From: Magnetovibrio sp.
GTDB lineage: Bacteria; Pseudomonadota; Alphaproteobacteria; Rhodospirillales; Casp-alpha2
NCBI GenBank assembly: GCA_002690705.1
Contig: NZFO01000005.1
Coordinates: 64,711 to 128,710 of the forward strand
Direction: 5' to 3'
DNA: 64,000 nt
Below are positions 1-64,000 of this stretch, piece by piece. The position numbers and the translations under genes were made by a program. The notes beneath the pieces are model-generated. The model did not search any database. It worked only from the letters and a program-made list of their open reading frames with translations, and was not told the origin of the DNA. Position 1 is the stretch's first letter. The number at the start of each line of letters is the position of its first letter.

Positions 1-72
1 ATGCGCGGCAAGTATTGGGAAATGTGGCATTTTGAATTTACGGCACAAGGGATTGAGTTTAAGGAGAACTAT

Positions 73-162
73 ATGCCAAAAAAATATGCAGTCGCGATCT
101 TGCCGATAGCTGGATTTTTAACAACGATCGGGGCTGCAATTTGTTTTTTTAAAAAGGTGTAA
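73..162 (+). CDS. possible small membrane protein (29 aa)
   Basis: A 29-residue reading frame starts at an ATG preceded by a good ribosome binding site (AAGGAG at 61-66, six bases upstream). It encodes a lysine-containing N-terminus, one hydrophobic stretch of about 18 residues and a terminal Phe-Phe-Lys-Lys-Val, the layout of a single-pass small membrane protein. The same frame is open back to base 1, so this could instead be the 3' end of a longer gene cut by the window edge. I do not recognise a family, and so short a frame may be chance. Confidence 0.3.
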   Translation: MPKKYAVAILPIAGFLTTIGAAICFFKKV

Positions 163-933
163 GCCTTCTCTAAAAATCGAGCTAAAAAGTAATATTGCAT
201 AGTTCCAATTCCGCTTTTCGTATTAATTTGAAATCGACTGATTTCAGGAAAAAGGTGCAGAGTATAGCAAGATTTAGCGAGTAACTAGATGATTAGGTTT
301 GAGAAAAGCAGCCGACGATCTTTTAACCAGTCGGCCTTAAAACAAGGTTCCACCCCAGTGTAACTGGGACCGGTACTGCTGGGCTGATATGCAATGTTTA
401 TTTGCATAAAATCACCAGGCGCATTGAAAAAATACGCAGAAGATTTGGCGCTAAGCGCAGGGCTCGCAATGCAAAGAACTTGGTTGGCGTTAATGTGACA
501 ATCGTCACAAACAACTCGCCGTCAGTGTTACTTAAGTTTATTAGGGTGAGCTGTTCTAATTATCCTATTTAATAGCCTTGAGTTGTCGAATTTGACAAGT
601 TAGGTGCAGGAGAAGTTAGTGATAGAATAACGGATTGGTCGGTCCATCCATCCATCCATCTATGTCTACCAAGGACGCTGGTTCGAGTGAAAATTGACGG
701 TTGTTAAGATTCGTAGTCACGCATAAAATCCCAATACACCTGTATTTGGCTCGGTTGGAGGTAGGGGCGCACGATAAACACTTGGATTTTAATTTGGAGT
801 GATACCCGCATAAACTGTGATCGATAATAACCAACGATTAGTTATTTTTAGTATCGGAATATCAAGGCGCAATGCTAAATTGTCCATGTAAATTCGGGTT
901 TTTCACCGCTTGTTGACTAACTGTCTTTATATC
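163..933. other. 771-base spacer without a convincing gene
   Basis: No long frame with family resemblance is present. A 6-bp perfect hairpin (CCCAGT at 354-359, ACTGGG at 363-368) has no T-run after it. A 34-codon frame (394-498) encodes an amphipathic peptide rich in Ala, Leu and Lys, but has no clear ribosome binding site. The minus-strand frame at 616-834 has unnatural composition and runs through a simple repeat, so I do not call it a gene. The spacer may contain gene remnants, as other gaps in this window do. Confidence 0.5.
643..660. repeat. short TCCA tetranucleotide tandem repeat
   Basis: Four perfect TCCA units stand at 643-658 followed by a partial unit. The tract is in a spacer and is short. 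Such tracts can change length by slippage, but no gene start lies close enough here to suggest phase variation. Confidence 0.6.
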
Positions 934-2121
934 CTAGTAGCGTGCGGCTAACACAAATAAAAAGCCTAACGCAGATACTAATGCGAATACACCAAAAGTG
1001 CTGGTGTAAGTGCCCATAAAGACAAATAAACATGTAAACGCGGGAGGGCCAAAAAGAATGCCCGCAAATGTGATGACTAAGACGCTCCCGGTTGCTGCGC
1101 TGATAGTGCCCTTCAGTGCTAATCGGGAAATTTCAGCCATAGCAATTCCGTTCCACCCTACAGCGGCGAAGCTGAACAAAATAAACAAAATGTAGATGTA
1201 GATTTGGTCCGTGTCTTGGCTCAACTGAGACGTTGCCAGAGCAGCGCCTGTGCTTATCAAGGCAATGCTCAATAGAACCGCACTCCCATCCTTTACTCTG
1301 TCCGCAAGCCATCCCCAGAATAAACGGCCAGCCACCCCGCCCGTTTGCATGAGTGCCAGCACTAGCCCCGCTTTTATGAGGTTAAATTTTAGATCGCTTA
1401 CCAGTAAGGTGACAGCAAAAGTTGTAACGCTGAGCTGCATCGCAGAGTAAAAGAATGCCGCGAACGCAAATAAACGCAATTGTGTATTGCGCCACATAAC
1501 AGCAAAATCAGCGAGCGGATTGGAAAAGATTAAGACTCGTGGGTCTCGATCAGAGTCCCAACGTTGTCGGAGGGGTTGTATCAGGAATACTGTAAATAGA
1601 ATTATTCCACTACTAATAAGGAGAGGAGCCTGCCACCCGCAGTATAATGCGATTGGCGGAGCTATTGCTCCCGCCGCCATGCCGCCAATTGGCACGCTTG
1701 TCTGTTTTATTGAAAAAATAAAATTCCGATCTTTTTCCATTTTTATTTTCTGTAGTAAATGTGAGGCAGGTGGGTTGGTTAATGCGTAGCCAAGGCCACA
1801 AATAAAAGCTCCAATTGCAATTAATGAGAGAACAGGAATAGCCATTAGACTTGCGCCGATCAGAGCTAAAACTAGTGCTATTTGGCTGGAGCGCAAAGCC
1901 CCCCAGCGCTTCACAATAGAGCCTGAAATTATCGATAAAATCATCGCACCACCATAAGTCAAACCTATTTGCAAACCTATCATCGCCGGCTCAAGGCCCA
2001 AGGCTTTGGCGAATTCTGGTGCAATGGCTGATGGAATTACCACGACCATTGTGACCAAGGCTTGCACCAGAGTAGTGACAAACACCACCAATGGAGTTTC
2101 GTTACGGGGTCTTTGTCGCAT
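934..2121 (-). CDS. MFS transporter
   Basis: This 395-residue protein is almost wholly hydrophobic, with about 12 predicted membrane spans, the usual size of a major facilitator superfamily transporter of the inner membrane. A motif-A-like loop (Gly67 to Trp73, with Lys71-Arg72) follows the second span, and its counterpart in the C-terminal half is GRLFWGWLADR at about 265-275. The SIKQTSVPIGG segment near 137-147 resembles a conserved span 5 motif of MFS permeases. The substrate cannot be read from sequence. The gene stands alone: the spacer on its 5' side is about 400 bases and the next gene runs the other way. Its stop codon is TAG, showing that TAG is a normal terminator in this genome. 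Confidence 0.9.
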   Translation of the reverse strand: MRQRPRNETPLVVFVTTLVQALVTMVVVIPSAIAPEFAKALGLEPAMIGLQIGLTYGGAMILSIISGSIVKRWGALRSSQIALVLALIGASLMAIPVLSLIAIGAFICGLGYALTNPPASHLLQKIKMEKDRNFIFSIKQTSVPIGGMAAGAIAPPIALYCGWQAPLLISSGIILFTVFLIQPLRQRWDSDRDPRVLIFSNPLADFAVMWRNTQLRLFAFAAFFYSAMQLSVTTFAVTLLVSDLKFNLIKAGLVLALMQTGGVAGRLFWGWLADRVKDGSAVLLSIALISTGAALATSQLSQDTDQIYIYILFILFSFAAVGWNGIAMAEISRLALKGTISAATGSVLVITFAGILFGPPAFTCLFVFMGTYTSTFGVFALVSALGFLFVLAARY

Positions 2122-2525
2122 ATCGATTAGATAGATGCATTATGGACGGGAAATTAGATATGTATGAGGTTGTCACGATAATTCCGTTTGGACAAGATTA
2201 AATACATGGCGCAATTTAGGCCAAAGACCTAGCTCACAGGCATGATACGTTGGAGGCAGGGCTAAATCGGCGGTAGTGTCTACGATTTTGCATGGAAATA
2301 TGGATGCATCAGGTCTTGCACTTTTGTAAGTATGGAATTTAATTTGAAAACCAAGACGTGGTTGAATTCATAATCCATTAAACATTGGCAAAGCCTGTGT
2401 GGTGCCATCCAAAATAAATTAATTGCATCTCGAAAAGAGTTAGCATACATATCTCGGGTAGTCTGATTTCATCTAGGTGGATTTATGTCTGTTCGAGATA
2501 ATTATGTTAAGAGATCGAGTAACGC
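2122..2525. other. divergent spacer between the MFS gene and the cytochrome pair
   Basis: This 404-base AT-rich region must hold the promoters of the divergent MFS and cytochrome genes. I see no tRNA, no long frame and no recognisable operator. Only very short frames of fewer than 20 codons occur. Confidence 0.5.
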
Positions 2526-2960
2526 ATGATAACACGTATCTTTATTATGGTGTCGATTTTTTTTGTTTCTCCGGCTTTGGGTCACGATAATGTTCAAAAC
2601 TTAGCTGTGAAAATGAGGATGCAAGCCATGAAGGAAATGGCTCAGAATATGAAGAAGCTCAAAGGTTTATCTACTGGCTCTATAATATTTGACAAAACAA
2701 AAGCCTATTCCATCGTGGTTCGGATTGGAGAATTAGCTGAAAAAACACCCGCTTTGTTTCAGAAAGAAGCGTCAGATCCAGAGTCTGAAGCCAAACCAGA
2801 AATATGGCTTGAGTATCAAGATTTTTCCTCAAAGGCAGAAAATTTGAAAAAAATAGCTTTTGAGTTATCTCAAAAAATAACAAATTCAGAGGATGCAAAG
2901 TCTGCTCTCCGAGAGCTTGGAGGAGGCTGTAAAGCTTGCCACCAAGTATACAAAAACTGA
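2526..2960 (+). CDS. class II cytochrome c (c' / c556 type)
   Basis: A 144-residue periplasmic protein with a signal peptide (about residues 1-19, cleavage near ALG|H). The single haem motif lies at the extreme C-terminus, Cys135-Lys-Ala-Cys138-His139, as is diagnostic of class II cytochromes c, which fold as a four-helix bundle. Met residues in the first helix (the RMQAMKEMAQNMK segment, about 31-43) are placed like the axial Met of low-spin cytochrome c556, so a c556-like electron carrier is more likely than a high-spin gas-binding cytochrome c'. Three bases after its stop the diheme cytochrome frame opens, so the two are very probably one transcript. Confidence 0.85.
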   Translation: MITRIFIMVSIFFVSPALGHDNVQNLAVKMRMQAMKEMAQNMKKLKGLSTGSIIFDKTKAYSIVVRIGELAEKTPALFQKEASDPESEAKPEIWLEYQDFSSKAENLKKIAFELSQKITNSEDAKSALRELGGGCKACHQVYKN

Positions 2961-2963
2961 AAC

Positions 2964-3875
2964 TTGTTTTTAGTCAAAGTGGCAATACTCGATAATAAAA
3001 AAAAAAATCAGGTAGTGTCACTGGGGTTAAGTGCCGCGGTATTAGTTGCTCTGGTTTTTTGGAACAACACCAATTCTGCGGCGAATTACCAGTACCTTAA
3101 AAACATAGTACCAGACGTACAAAATGGTAAATACGTTTTTACAGTTGCAGGTTGTGCAAATTGTCATACAACTATGGGGAAAAAATCTGAGTTTGTTCTG
3201 GGTGGTGGGATGGCATTTCCTACAGCATTTGGAACTTTTTATGCCCCCAATATTTCAAACAGCAAAGATCACGGTATTGGGGATTGGACAATGAATGACT
3301 TTGCTACTGCCTTGAAACAGGGGGTCGGCCCAACCGGCGAGCATTATTTTCCTGCTTTCCCATACACCAGTTATAGATTGATTTCAGACCAAGATTTAGC
3401 AGATTTGTGGGCGTTTTGGCAAACGTTGCCAGCCGAGGAAATAGCAAGTCGCAATCACGATTTAAAGTTCCCATTCTCTTCCAGAATTGGTCTCATTGGT
3501 TGGAAGGCACTATATTTCAATGAAGGTTGGGTGGGCCCCGACAATGAACGCAGAGGGCGTTATCTTGTGGAGTCTCTTGGGCATTGCGCGGAATGCCACA
3601 CACCTCGCTCATTCCTTGGAGGGCTGCAACAAGACAAGTGGTTGCAGGGGGCAAATAGCCTGACTGACAAAAGAGTCGTTCCTGCCATCACACCAAAAAC
3701 GTTGTCTTGGTCTGTTAGCGAAATCATGGAATATTTGTCCACAGGATTTACTCCCGACTTTGACGTTGTGGGTGGGAGCATGGCTCGGGTCGTCGAAAAT
3801 ACGTCTAGATTATCGCGCGAGGATCTGCACGCCATAGCCAAGTACTTGGTCAATATGCGAGAGAAGTGGGAATAA
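2964..3875 (+). CDS. membrane-anchored diheme cytochrome c
   Basis: A 303-residue protein with an N-terminal uncleaved anchor (about 17-34) and two cytochrome c domains, with haem motifs CANCH at 64-68 and CAECH at 208-212. It resembles the cytochrome subunits of membrane alcohol, gluconate or aldehyde dehydrogenases, which pass electrons from a periplasmic oxidase to the respiratory chain. No such dehydrogenase gene is adjacent. The frame has no ATG near its beginning: the start is TTG at 2964 or GTG at 2979, and neither has a strong ribosome binding site. It lies immediately downstream of the class II cytochrome and may be translated by coupling to it. Confidence 0.85.
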   Translation: MFLVKVAILDNKKKNQVVSLGLSAAVLVALVFWNNTNSAANYQYLKNIVPDVQNGKYVFTVAGCANCHTTMGKKSEFVLGGGMAFPTAFGTFYAPNISNSKDHGIGDWTMNDFATALKQGVGPTGEHYFPAFPYTSYRLISDQDLADLWAFWQTLPAEEIASRNHDLKFPFSSRIGLIGWKALYFNEGWVGPDNERRGRYLVESLGHCAECHTPRSFLGGLQQDKWLQGANSLTDKRVVPAITPKTLSWSVSEIMEYLSTGFTPDFDVVGGSMARVVENTSRLSREDLHAIAKYLVNMREKWE

Positions 3876-4152
3876 AATAGGATAAGAGCGAAAAGTACTC
3901 TGTGCCGCGTCCTGCCTAGGGTAGATTGGATGCGACATGATGAGATAAACATAATTAAAAGGCATTAAAGGGGGAGATTACGACTTACCCATGATAATTG
4001 TTTTAGTATTGAGGGCAAATAAAGAAGAGTGACATCTGTTGCAGCTCATCAAGGAATAAAAATCAAAACTTTCTTTTAAGGACCTTTCAGTCGAATAGGA
4101 AGAGAACGGCTTTTAAACAGAAATTATGTTGGGAGAGTTGCCTCAGGTATAA

Positions 4153-4523
4153 ATATCGAGAAAAAGTGTTTTAAAACTTGGTTCGTTAAAAGATTTACAG
4201 GAAGATAACTATGTTATTACAGAAATGGAGATGGGTTGCTTTGAGACTGCTGCAGGTATTAGAGCAGTAATGCAGTTATCTAGTGCGAAGATTGAAGTTC
4301 CAGTTAGGCTTGAATTTGATATCGACAAGGGGATAGTCGTGGTAAAAAATGTAAGTACGGATAGTTTGCCGGGACAACAACAGGGTTGATCCTAATTATT
4401 CGTGGGCGATACGCGGGGCTTCTACCTAACCATGAAAACGGTGATTTTTTATCTGAAGTATTTGAAGATTATTTCGATATGATTAACGAGCTCAATTTGG
4501 CAGATATCCCTATTTTAAAATGA
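4153..4523 (+). pseudogene. frameshifted unrecognised coding relic
   Basis: Frame 1 is open from 4153 to a TGA at 4387-4389 and reads like protein, for example KIEVPVRLEFDIDKGIVVV after an internal ATG at 4225. Within that frame's last 25 bases frame 3 opens (after a TAG at 4362-4364) and continues as plausible protein (GLILIIRG, then an acidic FEDYFDMINELNL tail) to a TGA at 4521-4523. One indel near 4365-4386 would join them into a protein of about 100-120 residues. I do not recognise the family. It could also be two small overlapping genes. It ends 62 bases before the cyclase gene on the same strand. Bases 3876-4152 upstream show nothing else. Confidence 0.4.
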
Positions 4524-4585
4524 AGTTTTTTTGTAAACATTAACAACGGTTTTCAATTGATTGAGAACTCGGGAGTTAGAGGTCA

Positions 4586-5851
4586 ATGACTGCGCCCCAG
4601 AATACAAGAGATACGAGTGAAACAGCGCGTATTCAGGATCTTCACAGCTATCAAGTTCTTGATACCCCAGAGGAGTTCGCATTTGATGACATCACAGAAT
4701 TTGCTTCAAAGGTTTTGGGGTTCGCCTTTGTGTTTATCAATTTAATCGATAAAGATCGTCAATGGGCAAAAGCAGCAAGTGGTTTACCCAGAGAGGCGGC
4801 AGAGTGTCACAGAGATGACAGTTTGTGCAACGTTGCTATTAATCGTAATGAAGCGTTGGTCATCCCCGATGCGCAAGCTGACGAGAGATATACTGAAATA
4901 GGATGTGTCCGCGAGGAGCCGAATGTTCGGTTTTATGCAGGCATGCCGCTGATCAACAGTAAAGGGTTCGCCCTAGGTACAGTTTGCGTGGTTGATTTCG
5001 AGCCCCGAGAATTTCCTTATGAAAAAATTGAATTGCTTAAATCGATAGCACGCCAGGTTGTTGCTCAGTTTGAGCTTAAAAAGAGCATTAATGAAACCCG
5101 GGACTCTCACGGTAAGCTTAAGCAAGCATTAGACGATGCCAACAAGGCAAAAGAGATTTCAGAGCAATTTTTGAGAAACACATTTCCTAAAGCCATTGCG
5201 GAAGAATGGCTTATGTCGAAAAACGTAGAGGCAAAGTATCATGATGGTGTAACTATAGGCTTCACTGATTTTGTAAATTTTACTAATAATTCGGAGGTGA
5301 TAGAACCAGCGGAGCTAATCCACAGTCTAAATGAATACTTTTCACTCTTTGACGAAGTTTGTTCAACGTTGGGTATTGAGAAACTTAAAACTGTCGGAGA
5401 CTCTTACATGTTTGCGGTTGGTCTTCCTGAAAGAAGTCGCTTTCATGGTGTCCGAGCTTGCCTCGCAGCGCTTTTATTTCAAAAAACGGTAACAAACGTA
5501 AACTCTTTGCGTGCTCAAAAGGGTCTTCAATCGTGGTCTATGCGGATTGGTATCAATTCTGGCGCAGTAATGGCAGGAGTGGTTGGGACGAAAAAATTTG
5601 CATATGATATCTGGGGCGACACCGTCAATTTAGCCTCAAGATTTGAGCAAGTCAGTGCAGAGGGTAAAGTTTGTATATCAGAGTCCACTCATTACGCTAT
5701 TAAAGATTTTTTTGAATGCGAATCTAGAGGAAAAGTTGATATAAAAAGTAAGGGTTTGGTGGAGGCATTTTGGTTGGTGCGCCTCAAACCTGAGTACTCA
5801 TCTGATGAGGCCGGCTATGTGGGAAATAAAACGTTATTTTCCCGCATCTAG
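4586..5851 (+). CDS. GAF-domain class III adenylate cyclase
   Basis: A soluble 421-residue cyclase making cyclic AMP from ATP. An N-terminal GAF domain (about 20-165) is followed by a helical linker (about 165-200) and a class III cyclase domain (about 220-400). The metal-binding aspartates are Asp228 (GFTDFVNFT) and Asp272 (KTVGDSYMF). The adenine-selecting pair is a Lys in EKLKTVGD and Asp341 in FAYDIWGD, which predicts ATP rather than GTP. The transition-state residues are Asn348 and Arg352 (NLASRFE). There is no transmembrane segment, so the GAF domain probably senses a cytoplasmic ligand. It stands alone, preceded by a gene relic and followed by a convergent amidase gene. The start ATG at 4586 follows GGGAG and AGAGG purine runs. 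Confidence 0.92.
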   Translation: MTAPQNTRDTSETARIQDLHSYQVLDTPEEFAFDDITEFASKVLGFAFVFINLIDKDRQWAKAASGLPREAAECHRDDSLCNVAINRNEALVIPDAQADERYTEIGCVREEPNVRFYAGMPLINSKGFALGTVCVVDFEPREFPYEKIELLKSIARQVVAQFELKKSINETRDSHGKLKQALDDANKAKEISEQFLRNTFPKAIAEEWLMSKNVEAKYHDGVTIGFTDFVNFTNNSEVIEPAELIHSLNEYFSLFDEVCSTLGIEKLKTVGDSYMFAVGLPERSRFHGVRACLAALLFQKTVTNVNSLRAQKGLQSWSMRIGINSGAVMAGVVGTKKFAYDIWGDTVNLASRFEQVSAEGKVCISESTHYAIKDFFECESRGKVDIKSKGLVEAFWLVRLKPEYSSDEAGYVGNKTLFSRI

Positions 5852-6170
5852 CTGTACTGCTTCAAATAGAACCTGGCTGTCTTTTTCTCGATTTCGTCAC
5901 AGTAACAATATTTACTGACATCAGTTTGACGTCATATCAATAATTTTAAGTAACATCTGACCCTCGCACTAGTAGAAAGGATCATTGTTTAAAAAAAATT
6001 TTAATAATCAATTAGGTTAATAGTAAATTTTTGAGGTATATTTTTTGCCTTGTGGTCAACTGCTTGAACGCAGTCGTTTTGCATGCTGCGCGTTTCATAA
6101 TCTTTAAAAGATCGTATCGGCTTTAATTTCCTCATTTTTTGGTTGTTAACGAGATTTTTGAATACTTGTC
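5852..6170. other. AT-rich spacer between convergent genes
   Basis: This 319-base spacer separates the cyclase from the convergent amidase gene. It contains the paired TGAC-type palindromes described separately and no gene-like frame. No strong GC stem with T-run was found to serve as terminator for either gene. Confidence 0.5.
5916..5934. promoter_or_regulatory. paired TGACRTCA palindromes, possible operator
   Basis: TGACATCA at 5916-5923 and the perfect palindrome TGACGTCA at 5927-5934 are separated by three bases. Their centres are therefore 11 bp apart, one helical turn, the geometry of two dimer sites on one DNA face. The position between convergent gene ends is odd for an operator, so this may be chance. 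Confidence 0.25.
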
Positions 6171-7343
6171 TTATTGCCTAACTATTGATTGGTCGAGAAC
6201 ACGAACAAGCTCAAGTAGTTGTCTATCACTGCCTACTGGACCAATAAAAGATAGCCCGACAGGCCCTCCCTCAACGGTGCCAGCAGGAATGGATATCTGA
6301 GGTAACCCAGCTAATCCTGCGATGCACAGCAATTCTAGAGCGGCTGTTCGGAAGGTGTTAAGCTCATTCTCACCGGCAGTTTTTAAAGGAGCCGGACCAG
6401 GACTGGTTGGAAGCATCAGAAATCCGTCCTCACCCATTAGATCCCGTAATTGGGCGGTAATTTTATTCCGCGTATTGCCAGCTGCGCTCATTGAAGCCTT
6501 CGAAACTTTTGAAGCCATTATGAAACGTTCTTTTACGCCGGGACCGAAGGTAGGATTAGTTGTCGTAATCCAATCGCCATGAACACTCCAAATTTCACCT
6601 GCTTGTAAGGTTTGAAAACACTCACGCCATTGGCTTATATTCGGAGTTAACGCAATGTTTTTGGCAACCCCATAAAAATTTTGTGCGAGATTTACTAAAT
6701 GTGATATGGCGGCGTTGGTAGCTTCTCCGACCCTTTTAAATGCCCCTTCAACCCGCAGCAAACGTGGATTTAATGACAATTTGTCTGTCATGCCGTATGC
6801 AGCGCCTACGCGGCAGAATGTTGTGCTATCCTGCGCGAACCAACCTACGGTATCAAAACTAGGAGCTAGAGGCATGGCTTGATCGAGATTAATAGCACCA
6901 TGAGTAGTTCGGATTCCAAAGATACCGCAGAATGAAGCAGGTAGTCGGACAGAACCGCCGGTGTCGCCGCCAAGGGCGAAGTCTACTAGGCCTGCTGCAG
7001 ATGCAGCGGCCGACCCTGAGGAGGATCCGCCCGGCACTCGGTTCGGAGCGGCACTGTTGAGGGGAGTGCCATAGTGTTTGTTAACACCCATTAAACTGTA
7101 TGCGATTTCATCCGTATGCGTCTTGCCAGTTAATTGGCCGCCAGCATCCAAAAGAGCGCTGACCGCTGAAGCGGTATTCTCTGCTGGTGACGAGCTTGCG
7201 GCCTTGACCGGATGCCCGCAACCGGTAACGTATCCAGCAATATCATATACGTCTTTCACGCCAAAAGTATATCCGGTTAGCGGCCCTGTCGCCGAGCCAT
7301 CAACCGTGATTAATTTAATAAAAGCATTTACGGGATCATGCAT
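6171..7343 (-). CDS. amidase signature family hydrolase
   Basis: A 390-residue cytoplasmic amidase of the GatA/AmiE superfamily. The Ser-cisSer-Lys triad is visible: Lys30 (FGVKDVYD), Ser107 in the GGSSSGSA loop and nucleophile Ser131 in GGDTGGSVRLPAS. The 24-residue spacing of the two serines is that of the family. It is shorter than typical bacterial amidases (450-500 residues) and near the size of plant indole-3-acetamide hydrolases, so a small-amide hydrolase is plausible, but the substrate is unknown. It is not adjacent to gatB or gatC and is unlikely to be the tRNA amidotransferase. The start is ATG with no strong ribosome binding site. It is monocistronic and convergent with the cyclase. 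Confidence 0.88.
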   Translation of the reverse strand: MHDPVNAFIKLITVDGSATGPLTGYTFGVKDVYDIAGYVTGCGHPVKAASSSPAENTASAVSALLDAGGQLTGKTHTDEIAYSLMGVNKHYGTPLNSAAPNRVPGGSSSGSAAASAAGLVDFALGGDTGGSVRLPASFCGIFGIRTTHGAINLDQAMPLAPSFDTVGWFAQDSTTFCRVGAAYGMTDKLSLNPRLLRVEGAFKRVGEATNAAISHLVNLAQNFYGVAKNIALTPNISQWRECFQTLQAGEIWSVHGDWITTTNPTFGPGVKERFIMASKVSKASMSAAGNTRNKITAQLRDLMGEDGFLMLPTSPGPAPLKTAGENELNTFRTAALELLCIAGLAGLPQISIPAGTVEGGPVGLSFIGPVGSDRQLLELVRVLDQSIVRQ

Positions 7344-7820
7344 TTTTAAATATCCAATTTAAGCAAGGGTGTCAAAATCTTCAAAAACGAATTAGAGATT
7401 TTACTGATGCCTCACTTGTTTTAATAAGCAATAATGTATTTGGGGTGCACTAGCTATCTTTGTACAGGCGTCGCACACTCTTAGGCTCGATCACATTGTT
7501 GTAACAGTGAATAATAATTCTGATCCGGGTGATGCCTCATTTGCGCATTGGATATGAAGACGGTGACAGATTGAAGCATAAAAATTGTAACCTTTGCATA
7601 CCAATTTTCACAATATTGCGGTGTTTGCTATCAGATTTAAAGTTTCGACTGCAATTTCCAGAGCTTTTTTAATATAATTAATTGGCTTCAGAATGTTACT
7701 CGGTAAACATGTCCATTGTGGCATTTAGATCATTGCTCCTAAATTTGTTCAAGATTTGAATTTAGTTTTTATTAAGCAGCCGACCTTCAAGTTTCGGAGG
7801 TATATGGGGAGACCAATTCT
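7344..7820. other. divergent 477-base spacer with an imperfect direct repeat
   Basis: The spacer lies between the divergent amidase and oxidoreductase genes and must carry both promoters. The element TGATGCCTCAYTTG occurs twice, at 7405-7418 and 7530-7543, with 13 of 14 bases identical. No coding remnant could be recognised in any frame. Confidence 0.45.
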
Positions 7821-8843
7821 ATGACGTTAAGCACTCGCGTAATTACTTTAAAATGTCGTCCTGAGGGTGTCGTGGACGTTAATAATTTTGAGATCAAAGA
7901 GATTGACTTGGTTGAGTTACAGTGTGGCGAAATTCTGCTGAGAACTGTATACCTATCTCTTGATCCGTACATGCGTGGACGCATGAGCGCTGCGAAGTCT
8001 TATGCCGGTAACTTTGAGGTTGGAGAGCCATTAATTGCACGGGGTGTAGGCGAGGTAATCTTATCTGAGAGCAAAGCATTCACTGCCGGCGATTTAGTGG
8101 TTGGCATGATGAAATGGGCGGACTACTCAGTCATTAAACACCCGGAAACTTTGAGGGTAATTGATGTTAATAAAACACCGCTACCAAATTATTTAGGCCC
8201 CTTGGGAATGCCAGGTCTGACCGCTTGGGTGGGCATGAAAAATATTGGGAAGCCGAAGGTTGGAGAAACACTTTTTGTGTCTGCGGCGTCTGGTGCGGTA
8301 GGCCAGATTGCATCCCAAATGGGAAAAATATCCGGTTGTCGCGTTGTGGGTTGTGCCGGTACTGACAAAAAAGTTTCGTATTTAATAAATCAAATGGGCT
8401 TGGATGCGGCTTTTAACCACAATGTGGAAGGAGACTACCTAGCAGCCCTGAGACGTTGTTGCCCCGAGGGTATCGATATTAATTTTGAGAACGTTGGCGG
8501 CAAGTTGCTGGAAGCGGTGCTTGAGCAGGCCAACGATAACGCAAGGTTTGTGCAATGTGGTGTTATAAGCCAGTACAACCTCCCCCATGACAAGCGCTTT
8601 GGGATAAGAAATATTGAGCACATTCACCGCAAGCGCATTCGCATGGAAGGATTCATTGTTGGTGACCATTGGGACCGATTGGACGAGTTTATCTCTGAAA
8701 TGATGGTTTGGCTTAATTCAGGTGCTATCACTTATAAACTCGATATCACCAGCGGTCTTGAGAGGGCGCCAGTCGCTTTTATTGCGATGATGGGTGGCGG
8801 AAATTTCGGAAAAACGCTTGTGCAAGTCGATGATGAACCATAG
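7821..8843 (+). CDS. NADP-dependent MDR oxidoreductase (CurA / prostaglandin-reductase-like)
   Basis: A 340-residue zinc-free medium-chain dehydrogenase/reductase, expected to reduce the double bond of alpha,beta-unsaturated carbonyl compounds with NADPH. The family signature SLDPYMRGRM is at about 46-55. The cofactor loop SAASGAVGQIASQMGK lies at about 154-169, and the downstream FENVGG motif fits the leukotriene B4 dehydrogenase/CurA group. No zinc-binding cysteine cluster is present. The start ATG is supported by GGGGAGA eight bases upstream. It has no partner gene. A detoxification role for lipid- or aromatic-derived enals is inference. Confidence 0.9.
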   Translation: MTLSTRVITLKCRPEGVVDVNNFEIKEIDLVELQCGEILLRTVYLSLDPYMRGRMSAAKSYAGNFEVGEPLIARGVGEVILSESKAFTAGDLVVGMMKWADYSVIKHPETLRVIDVNKTPLPNYLGPLGMPGLTAWVGMKNIGKPKVGETLFVSAASGAVGQIASQMGKISGCRVVGCAGTDKKVSYLINQMGLDAAFNHNVEGDYLAALRRCCPEGIDINFENVGGKLLEAVLEQANDNARFVQCGVISQYNLPHDKRFGIRNIEHIHRKRIRMEGFIVGDHWDRLDEFISEMMVWLNSGAITYKLDITSGLERAPVAFIAMMGGGNFGKTLVQVDDEP

Positions 8844-9241
8844 ATGACCCTGGTAAAATAGACACTTAAATATCACAGGTCTACCCGAGGTATTTTCATG
8901 TTAGCAGGTTTTGGTAGGTATTAAAATATACCTAGCTAAGAAGGCATACGGCATGAAGTCGATTTCTTTCTGGAGCCGTGAGGTTATTTGCATGCACAGG
9001 TGAACTAAATTAGTAAAAGATCCGTAAAGGCAAACAGACGATGATTCATTCAAACCGGGAACTTTGGGCGCACGAGGGCTACTGAGATTGGTCCATGTGT
9101 CAATAATCCGCTAAAAAGGTAGATGTGCTTATAATGGCGAGAGAAACAATTGTAGATTCAACCAAACTAGTACTAAGATAAGAACTTTAATGCGAGTAAT
9201 GGTTTTTCCGCGGAGATTTATAGTAAAAAACGGAGAGATAA
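8844..9241. other. 398-base spacer with a perfect inverted repeat
   Basis: The spacer between two co-directional genes contains the perfect 7-bp inverted repeat TAGGTAT (8915-8921) and ATACCTA (8928-8934) with a 6-base AT loop. It is not followed by a T-run, so it is either a weak hairpin or an operator-like palindrome. No coding remnant was recognised. Confidence 0.45.
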
Positions 9242-9811
9242 ATGCTACCCAGAACGTTGCGTTGTCTTACCCTGTTAGGTTTTCTTTTTTTTTGTGACGG
9301 GTCCATGGCAGCAAATAGCAAACAATTTGTAGCGCACGATTTTTCGTTCACTTCTATTGAGGGCGATCCACTATCGTTATCCTCATTTTCTGGGAAGGCT
9401 GTTCTGATCGTCAATACAGCGTCACAATGTGGCTTCACAAAACAGTACGCTGATCTTCAAGAATTATGGTCTCGTTATCGTACTAAGGGTTTTGTTGTTC
9501 TTGGCGTCCCGTCAAATGACTTCGGTGGACAGGAGCCTGGCAACGAACAATCAATCAGAGACTTTTGTGAGATTACTTTTGACGTGGATTTTCCAATGAC
9601 ATCCAAGGCAAGAGTCAAAGGGCCAAATGCGCATGCATTTTACAAGTGGGCCGAGGATAGTATGGGATTTACTGCAAAACCTAGGTGGAATTTTCACAAG
9701 TATCTGATTTTGCCCAACGGTAAGCTGGCTGATTGGTTCTCTAGCGCAACAAATCCCGTTTCCGGAAGAGTTGTAAAAGCGGTGGAAGCGGCGCTACCAA
9801 GCGACCTGTAA
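9242..9811 (+). CDS. exported glutathione peroxidase family protein
   Basis: A 189-residue thiol peroxidase of the GPx fold. An N-terminal hydrophobic signal (about 1-23) predicts export to the periplasm, which is less common than the cytoplasmic form. The active-site tetrad is visible: Cys63 (NTASQCGFT), Gln97 (NDFGGQEPG), Trp149 and Asn150 (PRWNFHKYL). A further cysteine at Cys109 could resolve the reaction, so thioredoxin-like reductants may be used rather than glutathione. The start ATG follows GGAGAG. The DUF3429 gene begins directly at its stop, so the two are probably cotranscribed. Confidence 0.92.
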   Translation: MLPRTLRCLTLLGFLFFCDGSMAANSKQFVAHDFSFTSIEGDPLSLSSFSGKAVLIVNTASQCGFTKQYADLQELWSRYRTKGFVVLGVPSNDFGGQEPGNEQSIRDFCEITFDVDFPMTSKARVKGPNAHAFYKWAEDSMGFTAKPRWNFHKYLILPNGKLADWFSSATNPVSGRVVKAVEAALPSDL

Positions 9812-10306
9812 GTGTCTTGGAAGATGAAAAAAACTCCCAAGGCCTCCGTATTGAAGGTGATCCCGAGAACTGCATTTTGGTTAGGGATTTGGGGTCTTTT
9901 GCCATTTGTAGCACTTGCTCTTACCATTAATTTTGGGTCACAGTCACAGCTTGTTTCCGCCACGTCGGCGCTTGTGGCATACGGAGCTGTTATTTTATCT
10001 TTTATTGGAGGCATAGACTGGGGTCGCAGTCTTTGCGGTGACTCTAAAATACCAAAGATAGAACAGTCTACGATGATGATAATTAGTAATATCCCTCCAC
10101 TTCTCGGTTGGGCATCTCTCTTGATCGGCGTTGATTGGGGGTTGTTTTTATTAATACTAGGTTTTGTGATCAAATTACTGATAGATTTTAAGTTAACTAG
10201 GCAAAAAATTTATTTACCTTGGTTTTTACAACTGCGTTGCGGGTTAACTATCGTTGTCGTCTTAATTTTATCAGTGGTCATACTTCTCAAAAATGAAATC
10301 TGGTAA
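9812..10306 (+). CDS. DUF3429 family membrane protein
   Basis: A 164-residue integral membrane protein with about five predicted spans. The LGIWGLLPF segment at the first span and YGAVILSFIGGIDWG at the second and third match the conserved pattern of DUF3429 proteins, whose function is unknown. It starts at GTG immediately after the peroxidase stop or at ATG 9824, and the first is shown. The tight junction suggests translational coupling with the peroxidase, hence a possible role under oxidative stress, but this is inference from position only. Confidence 0.75.
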   Translation: MSWKMKKTPKASVLKVIPRTAFWLGIWGLLPFVALALTINFGSQSQLVSATSALVAYGAVILSFIGGIDWGRSLCGDSKIPKIEQSTMMIISNIPPLLGWASLLIGVDWGLFLLILGFVIKLLIDFKLTRQKIYLPWFLQLRCGLTIVVVLILSVVILLKNEIW

Positions 10307-10816
10307 TCTAAAAGTTTACTTGGTTACGTGTGGCACAAAAATTTCTAGGATGCTCACGTTCACTCCTGTTTTAAAGAAAAAAATAGACGCGGATCGCCCT
10401 CTTTTTCGGTTGGGTGCTTACCGCGCTTTGTGTTCGCTGCATGCTTATCCGATAGTTGCTCGAGGCTTATACTGTCAAGTAGTACCGAACCTCACCCCGT
10501 GACAAGAGTGATAGAACTTCCGACATCTGGACAAAGCTCCGCTCGCCATTTTGAGTGATTATATCGGGCTTTTAGAGAGTTATGTTACTTGCATCTGATA
10601 ATAGATAGATCAGTGCAGTTATCTTCTCTTGTATGGTCACGATTAAGATTGGCAGGAAGATATCATTGGCAACCTCCCAATCCTTAAACACTGTGGGTTG
10701 ATAGTTGCCGCTTTAAAATTTTTTATAGGAAGCCATAATTTGATGTCTTCTGTTCACTCGGGTTGACGGGAGTATTCCCTAAAACCTGTCATCTAGATTT
10801 TTAAGGGTACAAGTGA
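10307..10816. other. 510-base spacer
   Basis: The spacer lies between the DUF3429 gene and the convergent TPR protein gene. A 69-codon frame at 10293-10502 overlaps the DUF3429 end but has no ribosome binding site or family resemblance and is probably spurious. I see no terminator stem with a T-run and no RNA gene. Confidence 0.45.
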
Positions 10817-12610
10817 TCAGACATCATCTGGTCTTGAATGTCGTTCTACAAAGTCTTTGAGAGCTGGCCTAAGTTGCGAAAATAAACCTGCCCAATCACC
10901 GGGGGTTGGTTGCCTAAATAAGCGAACAGTCGAGTACCATGGGCTATCTTGGCGGTCAGTCTGCCACAAAAAACCAGTGGGTCGCGACATAACTCCCCAT
11001 GCGGGTTTTGCAAGTGCTCCAGCAAGGTGGAGGACTGCCGTGTCAACGGTTATTATCAAGTCCATGGCCAAGATGGCATTGGCTGTATCGGCGAAATCCG
11101 AAAAATCGTTAGCTAAGTCAATTATCCCGTGATGCTCTGGCATGGAATCTAATTCGGCTTGGCTTGGACCAACTTGCAAACTGAAAAAGTTGATATTATC
11201 GATATTTAAAAGTGGTAGAAAATTTATTAGAGGACACGACCGCTTGTGGGCTTCTGCTCGAGAGGGACTGCCGGCCCATACTAGACCAACCTTTAACCGG
11301 CCTGGCTGACTAATTAGTGTGGATGGAACTATTGTGGCTGGTGCTGAGAGGTAGGGCGTTTCTGCAGGTATGGTCTCATTTAATTTAACGTTTATAAAAT
11401 TATCCTTTAGCACATGAGCTAAGCTCATCATGGGGCACGTAAGATCAATTTGCGGTGGGGCGTTGCCGTATTGAATTGTAGCATCAACTTCTGCGATTTC
11501 TTGGAATAAGCGTATTAACGGGGGGCGACACTCGACGATGATACGACCCATCAGCTTTTTGACGTGCGTTAGATATCGCGCAAACCGAATTGCATCTCCA
11601 AAGCCCTGCTCCGCGGTAATCAATAAGGTTTTACCTAGCTGGGGTTCCCCTTGCCAAGACGGAACACCAAAATCCCGAGCTTTATCGGTGAATGCAGGCG
11701 TCCGCCAGCGCCATTCATATTCCGCCCATCCTTCAGCCATTTCGCCTTTTTCAAGTAGGGCCAGAGAGAGGTTCCAATGCAGGTCTGCACTGTTAGGCTC
11801 AATTTCGATTGCGGCCCTAAGCGATTGGATGGCAGGTTCTATTTGTCCCATCATTTGAAGGGTGGCACCGCGATTACACTGTGCATCAACGTATCCGGGC
11901 CGAACAGTGAGGGATGCGTCATATGCCGCAATAGCGTCTTCGTAGCGGTCTAGCGCTTGGCGAGCATTTCCAAGATTGTATAGTTTTTCTGGATTACAGC
12001 TGTCCAGGGCTACAGCACGACTGTAATACGAATGTGCCTCCTCAAATTGTGCCACCTGCATTTTAATGTTTCCGAGATTAAAAAATGCATTCGAGTCTGC
12101 GGGGTCTAGCTTAAGAGCTTTTTCGAAGGCATGTTCGGCTTCGTTTTTATTGCCCAGCGCGAGTAATGCGTTACCCATATTGACGTGCGCAGCGCCAAGT
12201 TGGGGTGCGAGCGTCAAGGACTGTGTGCAGGCGGTAATTGCCTCGTTGTGACGGCCCTCGATATTTAATGCGCTCGCTAAATTATTCCACGTCTCCGCCT
12301 GCTCTGGCGCCAGAACTAAACCTTTTTGGAGAGCATCGATAGCCTCTGTTAATCGACCGACAGATTGAAGAGCATTTCCCATGTTGACGAAAGGTGCCGC
12401 GAATTCGGGGGCCAATGTACACGCGCGCTCCAATAATGTAAGTGCCGCATCAGTTTTCCCCGCTGTATTTAAGATAACGCCTAAAAGATTCAAAGCATCC
12501 ACTTGGTTTGGCTCTTCGATGAGAATTTCTTGATATAACTCTCCTGCATCAGCCAAGTTGCCGGCTTGGTGTAGCCCGACTGCTGCTCGGAGTTTCTGGT
12601 CAATGCTCAT
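10817..12610 (-). CDS. TPR-repeat protein with GT9/GT41-like glycosyltransferase domain
   Basis: A 597-residue protein. The first 290 or so residues are about eight tetratricopeptide repeats of 34 residues, recognisable by recurring A-x-x-NLGNA-x-x-x-x-G patterns. The C-terminal 280 residues form a GT-B-like domain with GKTLLITAEQGFGDAIRFARY and a late D-T-A-x-x-H-LAGALAKP element, typical of bacterial TPR proteins related to O-linked GlcNAc transferase and heptosyltransferases. Such proteins glycosylate surface or flagellar proteins. The acceptor is unknown. The flagellar fliN 1.4 kb away may be relevant but the two are not in one operon. ATG start, monocistronic. Confidence 0.85.
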   Translation of the reverse strand: MSIDQKLRAAVGLHQAGNLADAGELYQEILIEEPNQVDALNLLGVILNTAGKTDAALTLLERACTLAPEFAAPFVNMGNALQSVGRLTEAIDALQKGLVLAPEQAETWNNLASALNIEGRHNEAITACTQSLTLAPQLGAAHVNMGNALLALGNKNEAEHAFEKALKLDPADSNAFFNLGNIKMQVAQFEEAHSYYSRAVALDSCNPEKLYNLGNARQALDRYEDAIAAYDASLTVRPGYVDAQCNRGATLQMMGQIEPAIQSLRAAIEIEPNSADLHWNLSLALLEKGEMAEGWAEYEWRWRTPAFTDKARDFGVPSWQGEPQLGKTLLITAEQGFGDAIRFARYLTHVKKLMGRIIVECRPPLIRLFQEIAEVDATIQYGNAPPQIDLTCPMMSLAHVLKDNFINVKLNETIPAETPYLSAPATIVPSTLISQPGRLKVGLVWAGSPSRAEAHKRSCPLINFLPLLNIDNINFFSLQVGPSQAELDSMPEHHGIIDLANDFSDFADTANAILAMDLIITVDTAVLHLAGALAKPAWGVMSRPTGFLWQTDRQDSPWYSTVRLFRQPTPGDWAGLFSQLRPALKDFVERHSRPDDV

Positions 12611-13039
12611 GTGGGTGTTTGTTTTTCATGTATTGAGTAATTGTTTTTCTAAATGGGGGTGCTCGTAGTTAAATTGAAAATTAATTGCTTTGGTGAAATT
12701 AAATACCATAAAAGCTCTAAATACATGGGAGGCCTTGGGTAGGGGCTAATATCAGACCAAATACATACTTCCAACATTTTGAAATTTTTGGAATATGTTG
12801 AATAAAAAGTCACTCAGAGAATGCAGATTACCACCAACAATTCCATAAAGGTGATGAAAATGGAACCTAAAACAATCAAATGGTTGAAGAAAAATATCAA
12901 AAATCCACTGCTCCGGAGGAAAAAGCTTTTTTAAAAAATTTGTCTCTTTGATTGCCTCTTGCTGCGGGTCGTTTAAAATTTAAGTTGAGTGGGGTTATTG
13001 TTGGTTTTTCGCACTCAAGGGTTAGCGTAAGCGTAGATT
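12611..13039. other. divergent 429-base spacer
   Basis: The spacer holds the promoters of the divergent TPR and protease genes. A 24-codon frame at 12860-12934 would encode a very basic peptide (MEPKTIKWLKKNIKNPLLRR) behind an AGGTGA purine run. It is too short to call. The AT-rich inverted stretch around 12921-12937 could form a weak hairpin. Confidence 0.4.
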
Positions 13040-13783
13040 GTGGCATTATTTGATATATATGAGGTGCTTATTAGGGTGGGAACATCAAGAAGTTGGTTAG
13101 TTTTGATCTTAATTGCCGTTGCCATCGTTATAGTTATTTCAGTTGGTATATTTCTCTTAACTGGTTGGTACCCTGATGTAATTGAAAGGCGGGACAAACA
13201 AATTTTTTTAACACACAGTTTCCTTTGGATCGGATTGATTTGCGCCACTTCAATCTTTTACAAACGAATAACCTTTCTTCACTCAGTCAGATACGGGGGT
13301 GTATGGATTACAATTGGGATGGGTCTGGTGTTGGCTTATAGCTTTCGACACGAGATGCAGAGTGTTGGAGAGAGGTTATATGCAGAATTGGTTCCGCATG
13401 CAGCTATATCTCATGGTGACGTTGTGGTTGTTCGCGCTGGGATGAATGGCCATTTTCTTGTTGAGGCTGACGTTGACAACACTACTGTTAAATTTCTTGT
13501 CGATACTGGTGCGAGTGATGTCGTTCTCTCTCCCCGTGACGCCAAGCGGGTGGGAATTGATTTTAGCGCCTTAGATTTTAATAAGGTCTATCAAACAGCT
13601 AACGGTTCAGTTAAAGGCGCTCCTTTCACCATTGATCGATTAACAATCGGGTCACTGACAATCGAGGATGTAAGAGCGTCTGTAAATGGTGCTCATATGA
13701 ATCGGTCATTACTAGGCATGAGTTTTTTAGGGCGATTAACTGAATACCAAGTGCGGCATGGGAAGCTATTTCTACATCGCTGA
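13040..13783 (+). CDS. membrane-anchored retropepsin-like aspartic protease (TIGR02281 type)
   Basis: A 247-residue protein with three hydrophobic segments in its first half (about 19-41, 57-73 and 86-101) and a C-terminal clan AA protease domain facing the periplasm. The single catalytic motif is LVDTGASDVVLS with Asp155, and the GMSFLGRL element near the C-terminus matches the family. Proteins of this kind work as dimers, each chain giving one aspartate. TIGR02281 proteins usually carry only one N-terminal anchor, so the extra membrane segments are a small variation. The start is GTG with a poor ribosome binding site. The substrate is unknown. Confidence 0.85.
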   Translation: MALFDIYEVLIRVGTSRSWLVLILIAVAIVIVISVGIFLLTGWYPDVIERRDKQIFLTHSFLWIGLICATSIFYKRITFLHSVRYGGVWITIGMGLVLAYSFRHEMQSVGERLYAELVPHAAISHGDVVVVRAGMNGHFLVEADVDNTTVKFLVDTGASDVVLSPRDAKRVGIDFSALDFNKVYQTANGSVKGAPFTIDRLTIGSLTIEDVRASVNGAHMNRSLLGMSFLGRLTEYQVRHGKLFLHR

Positions 13784-13974
13784 AATGTTTTGTGATTAGA
13801 AAATTAGGTACCAACAACAAATTCTAACCAATATCTACCACCCCAAGTTTAATTGTTTCATTGCGCTAGCTTATGCGTTCGACGGAAACCGGTTATAGCA
13901 CGCCTCTAAATACTTCGAGAAGAGTATTCTCTCAGAAAACCGTCTAAAGACCACCAGTCATTGTTTAAGAAGTA

Positions 13975-14274
13975 TTAGCGGACACTGTTATCCGCCATCT
14001 TAATAATTTCATTAATACTTACGCCTAAATGGTCTTCGACCACGACTACCTCGCCGGTTGCTACTGCTCGATTATTAGCATGAATTTCAATGTCCTCATT
14101 TACTCCTCGATTAAGTTCCACAACGGCACCTCGACCAAGCTTCAGTATCTGGCTAATTGGCATCAAAGCTGTGCCTAGAACTGCTGTAATCTCGACCTGA
14201 ACATCAAGAACTGCCTCAAGTTCTGTGGTTAAACCGAGCGAGTCCCCAATTGTTTCTGGTATTTCGTCTGCCAT
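13975..14274 (-). CDS. fliN: flagellar motor switch protein FliN
   Basis: A 99-residue protein consisting of a single SpoA (surface presentation of antigens) domain. The LKLGRGAVVELNR and AVATGEVVVVEDHLGVSINEI segments are strongly FliN-like. FliN forms the lower C-ring of the flagellar motor with FliM and FliG, and binds CheY or the export ATPase complex. The start is supported by a run of six G seven bases upstream. No other flagellar gene lies within the window, which is unusual because fliN normally sits with fliM, fliG or fliF. Whether it belongs to a working flagellum or is a relic cannot be told here, but the frame is intact. Confidence 0.88.
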   Translation of the reverse strand: MADEIPETIGDSLGLTTELEAVLDVQVEITAVLGTALMPISQILKLGRGAVVELNRGVNEDIEIHANNRAVATGEVVVVEDHLGVSINEIIKMADNSVR

Positions 14275-14383
14275 GGACGAACCCCCCTTTTAGCTGTGAT
14301 CCAGTATTGATCTTAAAGAGTTAAACCGAGGTTAAGGATTTTTTTGAATATATCTCAGCTAAATTACGTAAATGATCTTAAGA

Positions 14384-15022
14384 TTAGTCATAGCGTAATG
14401 AAATTCTTAAGCAATCAAATACCTCAAGCAAGTGTGCGTCGAAAATGCCGCAGTTTTTTAGCATTTTTACGAGGTTAAGAGCATAATCCCAATTTGAACC
14501 GGAGATGCCTTTAGCTCTGGATATTAAATTTGCCGAATCACTGGGACAGAGGGCCCCAGCAAATTGAGGGTGTGTACGATCTGCTATGTAAGTGCGAGCA
14601 ATTACTAGGCTGTTATTCGCAAGATAAAGTGGTACGTTTGCAGGTCTGTAAGCATATCCGATCAACTCGCGCTTATCGAGGTAAGAAATGACATCTCTCA
14701 TGTCTTGGGTTTCGATGCGAAATGCGGAGCCTTGGCAGTTACCGCCTTGGTCAAGTCCAACAACTAAACCAGGACAAGTGCGAGTCCCGCGGTGATGATG
14801 TGAATAAATGCAAAAAGACCGATTAAACCCGTGAAGTAATGCCGGGCATTTTTCAATGTACCTAAACCCAGGATCCCACATCAGTGACCCGTACCCAAAA
14901 ATCCACTCAATATTCGGTTCTTCGAATAAAGCGCTTTTAAATTGAAGGCCTGTCGTAGCGCAAGCATTAAAAGACCTGACCAACTTTTGCTTTTTTTTAT
15001 GGAAGGCCAGACCGTTATTCAT
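14384..15022 (-). CDS. chaC: ChaC-like gamma-glutamylcyclotransferase
   Basis: A 212-residue cytoplasmic enzyme that cleaves glutathione to 5-oxoproline and Cys-Gly. The substrate-binding loop FGYGSLMWDPGF lies near residue 42-53 and the catalytic glutamate is probably the one in YLDKRELIGYAY. Both are hallmarks of the ChaC family. Its ATG overlaps the stop of the upstream isomerase gene by four bases (ATGA), so the two are translationally coupled. Because the partner belongs to the glutathione-dependent HCCA isomerase group, the pair may work together in glutathione-linked metabolism. Confidence 0.88.
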   Translation of the reverse strand: MNNGLAFHKKKQKLVRSFNACATTGLQFKSALFEEPNIEWIFGYGSLMWDPGFRYIEKCPALLHGFNRSFCIYSHHHRGTRTCPGLVVGLDQGGNCQGSAFRIETQDMRDVISYLDKRELIGYAYRPANVPLYLANNSLVIARTYIADRTHPQFAGALCPSDSANLISRAKGISGSNWDYALNLVKMLKNCGIFDAHLLEVFDCLRISLRYD

Positions 15023-15621
15023 GCTTTCTCAAGTGCCCGAGTAAGAAAATCCAGCCTATCCTGACCCCAAAATAGTTGATCTTCGAAAACGTAGGTTGGC
15101 GCGCCAAAAACGCCGATCTCAAGAGCCGTAGCAGAATTTTTTTGCCATAATTCTGCTATCTCTGGATTATTCTGTCCAGCAGTATACAACTTTGCTCCAT
15201 CAAACCCACATTCGTCCGCAACTGCGAGCATCGTTTCCTTGTCCGCGATGTCACGTTGTTCTCTCCAGACAGCACTCAAAAAGCCACTAACTAATGGACC
15301 GCAATCTAGACCACTTTGCTGTGCGGCAAGAACTATAGTTGCCGCTAATTTTTCATCAGTTGGAAAAAATGCTGGCTCTAGATTAATAGGAATGTCGAGA
15401 TAGTTGCTCCATCTAATTAATTCCTGCATTCTATTGTTCCGTCGCGAAGGTGCTCGTTTTGCGAGAGGCAAGCCCCCAGTTTTTGGAAATACCTCCCCTA
15501 AATTTATGGGTTTATAATTGATGGTCGCTCCAAACCGAGTCGCTATTTGGTTTAGGCGCTTGTCTCCAAAGTAAGTCCAGGGTGAGATTAAACATAGATA
15601 ATAATCAATAGACATGTTCAT
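15019..15621 (-). CDS. 2-hydroxychromene-2-carboxylate isomerase-like (DsbA-fold, kappa GST type)
   Basis: A protein of about 200 residues with a thioredoxin/DsbA fold whose active loop reads LISPWTYFGD, with Ser-Pro-Trp in place of a CxxC pair. The C-terminal GVFGAPTYVFEDQLFWGQDR is the cis-Pro and closing motif of HCCA isomerases, which use glutathione as cofactor in naphthalene and related aromatic degradation. The frame is open to a GTG at 15660. I chose the ATG at 15621 because GGAG stands nine bases upstream and the family starts close to the first strand. Many chromosomal members have no known substrate. Confidence 0.88.
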   Translation of the reverse strand: MNMSIDYYLCLISPWTYFGDKRLNQIATRFGATINYKPINLGEVFPKTGGLPLAKRAPSRRNNRMQELIRWSNYLDIPINLEPAFFPTDEKLAATIVLAAQQSGLDCGPLVSGFLSAVWREQRDIADKETMLAVADECGFDGAKLYTAGQNNPEIAELWQKNSATALEIGVFGAPTYVFEDQLFWGQDRLDFLTRALEKA

Positions 15622-15895
15622 GTGAATAAACTCCGAATTAGTAAAAAAACCACACCCCACCAGAAGTTTCAGGAAGAATTGGTGACAAATTTTTAAAAAA
15701 CTAACACAAATCTAAGAGATAATTAAACCGCGGCATAAACAAGATTAACCAGCTAAAAAAGTTTCTTAACGCATGGAATATATTAGTAAGAAGTACCTTC
15801 CCGCAAGTGAGTTCAATTCTAAAATAAGGATGGAATAAAAAAGAGAGGTACTGATTGGGAAAAGTGCGGTTTGAAATGGGGTAGGGCTGAGGATC

Positions 15896-16132
15896 ATGCT
15901 GCATGAACCGCTCGAGGATGAGTACATTTATGAGGTTTCTTTGTACAACAAGTTAGTGCGACCCTTCGTAAAGGAAAAGCACAGTCATGAAGATTTGAAC
16001 TATAGTTGGGCTGATACACAGCTGCATTATGTTGTCGGGGCTGACTAGGCCGCGGCTGAGCGTCTAGTACGTGAGCGCTATCTGGAATCGGCAGAGTTCA
16101 TTATTCTGGGTGTAAAGCGCACCTGTATTTGA
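15896..16132 (+). pseudogene. small coding relic interrupted by in-frame TAG
   Basis: From an ATG at 15896 the frame encodes an acidic protein-like sequence (EDEYIYEVSLYNKLVRPFVK and on) to a TAG at 16046-16048, then continues in the same frame with equally protein-like sequence (AAAERLVRERYLESAEFIIL) to a TGA at 16130-16132. Without the TAG it would be a 78-residue protein. The continuity of composition across the stop suggests a recent nonsense mutation, for example from GAG. The family is not recognised. It lies in the 580-base gap between the isomerase and SDR genes, and the rest of that gap shows nothing. Confidence 0.45.
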
Positions 16133-16203
16133 GACTATGGAGGTATCTATGGCCAGCAGGGCCTGAACAGAAATAGCAGTTCGCTTGCTTTTTGAATTTT
16201 AGA

Positions 16204-16947
16204 TTATGTCTCTGCCCCCCCGTTCACTTGTAAAAGCTGCCCATTTATGAACGCTCCTTTATCTGATGCCAACAGGCTCACTATACCTGTAATTTCATCT
16301 TCCGTTCCCGCTCTCCCAATTGGCACGCGCTTTGCCGTTTCAGCGATATGCGCCGTTGTGGCGGCATTATTGTGAGTACCAGTAATTGGGCCCGGCGATA
16401 TGATATTTGTTGTTATTCCGTCTGAGCCAAACTCTTTAGCGAGGGATTTTGTTAATCCCCATGCACCGTGTTTTGCGACAGAAACATGAGCCCTCCCATT
16501 GTATCCATGAATAGCATTCATGCCAGCAAAGTTAATAATTCGGCCCCAATTATTTGCGATCATCCCGGGTAACACGCCGCGCGCCAACCAGAAGGCAGCT
16601 TGCATGCCGACATTCAATACTCGATCCCACTCCTCTTCCTCCATCTCTAGAAACGGACTAGCAGGTCGAATTGCAGCATTGTTGACTAAAATATCAATAG
16701 AACCAAAATTTGCGATTCCAGAGCGGAGAATTTCATGGCACGCATTACGCTCGCCAACATCACCCATGGTGACGAGGCTATTGACACCAAAATCCCGCAC
16801 AGCGTCCGCTGTTTTTTTGCAGGCACCTGAGTTGGATGAGCCATTAATGATTACATTATAACCATCTTTTGCCAAAGCTAATGCACAAGCTTTACCAATG
16901 TTGCGGCCTGAGCCTGTAATCAAAGCCGTGCGTTTTCCATTCGTCAT
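16204..16947 (-). CDS. short-chain dehydrogenase/reductase family protein lacking catalytic Ser and Tyr
   Basis: A 247-residue Rossmann-fold protein of the FabG-like classical SDR group. The cofactor motif TGSGRNIG (11-18), the NNAA motif (89-92) and Asn112 are present, and the C-terminal FINGQLLQVNGG is typical. The catalytic positions are unusual. Where a Ser is expected there is Gly142 (INFAGMN), and the Tyr four residues before the retained Lys159 is Val155 (AHVSVAK). The protein should bind NAD(P) but may not catalyse normal carbonyl reduction. A very good ribosome binding site (AAGGAGG, five bases) and an undamaged frame argue that it is expressed. It is followed upstream by a co-directional acyl-CoA synthetase gene 218 bases away. 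Confidence 0.85.
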   Translation of the reverse strand: MTNGKRTALITGSGRNIGKACALALAKDGYNVIINGSSNSGACKKTADAVRDFGVNSLVTMGDVGERNACHEILRSGIANFGSIDILVNNAAIRPASPFLEMEEEEWDRVLNVGMQAAFWLARGVLPGMIANNWGRIINFAGMNAIHGYNGRAHVSVAKHGAWGLTKSLAKEFGSDGITTNIISPGPITGTHNNAATTAHIAETAKRVPIGRAGTEDEITGIVSLLASDKGAFINGQLLQVNGGAET

Positions 16948-17165
16948 AAAGCCTCCTTAAAAATCCAATTTTTTAGTTAGGTCCGCAATTAATGGAGACC
17001 GTAATTGTACGATTATTTTGTTTATGAACAATTTTAACCGCTGGGTACAGAAGACAATGGTCGATAACCACCTAAATGGTTGGAACTAAGCGAACGGGGT
17101 TCCGGATAGGGTAATAATTGAATAACATGGACGTTCAAATTCTGCTCCATTTAAATTAACTTTGC

Positions 17166-18815
17166 TCACGTGCTATTTTTCGCTCTTAATTTTAGAATCT
17201 CGGCATCTCGAAGTTCTTTGCGTTTAACTTTGCCCGTAGCCGTCAACGGCAGTTCTGATATAAACTCAACCGCACGTGGGTATTCGTGTGGGCTTAAACG
17301 CGTTTTGACAAAATCTTGAATATTTTTCTCCAACTGGGGACTCCCATTTTGCCCCCTAGCGAGTTTAATAAAAACTTTAATGTATTCTGTTCGTATAGGG
17401 TCGGGAATGCCAATCGCAACGGCCAGAGCAACGGCATCATGTTTGGTCAAACAATCTTCAATCTCACCGGGCCCTACACGATAGCCTGCAGTTGTGATGA
17501 CATCGTCAGCGCGACCAATAAACCGGAAGTATCCATCCTCGTCTTTTATTGCTTTATCCCCCATTCGCCACCACCCGTTAGTATATTTCTGATTTGTTGC
17601 CTTCATGTCATTCCAATAACGGAGTAAAAGCACAGGGTTTGGGCCCTTAAGAGCTACTTCCCCCTCCAGTCCAGGCCCAAGTATCGTGCCATTTTCGTCA
17701 ATAACCTCGACTGAGTGACCCGGTGCTGCGCGCCCCATGTGGTTAGGTTTAACTTCCATAATTTTTTGACAATTAGTTACGATAAGATTGCATTCGGTTT
17801 GGCCGTAAAATTCATTGAATGTGATACCGAGAGCCTCTCGACCCCAATCAAGAAGCTGACCACCCATCGGTTCCCCTGCGACTGCGACGGAGCGGAGTGA
17901 GGTGCCAAAATCTGGAATATTGGGGACTTGACGCATAAGCTTGAGCGCCGTAGGTGGCATGAAAGTATTGCGAACATTGTACCGAGCCATCAAGTGTAAC
18001 GCTTCTTCTGGATCGTATTTCTCAGGTCGATAAGCTAGATTAGTCACTCCATGATGCCAAGAACACATAAGGCAATTCATCATGCCGCCAATCCAAGCCC
18101 AATCTGCAGGTGTCCACATTAAATCTCCGGGCTGCGGAAGGAAATCGTGAAACATCTCCATCCCAGTAAGATGTCCAAACATTGTCCGGTGTGCATGCAG
18201 TGCCCCTTTTGGGTTTCCTGTTGTTCCAGAAGTGTAGCAAATAAAGGCGGGTTCGTGGGAGAGAGAATCGACAGGGATCAAATCGTCATGCGCCATATCC
18301 ATGGCAGACCAAAAATCTATGAAAGCATCGCTATCCCGCCCTATGCCGACAACAAGAATAGTCTCTAGCTCTGGTAAATTATCACGTATAATTTCGAGTT
18401 TGTGAATTTGAGTTGTGTCGGTGATCAACATACGTGCGCCCGAGTCTATCAGTCGAAATTTAAGAGCATCCTCGCCGAAAAGGGTGAACAGCGGAATGGA
18501 AATGGCACCCATCTTCCATGCAGCAATATGCGCTATGGCCGCTTCAACTGATTGACCCAAGAAGATACCAAGCCTGTCACCCCGCGAGACGTTCTTAGCA
18601 ATCATCACATTGGCGAGCTTATTTGAGAGTGTTTTGAGATGTTTGAACGTGTAAATGATATCCTTGCCGTTAGGATCGGCAACTATCAAGCCCGGTTTGT
18701 TAGGGGTCGCGGCCGCATGTTTATCACAAACGTCGATACCCATGTTAAACTTGTTTGGAATATTCCATGAAAACTGTGAATAGACGTCCTCGTAGGTCTC
18801 AGCTTGGAGGAGCAC
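17166..18815 (-). CDS. AMP-forming acyl-CoA synthetase
   Basis: A 549-residue ANL-superfamily ligase that activates a carboxylic acid with ATP and CoA. The P-loop motif YTSGTTGNPKG is at about 194-204, YGQTE at 337-341, the GWWRMGD motif further on, and the catalytic lysine in TGKVKRKELR at about 529. The TWTPADWAWIGG-type segment resembles medium-chain acyl-CoA and acetyl-CoA synthetase relatives. Substrate length cannot be set from sequence. The start is a GTG with a GGGAG run 11 bases upstream. It may be cotranscribed with the degenerate SDR downstream, from which it is separated by 218 bases. Confidence 0.9.
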   Translation of the reverse strand: MLLQAETYEDVYSQFSWNIPNKFNMGIDVCDKHAAATPNKPGLIVADPNGKDIIYTFKHLKTLSNKLANVMIAKNVSRGDRLGIFLGQSVEAAIAHIAAWKMGAISIPLFTLFGEDALKFRLIDSGARMLITDTTQIHKLEIIRDNLPELETILVVGIGRDSDAFIDFWSAMDMAHDDLIPVDSLSHEPAFICYTSGTTGNPKGALHAHRTMFGHLTGMEMFHDFLPQPGDLMWTPADWAWIGGMMNCLMCSWHHGVTNLAYRPEKYDPEEALHLMARYNVRNTFMPPTALKLMRQVPNIPDFGTSLRSVAVAGEPMGGQLLDWGREALGITFNEFYGQTECNLIVTNCQKIMEVKPNHMGRAAPGHSVEVIDENGTILGPGLEGEVALKGPNPVLLLRYWNDMKATNQKYTNGWWRMGDKAIKDEDGYFRFIGRADDVITTAGYRVGPGEIEDCLTKHDAVALAVAIGIPDPIRTEYIKVFIKLARGQNGSPQLEKNIQDFVKTRLSPHEYPRAVEFISELPLTATGKVKRKELRDAEILKLRAKNST

Positions 18816-18930
18816 GATGCGTTTATCTCCCTTTGTAGTTAAATATTTGCGTCTACATATTATTTCTGTTGTGAAGTGATACCAATTTGATTCTTTAATA
18901 CGTAGTTCTGATAGTACTCAACTATCTGTT

Positions 18931-20097
18931 TTAGTCGGACTCGCCTTCAGCTTCCCCCTCAAAAAATTTAATAGCATCTGCGCCTTTTAATAACGCTCCA
19001 TCAAAACCTTGTGCAATAAGCCCATAGACGTAAGAGTCAGTGTTCCCGGAAATAAGTTTTTGCCAGCCTGGACGCCAAAACTCGACGTTGTAGCGGTCTG
19101 GGTCTTCTCGCAACGGTGCATTTATAAATAAAGGAAAACCTTCACCCCAATTATTGCGCCAATAATATGCGTAACTAGCAGCCGAGCCGATATCTATTTG
19201 CGCTAAAGCCAGACGCTTCGCGCCGACCTTTTTATATTTTAGTGTTTCGACAGCTTGGCGACTTAACGGTTTCCGGCGGTGGAATATATCAACCACTACC
19301 ATATCATAATTATTATCATGCATTTTTAGCGCGAACTCGGACTCCTGCCCGAACGCTTGTGAGTTCGCGATAACCGCGAAGTTTTTTACCTGGGACAAAG
19401 ATAAAATTGATCCCGCATTTTCATCTGATGGAACTGTTGGGTAGTCCGGTAGACTTGATATATCATCAAACGGAAGGTCGCTGATTAGCGGGATGTAACC
19501 GAGTTTTAATGACTTTTTGGTCACCGTATCAATACGTGATTTGTTTTTGCTAACATCCAATGTAAAAATTTTTAATCCGCTCCGTTTGGCCGTGGCGACG
19601 CGATCCAACATGGTCGTCTGCTTGTTAGTAGGAGTAGGTTGACCCCGACGTTTGATATCGAGGAAAAGCCCTTGCGCCAGAATACCATCAATAGACCTAA
19701 TGTATGTACGTGCAGGTGAGGTATTAGTCTCTTCGATGTCATCACGCTTTATCAATAAGTCGAGCCCATCTTGCACGATAATAATGAAACCGGGTTTCTT
19801 TTGTCGCGCATATTGAGATATTGATTGAATGAATTTCCGCATTTCGTCGCGGAAGTCAATCAGTTCTTCGGCCGGGCTTGTAGGCGCTGGCTCATCGGGT
19901 TTTCTGTCACGGCCTTGAATACGCACTCGTCCTGGCCCACCCTCCTTTCCCTTAAAAATTCCGGGTAACTCTAAGTCTTTCACCTGAGCAAAAGTGGCCT
20001 CCGGTGAGGATCCTATGATAAGTGCGACTAGGTATATTGTGCGAAAATAAAGGACCGGCCGAATCATATTTTTAATCATTAAATCTTCATGGTGCAT
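18931..20097 (-). CDS. secreted GH114-like (endo-alpha-1,4-polygalactosaminidase-related) TIM-barrel protein
   Basis: A 388-residue exported protein. The signal peptide runs to about ATFA|QVKD, and a start at the ATG of 20079 would give a more typical signal. The remainder resembles the TM1410/MJ1477 family of TIM-barrel proteins once annotated as cysteinyl-tRNA-synthetase-related and now linked to GH114. Its marks are an early FIIIVQDGLDLL strand, SIDGILAQGLFLD, conserved DV and DLPF elements, YDMVVVDIFHRR, AQIDIGSAASYAYYW and a terminal GFDGALLKGAD. The family may hydrolyse alpha-1,4-linked galactosamine exopolysaccharides, but activity here is unproved. It is followed upstream by a glycosyltransferase gene on the same strand. 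Confidence 0.75.
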   Translation of the reverse strand: MHHEDLMIKNMIRPVLYFRTIYLVALIIGSSPEATFAQVKDLELPGIFKGKEGGPGRVRIQGRDRKPDEPAPTSPAEELIDFRDEMRKFIQSISQYARQKKPGFIIIVQDGLDLLIKRDDIEETNTSPARTYIRSIDGILAQGLFLDIKRRGQPTPTNKQTTMLDRVATAKRSGLKIFTLDVSKNKSRIDTVTKKSLKLGYIPLISDLPFDDISSLPDYPTVPSDENAGSILSLSQVKNFAVIANSQAFGQESEFALKMHDNNYDMVVVDIFHRRKPLSRQAVETLKYKKVGAKRLALAQIDIGSAASYAYYWRNNWGEGFPLFINAPLREDPDRYNVEFWRPGWQKLISGNTDSYVYGLIAQGFDGALLKGADAIKFFEGEAEGESD

Positions 20098-20282
20098 ATT
20101 GCCAAATACCGCTGTTAAAAAATATTAACTTTGTCGACCATGGATTAGAAGCGCGAATTGAGGTTTGCTGCTTAATGGACTAACTAATTGGGCATAGAAA
20201 ATTTTAAATCGTTATGGCAGGCCTGTATATCAATTCCGCTCTTGCAAATTAAAAAATCTGACGTAAAAAATTTTGGTGCAGT

Positions 20283-21455
20283 TTAAATCCATTTTTGAAT
20301 AGCTTGCATTAATTTTCTGGTTTGATGTGCCCACGACATACTCGCCATTGATAATGCACCATTCTCAGCTCGGTAACGAGATTCTTCCCTGTTTTGATAG
20401 ACGAATTCTAATTGCTCTACGATCTCCTCTACTCTACTTTCTCGCCACATTTCATGGGGGCTTGTCTCCGATGTAACAACGGCTTGGTCTAAAAGTGGAA
20501 AACAGTTATCAGCCATTAAGAGATCTAAGTGACCAGTATTGGCCGATAGAATTGTGGGTATCCCACACGCCATTGCCTCCATAGCAACTAAATTTGTGCC
20601 GCCCTCGCATCGATTCGGGAACACCGCAACATCCATATCGTGGAGAATTTCAGGCATCATACTGTTTGGCACCCAGCCGAGGTCAACAAAAGCACTCGGA
20701 TCGACTCCATTTGCCGCTGCCCAATTTTCAATGTTAATCTCCCCATTAAGTCCAATTTCAGGATCGCTTGATATATGGGTGGAATTTATCATGCCTAATG
20801 CGCTTCCAGGCCAAGCATTGCGCCACGAGGTAATCAGAAGGGCATCCGGATGGTGAGTATGAAAAGCCTTAAAGGCTGCCAGAACTATATCTTGACCTTT
20901 GCGCAGTTCGAGTTTACCTCCTGAAAATATGGTAAAGCGTCCCTCGTAATTACCACTTGTTATGCCTGGCTTAAAAATATCTGTATCGATACCCTGAGAG
21001 ATATACTCGATATTTGTAATACCATTTGACCGGGCATAGTCTCTGTTCCACGATGATCCTGCCAAAATGAGTTCGTAATCCTGAGCTCGCTGGCGCGCAA
21101 TATCATCGATGTTGCCTTCCTCGAAAAAGATGAAACCAATGTTTTTTTGACCCCGTATTCTATCCCTGCATCTAAAACCATTCGCCAAAGCGTGAAGAAT
21201 GGGTACGCCATTCACACTGACTTTTTGATTTCCTGCCCGATCTATAACACCAGTTTGTACTTGCTTTTGCTCATCGATCAGAGGCTGAAGTTGGATCATT
21301 TTTTCCGCTGAAACATTTTGGAAGTGAGGCTTGCTGAAAAGTAAGGGTTTTGTGTCAGTAAGCGATATCAAATTGACTACCAGATTGAGTCCGAAAATTC
21401 CCCAACCATGGGTGTCACTGAGCTGCCAAGTAATGCCAAGACGCTTATTGTCCAT
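20283..21455 (-). CDS. GT4-family glycosyltransferase
   Basis: A 390-residue GT-B glycosyltransferase of the group 1/GT4 type. The C-terminal donor site shows the E-x7-E signature in CEGGTNLVAMEAMACGIPTI, and SGGKLELRKGQDIVLAAF marks the start of the second Rossmann domain. There is no membrane anchor. The acceptor is unknown. It precedes the secreted GH114-like gene by 185 bases on the same strand, so the pair may make and trim a surface polysaccharide. Sugar nucleotides could come from galU and ugd 5 kb away. The ATG start lacks a strong ribosome binding site. Confidence 0.87.
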   Translation of the reverse strand: MDNKRLGITWQLSDTHGWGIFGLNLVVNLISLTDTKPLLFSKPHFQNVSAEKMIQLQPLIDEQKQVQTGVIDRAGNQKVSVNGVPILHALANGFRCRDRIRGQKNIGFIFFEEGNIDDIARQRAQDYELILAGSSWNRDYARSNGITNIEYISQGIDTDIFKPGITSGNYEGRFTIFSGGKLELRKGQDIVLAAFKAFHTHHPDALLITSWRNAWPGSALGMINSTHISSDPEIGLNGEINIENWAAANGVDPSAFVDLGWVPNSMMPEILHDMDVAVFPNRCEGGTNLVAMEAMACGIPTILSANTGHLDLLMADNCFPLLDQAVVTSETSPHEMWRESRVEEIVEQLEFVYQNREESRYRAENGALSMASMSWAHQTRKLMQAIQKWI

Positions 21456-21593
21456 GATAACCTAAGATTAACGATCTTTAGAGTTGCGGCAACCGTGCTT
21501 AACAACCTGTTTAAAATAATATTAGTTTAATGGTCTACGCCTTGTTAGTCGTGGCAGTGCGCGTTAGTTTCGTATCCCGAGGGGGGATAATCC

Positions 21594-23660
21594 TTGGACC
21601 AATCTTCAACTACCTTCGTACCGAGCGCCTGCCCACATGATTGCCCGAGTACTTGTGCGCTTGAGATTGAACGTCTTGATGCAAATACTATCGGCAAAGT
21701 ACGGGGTGCGAAAGATAATGATTATACCCTTGGTGTGGTTTGCGCGAAAGTTGCTGCTTATAGAGAACGCGGTCATCATCCTGATAGACTGGGAAAGCCT
21801 CTTCGCCGCGTAGGTCCAAAAGGGGACGGGAAATTTCATGAAATTTCGTGGGATGAAGCGCTTGACGAGGTAGTTTATAATTTCAAAGCAGTTGAGAAAA
21901 AATTTGGACCGGAGACTATCTGGCCATACGATTTTGCAGGCACGATGGGGCTTCTACAACGTGACGGCATTCAGCGCCTTCGTAACGTCATGAATTATTC
22001 TAATATGGACCCGACCATTTGTGTCCCGTTGGGGGCAAACGGTTGGCTCGCGGGATGTGGCACGGTGCTTGGTGTTGACCCAAGGGAAGTGATTGAGTCT
22101 GACTTAATAATCATTTGGGGAGGAAATCCCGTTTCTACCCAAGTCAATTTTATGACCCATGTGGCGCGTGCGCGAAAGGTAAGAGGGACCAAACTTGCTG
22201 TTATTGACGTGTATAGAACCCCCACAGCTGAGGCAGCTGATCTATTTTTACCGCTGCGGCCCGGGACGGATGGCGCGCTTGCGTGCGCCATGATGCACGT
22301 ATTGTTTGAGGAAAACTATGCTGATCGGGATTATATGCGAAAATATACCGACTATCCGAGCGACTTGGAAACCCATTTAGCTGAGCGAACGCCAGCATGG
22401 GCATCCACCTTAACCGGTATTCCGGAGCAGGATATAATAAACTTTGCTCGCTTATACGGCCAAACGGACCGCAGTTACATTCGTGTTGGGTATGGATTTT
22501 CAAGAAGTCGCAATGGCTCGTCTAATATGCATGCAGTTAGTTGTTTGCCCGCTGTTACAGGTGCTTGGCAGCACAAGGGGGGCGGGGCAATGCATACTAA
22601 CCGCTCTCTTTATAATAAAATTGACCAGACTCTAATAAAAGGCCTCGATGCTGCTAACCCTGAGGTTCGGGCACTGGACATGTGCCGGATTGGGGCGATA
22701 TTAAACGGAGAAGAGGATAGCCTTTTGGGTGGGCCGCCAGTAACGGCCATGTTTATACAGAATGTAAATCCAGCAGATGTTGCCCCAGATACTAAACGCG
22801 TCGTTGAAGGTCTTGCTCGAGAAGATCTTTTCACATGCGTACATGAACAGTTTATGACCCACACAGCTCAATTTGCTGATATAGTATTGCCCGCAACAAT
22901 GTTCTTTGAACATGAAGATTATTATCGTGGAGGCGGACATATGTATCTCCAAGTGCATCGAGCTGTGGTAAGTCCTTTTGATGAGTGTCGTTCCAACCAC
23001 GATGTCATCTGCCAACTTGGTCAACGGTTAGGGTCCGAGCACCCTGGATTCTATATGTCCGCTAAAGAGTTGATTGACGATAGCTTGTGTCGAACGGGCC
23101 TGCCTGGATTTGAAGAAGCTGCCAATCGGAGATGGCTTGATATGAGCTTGCCGTGGGAACAAAGCCACTATCTTCAAGGCTTTGGTCATGCTGATGGAAA
23201 ATTTCATTTTGCACCAGATTGGGCAGCCATTGGCTCAGACTACGAAATAATGCCACCCCTCCCTGATCACCTCGCTAATATAGATGAATCAACAGATGAG
23301 AAACCGTTTAGGTTAGTCGTGCCTCCGGCAAGACGTTTTTTGAACTCAACTTTTACTCAATCACCGTCAAGCCGTAAAGCAGAGAACCGACCATACATTT
23401 TGATGAATCGAGAGACGTGTGCACAAATGAAATTTGTCGAGCATCAGATGTTACGAGTTGGTAATGAGCAAGGCGAAATTCAGGTGCCATTGCGTCCGTC
23501 TGATAGTTTGCGCGCGGATACAGTCATCATTGAGGGTATTTGGCCAGGCAAAGATTTTCTCGGTGGCTTGGGTGTTAACGTTTTAACTAGTGCAGACCGA
23601 GGTCCGCCGGGTGGAGGTGGCGTGTTTCACGATACCTCCGTATGGGTGAGGGCATTATAA
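21594..23660 (+). CDS. molybdopterin oxidoreductase (DMSO reductase / formate dehydrogenase superfamily)
   Basis: A 688-residue enzyme with an N-terminal [4Fe-4S] site (Cys13, Cys17, Cys21 and Cys50), followed by the bis-MGD-binding domains. IWGGNPVSTQ, a typical cofactor loop, is at about 180, and DIVLPATMFFEHEDYY and the C-terminal V-x-V-G-N-E-Q-G-E cap domain are present. No Tat or Sec signal is seen, so it is probably cytoplasmic. The substrate cannot be assigned. The start is TTG at 21594, supported by a GAGGGGGG run just upstream. The stop overlaps the next ATG (TAATG), which couples it to mipZ, an unexpected partner. No iron-sulfur or membrane subunit gene is adjacent. Confidence 0.85.
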   Translation: MDQSSTTFVPSACPHDCPSTCALEIERLDANTIGKVRGAKDNDYTLGVVCAKVAAYRERGHHPDRLGKPLRRVGPKGDGKFHEISWDEALDEVVYNFKAVEKKFGPETIWPYDFAGTMGLLQRDGIQRLRNVMNYSNMDPTICVPLGANGWLAGCGTVLGVDPREVIESDLIIIWGGNPVSTQVNFMTHVARARKVRGTKLAVIDVYRTPTAEAADLFLPLRPGTDGALACAMMHVLFEENYADRDYMRKYTDYPSDLETHLAERTPAWASTLTGIPEQDIINFARLYGQTDRSYIRVGYGFSRSRNGSSNMHAVSCLPAVTGAWQHKGGGAMHTNRSLYNKIDQTLIKGLDAANPEVRALDMCRIGAILNGEEDSLLGGPPVTAMFIQNVNPADVAPDTKRVVEGLAREDLFTCVHEQFMTHTAQFADIVLPATMFFEHEDYYRGGGHMYLQVHRAVVSPFDECRSNHDVICQLGQRLGSEHPGFYMSAKELIDDSLCRTGLPGFEEAANRRWLDMSLPWEQSHYLQGFGHADGKFHFAPDWAAIGSDYEIMPPLPDHLANIDESTDEKPFRLVVPPARRFLNSTFTQSPSSRKAENRPYILMNRETCAQMKFVEHQMLRVGNEQGEIQVPLRPSDSLRADTVIIEGIWPGKDFLGGLGVNVLTSADRGPPGGGGVFHDTSVWVRAL

Positions 23661-24529
23661 TGGGAATGTTGGCTCTCAGGTCGGGATCTAAACGTGCAAA
23701 GTCCAAGTCACGCGCAAGGGTTATTGTTGTTGGAAACGAGAAAGGTGGCAGTGGCAAATCTACTGCAGCTATGCACCTCATTGTTGCTCTTCTACAACAG
23801 GGCAGGTCGGTCGCAAGTATAGATGTAGATGCGAGGCAAGGTACGTTATCGCGTTATGTTAAGAACCGTGAAAAATTTATTAAAACCGCATCCCGCGATA
23901 TCGGTATGCCTCAACATTTTACGGTAGACCCTTCGAGAGAAACAGTATCTGAGCAAGAGCGTGATCACGAATTAGAGCGACTAGAATTACTAATTGAAGG
24001 TGCTTGGATTAATCACGATATTGTAATCATAGACACGCCGGGCAGTGCAAGTGCACTGTCCCAGTTGGCACATTCATACGCGGATACCCTGATAACCCCG
24101 ATTAACGATAGTTTGGTAGATTTTGATGTTCTGGCGCACGTTGACGGGACACGCTTTTCTATAAAGGGACCTAGCCATTATGCGGAAATGGTATGGGAGC
24201 AAAAAAAAATTCGCACCGATCGGGATGGTGGTGAAATCGATTGGATCGTCATGCGAAATCGTTTGTCGAGTTTGGATGCGCAAAATAAACGTGAGATGGA
24301 GCGGCTCGTTCGGGAATTGTCAGAGCGTATTCGATTCCGAGTTGTTCCAGGATTTGGCGAACGTGTCATTTTCCGTGAGTTATTTCTGGTGGGTTTGACG
24401 ATCCTTGATCTGAAGGATGCGGCTGGTCCGCGAGCGCTCAGTCATTCGCATAATGCCGCGCGGCAAGAAGTTTTTACAATCCTTAACGCCATCGGCTTAC
24501 CAGCAGGTGGTAAGACTAAAGATGTGTGA
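23660..24529 (+). CDS. mipZ: division-site positioning ATPase MipZ
   Basis: A ParA-superfamily P-loop ATPase of 289 residues. The deviant Walker A motif GNEKGGSGKST is at about 25-35, DVDARQGTLSRYVKNR is the MipZ-specific Walker A' region, and IIDTPGSAS is the Walker B/switch II. MipZ binds ParB at the origin and inhibits FtsZ near the poles, placing the division site at mid-cell in alphaproteobacteria. I chose the ATG at 23660, overlapping the preceding stop, because GGTGAGGG lies seven to eight bases upstream. The frame is open from an ATG at 23642. The following VWA and J-domain genes are co-directional. Confidence 0.93.
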   Translation: MGMLALRSGSKRAKSKSRARVIVVGNEKGGSGKSTAAMHLIVALLQQGRSVASIDVDARQGTLSRYVKNREKFIKTASRDIGMPQHFTVDPSRETVSEQERDHELERLELLIEGAWINHDIVIIDTPGSASALSQLAHSYADTLITPINDSLVDFDVLAHVDGTRFSIKGPSHYAEMVWEQKKIRTDRDGGEIDWIVMRNRLSSLDAQNKREMERLVRELSERIRFRVVPGFGERVIFRELFLVGLTILDLKDAAGPRALSHSHNAARQEVFTILNAIGLPAGGKTKDV

Positions 24530-24616
24530 GAAAAATTCTTTGCGGCTCCAATGGTGACTCAACAATGGACGCACTATATCTGATAATAGCGCTAACAATT
24601 CTTCGCGAGTCCAGTT

Positions 24617-25336
24617 ATGAGTAAGCCGTCAAATATAGTTAATAGATCCAAGATTGGAGAAGTGGATTCTTTTTTGGATAGGCTCGCCTCTTTTCACAAT
24701 CCTTCACAAAAGCGGCCTGCGGGCAGGTTGATGATCGCACTTGACGCCACAGCCAGCCGCCAAGCTACTTGGGACCGTGCAGCGCACCTACAAGCTGAAA
24801 TGTTTCAAGTCGCCAGTTCCCTCGGTGGTTTAGATATTCAGCTAGCTTTTTTCCGGGGATTCGGGGAATTTAAAGTCAGCCAATGGACAAATAATACGGA
24901 TGAATTGTCTCGTTTGATGACCTCGGTTACCTGCCTTGCTGGAGAAACGCAATTACTAAAGGTTTTGAAACATGCGCGAAACGAAGTAAAAAAAAGTAAG
25001 ATTGATGCGTTGGTTTATATCGGTGACAGCTTCGAAGAGGATGTGGACGTAGTCGGTCAGGTAGCCGGTGAGCTTGGCATCCTCGGATTACCATGTTTCA
25101 TGTTTCAAGAGGGCGGGGATCCGTTGACCACATTTGCCTACGAACAAATAGCACGCCTATCTGCGGGCGCATTCCAGCGCTTTGATGCATCCTCAGCTGG
25201 AACATTGTTGCGCCTTCTTAAGGCAGTCGCCGTCTTCGCATCCGGTGGAAAAAGAGCTCTGTGCGATCATGCAGACCAAACAGGGGGGGAAGTTAAATTG
25301 GTTGTTGATCAGATGTTTGGTAAACGGAGCAACTAG
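24617..25336 (+). CDS. VWA-like domain protein
   Basis: A 239-residue soluble protein. An N-terminal stretch rich in basic residues precedes a von Willebrand A-like fold: strand and first metal-site loop RLMIALDATASRQ, then LDIQLAFFRGFGEF, then ALVYIGDSFEED, which resembles the MIDAS-type third loop. The classic DxSxS motif is DATAS here, so metal binding is plausible. It starts 87 bases after mipZ and its TAG stop directly abuts the ATG of the J-domain gene. The trio recurs in my memory of Rhodospirillales genomes, but I cannot check this. The role is unknown; the context suggests cell division or chaperone work. Confidence 0.7.
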   Translation: MSKPSNIVNRSKIGEVDSFLDRLASFHNPSQKRPAGRLMIALDATASRQATWDRAAHLQAEMFQVASSLGGLDIQLAFFRGFGEFKVSQWTNNTDELSRLMTSVTCLAGETQLLKVLKHARNEVKKSKIDALVYIGDSFEEDVDVVGQVAGELGILGLPCFMFQEGGDPLTTFAYEQIARLSAGAFQRFDASSAGTLLRLLKAVAVFASGGKRALCDHADQTGGEVKLVVDQMFGKRSN

Positions 25337-26071
25337 ATGCTTCCTTATGTAATCCTTGGTGTAGCAATCGTGGCGGGATTGTTACTAGCTGGCCGATGGT
25401 TTGCGTCGGCTAATGCTAAGACATTGATCAAGTTCTTTAAGTGGGGTTTAATTGGATTGGTCGGCGCTATCGCAATTTTTTTTCTGATCTCAGGCCGAGT
25501 CGGTTGGGCTTTCGCAACAATTCCGGCGCTAATTCCATGGTTATTCAGGGTTCGAAGTGCAGCTCGAATGGCAAAGACATTTTCGCGAATGGCAGATGCT
25601 GCGAGGGGTGGTCGAAGACATGACGAGATATCGGAAGTCTCCACCAACTATGTAAATATGGTTTTAGATCATGCAAGCGGCAGGATGACGGGAATTGTCA
25701 CTGCAGGAAAATATAGCGGTCAACGCATTGAGGATATGAACATTACAGTTTTGATGGAGCTATGCAGTGATTGTCAAGATGACGCGGAAACCGTGCGTTT
25801 ATTGGAGGCTTATCTCAATCGTGAATACCCCGATTGGCGGAGAAGCGGCGAGGGGGCATCATACGATTCAAACTCAGGTCTGGCGCCGAGTGAAATGGAG
25901 TATAGTGAGGCTTTGCGAGTTTTGGGTCTTGATTCTACGGCTAGTGCTAATGACATCAAGGAAGCATATCGTCGTTTGATAGGTACGCTACATCCTGATC
26001 ACGGTGGCTCTGATTATCTTACGTCACAGATTAACCGAGCTAAAGATGTCCTTCTCAAAGAGAATTCATGA
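25337..26071 (+). CDS. membrane-anchored C-terminal J-domain protein
   Basis: A 244-residue protein with two N-terminal membrane spans (about 1-22 and 34-60) and a J domain at the extreme C-terminus (about 185-244) containing the essential His-Pro-Asp in LHPDHGGSDYL. It should recruit and stimulate DnaK at the inner membrane. This layout, with membrane helices first and the J domain last, resembles mitochondrial TIM14/Pam18-type and some alphaproteobacterial DnaJ-like proteins. It lacks the Gly/Phe and zinc-finger regions of true DnaJ. CGGAG lies eight bases before the ATG. It ends the mipZ cluster. Confidence 0.88.
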   Translation: MLPYVILGVAIVAGLLLAGRWFASANAKTLIKFFKWGLIGLVGAIAIFFLISGRVGWAFATIPALIPWLFRVRSAARMAKTFSRMADAARGGRRHDEISEVSTNYVNMVLDHASGRMTGIVTAGKYSGQRIEDMNITVLMELCSDCQDDAETVRLLEAYLNREYPDWRRSGEGASYDSNSGLAPSEMEYSEALRVLGLDSTASANDIKEAYRRLIGTLHPDHGGSDYLTSQINRAKDVLLKENS

Positions 26072-26439
26072 ATAACCATCGAATAAGCGCGTAAAACAGG
26101 CATGAATTTGCAATGATCAAAGTAATGAAACCACGTTGGCTTTTGAGTTTTTGATGCTGTAAGCCACAGTCTTACCAATACAAAATCATGAGCAATAGCG
26201 ATCCAAGTTCACTGATTTATGCCAAATCAATTTTAATAGACCGAGCTTTTGAGATAAATTTTTCTTGTAAATATTTGCTTATGGCGTGGTGAGAAAAATT
26301 GAGTTCAAAAGCAAAAAATGCGGGGTTCTGAACCAATAAGACCGTCGGTGTCCCGTATATTGCGGTGTCAGGCAGCATGTGGCACAAAGGCGTCGCGTGT
26401 TTGTTTTTACTGGCACGGGCTTTTCGTGAGGGCGTACAA
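26072..26439. other. 368-base spacer before galU
   Basis: An AT-rich spacer with no gene-like frame. The galU frame is open upstream to a GTG at 26365, but those residues do not match the family. I see no RNA gene or clear terminator for the mipZ cluster. Confidence 0.45.
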
Positions 26440-27309
26440 ATGGTTAATCCTGTTCGTAAAGCAGTTTTTCCGGTAGCGGGTCTTGGGACCCGCTTTCTTC
26501 CTGCTACGAAAGTAATGCCAAAGGAAATGCTGACAATAGTCGATAAGCCTCTTATTCAATACGCTGTTGAAGAGGCAATGGACGCTGGGATAGATGAGTT
26601 TGTGCTTGTAACTGGTCGAGGCAAGCATTTAATGGAGGACCATTTTGATCATGCGTACGAGTTAGAGGCAATCCTTGCTGAGCGAGGAAAAGAGTTGGAA
26701 CTAGAAGCGGTTGAGCGTGTGGCGCCGGATCCTGGTAAAATGTCTTACACGCGTCAACGCCGGCCGCTTGGCCTCGGTCACGCGGTTTGGTGTGCCAGGC
26801 AATTCATTGCTGGTGAACCGTTTGCAGTTCTTCTTCCGGACGATTTAGTTCAGGCCGATCAGGGGTGTTTGCGTCAAATGGTCACAGCGTATGGGGAGGT
26901 TGGAGGTAACATTGTTGCTGTCGAAGATGTGCCGCGCGAACACACTGATCGTTATGGGATACTGGATGTTGCAGAGGATGATGGGCGTTTGGCCCGTGCG
27001 CGAGGCGTAGTCGAGAAACCAGCTCCCTCTGACGCACCCTCCACGCTCTCTATAATAGGCCGCTACATCCTCCAGCCTGAAGTATTGGAATATTTGAACC
27101 GGCATGAAACGGGTGCTGGCGGTGAAATTCAGCTAACCGATGCAATAGAGAATACGGTGATGGATATCCCTCTTCATGGCTTACGTTTCAAGGGAAGACG
27201 TTTTGATTGTGGAACAAAAATCGGATTTGTCGCTGCAAATGTGGCTTTTGCATCGGCACGAGAGGAGCTGCGCAGCGAAATTCGTGCGGAACTGCTGGGA
27301 ATTGACTGA
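26440..27309 (+). CDS. galU: UTP-glucose-1-phosphate uridylyltransferase
   Basis: A 289-residue nucleotidyltransferase that makes UDP-glucose from UTP and glucose 1-phosphate. Motifs seen are the nucleotide-binding loop VAGLGTRFLPATKVMPKEM at the N-terminus, LPDDLV for metal binding, DRYGILD and the terminal RRFDCGTKIGFV. The start at 26440 is chosen because GAGGG lies seven bases upstream and the protein then begins like its family. It is the first gene of a run galU-ugd-phosphohexomutase, which together supply UDP-glucose, UDP-glucuronate and hexose 1-phosphates for surface polysaccharides. Confidence 0.95.
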   Translation: MVNPVRKAVFPVAGLGTRFLPATKVMPKEMLTIVDKPLIQYAVEEAMDAGIDEFVLVTGRGKHLMEDHFDHAYELEAILAERGKELELEAVERVAPDPGKMSYTRQRRPLGLGHAVWCARQFIAGEPFAVLLPDDLVQADQGCLRQMVTAYGEVGGNIVAVEDVPREHTDRYGILDVAEDDGRLARARGVVEKPAPSDAPSTLSIIGRYILQPEVLEYLNRHETGAGGEIQLTDAIENTVMDIPLHGLRFKGRRFDCGTKIGFVAANVAFASAREELRSEIRAELLGID

Positions 27310-27349
27310 GCAAGATTTTTAACATGTGGTTGGAAAGGAACTTGTTACC

Positions 27350-28672
27350 ATGCGAGTAGCCATGATTGGCACTGGGTACGTTGGACTGGTGTCCGGCGCA
27401 TGTTTTTCTGAATTCGGTGTTGATGTCACATGTGTTGATAAGGACCAAGTTAAAATCGATATGCTCGAGGATGGCAGGATGCCAATTTATGAACCTGGTC
27501 TGGAAGAATTAGTTATTAAAAACGTTGCGTCTGGACATCTTTCCTTTACGACCGATTTAAAAGAGGGAGTTCATGGAGCTGATGCGATATTTATAGCTGT
27601 TGGTACGCCCAGCCGCCGCGGAGATGGTCATGCTGATTTGTCATATGTTTATGAAGCTGCGAGGGAAATCGCCGAAGCCCTTCGGGACTATACGGTGGTT
27701 GTGACCAAATCTACCGTGCCTGTCGGAACTGGGCGTGAAGTTGAGCGAATTATTGCAGAAACCCGTCCAAACTTAGAGTTTGATGTGGTATCAAATCCTG
27801 AGTTTTTGCGTGAGGGTTCGGCCATAGAGGATTTTATGCGTCCAGACCGCATCGTTATTGGAACGAAAAGTGACCGAGCGCAGGAAATAATGCGTCAGCT
27901 TTATCGACCACTTTATTTAATCGAAACACCTATCGTTTTTACCTCGCGTCAGACGTCTGAACTAATCAAATACGCCGCGAATACCTTTTTGGCGACTAAG
28001 ATTACTTTTATAAATGAGATTGCTGATTTATGTGAGCTGGTGGAGGCAGATGTTCAAGATGTAGCGCGAGGTATAGGACTTGATGGTCGTATTGGTCGAA
28101 AGTTTCTCCACGCAGGGCCGGGCTATGGTGGTTCATGTTTTCCGAAAGACACCTTAGCATTGGCGCGAACCGCCCAAGAAGCGGGCCGCCCCCTCCGGAT
28201 TGTCGACACGGTTGTAAAGGTCAATGCTGACCGCAAAACTCAGATGGCGGAAAAAATAATTGCTGCTTGTGGGGATGATATATCGAGTAAAACGATCGCT
28301 ATCCTAGGTGTGACATTTAAACCTAATACTGATGATATGCGAGAATCACCAAGTATTGATATTATCGCAGGGTTGCAAAGGGCGGGAGCCAAAGTCCGAG
28401 CTTATGATCCCGAAGGTATGCAAGAAGCGCAGACCTTATTAGATAATGTGCAATGGTGTGACGATGCTTATCAAGCGATGGCTGGTGCCCATGCTGTCAC
28501 CATTGTTACTGAATGGAATCAATTTCGTGCATTGGATTTACAGCGAATGAAAGAAGTAATGAGGTCTCCAATAATAGTTGATCTAAGAAATATCTATAAC
28601 CCGTCTGAAATCGCCGAGGCAGGTTTCAGGTATTATAGTGTTGGTCGCGCGGCGACGGGCTGTGCCGACTGA
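27350..28672 (+). CDS. ugd: UDP-glucose 6-dehydrogenase
   Basis: A 440-residue NAD-dependent enzyme that oxidises UDP-glucose to UDP-glucuronate in two steps. The Rossmann motif MIGTGYVGLVSGACF is at the N-terminus, the catalytic cysteine lies in GPGYGGSCFPKDT near residue 260, and the C-terminal UDP-binding domain begins near AILGVTFKPNTDDMRESPS. The ATG at 27350 has AAAGGA about ten bases upstream; an earlier GTG in frame is less likely. Its stop overlaps the next ATG (TGATG), so it is coupled to the phosphohexomutase. Confidence 0.95.
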   Translation: MRVAMIGTGYVGLVSGACFSEFGVDVTCVDKDQVKIDMLEDGRMPIYEPGLEELVIKNVASGHLSFTTDLKEGVHGADAIFIAVGTPSRRGDGHADLSYVYEAAREIAEALRDYTVVVTKSTVPVGTGREVERIIAETRPNLEFDVVSNPEFLREGSAIEDFMRPDRIVIGTKSDRAQEIMRQLYRPLYLIETPIVFTSRQTSELIKYAANTFLATKITFINEIADLCELVEADVQDVARGIGLDGRIGRKFLHAGPGYGGSCFPKDTLALARTAQEAGRPLRIVDTVVKVNADRKTQMAEKIIAACGDDISSKTIAILGVTFKPNTDDMRESPSIDIIAGLQRAGAKVRAYDPEGMQEAQTLLDNVQWCDDAYQAMAGAHAVTIVTEWNQFRALDLQRMKEVMRSPIIVDLRNIYNPSEIAEAGFRYYSVGRAATGCAD

Positions 28673-30057
28673 TGGTAGAGAGTCGCACGCTGCACCCCAG
28701 CATATTAAGGGAGTATGATATTCGTGGAGTTGTCGGAGATACGCTCTACCCTTCTGACGTTGAATCCATTGCGCATGGCTTTGGGTCTGCCCTCGCTGAA
28801 AATGGCGGTAAAAAAATTGTCATAGGTTATGACGGCAGGCTGCACTCTCCCGAGCTTGAAGCTGCTGCTGTTAGAGGTTTGATGGCGTGTGGATTGCATG
28901 TGATTAGGGTGGGTTGTGGCCCGACACCAATGTTATATTTTGCTACTCACTATTTTGAGGTTGATTCGGGAATGATGATTACTGGTTCCCATAACCCACC
29001 AGAGTACAATGGGATAAAGATGGTCTTTCAGGGCAAAGCTTTTTTTGGGGAGGATATAAAAACCCTTGGCAAGAGGATAGCGGCCGGAAAATTTATCCAA
29101 GCAGACGGTTATGAAGAAAGTCGTAATGTATTAGCAGACTATGTGGCGCGAATCGTCGAGGGTTACTCTGGTCTTGGCGACTTAAAAATTGCGTGGGACC
29201 CGGGTAATGGGGCGGCTGGTGACGCGACTCGGGCCTTAATGCAATTATTACCGGGCACTCACGTTGCAATTAATACTGATATCGATGGTACTTTTCCAAA
29301 TCATCATCCAGACCCGACGGTAGAACAGAATCTTGAGCAATTAAAATTATTAGTAGCTGAAGAAGATTGCGATCTCGGTATTGCATTTGATGGCGATGGC
29401 GACCGGATTGGAGTTCTTGATAACAAAAGCAGGGTTATTTGGGGCGATCAACTCTTGGTAATTCTGGCCCGTGATGTTCTTGCGGACGAACCGGGGGCGA
29501 CGATTATCGCAGATGTCAAAGCGGGCCAATTATTTCAAGATGAAATTACTAGGTTAGGCGGAGTTCCTCTGATGTGGAAGACGGGGCACTCTCACATCAA
29601 GAGTAAACTAGCTGAAGTGCGGGCTCCACTAGCCGGAGAAATGAGCGGCCATATTTTTTTTAAACATCGGTACTATGGATTTGACGATGCACTCTATAGT
29701 GCGGTGCGATTGATTAGCGTCATTGCCAGTAGCTCGAGTAGTTTGGCGGAAATCAGTGATAGCTTGCCACTTTATATCAACACACCTGAAATTCGGTTTG
29801 ATTGCGCGGATGACCGAAAATTTGCGGTTGTTAACGAAGTAAGAACGCGTATCTGTGCTAATGGTAAAATCAGGGTGAATACGATTGACGGTGTGCGGGT
29901 TGAAACCACTGACGGTTGGTGGTTGTTACGGGCTTCAAATACGCAAGCTGTTTTGGTCGCGCGATGCGAATCCAATACCAAGAGGGGGCTGAAGCGGCTC
30001 AAGGATGAATTGGCCCGACAAGTTCGATTGAGTGGAATTATCCCACCACCGATCTAG
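28672..30057 (+). CDS. phosphomannomutase/phosphoglucomutase
   Basis: A 461-residue alpha-D-phosphohexomutase that interconverts hexose 6-phosphates and 1-phosphates. The phosphoserine loop is GMMITGSHNPPEYNGIKM near residue 100-117 and the magnesium loop is FDGDGDRIG near 239-247. The order of four domains and the length match the AlgC/ManB type, which uses both mannose and glucose phosphates. It would feed glucose 1-phosphate to galU two genes upstream. The ATG overlaps the ugd stop. It converges on the D,D-carboxypeptidase gene with only 21 bases between stops, and no terminator stem is evident there. Confidence 0.92.
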   Translation: MVESRTLHPSILREYDIRGVVGDTLYPSDVESIAHGFGSALAENGGKKIVIGYDGRLHSPELEAAAVRGLMACGLHVIRVGCGPTPMLYFATHYFEVDSGMMITGSHNPPEYNGIKMVFQGKAFFGEDIKTLGKRIAAGKFIQADGYEESRNVLADYVARIVEGYSGLGDLKIAWDPGNGAAGDATRALMQLLPGTHVAINTDIDGTFPNHHPDPTVEQNLEQLKLLVAEEDCDLGIAFDGDGDRIGVLDNKSRVIWGDQLLVILARDVLADEPGATIIADVKAGQLFQDEITRLGGVPLMWKTGHSHIKSKLAEVRAPLAGEMSGHIFFKHRYYGFDDALYSAVRLISVIASSSSSLAEISDSLPLYINTPEIRFDCADDRKFAVVNEVRTRICANGKIRVNTIDGVRVETTDGWWLLRASNTQAVLVARCESNTKRGLKRLKDELARQVRLSGIIPPPI

Positions 30058-30078
30058 GCCCTCCGATACCAGCTGAGT

Positions 30079-31302
30079 TTAATAGGTATTAGCTGCCAAT
30101 TGCATGCCACGGACACGCAATTCCATGCAATCTCGCGATTTTTGTTTCAGCGCTCGGCAAGCGGCGTATGCTGCACGCTTAGCCAGTCCTTGAATCCGGG
30201 CGCGATAAAGCTTCGTTCCTCTGCGTGTTTTTAGGGGCACAACTTTAATAGAGCCCTCTGCGAGGTGCTGCTTAACCAGCTGGACTGCAGCCCGCGCTGA
30301 GTTGAGCGCTTGCGAATAACGCACATAAGCCCCTACTTGGACGCCCCATGACCCACCCGGGGGAATCTTTTTAGAGAGCTGGGGGATCAATGCCGGCTTC
30401 TTTGGGATTGACTTCTTTTTTACCCTTAGGCTTGAGAGTTTAGATTTAGTATCGATAATTGAGAACCCTTTATTTAACAGCCTTGTCATTATGCGGTTAC
30501 GTTGACGAGAATCACGACCGCCAAATACAACCCCTACAAGCCTCGTTCCTTTGCGCTGGGCTGACGCTACTAAATTGTAACCGGCAGCTCTGATGTATCC
30601 AGTCTTGATTCCATCTACCCCCTCGTAGGTGGTAAGAAGCTTATTGTGGTTCTTAAAATTTTGGTTTTTGTATCGGAAATGTTTGGTTTTGAAATAGGGA
30701 TAATAACGACCATGTTGATGAATGAGTGCACGCGCTAATCTAGCCATATCACGTGCAGTACTCATTTGCCCACGATTCGGCAATCCCGAAGCATTTCGGA
30801 AAGTTGTGCGTGTCATTTTTAACTGACGGGCTTTTGCAGTCATCATGAGTGCAAAATTACGTTCACTGCCGCCTAGATTTTCTGCAATCACTGTGGCAAC
30901 GTCATTGGCGGATCTGGTAATAAGGGCCATAACAGCGTTCTTTACCGAGATAGTTTGACCACGCCTCAAGCCCAAGCGGGATGCTGGTTGGCGTTCAGCT
31001 CGTGAAGATACTTTCAACTTCGTAGCTAGTGTCCATTCACCAACATCAAGGGCTTCAAATACTAGAAACAACGTCATCATCTTTGTCAGAGATGCAGGGT
31101 AGTTTCTTGTATCCGCATTGGTTGCGTGCAGGACTTGGCCGCTATTGGCGTCAATGACTATACTTGCATACTTTGCTTCACTTGTGGTCGACCATGCTAC
31201 CATCCAGTATCCCACAGCCATGAGAAGAGCGCCAATGCGTATTGTGCTATTTGATGAAGTCCAGTTACGAAGGCTTGTTTGTGCGAATGTCAAAATTCTC
31301 AT
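30079..31302 (-). CDS. D-alanyl-D-alanine carboxypeptidase with SPOR domain
   Basis: A periplasmic peptidase S11 (PBP5/6-like) enzyme that trims the terminal D-Ala of peptidoglycan stem peptides. Counting from the chosen ATG at 31302, a hydrophobic signal (about 20-42) precedes the S-x-x-K motif (PASLTK, Ser71 and Lys74), SAN (131-133) and KTG (233-235). A C-terminal SPOR domain (about 323-401) should bind denuded glycan at the septum. The frame is open to an ATG at 31449, but that would put a second hydrophobic segment before the signal. The SPOR fusion in place of the usual beta-rich C-terminal domain is common in Rhodospirillales. Confidence 0.9.
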   Translation of the reverse strand: MRILTFAQTSLRNWTSSNSTIRIGALLMAVGYWMVAWSTTSEAKYASIVIDANSGQVLHATNADTRNYPASLTKMMTLFLVFEALDVGEWTLATKLKVSSRAERQPASRLGLRRGQTISVKNAVMALITRSANDVATVIAENLGGSERNFALMMTAKARQLKMTRTTFRNASGLPNRGQMSTARDMARLARALIHQHGRYYPYFKTKHFRYKNQNFKNHNKLLTTYEGVDGIKTGYIRAAGYNLVASAQRKGTRLVGVVFGGRDSRQRNRIMTRLLNKGFSIIDTKSKLSSLRVKKKSIPKKPALIPQLSKKIPPGGSWGVQVGAYVRYSQALNSARAAVQLVKQHLAEGSIKVVPLKTRRGTKLYRARIQGLAKRAAYAACRALKQKSRDCMELRVRGMQLAANTY

Positions 31303-31637
31303 TACCCTGTAATTTTGAGAAAAGCCCCAGTTATATCCTATCAAAATATTATCCTTAAAGGCCCCCATATTAATTAAATCAAAAAATAGATTCCTGAATA
31401 TAAATAGTATCAGGGCGCTGTTGTCCCGAGTCCATTCCTTTGGTAGCAACCCGCGTATGAATAAACGATTAACTAACCATCGGTTCTGTTAACTTTTTAA
31501 AAAAATTTGTCCTTTTTGACTTATATTGGGACCCAATAATAAACTCTCAGGCGCATTGGACATTAGGTAATTTTTATTTTAACACAGGCTATATTGCCCG
31601 CAATTGATTAAATCTCAGGATCCAATGGAGAGGGAAG
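31303..31637. other. divergent spacer before the phasin pseudogene
   Basis: A 335-base AT-rich spacer carrying, on the minus strand, the open but probably untranslated upstream part of the carboxypeptidase frame. On the plus strand it would have held the phasin promoter. GGAGAGGGAAG at 31627-31637 is a strong ribosome binding site for the relic gene. Confidence 0.5.
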
Positions 31638-32111
31638 ATGATGGCACAGAAAAAACCCGAGACTAAGTCTAGGAAAAAAATCATAATGCATACAACCGAT
31701 TTGGCTAATGTGCTCGCCGACAAAGCGGTTAAAAAATATGTGGAAGCAAAGACTTTAGAAAATTAGCAAACCACTGCTGCGTTAAAAGAGGGTGGTGATC
31801 CTACTAACCAGTGTAAAGAGGCCGTCACATTCGAAAAAGCTAATGTTCGAGCGATGGCTGAGGCAAATACTATTTTTTTCAGAGTTATCCATCAGGTAAG
31901 CGAGGCATCATTCAAAAATGTTCAAAACGCATTGCAAGATAACGCAAAAGCCACGAATCAGTCGTATAACTCAAAAACTGCTCAGGGCGTCTTCAGGATA
32001 CAGAACGATTTGGTAAAACCATCGTATCAAAAAGCTATAATCGATGGTCAGCGCATTTCTGAGATGACCGTAAAACCTACAGAAACTGCCGTTGCTCCAA
32101 TATATGAGTGA
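31638..32111 (+). pseudogene. phasin family protein, interrupted by in-frame TAG
   Basis: A frame of 158 codons starts at tandem ATGs (31638, 31641) behind a strong GGAGAGGG site. It runs through a TAG at 31764-31766 after 41-42 codons and ends with TGA at 32109-32111. The part after the stop is clearly phasin-like: a long amphipathic helix region and the closing RISEMTVKPTETAVAPI, equivalent to the conserved end of alphaproteobacterial phasins that coat PHA granules. The Lys-rich head also fits. The reading frame is otherwise undamaged, so this looks like a recent nonsense mutation. A product restarted at 31854 would lack a third of the protein. Confidence 0.75.
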
Positions 32112-32282
32112 GCGAACGCCGCGGTTAGGCAAATAAGGAAGTAGCGCTCTGCTTTAGGTGTTGCTCTCAACGCCGTCTAGGGTGCCTACAATGGAACCTA
32201 TTGTGATAAACTTAACTTGTCGCACCAGTTTTTGTCGAGTGACCGTTGTCAAGTCCGGCTTATTAGGTCAACGTGACGTATC

Positions 32283-33272
32283 ATGAAACTAACTTTAACT
32301 TGCTGGAATTATGACCGGGTTCAGCCACTGTTGGATGGTAGTATAAAAATCCCCGGTATCGAATTGGATTGCAAGATCTCATACCCATCAAAAATATTTT
32401 CTAAAGCGTTTACCGAAGCGCCTTTTGACATTTCAGAACTGTCCGCTTCGAGTTACATAATGCAGCACGCAAAAGGCGAATGCGCCTACATAGCATTGCC
32501 AATTTTTGTGTCACGCGCCTTTCGTCATGGAGGATTTTATATTAATACTCATAAGGGCATTTCTGAGCCGATTGACTTGGAGGGAAAACGTGTTGGTGTG
32601 CCAGAATATCAGATGACCATGGCGCTATGGGCGCGCGGATTACTTGCAGATGAGTATGGTGTCAATACGGAAACACTTATCTATCGCACAGGTGGCACCA
32701 ATGCGCCGGGACGTAAAGAACGCCTTGTACTGACTTTGCCAGACCATATCGACATTAATCCTATTTCCGAAAGTCAGACATTAAATTCGTTGCTAGTCTC
32801 TGGAGAGTTGGATGCGGTCATCGCCCCGTCCCCGCCACTGGCATTTACGGATGGTGTACCGGAGGTACAGCGCCTTTTCCCCGAGGTAAAGAGTGCTGAG
32901 CAAGATTACTTTCGACGAACTGGGATTTTTCCAATTATGCATGTAATAGGCGTTCGCCATAGCTTGGTTGAGAATTACCCGTGGTTGCCGCTAGCATTAT
33001 TTGATGCATTCGAGGCAGCAAGAAAATTGACTGAGGTTCGTTTGAAAACCACTGCGACAGCTTCTGCGAATCGTATTCAAATACCCTGGCTAGGAAACGA
33101 ATGGGAAGAAACTGTGGCATTGATGGGGGAAAGTTTTTGGACTTATGGCGTGGATCAGAATGAGGCAGCGTTGACTGCCTTGTGCCGTTACGCTTTTGAA
33201 CAACATTTGGCGCCAAAATTGCTTAGCATTGACGATTTATTTTATCGCGAGGACAATTCAATAGGTATTTAA
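32283..33272 (+). CDS. 4,5-dihydroxyphthalate decarboxylase-like / periplasmic-binding-fold protein
   Basis: A 329-residue protein with the type II periplasmic binding fold. It begins TLTCWNYDRVQPLLDG, and the internal FDISELSASSYIM, LEGKRVGVPEYQMT and LDAVIAPSPP segments match proteins annotated as 4,5-dihydroxyphthalate decarboxylase. Most such chromosomal homologues have no tested decarboxylase activity and may bind or transform other aromatic acids. No signal peptide is seen, so it is cytoplasmic. It has no ring-cleavage or transporter gene beside it. Confidence 0.82.
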   Translation: MKLTLTCWNYDRVQPLLDGSIKIPGIELDCKISYPSKIFSKAFTEAPFDISELSASSYIMQHAKGECAYIALPIFVSRAFRHGGFYINTHKGISEPIDLEGKRVGVPEYQMTMALWARGLLADEYGVNTETLIYRTGGTNAPGRKERLVLTLPDHIDINPISESQTLNSLLVSGELDAVIAPSPPLAFTDGVPEVQRLFPEVKSAEQDYFRRTGIFPIMHVIGVRHSLVENYPWLPLALFDAFEAARKLTEVRLKTTATASANRIQIPWLGNEWEETVALMGESFWTYGVDQNEAALTALCRYAFEQHLAPKLLSIDDLFYREDNSIGI

Positions 33273-33374
33273 AGTCCGTGATTTAAATTGGACGTGCCGC
33301 CAGCTTATGAAACCTGTATACTTCACGAAATTTCTATAGGTATTGCAACACGAAAGACTTTAATACTCACCTAT

Positions 33375-33397
33375 TTATCCCATATTATAAGGGATAA
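33375..33397. repeat. perfect 7-bp inverted repeat upstream of clpS
   Basis: TTATCCC (33375-33381) and GGGATAA (33391-33397) flank a 9-base AT loop, about 80 bases before clpS. It could be the terminator of the preceding gene or an operator, but lacks a clear T-run. Confidence 0.35.
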
Positions 33398-33478
33398 AAG
33401 CATTACGAGTGTCGTGCGAGAAACATAGAGGCCTAAATTGCTGTAACCGCTGTATACGTTGGAGATCATCTGAAGCCA

Positions 33479-33862
33479 ATGCTCACCAAGCAGGAACCAA
33501 TTAAATTATCGCGACCTCCGTCACCCTTTGATATTGGAGATGAAGGAGCTAAAACGGGCGTGGCGTTAAAAACTCGACCTAAAACCCAAAAACCCTCCAT
33601 GTATAAGGTGCTTTTACTAAATGACGATTATACACCCATGGAATTCGTCGTTTACGTGTTGCAGCGATTTTTTAATATGTCCAGCGATCGTGCCACTCAA
33701 ATCATGCTGGCTGTTCATCAAAAAGGGGTTGGAGTTTGTGGTATATATACCTACGAAATAGCAGAGACCAAAGCAGCCCAAGTGATGGATCTTGCCAAAG
33801 AAAATCAACATCCCCTGCAATGCACCGTTGAAAAAGACAGTGGTGGTGACGAGGAGAACTGA
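33479..33862 (+). CDS. clpS: ATP-dependent Clp protease adaptor ClpS
   Basis: A 127-residue adaptor that delivers N-end-rule substrates to ClpAP. After a flexible 40-residue N-terminus comes the core fold with [20 protein letters not shown], containing the ligand-pocket Asn-Asp-Asp, then [19 protein letters not shown], the ClpA-binding and pocket segments. Its TGA is immediately followed by the clpA ATG. With aat elsewhere in this window, the genome has both the enzyme that adds Leu/Phe to N-termini and the adaptor that reads them. Confidence 0.96.
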
Positions 33863-36202
33863 ATGTTATCTCGCAACCTAGAACTTAGCCTGCACCGTGC
33901 ATTAGCGTATGCAAGCGAACGCCAAAACGAATTTGCAACACTTGAACATCTTTTGCTGTCTCTCATCGAAGACCAGGATGCAGTCTCAGTTATGAAGGCC
34001 TGTGGTATCCGCCTCGATCAATTAGCTGAGGAGGTTACTTTGTTTCTCGATAGGGAATTTAATGATCTTGCAGCCCCCACCAATGCTGAGCCCAAGCCAA
34101 CAGCAGGACTCCAACGAGTAATTCAACGTGCTGTCATACATGTCCAATCCTCAGGGCGCGAGGAGGTTACCGGTGCCAACGTGCTCGTTGCGTTGTTTTC
34201 AGAGCGCGAATCGCACGCGGTGTATTTCCTGCAGTTACAAGAGATGTCTCGTATTGACGCGGTTAACTATATATCGCACGGCATTGCCAAGGTACCCGGT
34301 GAAGGGCGTACCCAGACCGTTAATGGTTCAGATGAGTTGACCGGCGAGGAAAAAGTTGTTCGTGAGGGAGAAGAGGCGCTTGATGCCTATTGTGTAAATC
34401 TCAACAACAAAGCTGCCGAGGGGCGAATTGATCCGCTCATCGGTAGAGGTGCGGAGATTGAGCGAACCATTCAAATTTTGTGCCGTCGCTCAAAAAACAA
34501 TCCGTTGTACGTCGGTGACCCAGGGGTCGGCAAAACAGCCATCGCTGAAGGATTAGCGAAGAGGATCGTTGAGCAGGATGTTCCGGGAGTATTGAAAAAT
34601 GCAGTTATTTATTCCCTTGATATGGGTGCTCTTCTTGCGGGAACGCGTTATCGCGGTGATTTTGAAGAGCGGCTTAAGAACGTTATGGTTGAATTGGAAA
34701 ACTTGCCCCATGCTGTTCTTTTTATCGATGAAATTCACACAGTGATTGGCGCTGGCGCGACGTCGGGAGGGTCGATGGATGCATCGAACATATTGAAGCC
34801 ATCGTTACAATCGGGTGGACTGCGTTGCATGGGCTCCACGACATACAAGGAGTATCGCAACTATTTTGAAAAGGACCGTGCTCTCGTGCGCAGATTTCAA
34901 AAAATCGACGTTTATGAGCCTTCGATCGATGATACTATTAAAATATTGAAGGGGCTTAAACCGTACTTTGAAGATCATCATAAAGTACGATACACGCATG
35001 AATCCATCAAGACAGCAGTAGAATTAGCCGCTCGTTACATAAACGACCGAAAATTACCCGATAAGGCCTTGGATGTGATTGATGAAGTTGGTGCGTCGAG
35101 AATGCTGCTACCAGAGAGCAAGCGCAAGAAAACTGTTTCTGTTCGCGATGTTGAGCAGATAGTTGCACAGATAGCTCGTATTCCCCCTAAAAGTGTATCC
35201 TCCGATGATCGCGCAGCCTTGGCCAATTTAGAAAGAGATTTAAAAACCGTTGTTTTTGGTCAAGACAAAGCTGTCGAAGCTCTAGCTAGCGCAATAAAAC
35301 TGGCCCGTGCTGGTCTCCGTGAACCGGAGAAGCCGGTCGGGAGTTATTTATTTTCGGGTCCAACTGGAGTCGGTAAAACAGAAGTCGCCCGTCAGTTAGC
35401 GCGGATCTTGGGTGTAGAGTTGGTGCGTTTTGATATGTCGGAATATATGGAACGTCATGCGGTCTCGCGACTTATCGGCGCACCCCCTGGTTACGTCGGG
35501 TTTGAACAAGGTGGGCTCTTAACTGATGCAGTGGATCACCAACCTCATTCCGTATTGCTATTGGATGAAATTGAGAAGGCACACCAAGATCTTTTCAATA
35601 TTCTTTTGCAGGTTATGGACCACGGGAAGCTTACGGATCACAATGGTAAGGCTATAGATTTTCGCAACGTAATTTTGATCATGACTACCAACGCCGGTGC
35701 GTCGGATATGGCGAGGCCGCCAATCGGTTTTGGGCGAGAAAGCCGGATTGGTGAAGATGTCGAGGCCATAGAAAAACTTTTTACACCGGAGTTCCGTAAT
35801 CGCTTGGATGCTACTATTCCCTTCTCTCCCCTGCCGCCGAGCGTTGTGACTAAAGTAGTTGATAAATTTATAATTGAGCTAGAAACGCAACTTGAAGACC
35901 GTAATGTCATGATCGAGTTAACCAATGAAGCCCGCGAGTGGTTGGCACTTAAAGGATATGACGACAAGTTTGGCGCGCGGCCGTTGGCAAGAGTTATTCA
36001 AGACAAGATAAAAAAGGGACTGGCTGAGGAATTGTTGTTTGGTAAATTAAGAAATGGTGGGGTAGTGCTAGTTAAAATGAGAAAGGGCAAGCTGGTATTC
36101 GAGTACCCGAAAAGTACGAACCCTGTGACCAAGCGCAAGGGCACAAAATCACGCGCAAAATCAGAGCCCAGAGGCAAAGTACCAATGTTGATTGAGAAAT
36201 AA
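33863..36202 (+). CDS. clpA: ATP-dependent Clp protease ATP-binding subunit ClpA
   Basis: A 779-residue AAA+ unfoldase partner of ClpP. An N-terminal ClpS-binding double repeat (about 1-145) precedes AAA domain 1 with Walker A GDPGVGKT (218-225) and AAA domain 2 with Walker A GPTGVGKT near 499-506. The ClpP-binding loop should be the IGF-type tripeptide seen in PPIGFGRE. A basic tail of about 30 residues ends the protein. GAGGAG six bases before the ATG and the direct abutment to clpS show coupled expression. Full length and intact. Confidence 0.96.
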
Positions 36203-36368
36203 TAGCATTGAGAGGTTGCGGATAGTGGTAGGGTAGTCATCTTGGATAGCCTTTCCCTAGAGTTTTCACGAGAATGGTGGCAAAGAAGCCCACCGTATTA
36301 TTAACGTGAGACAAAATCTGAAATACGTTTTAGTTCGGGAAAAAATCTATGTGCCACAACTGGGGAGG

Positions 36369-36388
36369 GGTACGCAGAGCGTACCTTT
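36369..36388 (+). terminator. possible weak rho-independent terminator after clpA
   Basis: GGTACGC (36369-36375) and GCGTACC (36379-36385) form a perfect 7-bp stem with a 3-base loop, followed by only three T residues. It lies between the convergent clpA and cysteine-rich protein genes and could stop clpA transcripts inefficiently. Confidence 0.4.
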
Positions 36389-36444
36389 AAGACGCAGTGG
36401 ATGTGCGGGTTATATTTGATGCATATTCATAAGAAACGCCTCCG

Positions 36445-37017
36445 TCATGATGGGCAGGGAATATCAATTAGATAGCCAACGCGCGCAGCCCCTTTAGGTG
36501 CAATGCGGGTTCTTGCGCCGCCTGCAAGCTTATAAAATTGCCGACCCAGTGATTTTCCTGAGCGGCTATACCTCGCTACGGCGGCAGCTCGGCACCGGCT
36601 ACATCGATTAATCAATAACACTTTATTATTTTTGGTGCCTTGGAGATAGACACATTGTTTCTGGGTATTTTTACGTTGTCCTTTGCCGGGGTTAAGTAAG
36701 TCACTTCCACCGCCAAGATCACCCCGGCATGGAACGTCGCTGGTTACACGCGATCGCCCGGGGCCTTTGAACGGCAGGGAAAACTTTGATTTAGGTTGTA
36801 AATCGTACGTGCGCATAACAGGTGCACCCGAAGCACCCACGCGGCGCCGTTGGATAGCAACCCTTCGACAAGTATCACAAGTGTTAATAACGGCTTCACT
36901 GTGTCCTTTAGCGTACATCCGCGCGCAAAGCGGCGCTCCCGCTAGTGTATGGGCACTGCCACCGACTATACTCAGAATTATGAGCGTCGATAGCCTCAAA
37001 GCGACGGTGGTTCTCAT
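36445..37017 (-). CDS. secreted basic protein with duplicated cysteine-pair domain
   Basis: A 190-residue exported protein; the signal peptide ends near LAG|APLC. The mature part is two copies of one domain of about 70 residues. Each begins with a single Cys, has a central C-x-x-C followed by Arg (NTCDTCRR and NRCSRCRA), then a Y-x-L or YKL segment, a basic loop and a final Pro-Cys (SDVPC and IDIPC). Four cysteines per copy could form disulfides or bind metal. I do not recognise the family. It is very basic (Arg/Lys rich), which suits binding to anionic surfaces. Convergent with clpA and monocistronic. Confidence 0.7.
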   Translation of the reverse strand: MRTTVALRLSTLIILSIVGGSAHTLAGAPLCARMYAKGHSEAVINTCDTCRRVAIQRRRVGASGAPVMRTYDLQPKSKFSLPFKGPGRSRVTSDVPCRGDLGGGSDLLNPGKGQRKNTQKQCVYLQGTKNNKVLLINRCSRCRAAAVARYSRSGKSLGRQFYKLAGGARTRIAPKGAARVGYLIDIPCPS

Positions 37018-37100
37018 GATCTCGCTCCAAAAGAAATATAAGTTTAGGCTGATAAGGGTTAATGAACAGTCAAGCTGTAAGAGATAGCGTATATCGTTGA

Positions 37101-38276
37101 CTAATCCGCAGTTTCATCACGGTATGGAGAATGATTGGCAAGTATTGACATTTCATCCTTCATAGCCTCGCGTTCTTTAGAAATAAAGTGTGAGACGGCT
37201 TGACGAAGATTGGGGTCAGCAATCCAGTGGGCTGAGTATGTCGTGTTTGGTAAATAACCGCGTTGGATTTTATGGTGGCCTTGGGCCCCTGCTTCAATAC
37301 GCTTTAAGCCATGGTCAATGGCAAAGTCGATTGCCCGATAGTAACACGTTTCAAAATGTAAAAATTTGTAGTTAGTATTACAGCCCCAATTTCGACCAAA
37401 TAAAGTATTTTCTCCGATTAAGTTGAGTGCACCCGCGACAGGCTGGTAATCGTTTTCCGCAATAATGAGAAGAACGGAATCACCAAGCCGATCACCGAGC
37501 AGCTGAAAAAACTCTTCCGTCAGGTAGCTGGGACCCCATTTTTTTTCAGTTGTGTTTAAATAAAAAGCGTAAAACGCGTGCCAATGTTCATCTTTGATCT
37601 CCTTACCGCGCAGCGCTGTAAACTTGAGACCTGTATCTGCAATACGCTGCCGTTCTTTGCGTATTTGTTTTCGCTTTCGTGATGTCAAAGCTCCAAGAAA
37701 TGCCTCGAAATCTGTATAGTTCCTATTCTCCCAATGGAACTGTTGCCCTACACGTTGCAGAAAACCATAATTACCGGCTATCTCCCATTCCACATATTCT
37801 GGAAATGTAATGTGTAATGAGGAGACTTTCATTTTTTTAGCGACTTGGATCATGGTTCCGGCTAAAGTTTGATAAAGGTCTGTTGATTGTGTCTTGTTTA
37901 CAGAATTTCGGATCAAAAAGCGTGGACCGGTTGCGGGCGTGAAAGGAACGGTGCATTGAAGTTTTGGGTAGTAATGACCGCCAGCTCGCTCAAAAGCATC
38001 AGCCCATCCCCAGTCGAAGACGTACTCACCATATGAATGGTTTTTAAGATACAAAGGTGCCGCGGCAAGTACAGTACCTATAGGGTCTTCAATCACTATA
38101 TGTTGTGGCATCCAGCCAGTATCTGCTGTAGCTGAACCAGAGTCCTCCAGTGCCGACAAAAACGCGTAAGAGACAAATGGGTTAACACTGCCTGCGCACC
38201 GGTCCCAATCATTTGCGCTAACATCGGAGAGGGATGAGAGAATTCTTGCCGTCATTATGTTGCTTTCATCGGGCAT
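37101..38276 (-). CDS. DUF482 (COG3146) GNAT-fold protein
   Basis: A 391-residue cytoplasmic protein of the FemAB/GNAT-like DUF482 family. Recognised segments are NPFVSYAFLSALEDSG near the N-terminus, EYVFDWGWADA, the SRKRKQIRKERQRI helix, FGRNWGCNTNYKFLHFETCYYRAIDFAI and the terminal AGAQGHHKIQRGY. It probably transfers an acyl or aminoacyl group, but no member with a proven substrate is known to me. It starts at ATG without a strong ribosome binding site. Neighbouring genes give no clue. Confidence 0.85.
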   Translation of the reverse strand: MPDESNIMTARILSSLSDVSANDWDRCAGSVNPFVSYAFLSALEDSGSATADTGWMPQHIVIEDPIGTVLAAAPLYLKNHSYGEYVFDWGWADAFERAGGHYYPKLQCTVPFTPATGPRFLIRNSVNKTQSTDLYQTLAGTMIQVAKKMKVSSLHITFPEYVEWEIAGNYGFLQRVGQQFHWENRNYTDFEAFLGALTSRKRKQIRKERQRIADTGLKFTALRGKEIKDEHWHAFYAFYLNTTEKKWGPSYLTEEFFQLLGDRLGDSVLLIIAENDYQPVAGALNLIGENTLFGRNWGCNTNYKFLHFETCYYRAIDFAIDHGLKRIEAGAQGHHKIQRGYLPNTTYSAHWIADPNLRQAVSHFISKEREAMKDEMSILANHSPYRDETAD

Positions 38277-38395
38277 GCTTCTTCATGTGTGGTTAAAGCG
38301 CGGCACGCGCAAGTGTTTTCGCAAAAAACAGATATCGTAATGACTTTGCCTAAACTTCAAAATCAACGCGTGCTTGCAACTCATGGACAGTAGGG

Positions 38396-38878
38396 CTATT
38401 TCGACATCTTCCTGAGGTTTTTAATTGCGGGCTCACTGCTAATTTCAACTATTGCATCGATCTCAACCGCCGCATCAAAAGGTAGAGAGGGAACACCTAC
38501 AGCTGATCGCGCGTGCTGACCGATGGCTTTCCCAAATACTTCGACCATCAAATCTGATGCGCCATTGATGATCTGAGGATGGTCACGAAAAGTTGGTTTA
38601 CAGCTTACGAAGCCACCTAGTTTGACGATTTTGTGGACCCGATCCAGGCTGCCCCCGCACGCAGCTCTTGTCTGCGCGATAATGTTGATTCCACATAAAC
38701 GCGCAGCTTGGTACCCATCGTTGGCCGACACATTTTTGCCAAGACAACCCTGGAACCGAATCTGTCCATCAATTAGGGGGAGTTGGCCTGAAACGAATAC
38801 CATGTTCCCTGAGACAACAAATGAGGTATAATTGGCGGCGGGTAAAGGTGGCTCTGGTAGATTGATATCCAATTCCAC
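38396..38878 (-). CDS. ridA: RidA family protein
   Basis: A 160-residue protein of the RidA/YjgF/YER057c group, enamine/imine deaminases that clear reactive 2-aminoacrylate. FVVSGNMVFVSGQLPLIDG, then the Arg-containing HARSAVGVPSLPFDAAVEIDAIV with the substrate-binding Arg, fit the family, though at about 160 residues it belongs to the longer, less studied subgroups that may not deaminate 2-aminoacrylate. The frame begins at a GTG; there is no good ribosome binding site. Stop is 119 bases from the DUF482 gene start on the same strand. Confidence 0.85.
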   Translation of the reverse strand: MELDINLPEPPLPAANYTSFVVSGNMVFVSGQLPLIDGQIRFQGCLGKNVSANDGYQAARLCGINIIAQTRAACGGSLDRVHKIVKLGGFVSCKPTFRDHPQIINGASDLMVEVFGKAIGQHARSAVGVPSLPFDAAVEIDAIVEISSEPAIKNLRKMSK

Positions 38879-39192
38879 GAGTCTCGAATCAAGTTTACTT
38901 ATAATATCTCGTTGCCTCCTATTTCAACTGCTTCACTGCTAATTGAAAGCAATGAGGGTTGGGTCCGGGTAACCGCAACAAATCCAGCATTACTAGTCTA
39001 TCCACCCCAACGTATTGAAGTCAGGTTATTTTTCAATAACATTTGCAAAATTTTTTTTGAGGCTATTCTGTTTCGTATTATCCGGCCGTGATTTTTACGC
39101 TGGCTAGATATTCCTGTCTTTTAACTTTTAATCTATGTAGAATTCGTTTGAGTGTTGTTGTGGATTGAGGAGTACGAATGATATGGATCAAT
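38879..39192. other. spacer between nrdJ end and RidA start
   Basis: A 314-base AT-rich spacer. A small perfect hairpin (GTTATT 39025-39030, AATAAC 39035-39040) is present. The spacer must carry the minus-strand promoter of the RidA gene. No gene remnant was recognised. Confidence 0.45.
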
Positions 39193-39235
39193 AAAAAAAG
39201 GGGCACGGCCGGGAGAGTTTCCCAACGCGCGCCCC
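39193..39235 (-). terminator. rho-independent terminator of nrdJ
   Basis: Read on the minus strand, GGGGC (39235-39231) and GCCCC (39204-39200) close a stem that contains an inner GGGAAAC/CTCCC helix, and seven T residues follow at once (39199-39193). It lies 35 bases past the nrdJ stop and is the clearest intrinsic terminator in the window. Confidence 0.75.
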
Positions 39236-39269
39236 AAGTTTCCCAGGGAGGATTAGTCACGTCACTGCA

Positions 39270-42200
39270 TTACGAGCAACCACTCGTAGCACCGCAGGTA
39301 TTGCACTTCATGCAGGTACCGTTGCGGACTAAGGTAAAGTTCCCGCAATCGCCGCATGGGTCACCCTCGTATCCCCTCATTCGCGCTTCGCGAACTTGAT
39401 CCATATGGGAGTCGGTACGCTCCATTGCACTGCTCGAAATACCCACCGGCCGCGCGGTATCTGCGCCAATATCTGGCAGCGTAATTTGGGCACTGCCTGC
39501 TTGGGCTACAATGGTGCCCGCATCTGCTCCTATGGCCCTCTGGATCGATTTCACCACTGGTTCCTCGCGGGCCACATCTTTCGTACCATTGATAACGAGA
39601 AGATTTCGTGTATAGCCAAAACTAGTAAGTTTCTTCACCGCTTCGAGAGCGTGATTTTCCGCTACGGGGAGATCGCCCTCGTCAGACCCCTCACCCAATG
39701 CGTCGGGCAGGAGGTCCTGAGGCTCAACATGGGCGAGATCATTGCGGCCAAGGTACGAGACAGCTAGTTCTCGGAAAATATAATCAAGGATTGATGTTGC
39801 CATCTTAATTGTATCATTTCCAGTCACCATACCGGACGGCTCAAATCGAGTGAAGGTGAATGCTTCCACATATTCATCCAATGGCACGCCGTATTGAAGT
39901 CCGATAGATATGGCGATAGCGAAATTATTCATCAGAGATCGAAAAGCTGCGCCTTCTTTATGCATATCGATGAAGATTTCTGATAATCGACCGTTTTCAT
40001 ATTCGCCGGTGCGGAGATAAACCTTATGTCCCCCGACTGTAGCTTTTTGGGTGTAGCCCTTGCGCCGATGAGGGGGACGGAGTCGTTCTGCCACGTAGCG
40101 CTCAACAATGCGCTCTGCGACAATCTCAGCACGAACAGCATTGGGTGCATTAGTCACCTCTTCCTCACTTAAATCTGCGTCGTCGATAAGAGTAGATTGT
40201 AGTGGTTGAGAGAGCTTTGACCCATCTCGGTATAGTGCGTTGGCCTTTAACCCTAACTTCCAAGACAGCATATACGCGTTTTTACAATCTTCTACCGTCG
40301 CTTGATTCGGCATATTTATTGTCTTTGAAATTGCGCCTGATATGAAAGGCTGGCTAGCGGCCATCATGCGGATGTGACTCTCGACTGATAAATAACGCTT
40401 ACCAGTGCGGCCGCACGGGTTGGCGCAATCGAAAACGGGCAGATGCGTATCTTTAAGGTGAGGCGCACCCTCGAGGGTCATGGAACCAGACACAAAAACT
40501 TTCGCTTCATCGATTGCTCTTTTTGAGAATCCAAGCGCCGCAAGCATGTTGAAGTTTTCGTCGTTTAGTTGTGCCTGCGAAAATCCAAGTTTTTCGGAAC
40601 AGAATGCCTCACCTAAAGTCCATTTGTTGAAGACGAACTTGATATCAAATGCCTCCGCCAGATTATCCTCAATAATGTCTAATTCTCTCTCGGTGAAGCC
40701 TTTCTGACGCAAAGTCTCATGATTGATATTTGGCGCGTTCTTGAGAGTCCCTCTTCCAACTGCGTAGTCTATAATATTTGTAATCTGACTCTCCGAATAA
40801 CCAAGATTACGAAGCGCAGCTGGCACCATGCGATTTATTATTTTAAAGTAACCCCCTCCGGCAAGCTTTTTAAACTTTACCAATGCGAAATCTGGCTCAA
40901 TGCCCGTTGTGTCGCAGTCCATAACGAGTCCAATGGTACCTGTTGGAGCAATTACGGATACTTGAGCATTCCGATATCCATGTTGCTCGCCAAGTTCTAG
41001 TGCGCTTTTCCACGCCGTTTGGGCGGCTTCGGCTAGACAGGGGTCGGGGTTTTCATGGCGAATTAGTGGGACCGGTGATGTCGAGAGTCCTTCATATCCA
41101 TCGGTCCTGTCGCTCGCCGCTCGCTGATGGTTTCTAATCACGCGAAGCATATGTTCCCGGTTCTTGCTAAAGCTTGGAAAAGGACCGAGTTCTTCTGCCA
41201 TTTCCGCTGACGTCGCGTAAGCAATACCGGTCATCAGCGCTGAGATGGCTCCGGCGATAGCGCGTCCCTCCTTGCTGTCATAGCTGTAACCCGAGGCCAT
41301 CAGATAACCGCCAATATTTGCAAATCCTAAACCTAGGGTGCGGAATTCGTAGGAAAGTTCGGCGATTCGTTCAGACGGGAATTGCGCCATTAAAACAGAA
41401 ATCTCAAGTGTTACGGTCCAAAGGCGGACCGCATGAGAAAAACTGGTTGTATTAAACGTGTTATCTTCCTGCCAGAACTGGAACAAGTTGAGTGAGGCGA
41501 GGTTGCAAGCAGTGTCATCCAAAAACATGTACTCAGAGCAAGGATTGGATGCATTGATGCGACCACTTGCGGGACACGTATGCCAGTCGTTGATAGTTGT
41601 GTCGTACTGCAGCCCTGGGTCAGCACACGCCCATGCGGAATGCCCAATATCTTCCCATAAATCGCGCGCCTTCACTGTTTTCGAAATTTCTCCGTCTTTA
41701 CGACGTATCAGTTGCCAGTCCCCGTCCGAGACAACTCTTTCTAAAAACTCATTGGTCACGCGCACGGAATTGTTAGAGTTTTGTCCGGAAACCGTCAAAT
41801 AAGCCTCTGAATCCCAATCCGTATTGTAAACCGGAAACTCAATTTCAGTGTAGCCTTGGCGTGCAAACTCGATGACCCGGTAAATATAGTTCTCTGGGAT
41901 AAGAGCAAGTTTTGCGTTGATCACAGCTTTTTTCAATTCAGCGTTTTCCTGCACATTATAGCGCGTTTCGTTGCAGTCGCTTGCGAGACATGCCTGCATC
42001 ACCATATTCATGTGTTTATTGGCAAGGCGAGAGCCGGAAACTAAAGCCGCCACTTTTTGCTCTTCGAGCGTTTTCCAATTAACGAAGTCTTCAACGTCTG
42101 GATGGTCGATGTCCACCACAACCATTTTGGCTGCACGGCGGGTCGTGCCTCCTGATTTTATGGCCCCTGCTGCTCTGTCACCAATTTTAAGAAAGCTCAT

Positions 42201-42962
42201 TAATCCAGATGACATGCCACCCCCTGAGAGTGGTTCCGCAGCGCCGCGTATCGCGGAAAAATTTGACCCTGTTCCCGACCCGTACTTGAATAATCGTGCT
42301 TCTCGGACCCACAAGTCCATAATGCCACCATCGTTTACTAAGTCGTCCTCAACACTCTGGATAAAACAAGCGTGCGGCTGCGGGTGCTCGTAAGCTGAGT
42401 TTGAACGAGTAAGGCGTCCAGTTTTGTAATCGACGTAGTGGTGGCCTTGGGCGGGGCCATCGATCCCGTAAGCCCAATGCAGCCCAGTATTAAACCATTG
42501 TGGCGAGTTTGGTGCTGCAAATTGAGCACAAAGTGCGTAGCGCATTTCGTCGAAGTAGGCCTTTGCGTCAGCTTCGCCATCAAAATAGCCACCTTTCCAC
42601 CCCCAATAGCACCAAGTCCCGGCTAGGCGGTTAAATACTTGCTTGGCACTCACCTCGGCGGTGTACCGGTCTGTTTCTGGAAGTTTCTTCAAGGCTTTTA
42701 CATCGGGTATCGATCGCCACAACCAAGATGGCACGTCATTCTCTTCAACGCGCTCAAGCAGCTTGGGAACTCCTGCTTTACGGAAGTATTTCTGCGCTAG
42801 AACGTCGCAAGCCACTTGGGACCAGTCACACGGAACCTCAATGTTGTCCAACTTGAACACGGTAGACCCGTCTGGATTCTTGATTTCACTCGAAGAATTA
42901 CGGAATTCAAAGGCTGCGTACGGAGAAAGGTCGTCTTCGGTGAAAAGTCGCGTTATGCGCAT
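39270..42962 (-). CDS. nrdJ: vitamin B12-dependent (class II) ribonucleotide reductase
   Basis: A 1230-residue adenosylcobalamin-dependent enzyme that reduces ribonucleotides to deoxyribonucleotides in the presence or absence of oxygen. The radical-site region [20 protein letters not shown], the [11 protein letters not shown] loop and the barrel segments are present. The C-terminus carries the cysteine pairs needed for re-reduction (CGDCGNF and CMKCNTCG). The length fits the large proteobacterial NrdJ type. No class I nrdAB is in the window. I looked for a cobalamin riboswitch in the 370 bases upstream and could not recognise one. Dependence on B12 is shared with icmF and meaB here. Confidence 0.96.
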
Positions 42963-43334
42963 TGTGCCCCCACATTATCTCAGGTTGTTTCCTCTTGGGT
43001 CAGGGCTCTCAAAGCCCCTCTGTTATCGTTTGTCTGGCCATTCAACTGCCAACCCTGAGCTCTGAACCTCTGGGCTGCCTGAAGCTGCGTCTAAAAATTC
43101 TTGCTTCCGATTGATCATGGCCAACGAATGGACCCCCATTTTTCGGCCACTTTGAAATTTGTCTTTACTTCATGTCGCAATTTTCGAAATGTAGCTGAAC
43201 CCGTTTCGCTCCGCAACTGTAAAATACCACATCTTGCGGCTACTATTACACCGTAACGCTTTATTTTGTGTAAACGGCTGGGCGAACGAATCGTTTAGTT
43301 TCCTGAAGTGACTTGCGTATTTGATAGTGAGGTT
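42963..43334. other. divergent spacer upstream of nrdJ
   Basis: A 372-base region between the divergent nrdJ and NDUFA12 transcription units, expected to carry both promoters. I see no convincing NrdR box and no cobalamin riboswitch core. No gene-like frame was found. Confidence 0.45.
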
Positions 43335-43517
43335 ATGGCGTTATTTTTTTTAGAAGAAGTCCAAATTTGTCAATGCATTCGGGGACTACTGATATTTGAT
43401 GCAAGTCAAGAACGAGTGAGCATGTCAATGAGCTGGACGCGGCGGCAATGCAGTGCCATATTTTACAATCTGGAAAACCTGCAGCAAATAGGTGAAATAA
43501 GGTTGGTGCCACTATGA
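43335..43517 (+). CDS. hypothetical small ORF coupled to the NDUFA12 gene
   Basis: A 60-codon frame (ATG at 43335, with a GTG at 43308 also possible) ends in TGA overlapping the NDUFA12 ATG by four bases (ATGA). The coupling-type junction is the main argument for it. The predicted peptide (MALFFLEEVQICQCIRGLL and on) has no recognised domain and no good ribosome binding site, so it may be chance. Confidence 0.3.
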   Translation: MALFFLEEVQICQCIRGLLIFDASQERVSMSMSWTRRQCSAIFYNLENLQQIGEIRLVPL

Positions 43518-43873
43518 ACAATCTTGGTACACTATTGTATACTTGGGCGAATGGCCAAATGGTTGGTGTTGACGAATTAGGTAACAAATACTACCGATCG
43601 AAGAAAAAGAAACGGTGGGGTAGAGAACAACGTTGGTGTATATTCAAAGGTGAGGTCGAGTCGAGCAACGTGCCCGCTGAATGGCATGGTTGGTTACATC
43701 ACACGGTGGAGGAGCCCTTGACAACCATGGTGGCAGATTCGAAGCCGTGGAGCAAAAGTCATGAACCGAATTTGACCGGAACAGCACAGGCTTATCGCCC
43801 AAAGGGTCACGCCTTAAAAGGCGGAGAGCGAGCTCGGGCTACTGGTGATTATGAGGCATGGACCCCAGAATAA
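43514..43873 (+). CDS. NDUFA12 family NADH:ubiquinone oxidoreductase subunit
   Basis: A 119-residue homologue of the mitochondrial complex I subunit NDUFA12/B17.2, an accessory subunit found in alphaproteobacteria. The WANGQMVGVDELGNKYYR opening, RRW-type segment (RWGREQRWCIFKG), VPAEWHGWLHH and the C-terminal YEAWTPE are family marks. It should bind peripherally to complex I. As in related genomes, it lies beside mlaD and DUF2155 genes. It is followed 88 bases later by the first mlaD gene on the same strand. Confidence 0.95.
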   Translation: MNNLGTLLYTWANGQMVGVDELGNKYYRSKKKKRWGREQRWCIFKGEVESSNVPAEWHGWLHHTVEEPLTTMVADSKPWSKSHEPNLTGTAQAYRPKGHALKGGERARATGDYEAWTPE

Positions 43874-43961
43874 CGGAGACAAATGTTTATTATCGCAAAG
43901 ATTAGGCGGAGGCATGCCATCCAGCACTTTGCCATTGCTGCTAAAGGAGGGGACGTTCCGC

Positions 43962-44459
43962 ATGAGTAGCCGCGAAACACGAGAAGTGTTGCTAGGTATT
44001 TGCAGTATTTTTGTGTTAGCCGGAGTGCTGCTGACAATAAATACCCGCTCGCAGCACCCAGCGGTGGGCAAAAATAATATGTGGATTTTCGCCAAATTTA
44101 ATAGAATTGATGGGCTTTCTGATGGAGCAGAGGTTCGCATGGGGGGGATTGCTGTTGGTCAAGTAATTGCAATGAAATTAGATCCTCAATTTCGTGCTGA
44201 GGTAACAATGAGCATTGAAACAACAGCTAATTTGCCCCTAGACTCTTCCGCGTCAATCCACACCGATGGTTTATTTGGCTCTAAATTTATTGTCATCGAA
44301 CCTGGGGCAGAATCTAGTTCAGTTATGTCTGGCGGCGAACTCGTCTACACACAAGACGCTGTCATTGTTAGTGACCTTCTGGAATTAATTATATCGGAAG
44401 GAAAAAGTGCTCGGACTGCCCGGGGATCGAGTTCTGTGCTAAATAAAAGTGGTGGGTGA
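43962..44459 (+). CDS. mlaD: MlaD/MCE domain protein (first of two)
   Basis: A 165-residue protein with an N-terminal anchor (about 9-28) and one MCE domain facing the periplasm (NMWIFAKFNRIDGLSDGAEVRMGGIAVGQV and onward). MlaD hexamers bind phospholipids in the Mla pathway that keeps outer-membrane asymmetry. The start at 43962 is chosen from AAAGGAGG 11 bases upstream and the anchor position; the frame is open further up. It is a diverged paralogue of the next gene. The mlaE and mlaF partners are not in this window. Confidence 0.85.
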   Translation: MSSRETREVLLGICSIFVLAGVLLTINTRSQHPAVGKNNMWIFAKFNRIDGLSDGAEVRMGGIAVGQVIAMKLDPQFRAEVTMSIETTANLPLDSSASIHTDGLFGSKFIVIEPGAESSSVMSGGELVYTQDAVIVSDLLELIISEGKSARTARGSSSVLNKSGG

Positions 44460-44484
44460 ACTGCCGGGCGCGTAGGAGAAACTT

Positions 44485-44937
44485 ATGGGACGCAATGCAG
44501 TAGAGACGGTGTTGGGCGCGATGGTGGTGCTTGTGGCGGGAATGTTTGTTTACTTTGCATACAGTACAGCGCAGGTGAAGACCATTAGCGGTTATGAAGT
44601 CCGCGCTAATTTTTTTAAAGTGGGGGGCTTGACTGCTGGCAGCGACGTCCGAATCAATGGGATAAAAGTGGGTACTGTGTCGGATGTGAGCTTGGATACG
44701 GAGACCTTTGATGCGGTCGTAACCATGATGTTATCTCCAGATATCCAGCTTCCGAAGGACTCGATTGCAGGGATAGGTAGCGAGGGAATCGTAGGCGGGA
44801 AATATTTGCGGCTTGAGCCCGGCTCATCCTCGGAACCAATAGGACCCGGGAGCCAACTCACAAATACCAAGGACTTCCGTTCATTGGAAGACCAAGTTGG
44901 GGAAATAATTTTTTTAGCGACAGGCGGCGATAAATAA
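44485..44937 (+). CDS. mlaD: outer membrane lipid asymmetry protein MlaD (second of two)
   Basis: A 150-residue MCE protein of standard MlaD size: an N-terminal membrane helix (about 6-26, VLGAMVVLVAGMFVYFAY), then GYEVRANFFKVGGLTAGSDVRINGIKVGTV and the terminal LGEEG-like LEDQVGEIIF. It should bind phospholipids in the periplasm as part of a MlaFEDB-type transporter. It follows the first mlaD gene by 25 bases with a GGAGAAAC run before the ATG, so the two are in one operon. A mixed hexamer of the two proteins is possible but unproved. Confidence 0.9.
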   Translation: MGRNAVETVLGAMVVLVAGMFVYFAYSTAQVKTISGYEVRANFFKVGGLTAGSDVRINGIKVGTVSDVSLDTETFDAVVTMMLSPDIQLPKDSIAGIGSEGIVGGKYLRLEPGSSSEPIGPGSQLTNTKDFRSLEDQVGEIIFLATGGDK

Positions 44938-45011
44938 TTAGGGCTTCGGAGCTTATAACATGACGGCAATGCCCACGATCAATGCGGCTCATGTCTTGGC
45001 TTGGGGTGTCC

Positions 45012-45497
45012 ATGTCTTATAAATGCATAAACAAGGGATGGTTTTTAATTGCCTTAACTGGTTTGGTGGCGGTGACTCTTTTCTCAATACCTGTTCTTGT
45101 TCAGGCGACACCTTATCGGGTCGCTGTCTTGCAAGGATTAGACAAGGTGACGGCTCGCGTGTCGACCATAGAGGCAGTCATTGGCGCTACTACACGGGTA
45201 GGCACTCTTGAGGTTATAGTGCGCCATTGTGATAAGCGACCCCCTGAAGAAACCCCAGAAAGTACGGCTTTTTTGGAGATTTGGGAGGCTCGAGCCGAAG
45301 AGGCCCCAGCTATTTTATTTCGTGGATGGATGTTTGCTTCGTCACCTGCGCTTAGTGCGCTTGAGCACCCGGTTTACGATGTTTGGGTGATTAATTGTAC
45401 CGGGGGACAAATAATAGAGCCTAAACTCAGACAAGTTCCGAAAGGTGGCATTCCTGTCTTGCCAAATTTCAAAAGTCTTTTTAAAGAAAAAAAATAA
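45012..45497 (+). CDS. DUF2155 domain-containing exported protein
   Basis: A 161-residue protein with a signal peptide (about 8-31, ending near VQA|TPYRV) and a DUF2155 domain: RVAVLQGLDKVTARVSTIEAVIG, then VGTLEVIVRHCDKRPPEETPES and VFRGWMFASSPALSALEHPVYDVWV. Function is unknown, but the gene is a conserved neighbour of mlaD, NDUFA12 and aat in alphaproteobacteria. The start is uncertain (ATG at 44982 or 45012). Convergent with aat, 41 bases apart, with no terminator stem seen between. Confidence 0.9.
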   Translation: MSYKCINKGWFLIALTGLVAVTLFSIPVLVQATPYRVAVLQGLDKVTARVSTIEAVIGATTRVGTLEVIVRHCDKRPPEETPESTAFLEIWEARAEEAPAILFRGWMFASSPALSALEHPVYDVWVINCTGGQIIEPKLRQVPKGGIPVLPNFKSLFKEKK

Positions 45498-45538
45498 CCC
45501 AATTTTTAGTAATCACAAAATAACTATATATAAGTTAA

Positions 45539-46201
45539 TTATTTTATTATGGATTCAATTTCGTTCCTCAAACTAGCTTCTTCGGTATTGGTCGGAAATA
45601 GGGCTTGAAATTTTAATGCATCTTCGAGAAGCACCAGGTAATCGCGCGCCGGAATTTCCTCAGCTCCGAAACTTGATAAGTGATCAGTTACAAATTGTGT
45701 ATCCAATAGCTTAAATCCACCTAGTCGTAGCCGCGCCACCAAATGGACCAAAGCAACTTTCGAGGCGTCAGTTTCCCTAGAAAACATGCTCTCTCCAAAA
45801 AATACGGCGCCGAGTGCAATGCCGTACAGACCCCCAACCAATTTTCCCTTCGCCCAGCACTCCACACTATGCGCAAAGCCCATTTCTGCGAGTTCATTTA
45901 CGCAACGCGAAATACTATCGTTTATCCATGTCTCTTTGCGATTAAATGCAGGTTGACTGCACTCGCGTATTACTTCAGCAAAATTAGTGTTGCAGCGAAC
46001 ATCAAATTTTTTTCTACGCACAGTCTTTCGTAGGCTCCTAGAAACATGAAACTTATTGAGAGGCAGAATGCCGCGCTGTTTTGGGTCAACCCAATAAGTA
46101 GCCTCAGCGCTTCGTGACTCCGCCATCGGAAAAATACCGGCTGCATAGGCCCGTAACATTAGTTCTGGCGTAATTGTTAGGTCGGTGGCTCGGCGGCTCA
46201 T
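45539..46201 (-). CDS. aat: leucyl/phenylalanyl-tRNA-protein transferase
   Basis: A 220-residue enzyme that adds Leu or Phe from aminoacyl-tRNA to proteins with N-terminal Arg or Lys, marking them for ClpS-ClpAP. Signatures are ELMLRAYAAGIFPM, YWVDPKQRGILPL, the ETWI segment and GAVFFGESMFSRETDASKVAL. The ATG overlaps the accC stop by four bases, so it is the last gene of the aroQ-accB-accC-aat operon. ClpS and ClpA, the readers of its product, are 10 kb away. Confidence 0.96.
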   Translation of the reverse strand: MSRRATDLTITPELMLRAYAAGIFPMAESRSAEATYWVDPKQRGILPLNKFHVSRSLRKTVRRKKFDVRCNTNFAEVIRECSQPAFNRKETWINDSISRCVNELAEMGFAHSVECWAKGKLVGGLYGIALGAVFFGESMFSRETDASKVALVHLVARLRLGGFKLLDTQFVTDHLSSFGAEEIPARDYLVLLEDALKFQALFPTNTEEASLRNEIESIIK

Positions 46202-47553
46202 AGTTCTCCTGCATTCGTCCTGGCAACGAAAGTTTCGAGCCAGTGGATATCATACTCTCCATTGACAAAGTCGCGCGATTCCAAAAGTTTTTGATGCAAT
46301 GGAATTGTCGTATCAAGCCCGTCAATCACGTATTCTGCCAGCGCGCGTTTCAGACGCATTAAACACTCGTTTCGATTTGATCCATGGACAATCAGCTTTG
46401 CTATCATACTATCATAGTGCGGAGGAACGTGGTAGCCGGAGTAAATAGCAGAATCAATTCGCACACCCAACCCGCCGGGGGCGTGGTAATCCCCCACTTT
46501 ACCGGGTGAGGGAAGGAATGTGCTGGGATGTTCGGCATTAATGCGGCATTCTATGGCATGCCCAGAAAAACTAACTTCGTCTTGAGTGAAGCTCAATGGG
46601 GCACCGCTGGAAACCCGTATCATCTCACGTACGAGGTCTAGGCCGCAAATTATCTCAGTTACGGGATGCTCAACTTGGAGGCGAGTATTCATCTCTATGA
46701 AATAAAATTCCCCATCTTCGAAAAGAAACTCCACTGTACCAACACTGCGATAACCAATTTTCCGGGTGGCTTCGGCTACAATTTCGCCGATACGAACCCG
46801 TTCACAAGAGTTAAGGGCGGGCGAAGGAGCTTCCTCTAATAATTTTTGATGGCGGCGTTGAAGTGAGCAGTCGCGTTCGCCTAAATGAACAACGTTACCG
46901 TGGTGGTCTGCAAGCACTTGTATCTCAATATGGCGCGGTCTCATTAGGAATTTTTCAATATATACGGAGTTGTCACCAAAAGCTTTCTGTGCTTCTGAGC
47001 GGGCCAGAGAGAAAGCATTACCAACCTCATCTTTGGATTTTGCTATTTTCATTCCGCGCCCACCGCCGCCGGAGGACGCTTTTATAAGAACAGGATAACC
47101 AATTTCATTGGCGATTTTTACAGCGCTTTCGATAGATGTAACTGCGCCATCAGAACCAGGAACTACGGGTATACCTGCTTTTTTTACTATTTTTTTAGCC
47201 GCAATCTTATCTCCCATCAGTCGGATATGATTAGGTGACGGTCCAATAAAGGTAAACCCATGTTCCTCGACCACCGCTGCAAAGTCTCCATTTTCGGACA
47301 AAAAACCGTATCCAGGATGGATTGCGTCTGCGTTGGAAATCGTCGCGGCTGACAAAATGGCATGGACATTTAGATAGCTCTCTGCCGCTGCCGGCGGCCC
47401 GATACAGATACTTTCGTCAGCTAGACGCACGTGCATGGCGTCATCATCCGCCGTTGAGTGAACGGCAACACTTTTGATTCCCATCTCGTGGCACGCCCGT
47501 AATATGCGTAATGCTATTTCCCCTCGGTTGGCGATGAGAATTTTCTCAATCAT
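46198..47553 (-). CDS. accC: acetyl-CoA carboxylase biotin carboxylase subunit
   Basis: A 451-residue ATP-grasp enzyme that carboxylates biotin on AccB, the first step of fatty acid synthesis. It begins IEKILIANRGEIALRILRA. The glycine-rich ATP loop KASSGGGGRGM, the HIEIQVLADHHGNVVHLGERDCS segment and EMNTRLQVEHPVTE are intact. The ATG at 47553 is chosen as it fits the family start and stands four bases after the accB stop. The C-terminus overlaps aat. Confidence 0.97.
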   Translation of the reverse strand: MIEKILIANRGEIALRILRACHEMGIKSVAVHSTADDDAMHVRLADESICIGPPAAAESYLNVHAILSAATISNADAIHPGYGFLSENGDFAAVVEEHGFTFIGPSPNHIRLMGDKIAAKKIVKKAGIPVVPGSDGAVTSIESAVKIANEIGYPVLIKASSGGGGRGMKIAKSKDEVGNAFSLARSEAQKAFGDNSVYIEKFLMRPRHIEIQVLADHHGNVVHLGERDCSLQRRHQKLLEEAPSPALNSCERVRIGEIVAEATRKIGYRSVGTVEFLFEDGEFYFIEMNTRLQVEHPVTEIICGLDLVREMIRVSSGAPLSFTQDEVSFSGHAIECRINAEHPSTFLPSPGKVGDYHAPGGLGVRIDSAIYSGYHVPPHYDSMIAKLIVHGSNRNECLMRLKRALAEYVIDGLDTTIPLHQKLLESRDFVNGEYDIHWLETFVARTNAGEL

Positions 47554-47557
47554 ACCG

Positions 47558-48025
47558 TTACTCAATGATAGCGAGAGGTTCGCCAAATTCTACAGGCATT
47601 TCATTTGTAATAAATATGTGCGTTACCTTGCCTGCTTGACTTGCTGTGATTGGGTTAAAGACTTTCATAGCCTCGATTAAAAATAGTGTTTGGCCGTTTT
47701 TAACTTTATCACCCACTTGAATAAAGGCTTGCGCACCGGGTTCTGGAGATGTGAAAGCGACGCCAACCATCGGGGCTTTTATTGTACCCGGGTGATCGAC
47801 TGGAACTTTGTTGCTTGTAGTACTCTCCGCTATCACCGGTGATGGAGGAGAGCTAGAAACTGTGTGCGAAGGATAAGAGGTTGCTGCTAAGGTGGTATTC
47901 TTTGCAACTCTAATTTTCATACCATCCTCTCCATATTCAATTTCGGAGAGGCCGGTCTCTTCTAAGAGCGCTGCGAGTTCTCGAACTAGGTTCCCATTAA
48001 AATTATTTTTGATTAATTTTGCCAT
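47558..48025 (-). CDS. accB: acetyl-CoA carboxylase biotin carboxyl carrier protein
   Basis: A 155-residue carrier. The N-terminal dimerisation region (AKLIKNNFNGN, then LAALLEETGLSEIEY) leads through a Pro/Ser/Thr linker to the biotinyl domain. The biotin-accepting lysine is in EAMKVFNPI near the C-terminus, with the canonical Glu-Ala-Met-Lys. The ATG at 48025 is preferred over a GTG six codons upstream. It lies between aroQ and accC in one operon. Confidence 0.96.
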   Translation of the reverse strand: MAKLIKNNFNGNLVRELAALLEETGLSEIEYGEDGMKIRVAKNTTLAATSYPSHTVSSSPPSPVIAESTTSNKVPVDHPGTIKAPMVGVAFTSPEPGAQAFIQVGDKVKNGQTLFLIEAMKVFNPITASQAGKVTHIFITNEMPVEFGEPLAIIE

Positions 48026-48062
48026 TTTTCTATGAATTTCCACAAAATTATGTGAAGGTTGA

Positions 48063-48503
48063 CTATTTTTTTAAGCGTGTTGACAGAGCATCAATTGCGA
48101 GCAGATAACCCTGCGAGCCAAGGCCACAAATTACTCCAGTTGCCGCTTTGGAAATATATGAGAAGTGACGAAATTCATCACGTCGATAAATGTTTGACAG
48201 ATGCACTTCGATAATGGGCAGTCTTATTGCGAGCAGTGCGTCGAGAATTGCGACTGATGTATGCGTGTATGCTCCTGCATTGACAACAATGCCGTCGTGG
48301 TTGTGAGCCGCGTCATGAATATAATTTACTAATTCACCCTCGCTGTTGGATTGACGAAAATCCGTTTCTAGTCCAACGAGCGCTGCATGATTGGCACAGG
48401 CATGTTTAATATTTTCTAGAGTTTCAGTCCCATAGACATTCGGGTCACGGGTGCCAAGTAAATTCAAATTTGGGCCATTAAGAATTAGGACTTTTCCAGA
48501 CAT
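48063..48503 (-). CDS. aroQ: type II 3-dehydroquinate dehydratase
   Basis: A 146-residue dodecameric-type enzyme of the shikimate pathway. The active loop LNGPNLNLLGTRDPNVYG contains the catalytic Arg and Tyr, VNAGAYTHTSVAILDAL the catalytic-site segment, and IEVHLSNIYRRDEFRHFS the essential His. It is 37 bases upstream of accB on the same strand, and is the first gene of the operon. Its position next to accB is common among proteobacteria. Confidence 0.97.
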   Translation of the reverse strand: MSGKVLILNGPNLNLLGTRDPNVYGTETLENIKHACANHAALVGLETDFRQSNSEGELVNYIHDAAHNHDGIVVNAGAYTHTSVAILDALLAIRLPIIEVHLSNIYRRDEFRHFSYISKAATGVICGLGSQGYLLAIDALSTRLKK

Positions 48504-48674
48504 AGCGCACTTGAAATCCTTTACACATTAAGTTGAGGTATCATGAACGTAGCTTAGCCAAAGGTCTAGCTGTTCGTGGTTGAACCACCGGACGCAAGCC
48601 CGCATACTCGAAAGACGATCTGCCCCGGAGCAGCATAAACCAACGGATTACCTTGAGATTGAATGGAACGACGC

Positions 48675-49682
48675 ATGCGGTTGACGATTAATGGCGAAGA
48701 CAAGGTTTTAGATGGTGTAGTTACAGTTACCGAGCTGTTAGAACGAATCGGATTGGATCCTCGTAAGGTAGCAGTGGAACGTAACCGCGAAATTGTTGCC
48801 AAATCGAACTATGATGGGGTTGGGCTCGAGGATGGTGACCAGATTGAAATTGTTCATTTTATTGGCGGTGGTTCATCAAGTGAGTTTGTGCAGACAACCA
48901 ATGCTGTTGATACCCATGACCCTCTGATTATAGCTGGAAAAACCTATTCGTCGCGCTTGATTACTGGGACGGGTAAATACAAAGAGTATTCGACTAACTT
49001 GGCTGCCGCACGAGCCGCCGGTTCGGAGATTGTTACTGTGGCTGTTCGCCGCGTAAATCTGGATGACACATCAAAACCTATGCTTACGGATTTTCTTGAT
49101 CCTACGGAATTCACTTATTTACCAAACACGGCTGGGTGCTTTACCACTGATGATGCATTACGCACCCTCCGGTTGGCGCGGGAGGCCGGTGGCTGGGATT
49201 TAGTGAAGTTAGAAATTTTAGCCGAACAGAAAACTCTTTATCCCCAGATCATAGAAACACTAAAGGCGACAGAAATTTTGACCAAAGAGGGCTTTAGTGT
49301 CATGGTTTATTGTTCTGATGACCCGATAATGTGCAAGTGTATCGAAAATGCGGGTGCTGTTGCGATTATGCCGCTTGGCGCGCCAATCGGTTCTGGTTTG
49401 GGCATACAAAACCCTGTTAATATCCGTTTAATCGTTGAGCAAACTGATGTTCCCGTTATCGTGGATGCAGGGGTGGGCACTGCTTCAGATGCTGCGGTGG
49501 CAATGGAGCTTGGTTGTGACGGGGTGTTAATGAATTCAGCGATTGCGGAAGCGGGCGATCCTGTTCTTATGGGCCAAGCAATGCGACACGCGGTTATCGC
49601 CGGTCGAGCAGCGTATTTAGCTGGTCGCATCCCTAAAAAACTCTATGCTGATCCCTCTTCACCTCTGTCTGGCCTGATTTAG
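48675..49682 (+). CDS. thiSG: ThiS-ThiG fusion (sulfur carrier / thiazole synthase)
   Basis: A 335-residue two-domain protein for thiamin thiazole synthesis. Residues 1-66 are ThiS ([13 protein letters not shown] to HFIGGG) and the rest is ThiG: LIITGTGKY-type opening, the Schiff-base lysine in [24 protein letters not shown] and the [11 protein letters not shown] phosphate site. The ThiS Gly-Gly-Gly end, which must be free to carry sulfur in the separate protein, is buried inside the chain. Such fusions are annotated in Rhodospirillales. The ATG at 48675 is chosen with GGA six bases upstream; an ATG at 48663 is also open. I could not find a TPP riboswitch in the 170 bases before it. Confidence 0.93.
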
Positions 49683-50047
49683 ATAAAGCCACGTCTTTGA
49701 TTGAGTGCCGAACTCCCAATGAAATAATACGACGTGATATTGTTGGCTATTAGTTTTGTGCATGCTGTATGATTTGGTTTTTTGGGCCACATCTGGTCAA
49801 TTTGATCGCGAAAAAATGCATTAGCGATCGAAGCAAGTGTTTTGGGAAAACGGGGTTGCGAGACGACATCAATACGCAAACTGACTGAAGCGCTAGTTCA
49901 CTTCTCCAATGCGTTGAGCAACGGGATTGCCGCCAAAGGGGAGGCCATCACTTAAGAGCGCCCTATGCAGGGGTGGTACCTAAATATTTCACGAAAAAAT
50001 TTAAGATAAATTCGAAATAGTATTGAATAACGGATGTTTTTAAGATT
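49683..50047. other. 365-base spacer after thiSG
   Basis: Between convergent thiSG and helicase genes. A minus-strand frame at 49679-49879 (66 codons) contains protein-like words (PRFPKTLASIANAFFRDQ) and, just upstream in another frame, GLPFGGNPVAQRIGE. This could be a decayed gene but no family was recognised, so it is not called. Confidence 0.4.
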
Positions 50048-51490
50048 TTAGCTAGTTGACACCGGCCCACGTGTCATGAATGCAGGGATATGATCACCCA
50101 TCCCCACAATCGCATTGTTATCATCATGTCCTTCAGTTTTAGATGAATCATTATTAAATTTCGACTTTTTCTCCAACCGATTGGTCCTCGTGGACTTAGT
50201 TTTCGCAACTTTTTTCGACACAATGTGAAATTCTCGAGAGTTTTGTTTTTCTTTTTTCGAGGGTGTGAAGCGTTTTTGTCCAAAATACAGCGGGTTTTCT
50301 GCGGCTTTTCCAGAATTTGAAATGTTTGTCTCTTGAACTGTTGTCGTGTTCTGGTCTAACCGGGGAATTGGTATGCCAATGATATCCTCAATAGCGCGCA
50401 GGTACTTGCGGTCCTCTGCAGTTGCAAGTGTGAGGGCGCGTCCTTCCCGGCCTGCCCGGCCAGTCCGACCAATACGGTGAACGTAATCCTCGGCATGGGT
50501 AGGAACGTCAAAATTAAAGACATGACTCATTTCGGGGATGTCTAGCCCGCGTGCCGCAACATCTGAGCAAACCATGTATTTGATCTCGCCGTTCTTAAAT
50601 TTCTCTAATGTTTCCATGCGTAAAGATTGTGCCATGTCGCCATGCAAGCGCGCCGCCTCCATTTCGTGACGATTCAGGGACCGATGGACAATGTCAACAT
50701 CGCGTTTACGATTGCAAAATATGAGCGCGTTTCTCGGGGCTTCTCTGCGAATCAAATCCCGCAATGCTTGCCTCTTGATTTTTTGTTCGGCACCCTGTGC
50801 TTGATCAGAGGTTTTGTCTAACATCAGCAAACCTTGGACTATTGTTGATGCTGTCGATGATGCCGGAGCAACGGTTATTTCTCGTGGGTTCATTAAAAAC
50901 TTGTCGGCCAGCTTGCGGATCGCGGCAGGCATGGTTGCTGAGAATAGCAGTGTCGTGCGGAAAGGTGGCAACATTGCAGCAATACGCTCGACGTCGGGAA
51001 TGAAGCCCATGTCGAGCATGCGGTCCGACTCGTCAATTACAAACACTTTTACGTCGTTTAGCAGAAGGTGGCCTCGCTCAAACATATCAATAAGTCTGCC
51101 CGGCGTGGCGATCAAAACATCGACCCCTTTATTCAGAACCTTTGCTTGATCGTTAAGGTTTTCGCCACCAATAAGTAACGCTTTAGTCAACTTTGAATGT
51201 TTACCGTAGGTATCGAAACTCTCGGCGACCTGTGCGGCTAATTCCCGGGTGGGTTCAAGGATCAATGAACGAGGCATCCTTGCTTTGGCGCGACCTGCCG
51301 CCAAAATATCGATCAACGGAAGGGTGAAGGAAGCGGTTTTTCCGGTTCCCGTCTGCGCACATCCGCAAATGTCACGTCCCATTAGAACGTATGGGATAGC
51401 CTCAGCCTGAATAGGCGTGGGTTCACTGTATCCTGCGTCTGCTATAGCGCGAAGTAGTTCTTCGCTCAGTCCAAGATCGGAAAATATCAT
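50048..51490 (-). CDS. DEAD-box RNA helicase (RhlE-like)
   Basis: A 480-residue RNA helicase. Motifs in order are the Q motif EPTPIQAEAIP, motif I AQTGTGKT (45-52), motif Ia PTRELAAQ, motif II VIDESDRMLDMGF, motif III SAT, motif V and motif VI HRIGRTGRAGREGR. A basic, low-complexity tail of about 90 residues follows, as in RhlE and CsdA types. Motif II reads Asp-Glu-Ser-Asp (153-156) rather than DEAD. It should unwind structured RNA in ribosome assembly or decay, often at low temperature. It is monocistronic, with a 600-base spacer on its 5' side. Confidence 0.93.
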   Translation of the reverse strand: MIFSDLGLSEELLRAIADAGYSEPTPIQAEAIPYVLMGRDICGCAQTGTGKTASFTLPLIDILAAGRAKARMPRSLILEPTRELAAQVAESFDTYGKHSKLTKALLIGGENLNDQAKVLNKGVDVLIATPGRLIDMFERGHLLLNDVKVFVIDESDRMLDMGFIPDVERIAAMLPPFRTTLLFSATMPAAIRKLADKFLMNPREITVAPASSTASTIVQGLLMLDKTSDQAQGAEQKIKRQALRDLIRREAPRNALIFCNRKRDVDIVHRSLNRHEMEAARLHGDMAQSLRMETLEKFKNGEIKYMVCSDVAARGLDIPEMSHVFNFDVPTHAEDYVHRIGRTGRAGREGRALTLATAEDRKYLRAIEDIIGIPIPRLDQNTTTVQETNISNSGKAAENPLYFGQKRFTPSKKEKQNSREFHIVSKKVAKTKSTRTNRLEKKSKFNNDSSKTEGHDDNNAIVGMGDHIPAFMTRGPVSTS

Positions 51491-52093
51491 GCGAACCGGT
51501 TCGTTCCAATGCCGCCCAAGCGGGTTTTCGCCGGTGGAAAAAAGACTTATCGACAGATATTAGGGGTTTCCCCTAACAAGTCAATTGGCAAGTAAATTTT
51601 GCGCCGTTGGCAAATTATTTGCCGTGCTTACTTATTCGCTGATAAACAATAGTAGCTAGAGCATATCAACTCGGACGATTTGAACGGGTGGGAATGATAT
51701 CAAACCTTTCGAGTGAGGGGCTGTTTTTCACTAATGGATTTAGTCTAAGCGTTTGTCTTCTCAGGTTTTAAAAGCTGGAATTTCCATTAAAAACAAAACT
51801 TTTTGTAAACTATGCCAGCAAATACGATGGGTAATTAGCCATCCAAGATTGAGGGCTTGCTAATTTATAAACACACTCTCATCAATTTAATGCTGGACAA
51901 AAAATCGTTGTCTCAGTGGTCTGCAAAGCGGACTCACAGATAATCTTGGTGTCTATATAGCCTTGGGTTAAATACATAAATTGAGAAATCTTTTGATTGA
52001 AATAAAAAATATCGAAGATACACGTGAATTGGCACTTATCGAGTAACTGAACTCAATTTTGTCAGCCATACGGGGGAAATTGGAGAGAACACA
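51491..52093. other. 603-base divergent spacer
   Basis: A long AT-rich spacer between the divergent helicase and carbonic anhydrase genes. Apart from the hairpin at 51560-51576, I see no structure or gene remnant that I can name. A long 5' leader for the helicase would fit cold-regulated helicases, but this is speculation. Confidence 0.45.
51560..51576. repeat. perfect 7-bp hairpin upstream of the helicase gene
   Basis: TTAGGGG (51560-51566) and CCCCTAA (51570-51576) form a perfect stem with a 3-base loop, 70 bases from the helicase start. It could be a leader hairpin or an operator. No T-run follows on either strand. Confidence 0.4.
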
Positions 52094-52681
52094 ATGACTT
52101 ATGACCGTTCAAGCAATATTTTACAATTGGGAAGTTATGCACCCAAAATTGCTGACGACGCTTTCATAGCGTCCACAGCTGTGATTATCGGTGATGTAGA
52201 AATTGGTGAGAAGTCTAATATCTGGTATCACTGTGTTGTCCGCGGAGACATACATGAAATTAAAATTGGACGAAATACAAATATTCAAGACGGATCGGTT
52301 GTTCACGTAGCACGTGGTCGGTTTGGCACTTACATAGGAGACAATGTGACTGTTGGACACATGGCCCTTATCCATGCTTGTACCCTTGAGGATAGCTGTA
52401 TGGTTGGAATGCACGCAACAGTAATGGATGGGGTCGTTGTAGAGAGTGATGCTTTAGTTGCCGCAGGAAGCTTAGTCACACCGGGGAAGCGGGTGCCGAC
52501 AGGAGAGATGTGGGGGGGCTTACCTGCTCGTTTTATTCGGAAGGTTAACAATAGTGATGTTACAATGATGAAACGTATTGCGCCCGGGTATGTCGAGCTC
52601 GGGGGAGAATACCGCGATAATGGGCTCGACTTGCGTCAACTATTTCCAAACGGGCGAGCGCCAAAAGAGCGCTCTAAATGA
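52094..52681 (+). CDS. gamma-carbonic anhydrase family protein
   Basis: A 195-residue left-handed beta-helix trimer protein. Hexapeptide repeats run from about 20 to 140. The three zinc ligands are probably the His in SVVHVARG and the two in TVGHMALIHAC, as in CamH/YrdA-type proteins. It may hydrate CO2 or be a structural homologue like the complex I gamma-CAs. Its tail overlaps meaB by four bases (ATGA), so the two are coupled. GGAGAG stands before the ATG. Confidence 0.92.
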   Translation: MTYDRSSNILQLGSYAPKIADDAFIASTAVIIGDVEIGEKSNIWYHCVVRGDIHEIKIGRNTNIQDGSVVHVARGRFGTYIGDNVTVGHMALIHACTLEDSCMVGMHATVMDGVVVESDALVAAGSLVTPGKRVPTGEMWGGLPARFIRKVNNSDVTMMKRIAPGYVELGGEYRDNGLDLRQLFPNGRAPKERSK

Positions 52682-53646
52682 ATTTTTCTCAAACCGCAGA
52701 GAGCTTATTGGATCGTGTGTTAAAAGGCGAAACAAGAGCTATGGCTCGGATGATGTCATTTGCAGAGTCGTCCCGCGACGACCATCGTGTGCACCTTGGC
52801 TCTCTATACAAATACGCTGGACATGCCCATGTAGTGGGGCTGACTGGCGTACCGGGGAGCGGAAAATCAACCTTGGCTCGTTGCATAACTCTAGCCTTAC
52901 GCGAGACTGGAAAGCGTGTTGGTATCGTTGCGGTCGATCCCTCAAGTCCTTTCTCGGGTGGCGCGATATTAGGTGACAGGGTCCGGATGGGCGATTTAGC
53001 AACCGATAGCGGTGTTTTCATCCGCTCATTGGCGACACGGGGTTCCCTCGGTGGGCTGGCCCGAGCAGCACTCGACACGGCGGATATTATGGATGCAGCT
53101 GGTTTTGATATTGTTCTCATTGAGACCGTTGGTGTTGGCCAAGATGAGATCGATATCGCGACTGCGGCTCACACTGTCATCGTTACGTCAGCCCCAGGTC
53201 TGGGGGACGGTATTCAGGCAATTAAGGCCGGAGTTCTGGAGATTGCAGATGTGCATGTTGTTGCCAAAAGTGATCGTCCGGATGCAGAGAGGACACTCGG
53301 AGATTTAAACGCAATGTTGAATCTTGGTCTGGCTGGTCGCGGTCTTTCTGAATGGGCTGTGCCAGTAATCGCAACAAGCGCCGAAACTGGCGATGGGGTA
53401 TATGATTTGGTTAGACTGATAGATGAACATTTTTCGCACCTTAAGCAGAGTGGTGAGCTATTTGCGCGTAGAAAAAAGATAGCGGAAATGCGAGTGCTTA
53501 AGGCAGCTGAGGATATCGTTCGAGAACGGATTCAATTAAACTGTGGGGATGAAATAGGCCCGATATTTAATGATGTTTTCCAACGGAAAATTGATCCATT
53601 GACGGCAGCAAAAATGGTATTAAAAAGGTTAAACCTTGTTGAGTAA
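52678..53646 (+). CDS. meaB: methylmalonyl-CoA mutase-associated GTPase MeaB
   Basis: A 322-residue G3E-family P-loop GTPase that protects and reloads B12-dependent acyl-CoA mutases. Walker A is GVPGSGKST (57-65); VAVDPSSPFSGGAILGDRVRM, the long base-type switch, IETVGVGQ and the terminal mutase-binding helix are intact. It is coupled to the upstream carbonic anhydrase gene. No mutase subunit is adjacent; the only mutase in the window is icmF at the right end, which already has its own MeaB-like domain, so a separate methylmalonyl-CoA mutase is expected elsewhere. Confidence 0.95.
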   Translation: MNFSQTAESLLDRVLKGETRAMARMMSFAESSRDDHRVHLGSLYKYAGHAHVVGLTGVPGSGKSTLARCITLALRETGKRVGIVAVDPSSPFSGGAILGDRVRMGDLATDSGVFIRSLATRGSLGGLARAALDTADIMDAAGFDIVLIETVGVGQDEIDIATAAHTVIVTSAPGLGDGIQAIKAGVLEIADVHVVAKSDRPDAERTLGDLNAMLNLGLAGRGLSEWAVPVIATSAETGDGVYDLVRLIDEHFSHLKQSGELFARRKKIAEMRVLKAAEDIVRERIQLNCGDEIGPIFNDVFQRKIDPLTAAKMVLKRLNLVE

Positions 53647-53933
53647 TCGCGTGAACAGTACTCTCAAAGGTACAGTTTTACGTTATCTACCGGGTAACGT
53701 CTCAGGGAGATGTGCCCGGTAAGAGCAACATTATGAGCAACTTTGTACTCTTAGCGAAAGTCGAGGCGGCGCAAAATTTTCCATGATAATCTCTCAAGTC
53801 GCTGCTTCAAAAGCTAAATCATACACAGTGATTGTTTTTAGTCTACAGAGCGATCAATGACTAAATAGCGATAGATGGTTTCAAAAGTTCAGCGCAAGAT
53901 ATTTAATAGCGACAAATAACTGGAGAGATAATC

Positions 53934-55307
53934 ATGAATACAGTCGCCAAGCGTATAGCGCAACATATTCACAACTTGAATTGGAGAGATGTCCCAGATA
54001 ACGCCATTTATTGGGCTAAGATTGGCATCCTTGATACCATCGGGGTTACCCTCGCGGCTTCGAATGAACCCTGCGTCCGGTTAGCGGGGAGTTTGCCCGG
54101 AACCGGAGACTCATTTGGGCGAGCATTTATTTACGGGCGTGGCACTCGAACATCAGTCATGGATGCTGCGTTTGTTAATGGGGTTGCCTCTCATGCGCTG
54201 GACTTCGACGATGTTAACAACCACATAGGCGGACACCCCTCGGTGCCTCTGGTGCCGGCTATATTTGCGCTTGGAGATGATTTGGGCGTTTCCGGCCGGG
54301 ACGCCTTACTCGCTTACATCGCGGGGTTTGAGACGGAGACCCGCATTGGTCTCGGCGTTAACCAGCATCACTATGAGAAAGGGTGGCATCCGACAGCGAC
54401 TCTTGGAATTTTTGGAACCGTCGCTGCGGCTAGTCGTTTACTGGGTTTAGATGCTGAAAAAACGGCTACTGCACTCGGCATTGCAGTATCTCTAGCTAGC
54501 GGGGTCAAAGCAAATTTTGGAACTATGACCAAGCCGCTCCATGTTGGACAGAGTGTCCGAAACGGTCTAATGGCTGCTTATTTGGCTCGGGAGGGGTTTA
54601 CGTCCAACTTGGAAGCGTTTGAGCACCATCAGGGATTTTTAGAAGTTTTTAATGGCGAGGGACTTCACGATATAACCCGGACCTTTGCGGAGTGGGGCAA
54701 CCCTTGGAATGTGACCAACCCCGGACCAAACATAAAACAGTATCCGTGCTGTGGGTCTACCCATGGAGCAATTAACGCGATTATTCGCCTTCGAACAGAG
54801 TATCGTCTGTGCCCAGAGGATGTTGAGCGAATTGAGGTGCTGACAACTCCAAGGAGATTGCCGCATACAAATAACCCTGACCCGCAAAATGGCCTAGAGG
54901 CTAAGTTCAGTCTTCATTACGTAACTGCGCGCGCTCTTATCGATGGCACGGTGCGCTTGGCAGATTTTAATGAAGGTGCTGAAAAGGATGTCGCCGCACG
55001 TTCTTTAATGTCCAAAATTACTGTTGGAATTCATCCGGACATGTCCAATCCCGATCAAGATGGATACGGCGCAGAGGTAATCGTTCGGACAACGGGTGGC
55101 CGTGATTTGCGTGCCCGTGTAGACCACGATGTTCTTCGAGGTCCCGAATATCCAATGTCCGATGCAGAGCTGTATGATAAATTTAAAGACTGTGTTTGGA
55201 GCACGGTGGGAGCAAACAATATCAGATCACTCTATGATCTGTTATCCAAATTAGAAAAAATGAGCAATATTAGTAGGTTATCTGACTATATTGAGCGCTT
55301 TAAATAG
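53934..55307 (+). CDS. MmgE/PrpD family protein
   Basis: A 457-residue member of the MmgE/PrpD superfamily (2-methylcitrate dehydratase, itaconate decarboxylase and many of unknown substrate). The family features are the N-terminal helical domain with FVNGVASHALDFDDVNNHIGGHPS, an expected active-site stretch, GWHPTATLGIFG, and KQYPCCGSTHGAINA in the lid domain. No methylcitrate synthase or prpB genes are adjacent, so the substrate is undetermined. GGAGAG lies eight bases before the ATG. The 287-base spacer before it shows nothing. Confidence 0.9.
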   Translation: MNTVAKRIAQHIHNLNWRDVPDNAIYWAKIGILDTIGVTLAASNEPCVRLAGSLPGTGDSFGRAFIYGRGTRTSVMDAAFVNGVASHALDFDDVNNHIGGHPSVPLVPAIFALGDDLGVSGRDALLAYIAGFETETRIGLGVNQHHYEKGWHPTATLGIFGTVAAASRLLGLDAEKTATALGIAVSLASGVKANFGTMTKPLHVGQSVRNGLMAAYLAREGFTSNLEAFEHHQGFLEVFNGEGLHDITRTFAEWGNPWNVTNPGPNIKQYPCCGSTHGAINAIIRLRTEYRLCPEDVERIEVLTTPRRLPHTNNPDPQNGLEAKFSLHYVTARALIDGTVRLADFNEGAEKDVAARSLMSKITVGIHPDMSNPDQDGYGAEVIVRTTGGRDLRARVDHDVLRGPEYPMSDAELYDKFKDCVWSTVGANNIRSLYDLLSKLEKMSNISRLSDYIERFK

Positions 55308-55351
55308 TGTACGCAAATCAACACCTTAAAACTTTATTGAATGTATTGTTT

Positions 55352-57012
55352 CTAACATTTAGTCATAACCTTTATTCCCGGTCCACTGCATATCTGCTTA
55401 ACTCTGTCATTTTCTCGGATGCGTATGGAAACGCTCTTGTTTGGTGACCTATTCTTCACGCATTGATCCTAGTCTGGCCACCACAACCCTTTGTGTTCGT
55501 GGGCGTTTTGCAACTAATTAGTAGGTGCTCCCGTTAAGTGGTTGTTGGTCTAATACCTGTGTTTAATCTTATTCGGCGGATTGATAACGGCTGCAATGTG
55601 GCCAGAGCAGACTAAAACAAATCTCAACTGGCCTGAGTAGAACTCTGTTGCTGCGAAAGTGGACTACCACGGCGCAATATGGGCTGCACGGTTGGAGAGC
55701 ATGTAGAAGAAAATTCTAATTGTCCCGAGATCTATTTTAACGCCATCAATGTCTATGCCACCACATCAGTGAAGTTTATTCTCGAGGTAAATTTTCTACA
55801 AATAGAAAGCGTGTATGGCAGCAGGCATACGTTTTGGGTCTGAATTCCAAAATAGTAGATCAAAAGGAAGAGGTTCTCTGTTCAACAGATAGTTTTTTGT
55901 GACAAAATACCAAAGCAGATCATTTGATTTGAGTAGATTGAAGGCAGTTGCCATGTCCCTAACTTCAAGATCGCCCCGCTCGCTTTTTTTTCCAGCCTCA
56001 GTAATTGCACATCGTTTATAAATACCCTCAGGTCAGCCGTTTCGGTAAGGCCTACTACCGTGGTGAAAAAAGTAGCAGAATTTATTCGGTTATCTTGAAT
56101 TTTGCAGCGAACTGAGCTAGTGACAAAGCTAATATTGTGCTACTGATGAAATTATTCAGGTTTATCTTATTTTCTTCAGTAATTCCCTCAATCACACCCA
56201 CGGCTGTCACCGGACCATTTCATATGTTATAATTGAGGGGTCCGTTTCCTAGCTTTGCGTCTCGATTAATCCAAGAAATCACGAATACCGTGTGACCTTG
56301 ATCAGTGGCCCATTCTATAAATGAATTGTTTTCGCGGAGATCGAGAATGTAGTACTTGTTGATCAATGGGGGCGTAATAAAAAGTTGTGTTTTTGGCACC
56401 TTTTCTGTTTTTGGATCATATTGAATTAATTTTTTAGACTATTGCGAAACATAATTGTTCCAGATGTTGCCGCAATACTTATACCAACTTGAAAGTCGTT
56501 TGGCTGGCTCATTTTATTATACAGTTGGTCGTTCCAGCTTTTGTATACTCTATGAGGTTTCCCTCACCCTTAAACGGATTTCTGGCACCAGATTCCGCCG
56601 TCGCACGTAAAACCTCCGGGTTGAGTACAACACAGTTTGTGGGAGACAAAGAATTAAAATACTGGCGGACACAGAAAGTCATCTGAGCGCTTGATTTCAT
56701 GTTTAGGTCATGCAATTCGTTATATAAGATTGGGTCCAACGCGCATTCAATAAATAAGCTTGTTTGATAAAATAAACAAATAGATGGTCGATCTAAGTAT
56801 CGTCAAAGAATAACAAGTCGTAATGGTCTGGATTTATCACTAGCGCGAAATCAGCGCCCATCAACTGTTTTGATGTTGACCGCCAGAGGCTTAAGTAGTC
56901 ACCCCACAGTTCAAGTTTTTTTAATTATTTTTTCTAGGTTGACCATAACCGTTTTAGTCACCCCTGCGAGCTCTTTTCGCACATTCAGGGGATCGGCCTC
57001 AGGTAAGCTGTT
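55352..57012 (-). pseudogene. phaC: decayed PHA synthase (phaC)
   Basis: Six-frame translation of this apparent gap gives class I PHA synthase sequence in order along the minus strand, about 555 codons, the normal length. Pieces include LELWGDYLSLWR, FIKQAYLLNA, RQYFNSLSPTNCVVLNPEVL, LINKYYILDLREN, HTVFVISWINRD, NSATFFTTVVG, FNLLKSNDLLWYFV, SGHIAAVINPP and GLWWPD. Stops interrupt it at 56793-56795, 56220-56222, 55796-55798, 55664-55666 and 55469-55471, with frame changes near 56740, 56435 and 56095. Two stops are TAG where Trp (TGG) is expected. The catalytic Cys of GYCIGG is Phe and the catalytic Asp before His-Ile-Ala-Pro is Ala. It cannot make an active enzyme. Confidence 0.88.
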
Positions 57013-57368
57013 TGAATTAAGTTAATTGCACATAAAACCTGCAAGAGGTCCGTGAGAACGGAGAGCAAGTTTAGCCATCAATATCGAAATTCCGACTGAG
57101 TAGGATAATGGATTTTCCAAAAACGATTATGCGTTCGTAAGTTGCGCTCTCGAGTTTGCTTGCAAATTACCTTTACGGTGCGGACACTATTCAAATTGTT
57201 TGTAATACTTTAACTATTTGAATGCATCATCGAATGCAAGTAAACTGCTTCGGTCGCAAAGGACGTACAGTCCAGATGGGTTTTGCTGCTTTACGGCGTG
57301 TCACAAATACTTGGTCGCTGAGGTCAAGCGCGGCCTTAGGTTCAATTGGAATGAGGGGAGCGACGTCC
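57013..57368. other. spacer between phaC pseudogene and lipoprotein gene
   Basis: A 356-base divergent spacer. The lipoprotein frame is open upstream to 57222, but those residues are basic and not lipoprotein-like, so they are probably untranslated. Nothing else was recognised. Confidence 0.45.
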
Positions 57369-58559
57369 ATGCCTTCGATAAGACTCAATTATTTGCTGAA
57401 ACGTAGCATAAGTCTCGTTGCAATATCGTTCACACTGAATGGTTGCTCTCAAGTCCCAGATGCTGTTAACCCTGTTGAATGGTATAATAGCACCGTTAAC
57501 TTTTTTTCTGGTGATCAAGAGAATAGGTCTCAAATGGGCAACGGCTCGATGGCCGAAGACTCTGCTCAGGCTAAGCTGTTTAAAGATGGAGGCTCGGCTG
57601 GTGGAGAAGCCAAGCAAGGGTTTCCCAAACTCTCACGGGTAGACCGCCAAGCTGAATATGACGCAGCGCGCAAGCGGGGGGGATTAGTCGCGGATGTTCA
57701 GGGCCGTCAGTATGCGCCGGCTATTGCACGTCAACAAGAACCAGCGTCCCAGGTAGCTACAGCGCCCCCACCAGAGCCTACAAGTGCCATTGAAGCTGTT
57801 CGTCCGAACGTCGGATCAACCCAATCGTCACCCTCGGCGCAACCCACTATTCCTGTGATTTCCTCCACTGGGGAGGCATTGACCTCGACGACCCCATCAC
57901 TCAGCTCGGGACTTCCAACTGAGGCGGAACAGCAGGCCAGTGAATTACGTCTCCGTAAAAAACTTGCGGAAATACGAATCCGAGCTGGTCAGCAAGGTCC
58001 AGCGTTACCGTTAATGAATGCTGCCGCTTTGGCGATGGGGCCAGATCAATTTGGAACTGTCGTGGTTTCATCAGATGGTGTTCAACCTATGAAAGACATA
58101 TCGTCTTTGAGCACACCAAATTTAAATACGGCACTAACAACCTCCAAAAATCAAAGAGGTATTCTTGCGTATTTGGCCCGTCAACAGAGTCCGTTGACGC
58201 CAAACGCTACTAAAATAGCGACGATTCAGTTTTCCAACGGGTCCAGCAATTTAAGCGCGGCTGACAAGAGCATTCTCTCTGATGTGCAGCAGCTACAGCG
58301 GGAACGGGGAGGAAAAATTTACATTGTGGGGCATGCCTCAAGACGGACCCGAACCATGGATCCAGTTCGGCACAAGATGGTAAATTTTAATGTTTCGATG
58401 GCACGTGCTAATGTGGTTGCTAGAGAGTTATTGCGACTTGGTTTTAAGAAGGAGGAATTGGTAGTTGACGCGCTCTCTGATACCGCGCCGCTGTACCTTG
58501 AGTTTATGCCAACAGGTGAAGCTGGCAACAGGCGTGCTGAGATTTATCTAAGAGGGTAA
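57369..58559 (+). CDS. OmpA-domain lipoprotein
   Basis: A 396-residue outer-membrane lipoprotein. The signal ends in the lipobox LNGC (Cys26), followed by a long Ser/Pro/Ala-rich linker of about 220 residues with low complexity and a C-terminal OmpA-like peptidoglycan-binding domain: IQFSNGSSNLSAADKSIL, IYIVGHASRRT and NVSMARANVVARELLRLGF with the expected Arg and NRRAEIYL end. It should tether the outer membrane to the cell wall. The ATG at 57369 is supported by GAGGGGAG six to eight bases upstream. Confidence 0.88.
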   Translation: MPSIRLNYLLKRSISLVAISFTLNGCSQVPDAVNPVEWYNSTVNFFSGDQENRSQMGNGSMAEDSAQAKLFKDGGSAGGEAKQGFPKLSRVDRQAEYDAARKRGGLVADVQGRQYAPAIARQQEPASQVATAPPPEPTSAIEAVRPNVGSTQSSPSAQPTIPVISSTGEALTSTTPSLSSGLPTEAEQQASELRLRKKLAEIRIRAGQQGPALPLMNAAALAMGPDQFGTVVVSSDGVQPMKDISSLSTPNLNTALTTSKNQRGILAYLARQQSPLTPNATKIATIQFSNGSSNLSAADKSILSDVQQLQRERGGKIYIVGHASRRTRTMDPVRHKMVNFNVSMARANVVARELLRLGFKKEELVVDALSDTAPLYLEFMPTGEAGNRRAEIYLRG

Positions 58560-58804
58560 TGTTCAGGGAAAACTAAATTGTGTTGCCAGTCAGAAACTCT
58601 CTTTGAAGATGAGCAGTGTGCGCAACTCAAGTTTTATGTCTTTCTGTTAATAGGAACGCGGGAGCGCGGGGAAGGTCTCTTGCAGAGAGGGTTGGGTCAA
58701 AGCCTGACTCTCACATTGTACTCCGTGCGCTCATTCCAATCGCGTTTGGGGACTAATCCAAAAACTAATCGAAAACTGCACCAGAATACGAAGGCAGCTG
58801 ATGG

Positions 58805-60109
58805 ATGGGTAAACAAATACGGGTTGGGATTGCTGGTTTAGGTAATGTGGGTATAGGCGTGGTCAGGGTTCTGTCTCACAACTCAGATTTGTTATTGAGT
58901 AGAGCTGGCAGAGCACTAACCATTACTGCTATTTCTGCTCGAGAAAAAAATCGTGATAGAGGGGTGGATCTTACAAAATTTGATTGGCACGGCAATGCTT
59001 GTGATCTTGCACGTGCTGAGAACGTTGACATTGTAGTTGAATTAATTGGTGGTGATAATGGTGTAGCTAAAGACGTTGTCGAGACCGCCATTTCGAATGG
59101 TAAGCATGTCGTCACCGCCAACAAAGCACTAATTGGTCATCATGGGACGAATTTAGCAAAAGCGGCAGAGTTGAATAAAGTGGTGTTGGCTTTTGAGGCC
59201 GCGGTAGCTGGTGGTATACCTATTGTGAAAGCATTACGCGATGGCTTGGCCGCAAATCGTGTCGAGCGGCTAACTGGTATATTAAACGGTACTTGTAATT
59301 TCATTCTCAGCAACATGGCGGAAACGGGTCGCCCATTTGCTGAAATTTTGGCAGAGGCAAAGGCATTGGGATACGCTGAGTCAGATCCAACCTTTGATAT
59401 TGATGGTATAGATACGGCGCATAAGCTCTCCATTCTTGCTGCACTTGCTTTTGGAACGGAGGTTGATTTCGCTAATGTCCACGTGGAGGGCATTCGCCAT
59501 ATTTCACCCATAGATATCGAGTTTGCTCGCGAATTAGGTTATGGTATTAAGCTGTTAGGTGTGGCCGCAAGGGTACCAGATGAACTGGGCGGAGGTATCG
59601 AGCAACGGGTTCACCCCTGTATGGTTCGAAAGAACGCGCCTATTAATCATGTCTCTGGCGTTTTTAACGGTATCGAGGTTATAGGTGATTTTGTGGATAC
59701 CACTATTTACGAGGGCCGAGGAGCTGGTCAGGGGCCGACAGCGTCTGCGGTGGTTGCTGATTTAGTTGATATTGCGCGCGGCCTGCGCATTCCAGCTTTC
59801 TCGCTGAAGGCAACCGACCTTCGACCTCCAAATACTATACCTATGGGGCGACGTGTTGGAGCTTATTACGTGCGTTTCATGGTCGTAGATCGACCAGGGG
59901 TCTTCGCTGATATTGCGGCGGTTCTTCGCGATCATGACGTATCGATGGAGTCTGTTCTTCAACGCGGTCGATCACGGGGTGAGCGGGTCTCGGTAGTTAT
60001 GACGGTCCATGAAACTCGCGAAGAGGCGATGCAAAAAGGCTTGCAAGCGATAGCGGCGCTTGACTCTGTTGTCGAACCGCCCAGCTTGATACGGATAGAA
60101 GATCTTTAA
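58805..60109 (+). CDS. hom: homoserine dehydrogenase
   Basis: A 434-residue NAD(P)-dependent enzyme for threonine and methionine synthesis. The Rossmann motif GIAGLGNVGIGV is at 8-19, VTANKAL and the NGTCNFILSNM segment mark the catalytic domain with EAKALGYAESDPTFDIDGIDTAHK carrying the key Asp and Lys. A C-terminal ACT domain (about 355-434, DRPGVFADIAAVL) indicates threonine feedback control. In many Rhodospirillales an aminotransferase gene precedes hom; it is absent here. The 245-base spacer before it shows only weak GC hairpins and no riboswitch that I recognise. Confidence 0.95.
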   Translation: MGKQIRVGIAGLGNVGIGVVRVLSHNSDLLLSRAGRALTITAISAREKNRDRGVDLTKFDWHGNACDLARAENVDIVVELIGGDNGVAKDVVETAISNGKHVVTANKALIGHHGTNLAKAAELNKVVLAFEAAVAGGIPIVKALRDGLAANRVERLTGILNGTCNFILSNMAETGRPFAEILAEAKALGYAESDPTFDIDGIDTAHKLSILAALAFGTEVDFANVHVEGIRHISPIDIEFARELGYGIKLLGVAARVPDELGGGIEQRVHPCMVRKNAPINHVSGVFNGIEVIGDFVDTTIYEGRGAGQGPTASAVVADLVDIARGLRIPAFSLKATDLRPPNTIPMGRRVGAYYVRFMVVDRPGVFADIAAVLRDHDVSMESVLQRGRSRGERVSVVMTVHETREEAMQKGLQAIAALDSVVEPPSLIRIEDL

Positions 60110-60136
60110 TGTCATTGCTTGACAAGAGCGATTCCC

Positions 60137-61051
60137 ATGGATTGTTTTCCCCAAAAAACTATCAAGGACGCTAAAACTGCGGTCGAGTGCCTTAGTTCGA
60201 AGTCACGGGTCTATCGCACATCTAGCGGAGAGGGTGATATGGTTTGGCATGAGTGGGGAAATATTAGTGCGCCGCCACTGGTTCTACTACACGGGGGCTC
60301 TGGGTCTTGGACACATTGGATACGTAATATTTCGGAATTAGCCCGATATTTCCGTGTACTTGCTCCCGACACGCCTGGTCTGGGTGAATCCAGCGAGCCA
60401 AACGAAAAGATTTCCTCAGAAAATTATCCCTTAGGCATGGGGGTTTTGGCGGAAATTGTGGGCAAAGGCATTGATAAAATTTTAGGCTACGGGGTCCCAT
60501 TTCATTTGACAGGGTTTTCAATGGGGTCAATTTTTGGCGCTTACTTGGCTGCTGAGCGAGGTGAACAAGTGTTAACCTTCACACTTGTCGGATCATCGGC
60601 TTTTGGCCTGCCATGGAATGGCTTGAAACAACCTTTGTATTCAGTTGCACGAAATCTCTCAGAGACTGCCAAGGTCGAGATTCAATGCCGTAATCTTCAG
60701 ATTATCATGACTTGCGGCGAGGCCACGCCATTTGCAGGTTGGTTGCAAACTAACAACGTTGAGCGAGCGCGGCTGCGGAGCCACTTATTGCCTCGAACTG
60801 ACACACTTATGCGGGCTCTGCCAAAAGTCAAAGCTCCTTTAATCGGTATATGGGGTGAACGGGATATTTATGCGCAAGATGACCTAACGCAAATAGAAAA
60901 ATTAATGAGATCATGCGATAAAGACCTAATCTTCGAGGTTATTCCCAATGCTGGTCATTGGGTAATTTTTGATCAACCTAAAGTTTTTAACTCTGTTTTT
61001 CTGCTAGCCCTGAAAGCCCGTGGTCATTTGGGGGGATTGATGGGCATCTAA
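60137..61051 (+). CDS. alpha/beta-fold hydrolase
   Basis: A 304-residue hydrolase. The oxyanion motif LLHGGSGSWTHW, the nucleophile elbow GFSMGS (about 146-151), an acid in GERDIY and the catalytic His in NAGHWVIFD give the complete triad. The sequence resembles C-C bond hydrolases and BchO-like acylhydrolases, but the substrate is unknown. The frame also opens at a TTG (60119); ATG at 60137 is preferred. It begins 27 bases after hom and may be in the same transcript. Confidence 0.88.
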   Translation: MDCFPQKTIKDAKTAVECLSSKSRVYRTSSGEGDMVWHEWGNISAPPLVLLHGGSGSWTHWIRNISELARYFRVLAPDTPGLGESSEPNEKISSENYPLGMGVLAEIVGKGIDKILGYGVPFHLTGFSMGSIFGAYLAAERGEQVLTFTLVGSSAFGLPWNGLKQPLYSVARNLSETAKVEIQCRNLQIIMTCGEATPFAGWLQTNNVERARLRSHLLPRTDTLMRALPKVKAPLIGIWGERDIYAQDDLTQIEKLMRSCDKDLIFEVIPNAGHWVIFDQPKVFNSVFLLALKARGHLGGLMGI

Positions 61052-61107
61052 AAACGAGATACCTTTCTTTGTTTGTAGGCGTAGCAAATTGAAGTAGTGT
61101 CAAGGTT

Positions 61108-61872
61108 ATGGAAAAACCAGTTATTGGCGTCTTGGCGAATGTGCGGACGGTCAACGACGAGTCCGAAGCACAATATGTGACTGAGATGAATGTCCGTTCT
61201 GCGGGCCAACTGACTGGTGCGACACCATTAATGATACCCGGAATGCCAGCTGTTGTTGATATTCCCAGCTTACTGGAGGTCTGTGACGGGTTTATTGTGC
61301 CCGGGGGACGTGCCAATGTCCATCCTGACGAGTATGGTGTTAAGCCAACAGAAGCCCACGGCGAATTTAATAGAGGGCGCGATAAGATCGCCTTACCATT
61401 AATCCAAGAGTGTATTAAGCGCGGTCAGCCTATCCTTGGAATATGCAGAGGTTTTCAAGAATTTAACGTGGCTTTAGGAGGCTCGCTTCACCCGGAAATC
61501 CGCACATTAGCGGGTAGAATAAACCATCGCATGCCCCCAGATGGAACTTTGGAAGAAAAATTTGCGCACCGCCACTCTGTAAAGCTCAGTGCTGGAAGCC
61601 CCTATGTCGAGATTTTTGGTGTCGATGAAGTCATGGTCAACTCTCTGCATGGTCAAGGGATCGATGAGCCCGGAGAGCGAGTAATTATCGATGGTCGTGC
61701 GCCAGACAGCACGCCCGAGGCGATTTCTATTAAAGATGCGCCGGGGTTTGCATTGGCGGTTCAGTGGCACCCAGAATACAAAGCAGCCGATGACAATGTG
61801 TCGTTTTCATTGTATCGTGCATTTGGTGAGGCGGTAGCAGTATGGAAGAATAACAGGGCTGGAACTGTTTGA
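61108..61872 (+). CDS. class I glutamine amidotransferase-like (PuuD type) hydrolase
   Basis: A 254-residue member of the peptidase C26 family, which includes gamma-glutamyl-GABA hydrolase PuuD. The nucleophile Cys113 is in ILGICRGFQE, and the His-Glu partners are in QWHPEYKA near 220. The opening PVIGVLANVRT and DGFIVPGGRANVHP fit the family. It might hydrolyse a gamma-glutamyl amide, but the other puu genes are absent. It follows the alpha/beta hydrolase by 56 bases and precedes the PhyH gene on the same strand. Confidence 0.88.
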   Translation: MEKPVIGVLANVRTVNDESEAQYVTEMNVRSAGQLTGATPLMIPGMPAVVDIPSLLEVCDGFIVPGGRANVHPDEYGVKPTEAHGEFNRGRDKIALPLIQECIKRGQPILGICRGFQEFNVALGGSLHPEIRTLAGRINHRMPPDGTLEEKFAHRHSVKLSAGSPYVEIFGVDEVMVNSLHGQGIDEPGERVIIDGRAPDSTPEAISIKDAPGFALAVQWHPEYKAADDNVSFSLYRAFGEAVAVWKNNRAGTV

Positions 61873-61917
61873 TGTGCGCGGCCCAGAGCCCAGAACGGAG
61901 CAGTGTATGGTTTTGTC

Positions 61918-62673
61918 ATGTTGAGTAACGCTGAACTCGATCATTACAATTCCACAGGCCAAGTCACGCCTGCCTACAAACTTGCGCCTGAGATGGTTGA
62001 TGACATAAAAGTGCGCATGGGTCAATTATTTGACGATCATCCAGAGCTTGATTCCGACTATGCACCAAGCCTGATTGAATACGACCTAGGCTGGTTAAAT
62101 TATGGCGCAGATACAGGAATATTGGACTGTGTGGCTCAAATCATGGGGGACGACATAATTGTTTGGGGCTCGGCACTATTTTGTAAAAAAGCGATTGGTG
62201 GCAAGCCAACGCCATGGCATCAGGACGGTCAATACTGGCCAATACGTCCGCTTGAAGCTTGCACAGTTTGGATTGCTTTGGATAAATCAACACGTGAAAA
62301 CGGTTGTTTACGTGTTATTCCAGGCTCTCATAAAAGAAAAGAAATTTTCAAGCACGAGTTTGAACGTGAGGGCGAGCAGATTTTAAATCAACGGGTCAAC
62401 GCTGTTTCAATGCTTAATGCGGAACCGGTAGATATTGTTTTAGAGCCCGGAATGATCTCACTTCATGATGCTTTTATAATTCATGGAGCAGAACCAAACA
62501 AATCAGGCTTGCGCCGCGGCGGTTTAACGTTTCGCTATATGCCAACAACGTCCCACTACGATCGGAGACTAGCCGCAGTCCTCGGAGAGAAGCAAGGAGG
62601 CTTACCTCTGGAAAAACGTAATTTACATCTAGTGCGTGGGGTAGATCGATGTGGTCTTAATGATGTGTTTTAA
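61918..62673 (+). CDS. phytanoyl-CoA dioxygenase (PhyH) family protein
   Basis: A 251-residue 2-oxoglutarate/Fe(II) dioxygenase. The iron ligands are His and Asp in PWHQDGQYW and a later His in IIHGAEPNKSG, with the 2-oxoglutarate Arg in the GGLTFRY segment. PhyH proteins hydroxylate diverse small molecules. The frame is open to GTG 61903; neither start has ideal ribosome binding site spacing. Family size is normal. Context with PuuD-like and alpha/beta hydrolase genes suggests a small-molecule catabolic group, but no pathway can be named. Confidence 0.88.
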   Translation: MLSNAELDHYNSTGQVTPAYKLAPEMVDDIKVRMGQLFDDHPELDSDYAPSLIEYDLGWLNYGADTGILDCVAQIMGDDIIVWGSALFCKKAIGGKPTPWHQDGQYWPIRPLEACTVWIALDKSTRENGCLRVIPGSHKRKEIFKHEFEREGEQILNQRVNAVSMLNAEPVDIVLEPGMISLHDAFIIHGAEPNKSGLRRGGLTFRYMPTTSHYDRRLAAVLGEKQGGLPLEKRNLHLVRGVDRCGLNDVF

Positions 62674-62922
62674 GTTAGTTGTCTCTAGTTCTTCAAAAAA
62701 AACGTAAGTAATTAACATAGTGAGGATCTAGATTTATGTGTTCTGATTTTTATAATTTTACAGCGGCTGATAGGAATTTTAGGAAATTCGCATGGAGACT
62801 CGGTGCAGCTTGGTAGCACCCGGCTGGCAATGATGTTTTCATAAGTTAAAATCACCTGCCCGCTGAGTTTTAGATTTTTTAATTGGTATTGATGTGTGAA
62901 GTTCACAGTTAGGAGAGTAGCC

Positions 62923-64000
62923 ATGCCCAAAGATGGCGCGGCCAGAAAGTTTCAGCACCCCCAGAGTTATGAGCCTAAAAACCACCTCCGGTTTATCACT
63001 GCAGCGAGCCTATTTGATGGTCATGATGCCTCGATTAACATCATGCGACGTATCTTGCAGGGGGCGGGCACAGAGGTTATTCACTTGGGCCATAACCGTG
63101 CTGTTGATGAAGTTGTTACAGCAGCAATTGCCGAGGACGCGCACGCGATTGCTGTTAGCTCATATCAGGGCGGTCATGTCGAATACTTTAAATACATGAT
63201 TGATTTGCTTCGTGAACGGGGCAGGCCCGAAATTCTTGTGTTCGGCGGTGGCGGAGGAGTGATTGTCGCTTCCGAAATACAAGAACTGCATGACTACGGA
63301 GTTACACGGATCTACTCGCCTAACGACGGTTATGAGATGGGCTTACCCGGCATGATAGCGGATATGATGCGACTAGCAGACCGCGACCTCGGGGAGGCAT
63401 TACCTTCGGAGATTTCGAGCCTACAAAGTGGTGAACCAGCAGTATTGGCTCGGATCATCACAGGTATGGAGCTCAACAGCATTGATCGTAAGATGCTCGA
63501 GAGTATCAGAGTAGTAGCTGATAATCACGCTGATGTGCCTGTGCTGGGGATAACCGGAACTGGCGGTGCGGGAAAGTCGTCATTAACCGACGAATTAATT
63601 CGAAGGTTTAGGTTATATTCTGGAGAGCCGAAAATCGCGATCATTGCTATCGATCCTACACGGCGACGGACCAACGGTGCATTGCTCGGTGATCGAATCC
63701 GCATGAATGCGATTGACTCGCCGAATATTTATATGCGGTCTTTGGCCACCCGAGGCGCGGGATCTGAGGTGGTGGAGGCAACTAGTGACATTATTGCAGC
63801 TTGTAAAGTAGCTGGGTATGAGCTCGTAATCATAGAGACACCTGGTATTGGTCAAGGTGATGGGGCAGTGGTCGAATTGGTCGATGTATCGCTGTACGTA
63901 ATGACACCAGAATATGGTGCTCAAAGCCAACTTGAGAAAATCGATATGCTTGACTTCGCTGATGCGGTTGCCATTAACAAATTTGATCGTAAAGGGGCGT
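62923..64000 (+). CDS. icmF: fused isobutyryl-CoA mutase IcmF (5' part, cut by window end)
   Basis: The first 359 residues of a fused B12-dependent acyl-CoA mutase. A cobalamin-binding domain (about 20-150) has the histidine loop [14 protein letters not shown] and the GGGGG-rich [10 protein letters not shown] segment. A MeaB-like GTPase domain begins near 195 with Walker [22 protein letters not shown] and [13 protein letters not shown], and NKFD is reached at the window edge. The mutase barrel should follow beyond it. IcmF interconverts isobutyryl- and butyryl-CoA or related acyl-CoAs. AGGAGAG eight bases before the ATG supports the start. Confidence 0.93.

Follow-up and report, generated by a model that had tools for sequence, protein, structure and literature searches.

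A nearly full-length class I PHA synthase pseudogene among five broken PHA genes in the draft genome of an uncultured Magnetovibrio

The closest described counterpart of the locus reported here is the class I PHA synthase (PhaC; TIGR01838, PF07167), the polymerase with which bacteria build up a bioplastic store of carbon. Pseudogenes of this kind have been met before in pelagic seawater: according to one report (PMC4326521), an internal TAG was found in 7 of 55 phaC clones from the Japan Trench and the Nankai Trough, and these clones were taken as pseudogenes. As described there, the clones are partial, come from amplified DNA and carry no genome context, whereas the sequence presented here is near full length, has known neighbours and is accompanied by other dead PHA genes. 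A patchy distribution of PHA genes has been described for SAR11, where one study (PMC12113158) presents a working phaCAB locus and deduces that the genes were gained and transferred inside this group. To that extent, patchy PHA capacity in aquatic Alphaproteobacteria is common to both cases, but SAR11 illustrates gain and transfer, while here we find decay in place. Among the matches listed in a search of the open-licence literature, no title or abstract reported a whole PHA pathway as pseudogenes. Fragments of phaC pseudogenes from seawater are already known; the genome-scale collapse of the PHA pathway is new.

The window, i.e. the whole 64,000-nucleotide stretch of DNA that was analysed, belongs to a draft genome of Magnetovibrio sp. 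(G000; 21 contigs totalling 3,026,532 bases, with a completeness of 96.5%). Between positions 55308 and 57221 it is devoid of any ORF of 100 codons, which leaves a gap of 1914 bp between ORF edges. The first-pass annotation had described this gap as a blank region of about 1.9 kb hiding a near-complete destroyed phaC on the minus strand, with at least five stops and at least three frame changes, and had proposed that one continuous frameshift-aware alignment over about 550 residues should be sought. We carried out such an alignment with an aligner written for this analysis; the reference was an intact PhaC of 623 residues from G002, a genome of the same genus. The remnant matches residues 43–620 of that protein over 570 codon pairs (50.2% identity), and the lesions are of the kind that had been claimed, though more numerous: 9 in-frame stops and 6 frameshifts, with only two gaps of one residue each. 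The alignment score is 1355, compared to 33–41 in eight shuffles and 33 on the opposite strand. A profile search with the class I model TIGR01838 returned five pieces at the locus, all on the minus strand and four of them containing stops, and no further match at E 0.001 in the rest of the G000 genome. In G006 and G029 PhaC itself starts only at about position 23 of the G002 sequence, and the remnant thus corresponds to nearly the whole gene. Judging by its sequence, the region 55358–57078 is a nearly full-length destroyed class I phaC. A scan for promoters and terminators yielded 6 and 3 sites, about equal to the shuffle means of 5.1 and 1.8.

The remnant resembles intact class I synthases in its homology and in its position between MmgE/PrpD and OmpA genes, but differs from them in having no reading frame, no nucleophile Cys and no catalytic Asp. 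At the positions that we take to form the Cys-Asp-His triad of PhaC, the alignment to G002 reveals that Asp has become Ala (REDH to RAAH), as had been noted before, and that His is retained. In the GYCIGG nucleophile motif one codon is absent; the loss of Cys stands, while its replacement by Phe, as originally read, depends on the alignment, in which Cys is either Phe or deleted. An open frame with the Cys-Asp-His triad, which characterizes a functional class I PHA synthase, is therefore missing. The features that mark a pseudogene are all present: homology over most of the protein, several lesions, loss of purifying selection and an intact syntenic orthologue.

Table 1. Features of the phaC locus and of other broken PHA genes in G000, as read from the sequence
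Feature	Coordinates	Strand	Basis and details
Class I PHA synthase (phaC) pseudogene	window 55358..57078	minus	frameshift-aware alignment, TIGR01838 pieces, shuffle control
Gamma carbonic anhydrase-like gene, intact, synteny marker	window 52094..52681	+	profile match, synteny
meaB, intact, synteny marker	window 52678..53646	+	profile match, synteny
MmgE/PrpD family gene, intact, conserved phaC neighbour	window 53934..55307	+	Pfam, synteny in relatives
OmpA-family gene, intact, conserved neighbour on the other side	window 57351..58559	+	homology start 57351
Homoserine dehydrogenase (HSD), intact, synteny marker	window 58805..60109	+	profile match, synteny
Broken phasin 1	window 31716-32141	+	residues 41-179 of 183-residue relative, 35.3% identity, 2 stops
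Broken phaB	L087:9561-10279 (contig C9, near PhaR)		56.5% identity, 3 stops, 1 frameshift; intact in G002
Broken class III-like phaC	L087:6872-8076 (contig C9, near PhaR)		46.4% identity, 3 stops, 7 frameshifts; intact in G002
Broken phasin 2	L088:6224-6721 (contig C18)		38.6% identity, 3 stops

The neighbours of the remnant are intact (Table 1), and their order (RNA helicase, gamma carbonic anhydrase, MeaB, MmgE/PrpD, phaC on the opposite strand, OmpA, homoserine dehydrogenase) is shared by the relatives as far as their contigs extend. The equivalent position is occupied by an intact phaC in two genomes of the same genus, G001 and G002, and in two from the same family, G006 and G029. The spacing between MmgE and phaC is near zero in G006, G029 and the window, unlike in G001 (L059) and G002 (L058), where it amounts to about 1.2 kb and includes an ORF of about 300 codons. 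The longest ORF of the OmpA-family gene begins at 57222, about 129 bp upstream of the start of homology, and calling the gene from that position may place its start too far upstream.

Altogether, five broken PHA genes (phaC, class III-like phaC, phaB and two phasins) were found in G000, distributed over three contigs. The class III-like PhaC, whose G002 counterpart carries a GYCMGG motif, and PhaB are encoded near PhaR; phaA, located between them, is open (80.5% identity). PhaR itself is open over 173 residues, and homology to the C-terminal tail of its relative extends past its stop; PhaR has thus lost this tail. Among the PHA genes in the comparison, phaA alone appears whole. In phasin 1, which contains a Phasin_2 match above the cut-off at 31827–32102, one of the stops lies near the end and a frame of 85 codons from an ATG is left; the gene is at its syntenic place, between genes that are presumably D-alanyl-D-alanine carboxypeptidase-like and binding-protein-like. 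No intact class I or class III synthase was found in the 96.5% complete draft, the missing ~3.5% of which could hold one, and the class III synthase model matches only the two wrecks, phaC and class III-like phaC. The model of the intracellular depolymerase (PhaZ) has no match in G000 either, a result of little weight, as matches occur in only 18 of 48 family genomes.

In the part of G000 that was compared gene by gene with G002, internal stops fall on PHA genes. In four neighbourhoods, all selected for holding PHA genes, 36 G002 genes of at least 120 codons still match at E 1e-10, vanished genes being uncounted; internal stops were found in 5 of the 7 PHA genes and in none of the 29 others (Fisher one-sided p 5.6e-5), with the stop of PhaR counted as a shortened end. 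Two of the 29 controls, homoserine dehydrogenase and a gene that we take to be UDP-glucose pyrophosphorylase-like, show one frameshift each, in a 5' extension upstream of the conserved start; we do not regard these as lesions.

The remnant has also escaped purifying selection at the level of single residues. Of the residues invariant in four relatives, 41.4% are altered in phaC, compared to 6.9–13.4% in five flanking genes. Over both comparisons phaC lies at 41–43%, and with three taxa the range is 7.5–21.6% for eleven genes that are open (nine from outside the PHA pathway, plus phaA and the shortened PhaR, with control C26 left out); homoserine dehydrogenase contributes 25 invariant residues to this comparison and 134 to that with four taxa. 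At codon positions 1+2 the three-taxon K is 0.297 for PhaC, 0.332 for class III-like PhaC and 0.255 for PhaB, as opposed to 0.061–0.185 for the eleven open genes. After subtraction of the constrained part, which is an estimate, about 0.2 substitutions/site remain for each of the three genes, and hence phaC, class III-like phaC and phaB look similar in age. Simulated neutral drift of 0.15, 0.2 and 0.25 under assumed mutation weights produced 6.9, 9.7 and 10.9 stops per 570 codons, compared to the 9 observed. Substitutions in the remnant comprise 155 GC-to-AT and 63 AT-to-GC changes, a bias weaker than in the controls. The phasins yield K of 0.529 and 0.439 from only two relatives and are undatable, because five intact genes in the same comparison span 0.108–0.462; some of these, presumably TetR-like (0.462), ProC-like (0.249) and a binding protein (0.251), reach values as high as some ghosts. 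The decay of phaC fits free drift of ~0.2 substitutions/site, and its loss is accordingly not of very recent date. The first-pass annotation, which had called the decay fairly recent, was right in a relative sense only, given that 41–43% of invariant residues are altered and that the drift amounts to ~0.15–0.25 substitutions/site; it recognized the dead phaC correctly, and overlooked both the death of much of the remaining PHA pathway and the broken locus in relatives.

PhaC is otherwise common among the relatives, with matches above the cut-off in 31 of 37 genomes of the family and in 165 of 198 genomes of the order that are at least 90% complete (20 of the latter have no match). The phaC locus has nevertheless been lost more than once. 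At the same place G018 retains only the two ends of phaC, and G033 the first 227 of 601 PhaC residues with 2 stops, the remainder being gone there. In G024 the contig ends ~1 kb past MmgE without a trace of phaC, and the genome has no match elsewhere. In a tree built from 11 concatenated proteins, one of them PhaR, with missing data in several rows, G018 pairs with G029 and G024 with G006 (both at 100). Since the sister genomes G029 and G006 are intact, the losses in G000, G018 and G033 are separate, assuming loss without regain, and phaC was probably lost independently in G024 as well. The GC content of the G024 stretch (L064, C154) is 70.7%, compared to 54–58% in loci of the remaining members of the genus to which G024 belongs.

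Other PHA genes are also missing from some of these genomes. No match for PhaC, PhaZ, PhaR or phasin was found in G011, and none for PhaB above the cut-off. In the 12-kb stretch downstream of PhaR in G018 we did not find class III-like phaC, phaA or phaB. G029, with its intact phaC, has kept the class III-like gene and only a fragment of phaB, with no phaA match at the PhaR cluster; a fixed order in which phaC is always lost first is ruled out by this genome. In the family, phaB above the cut-off is missing from 5 of 6 genomes without phaC and from 8 of 31 with it (one-sided p 0.014, with kinship and draft gaps ignored). Remnants of a second phaC occur in G018 (L063:6292-6730) and G029 (L066:2542-3281); because a stop and a frameshift coincide in the two, they probably represent one inherited dead copy. 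In G028, the contigs C295 and C349 hold PhaZ and PhaB matches with stops, due to decay or draft errors, and this genome also encodes an intact PhaC.

Could the lesions be errors of sequencing or assembly? The genome is a draft of 21 contigs, and of three G000 stretches checked, two contain scattered N bases. However, the window is free of N, the five broken genes, spread over three contigs, come from a single pathway and have 29 clean neighbours, and about one quarter of the first and second codon positions that are invariant elsewhere are altered along phaC, far above read error; we consider an artefact very improbable. Expression through recoding or programmed frameshifting, for which no support was found, would have to cope with 9 stops, 6 frameshifts, the loss of the catalytic Asp and Cys and the alteration of 41% of invariant residues, and we reject it as practically inconceivable. 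We also reject, as quite unlikely, the idea that phaC decayed as a dispensable copy because another synthase does its job. G001 and G002 do have three long class I model matches each (above the cut-off one in G001 and two in G002), plus a class III-like protein, but G000 has no second class I match, its class III-like copy is dead, and its phaB and phasin genes are likewise broken.

A more serious competitor, to which we give somewhat less than an even chance, is general genome erosion under weak selection, with the PHA genes merely among the dispensable ones; it would compete with a storage-specific cause of the decay, and not with the identification of the pseudogene. The branch of G000 is 0.356 long, as opposed to ~0.21–0.23 for G001 and G002 when measured from the node they share with it (~1.5 to 1.7 times as long), its GC content is 46.5%, whereas single loci give 57.5% for G001 and 59.1% for G002, and its genome is smaller (3.0 Mb versus 3.6 and 5.5 Mb). 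Genes for PhyH and proline racemase have become ghosts in it as well. A crude survey of ~515 kb, non-random in that the window, L087 and L088 were included for their PHA genes, detected 17 ORF-free gaps of at least 700 bp, which may contain short genes. Four are PHA ghosts; the other 13 are not, and two gaps lie at stretch ends. From 5 of these 13, ten stop-free pieces were searched: PhyH or proline racemase accounted for five of the pieces and DUF6787 for one, and four remained unmatched. Against erosion speak the absence of internal stops from the 29 non-PHA genes, and the loss of the phaC locus in G018, G033 and perhaps G024 without such an AT shift (GC 54–71%). A storage-specific cause is not proven, because other genes of G000 decay too. 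Among the gaps surveyed, one in L201 (G000:C9:70000-89999; 5335-7161) holds remains of two genes, for a PhyH dioxygenase and for a proline racemase, and a 2.3-kb gap in L106 (G000:C2:44711-64710; 5231-7578) without a 100-codon ORF includes the 99-residue piece that matches DUF6787.

We are confident that the remnant is the chromosomal class I PHA synthase gene turned pseudogene, which has stayed at its locus since PHA granules ceased to be made and has drifted without constraint, in a genome with at least five broken PHA genes and in a family where the locus has been lost separately in other members. Decay would have begun when selection for PHA storage was relaxed. The inactivation of phaC, class III-like phaC and phaB would then have followed in a similar time span, as indicated by the measured divergence minus the estimated constrained part, and the stops, small frameshifting indels and substitutions that can be read from the sequence would have built up. 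phaA may persist as a thiolase that serves other routes, and the shortened PhaR through control beyond PHA or as a case of lagging decay. The survival of PhaR fits the roles beyond PHA that a study in Bradyrhizobium (PMC10888616) describes for this protein.

These results suggest that an uncultured bacterium gave up a storage system kept by most of its sampled relatives. Such loci appear blank in gene tables, where a carbon store that has been lost counts as plain absence; here the decay can be read in place from five broken pathway genes with clean neighbours and intact orthologues in related genomes. The surviving PhaR offers a test case for PHA-independent roles. It is possible, though we put this forward only tentatively and think it rather doubtful, that PHA storage is repeatedly dismantled as a unit in this Rhodospirillaceae-like family, with synthases, reductase and granule proteins breaking in one episode, independently in several lineages, and that PhaR outlasts the pathway and maybe controls other carbon functions. 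The natural series of intact, ghost, partly deleted and empty loci makes it possible to ask why PHA storage is abandoned and which of its parts go first.
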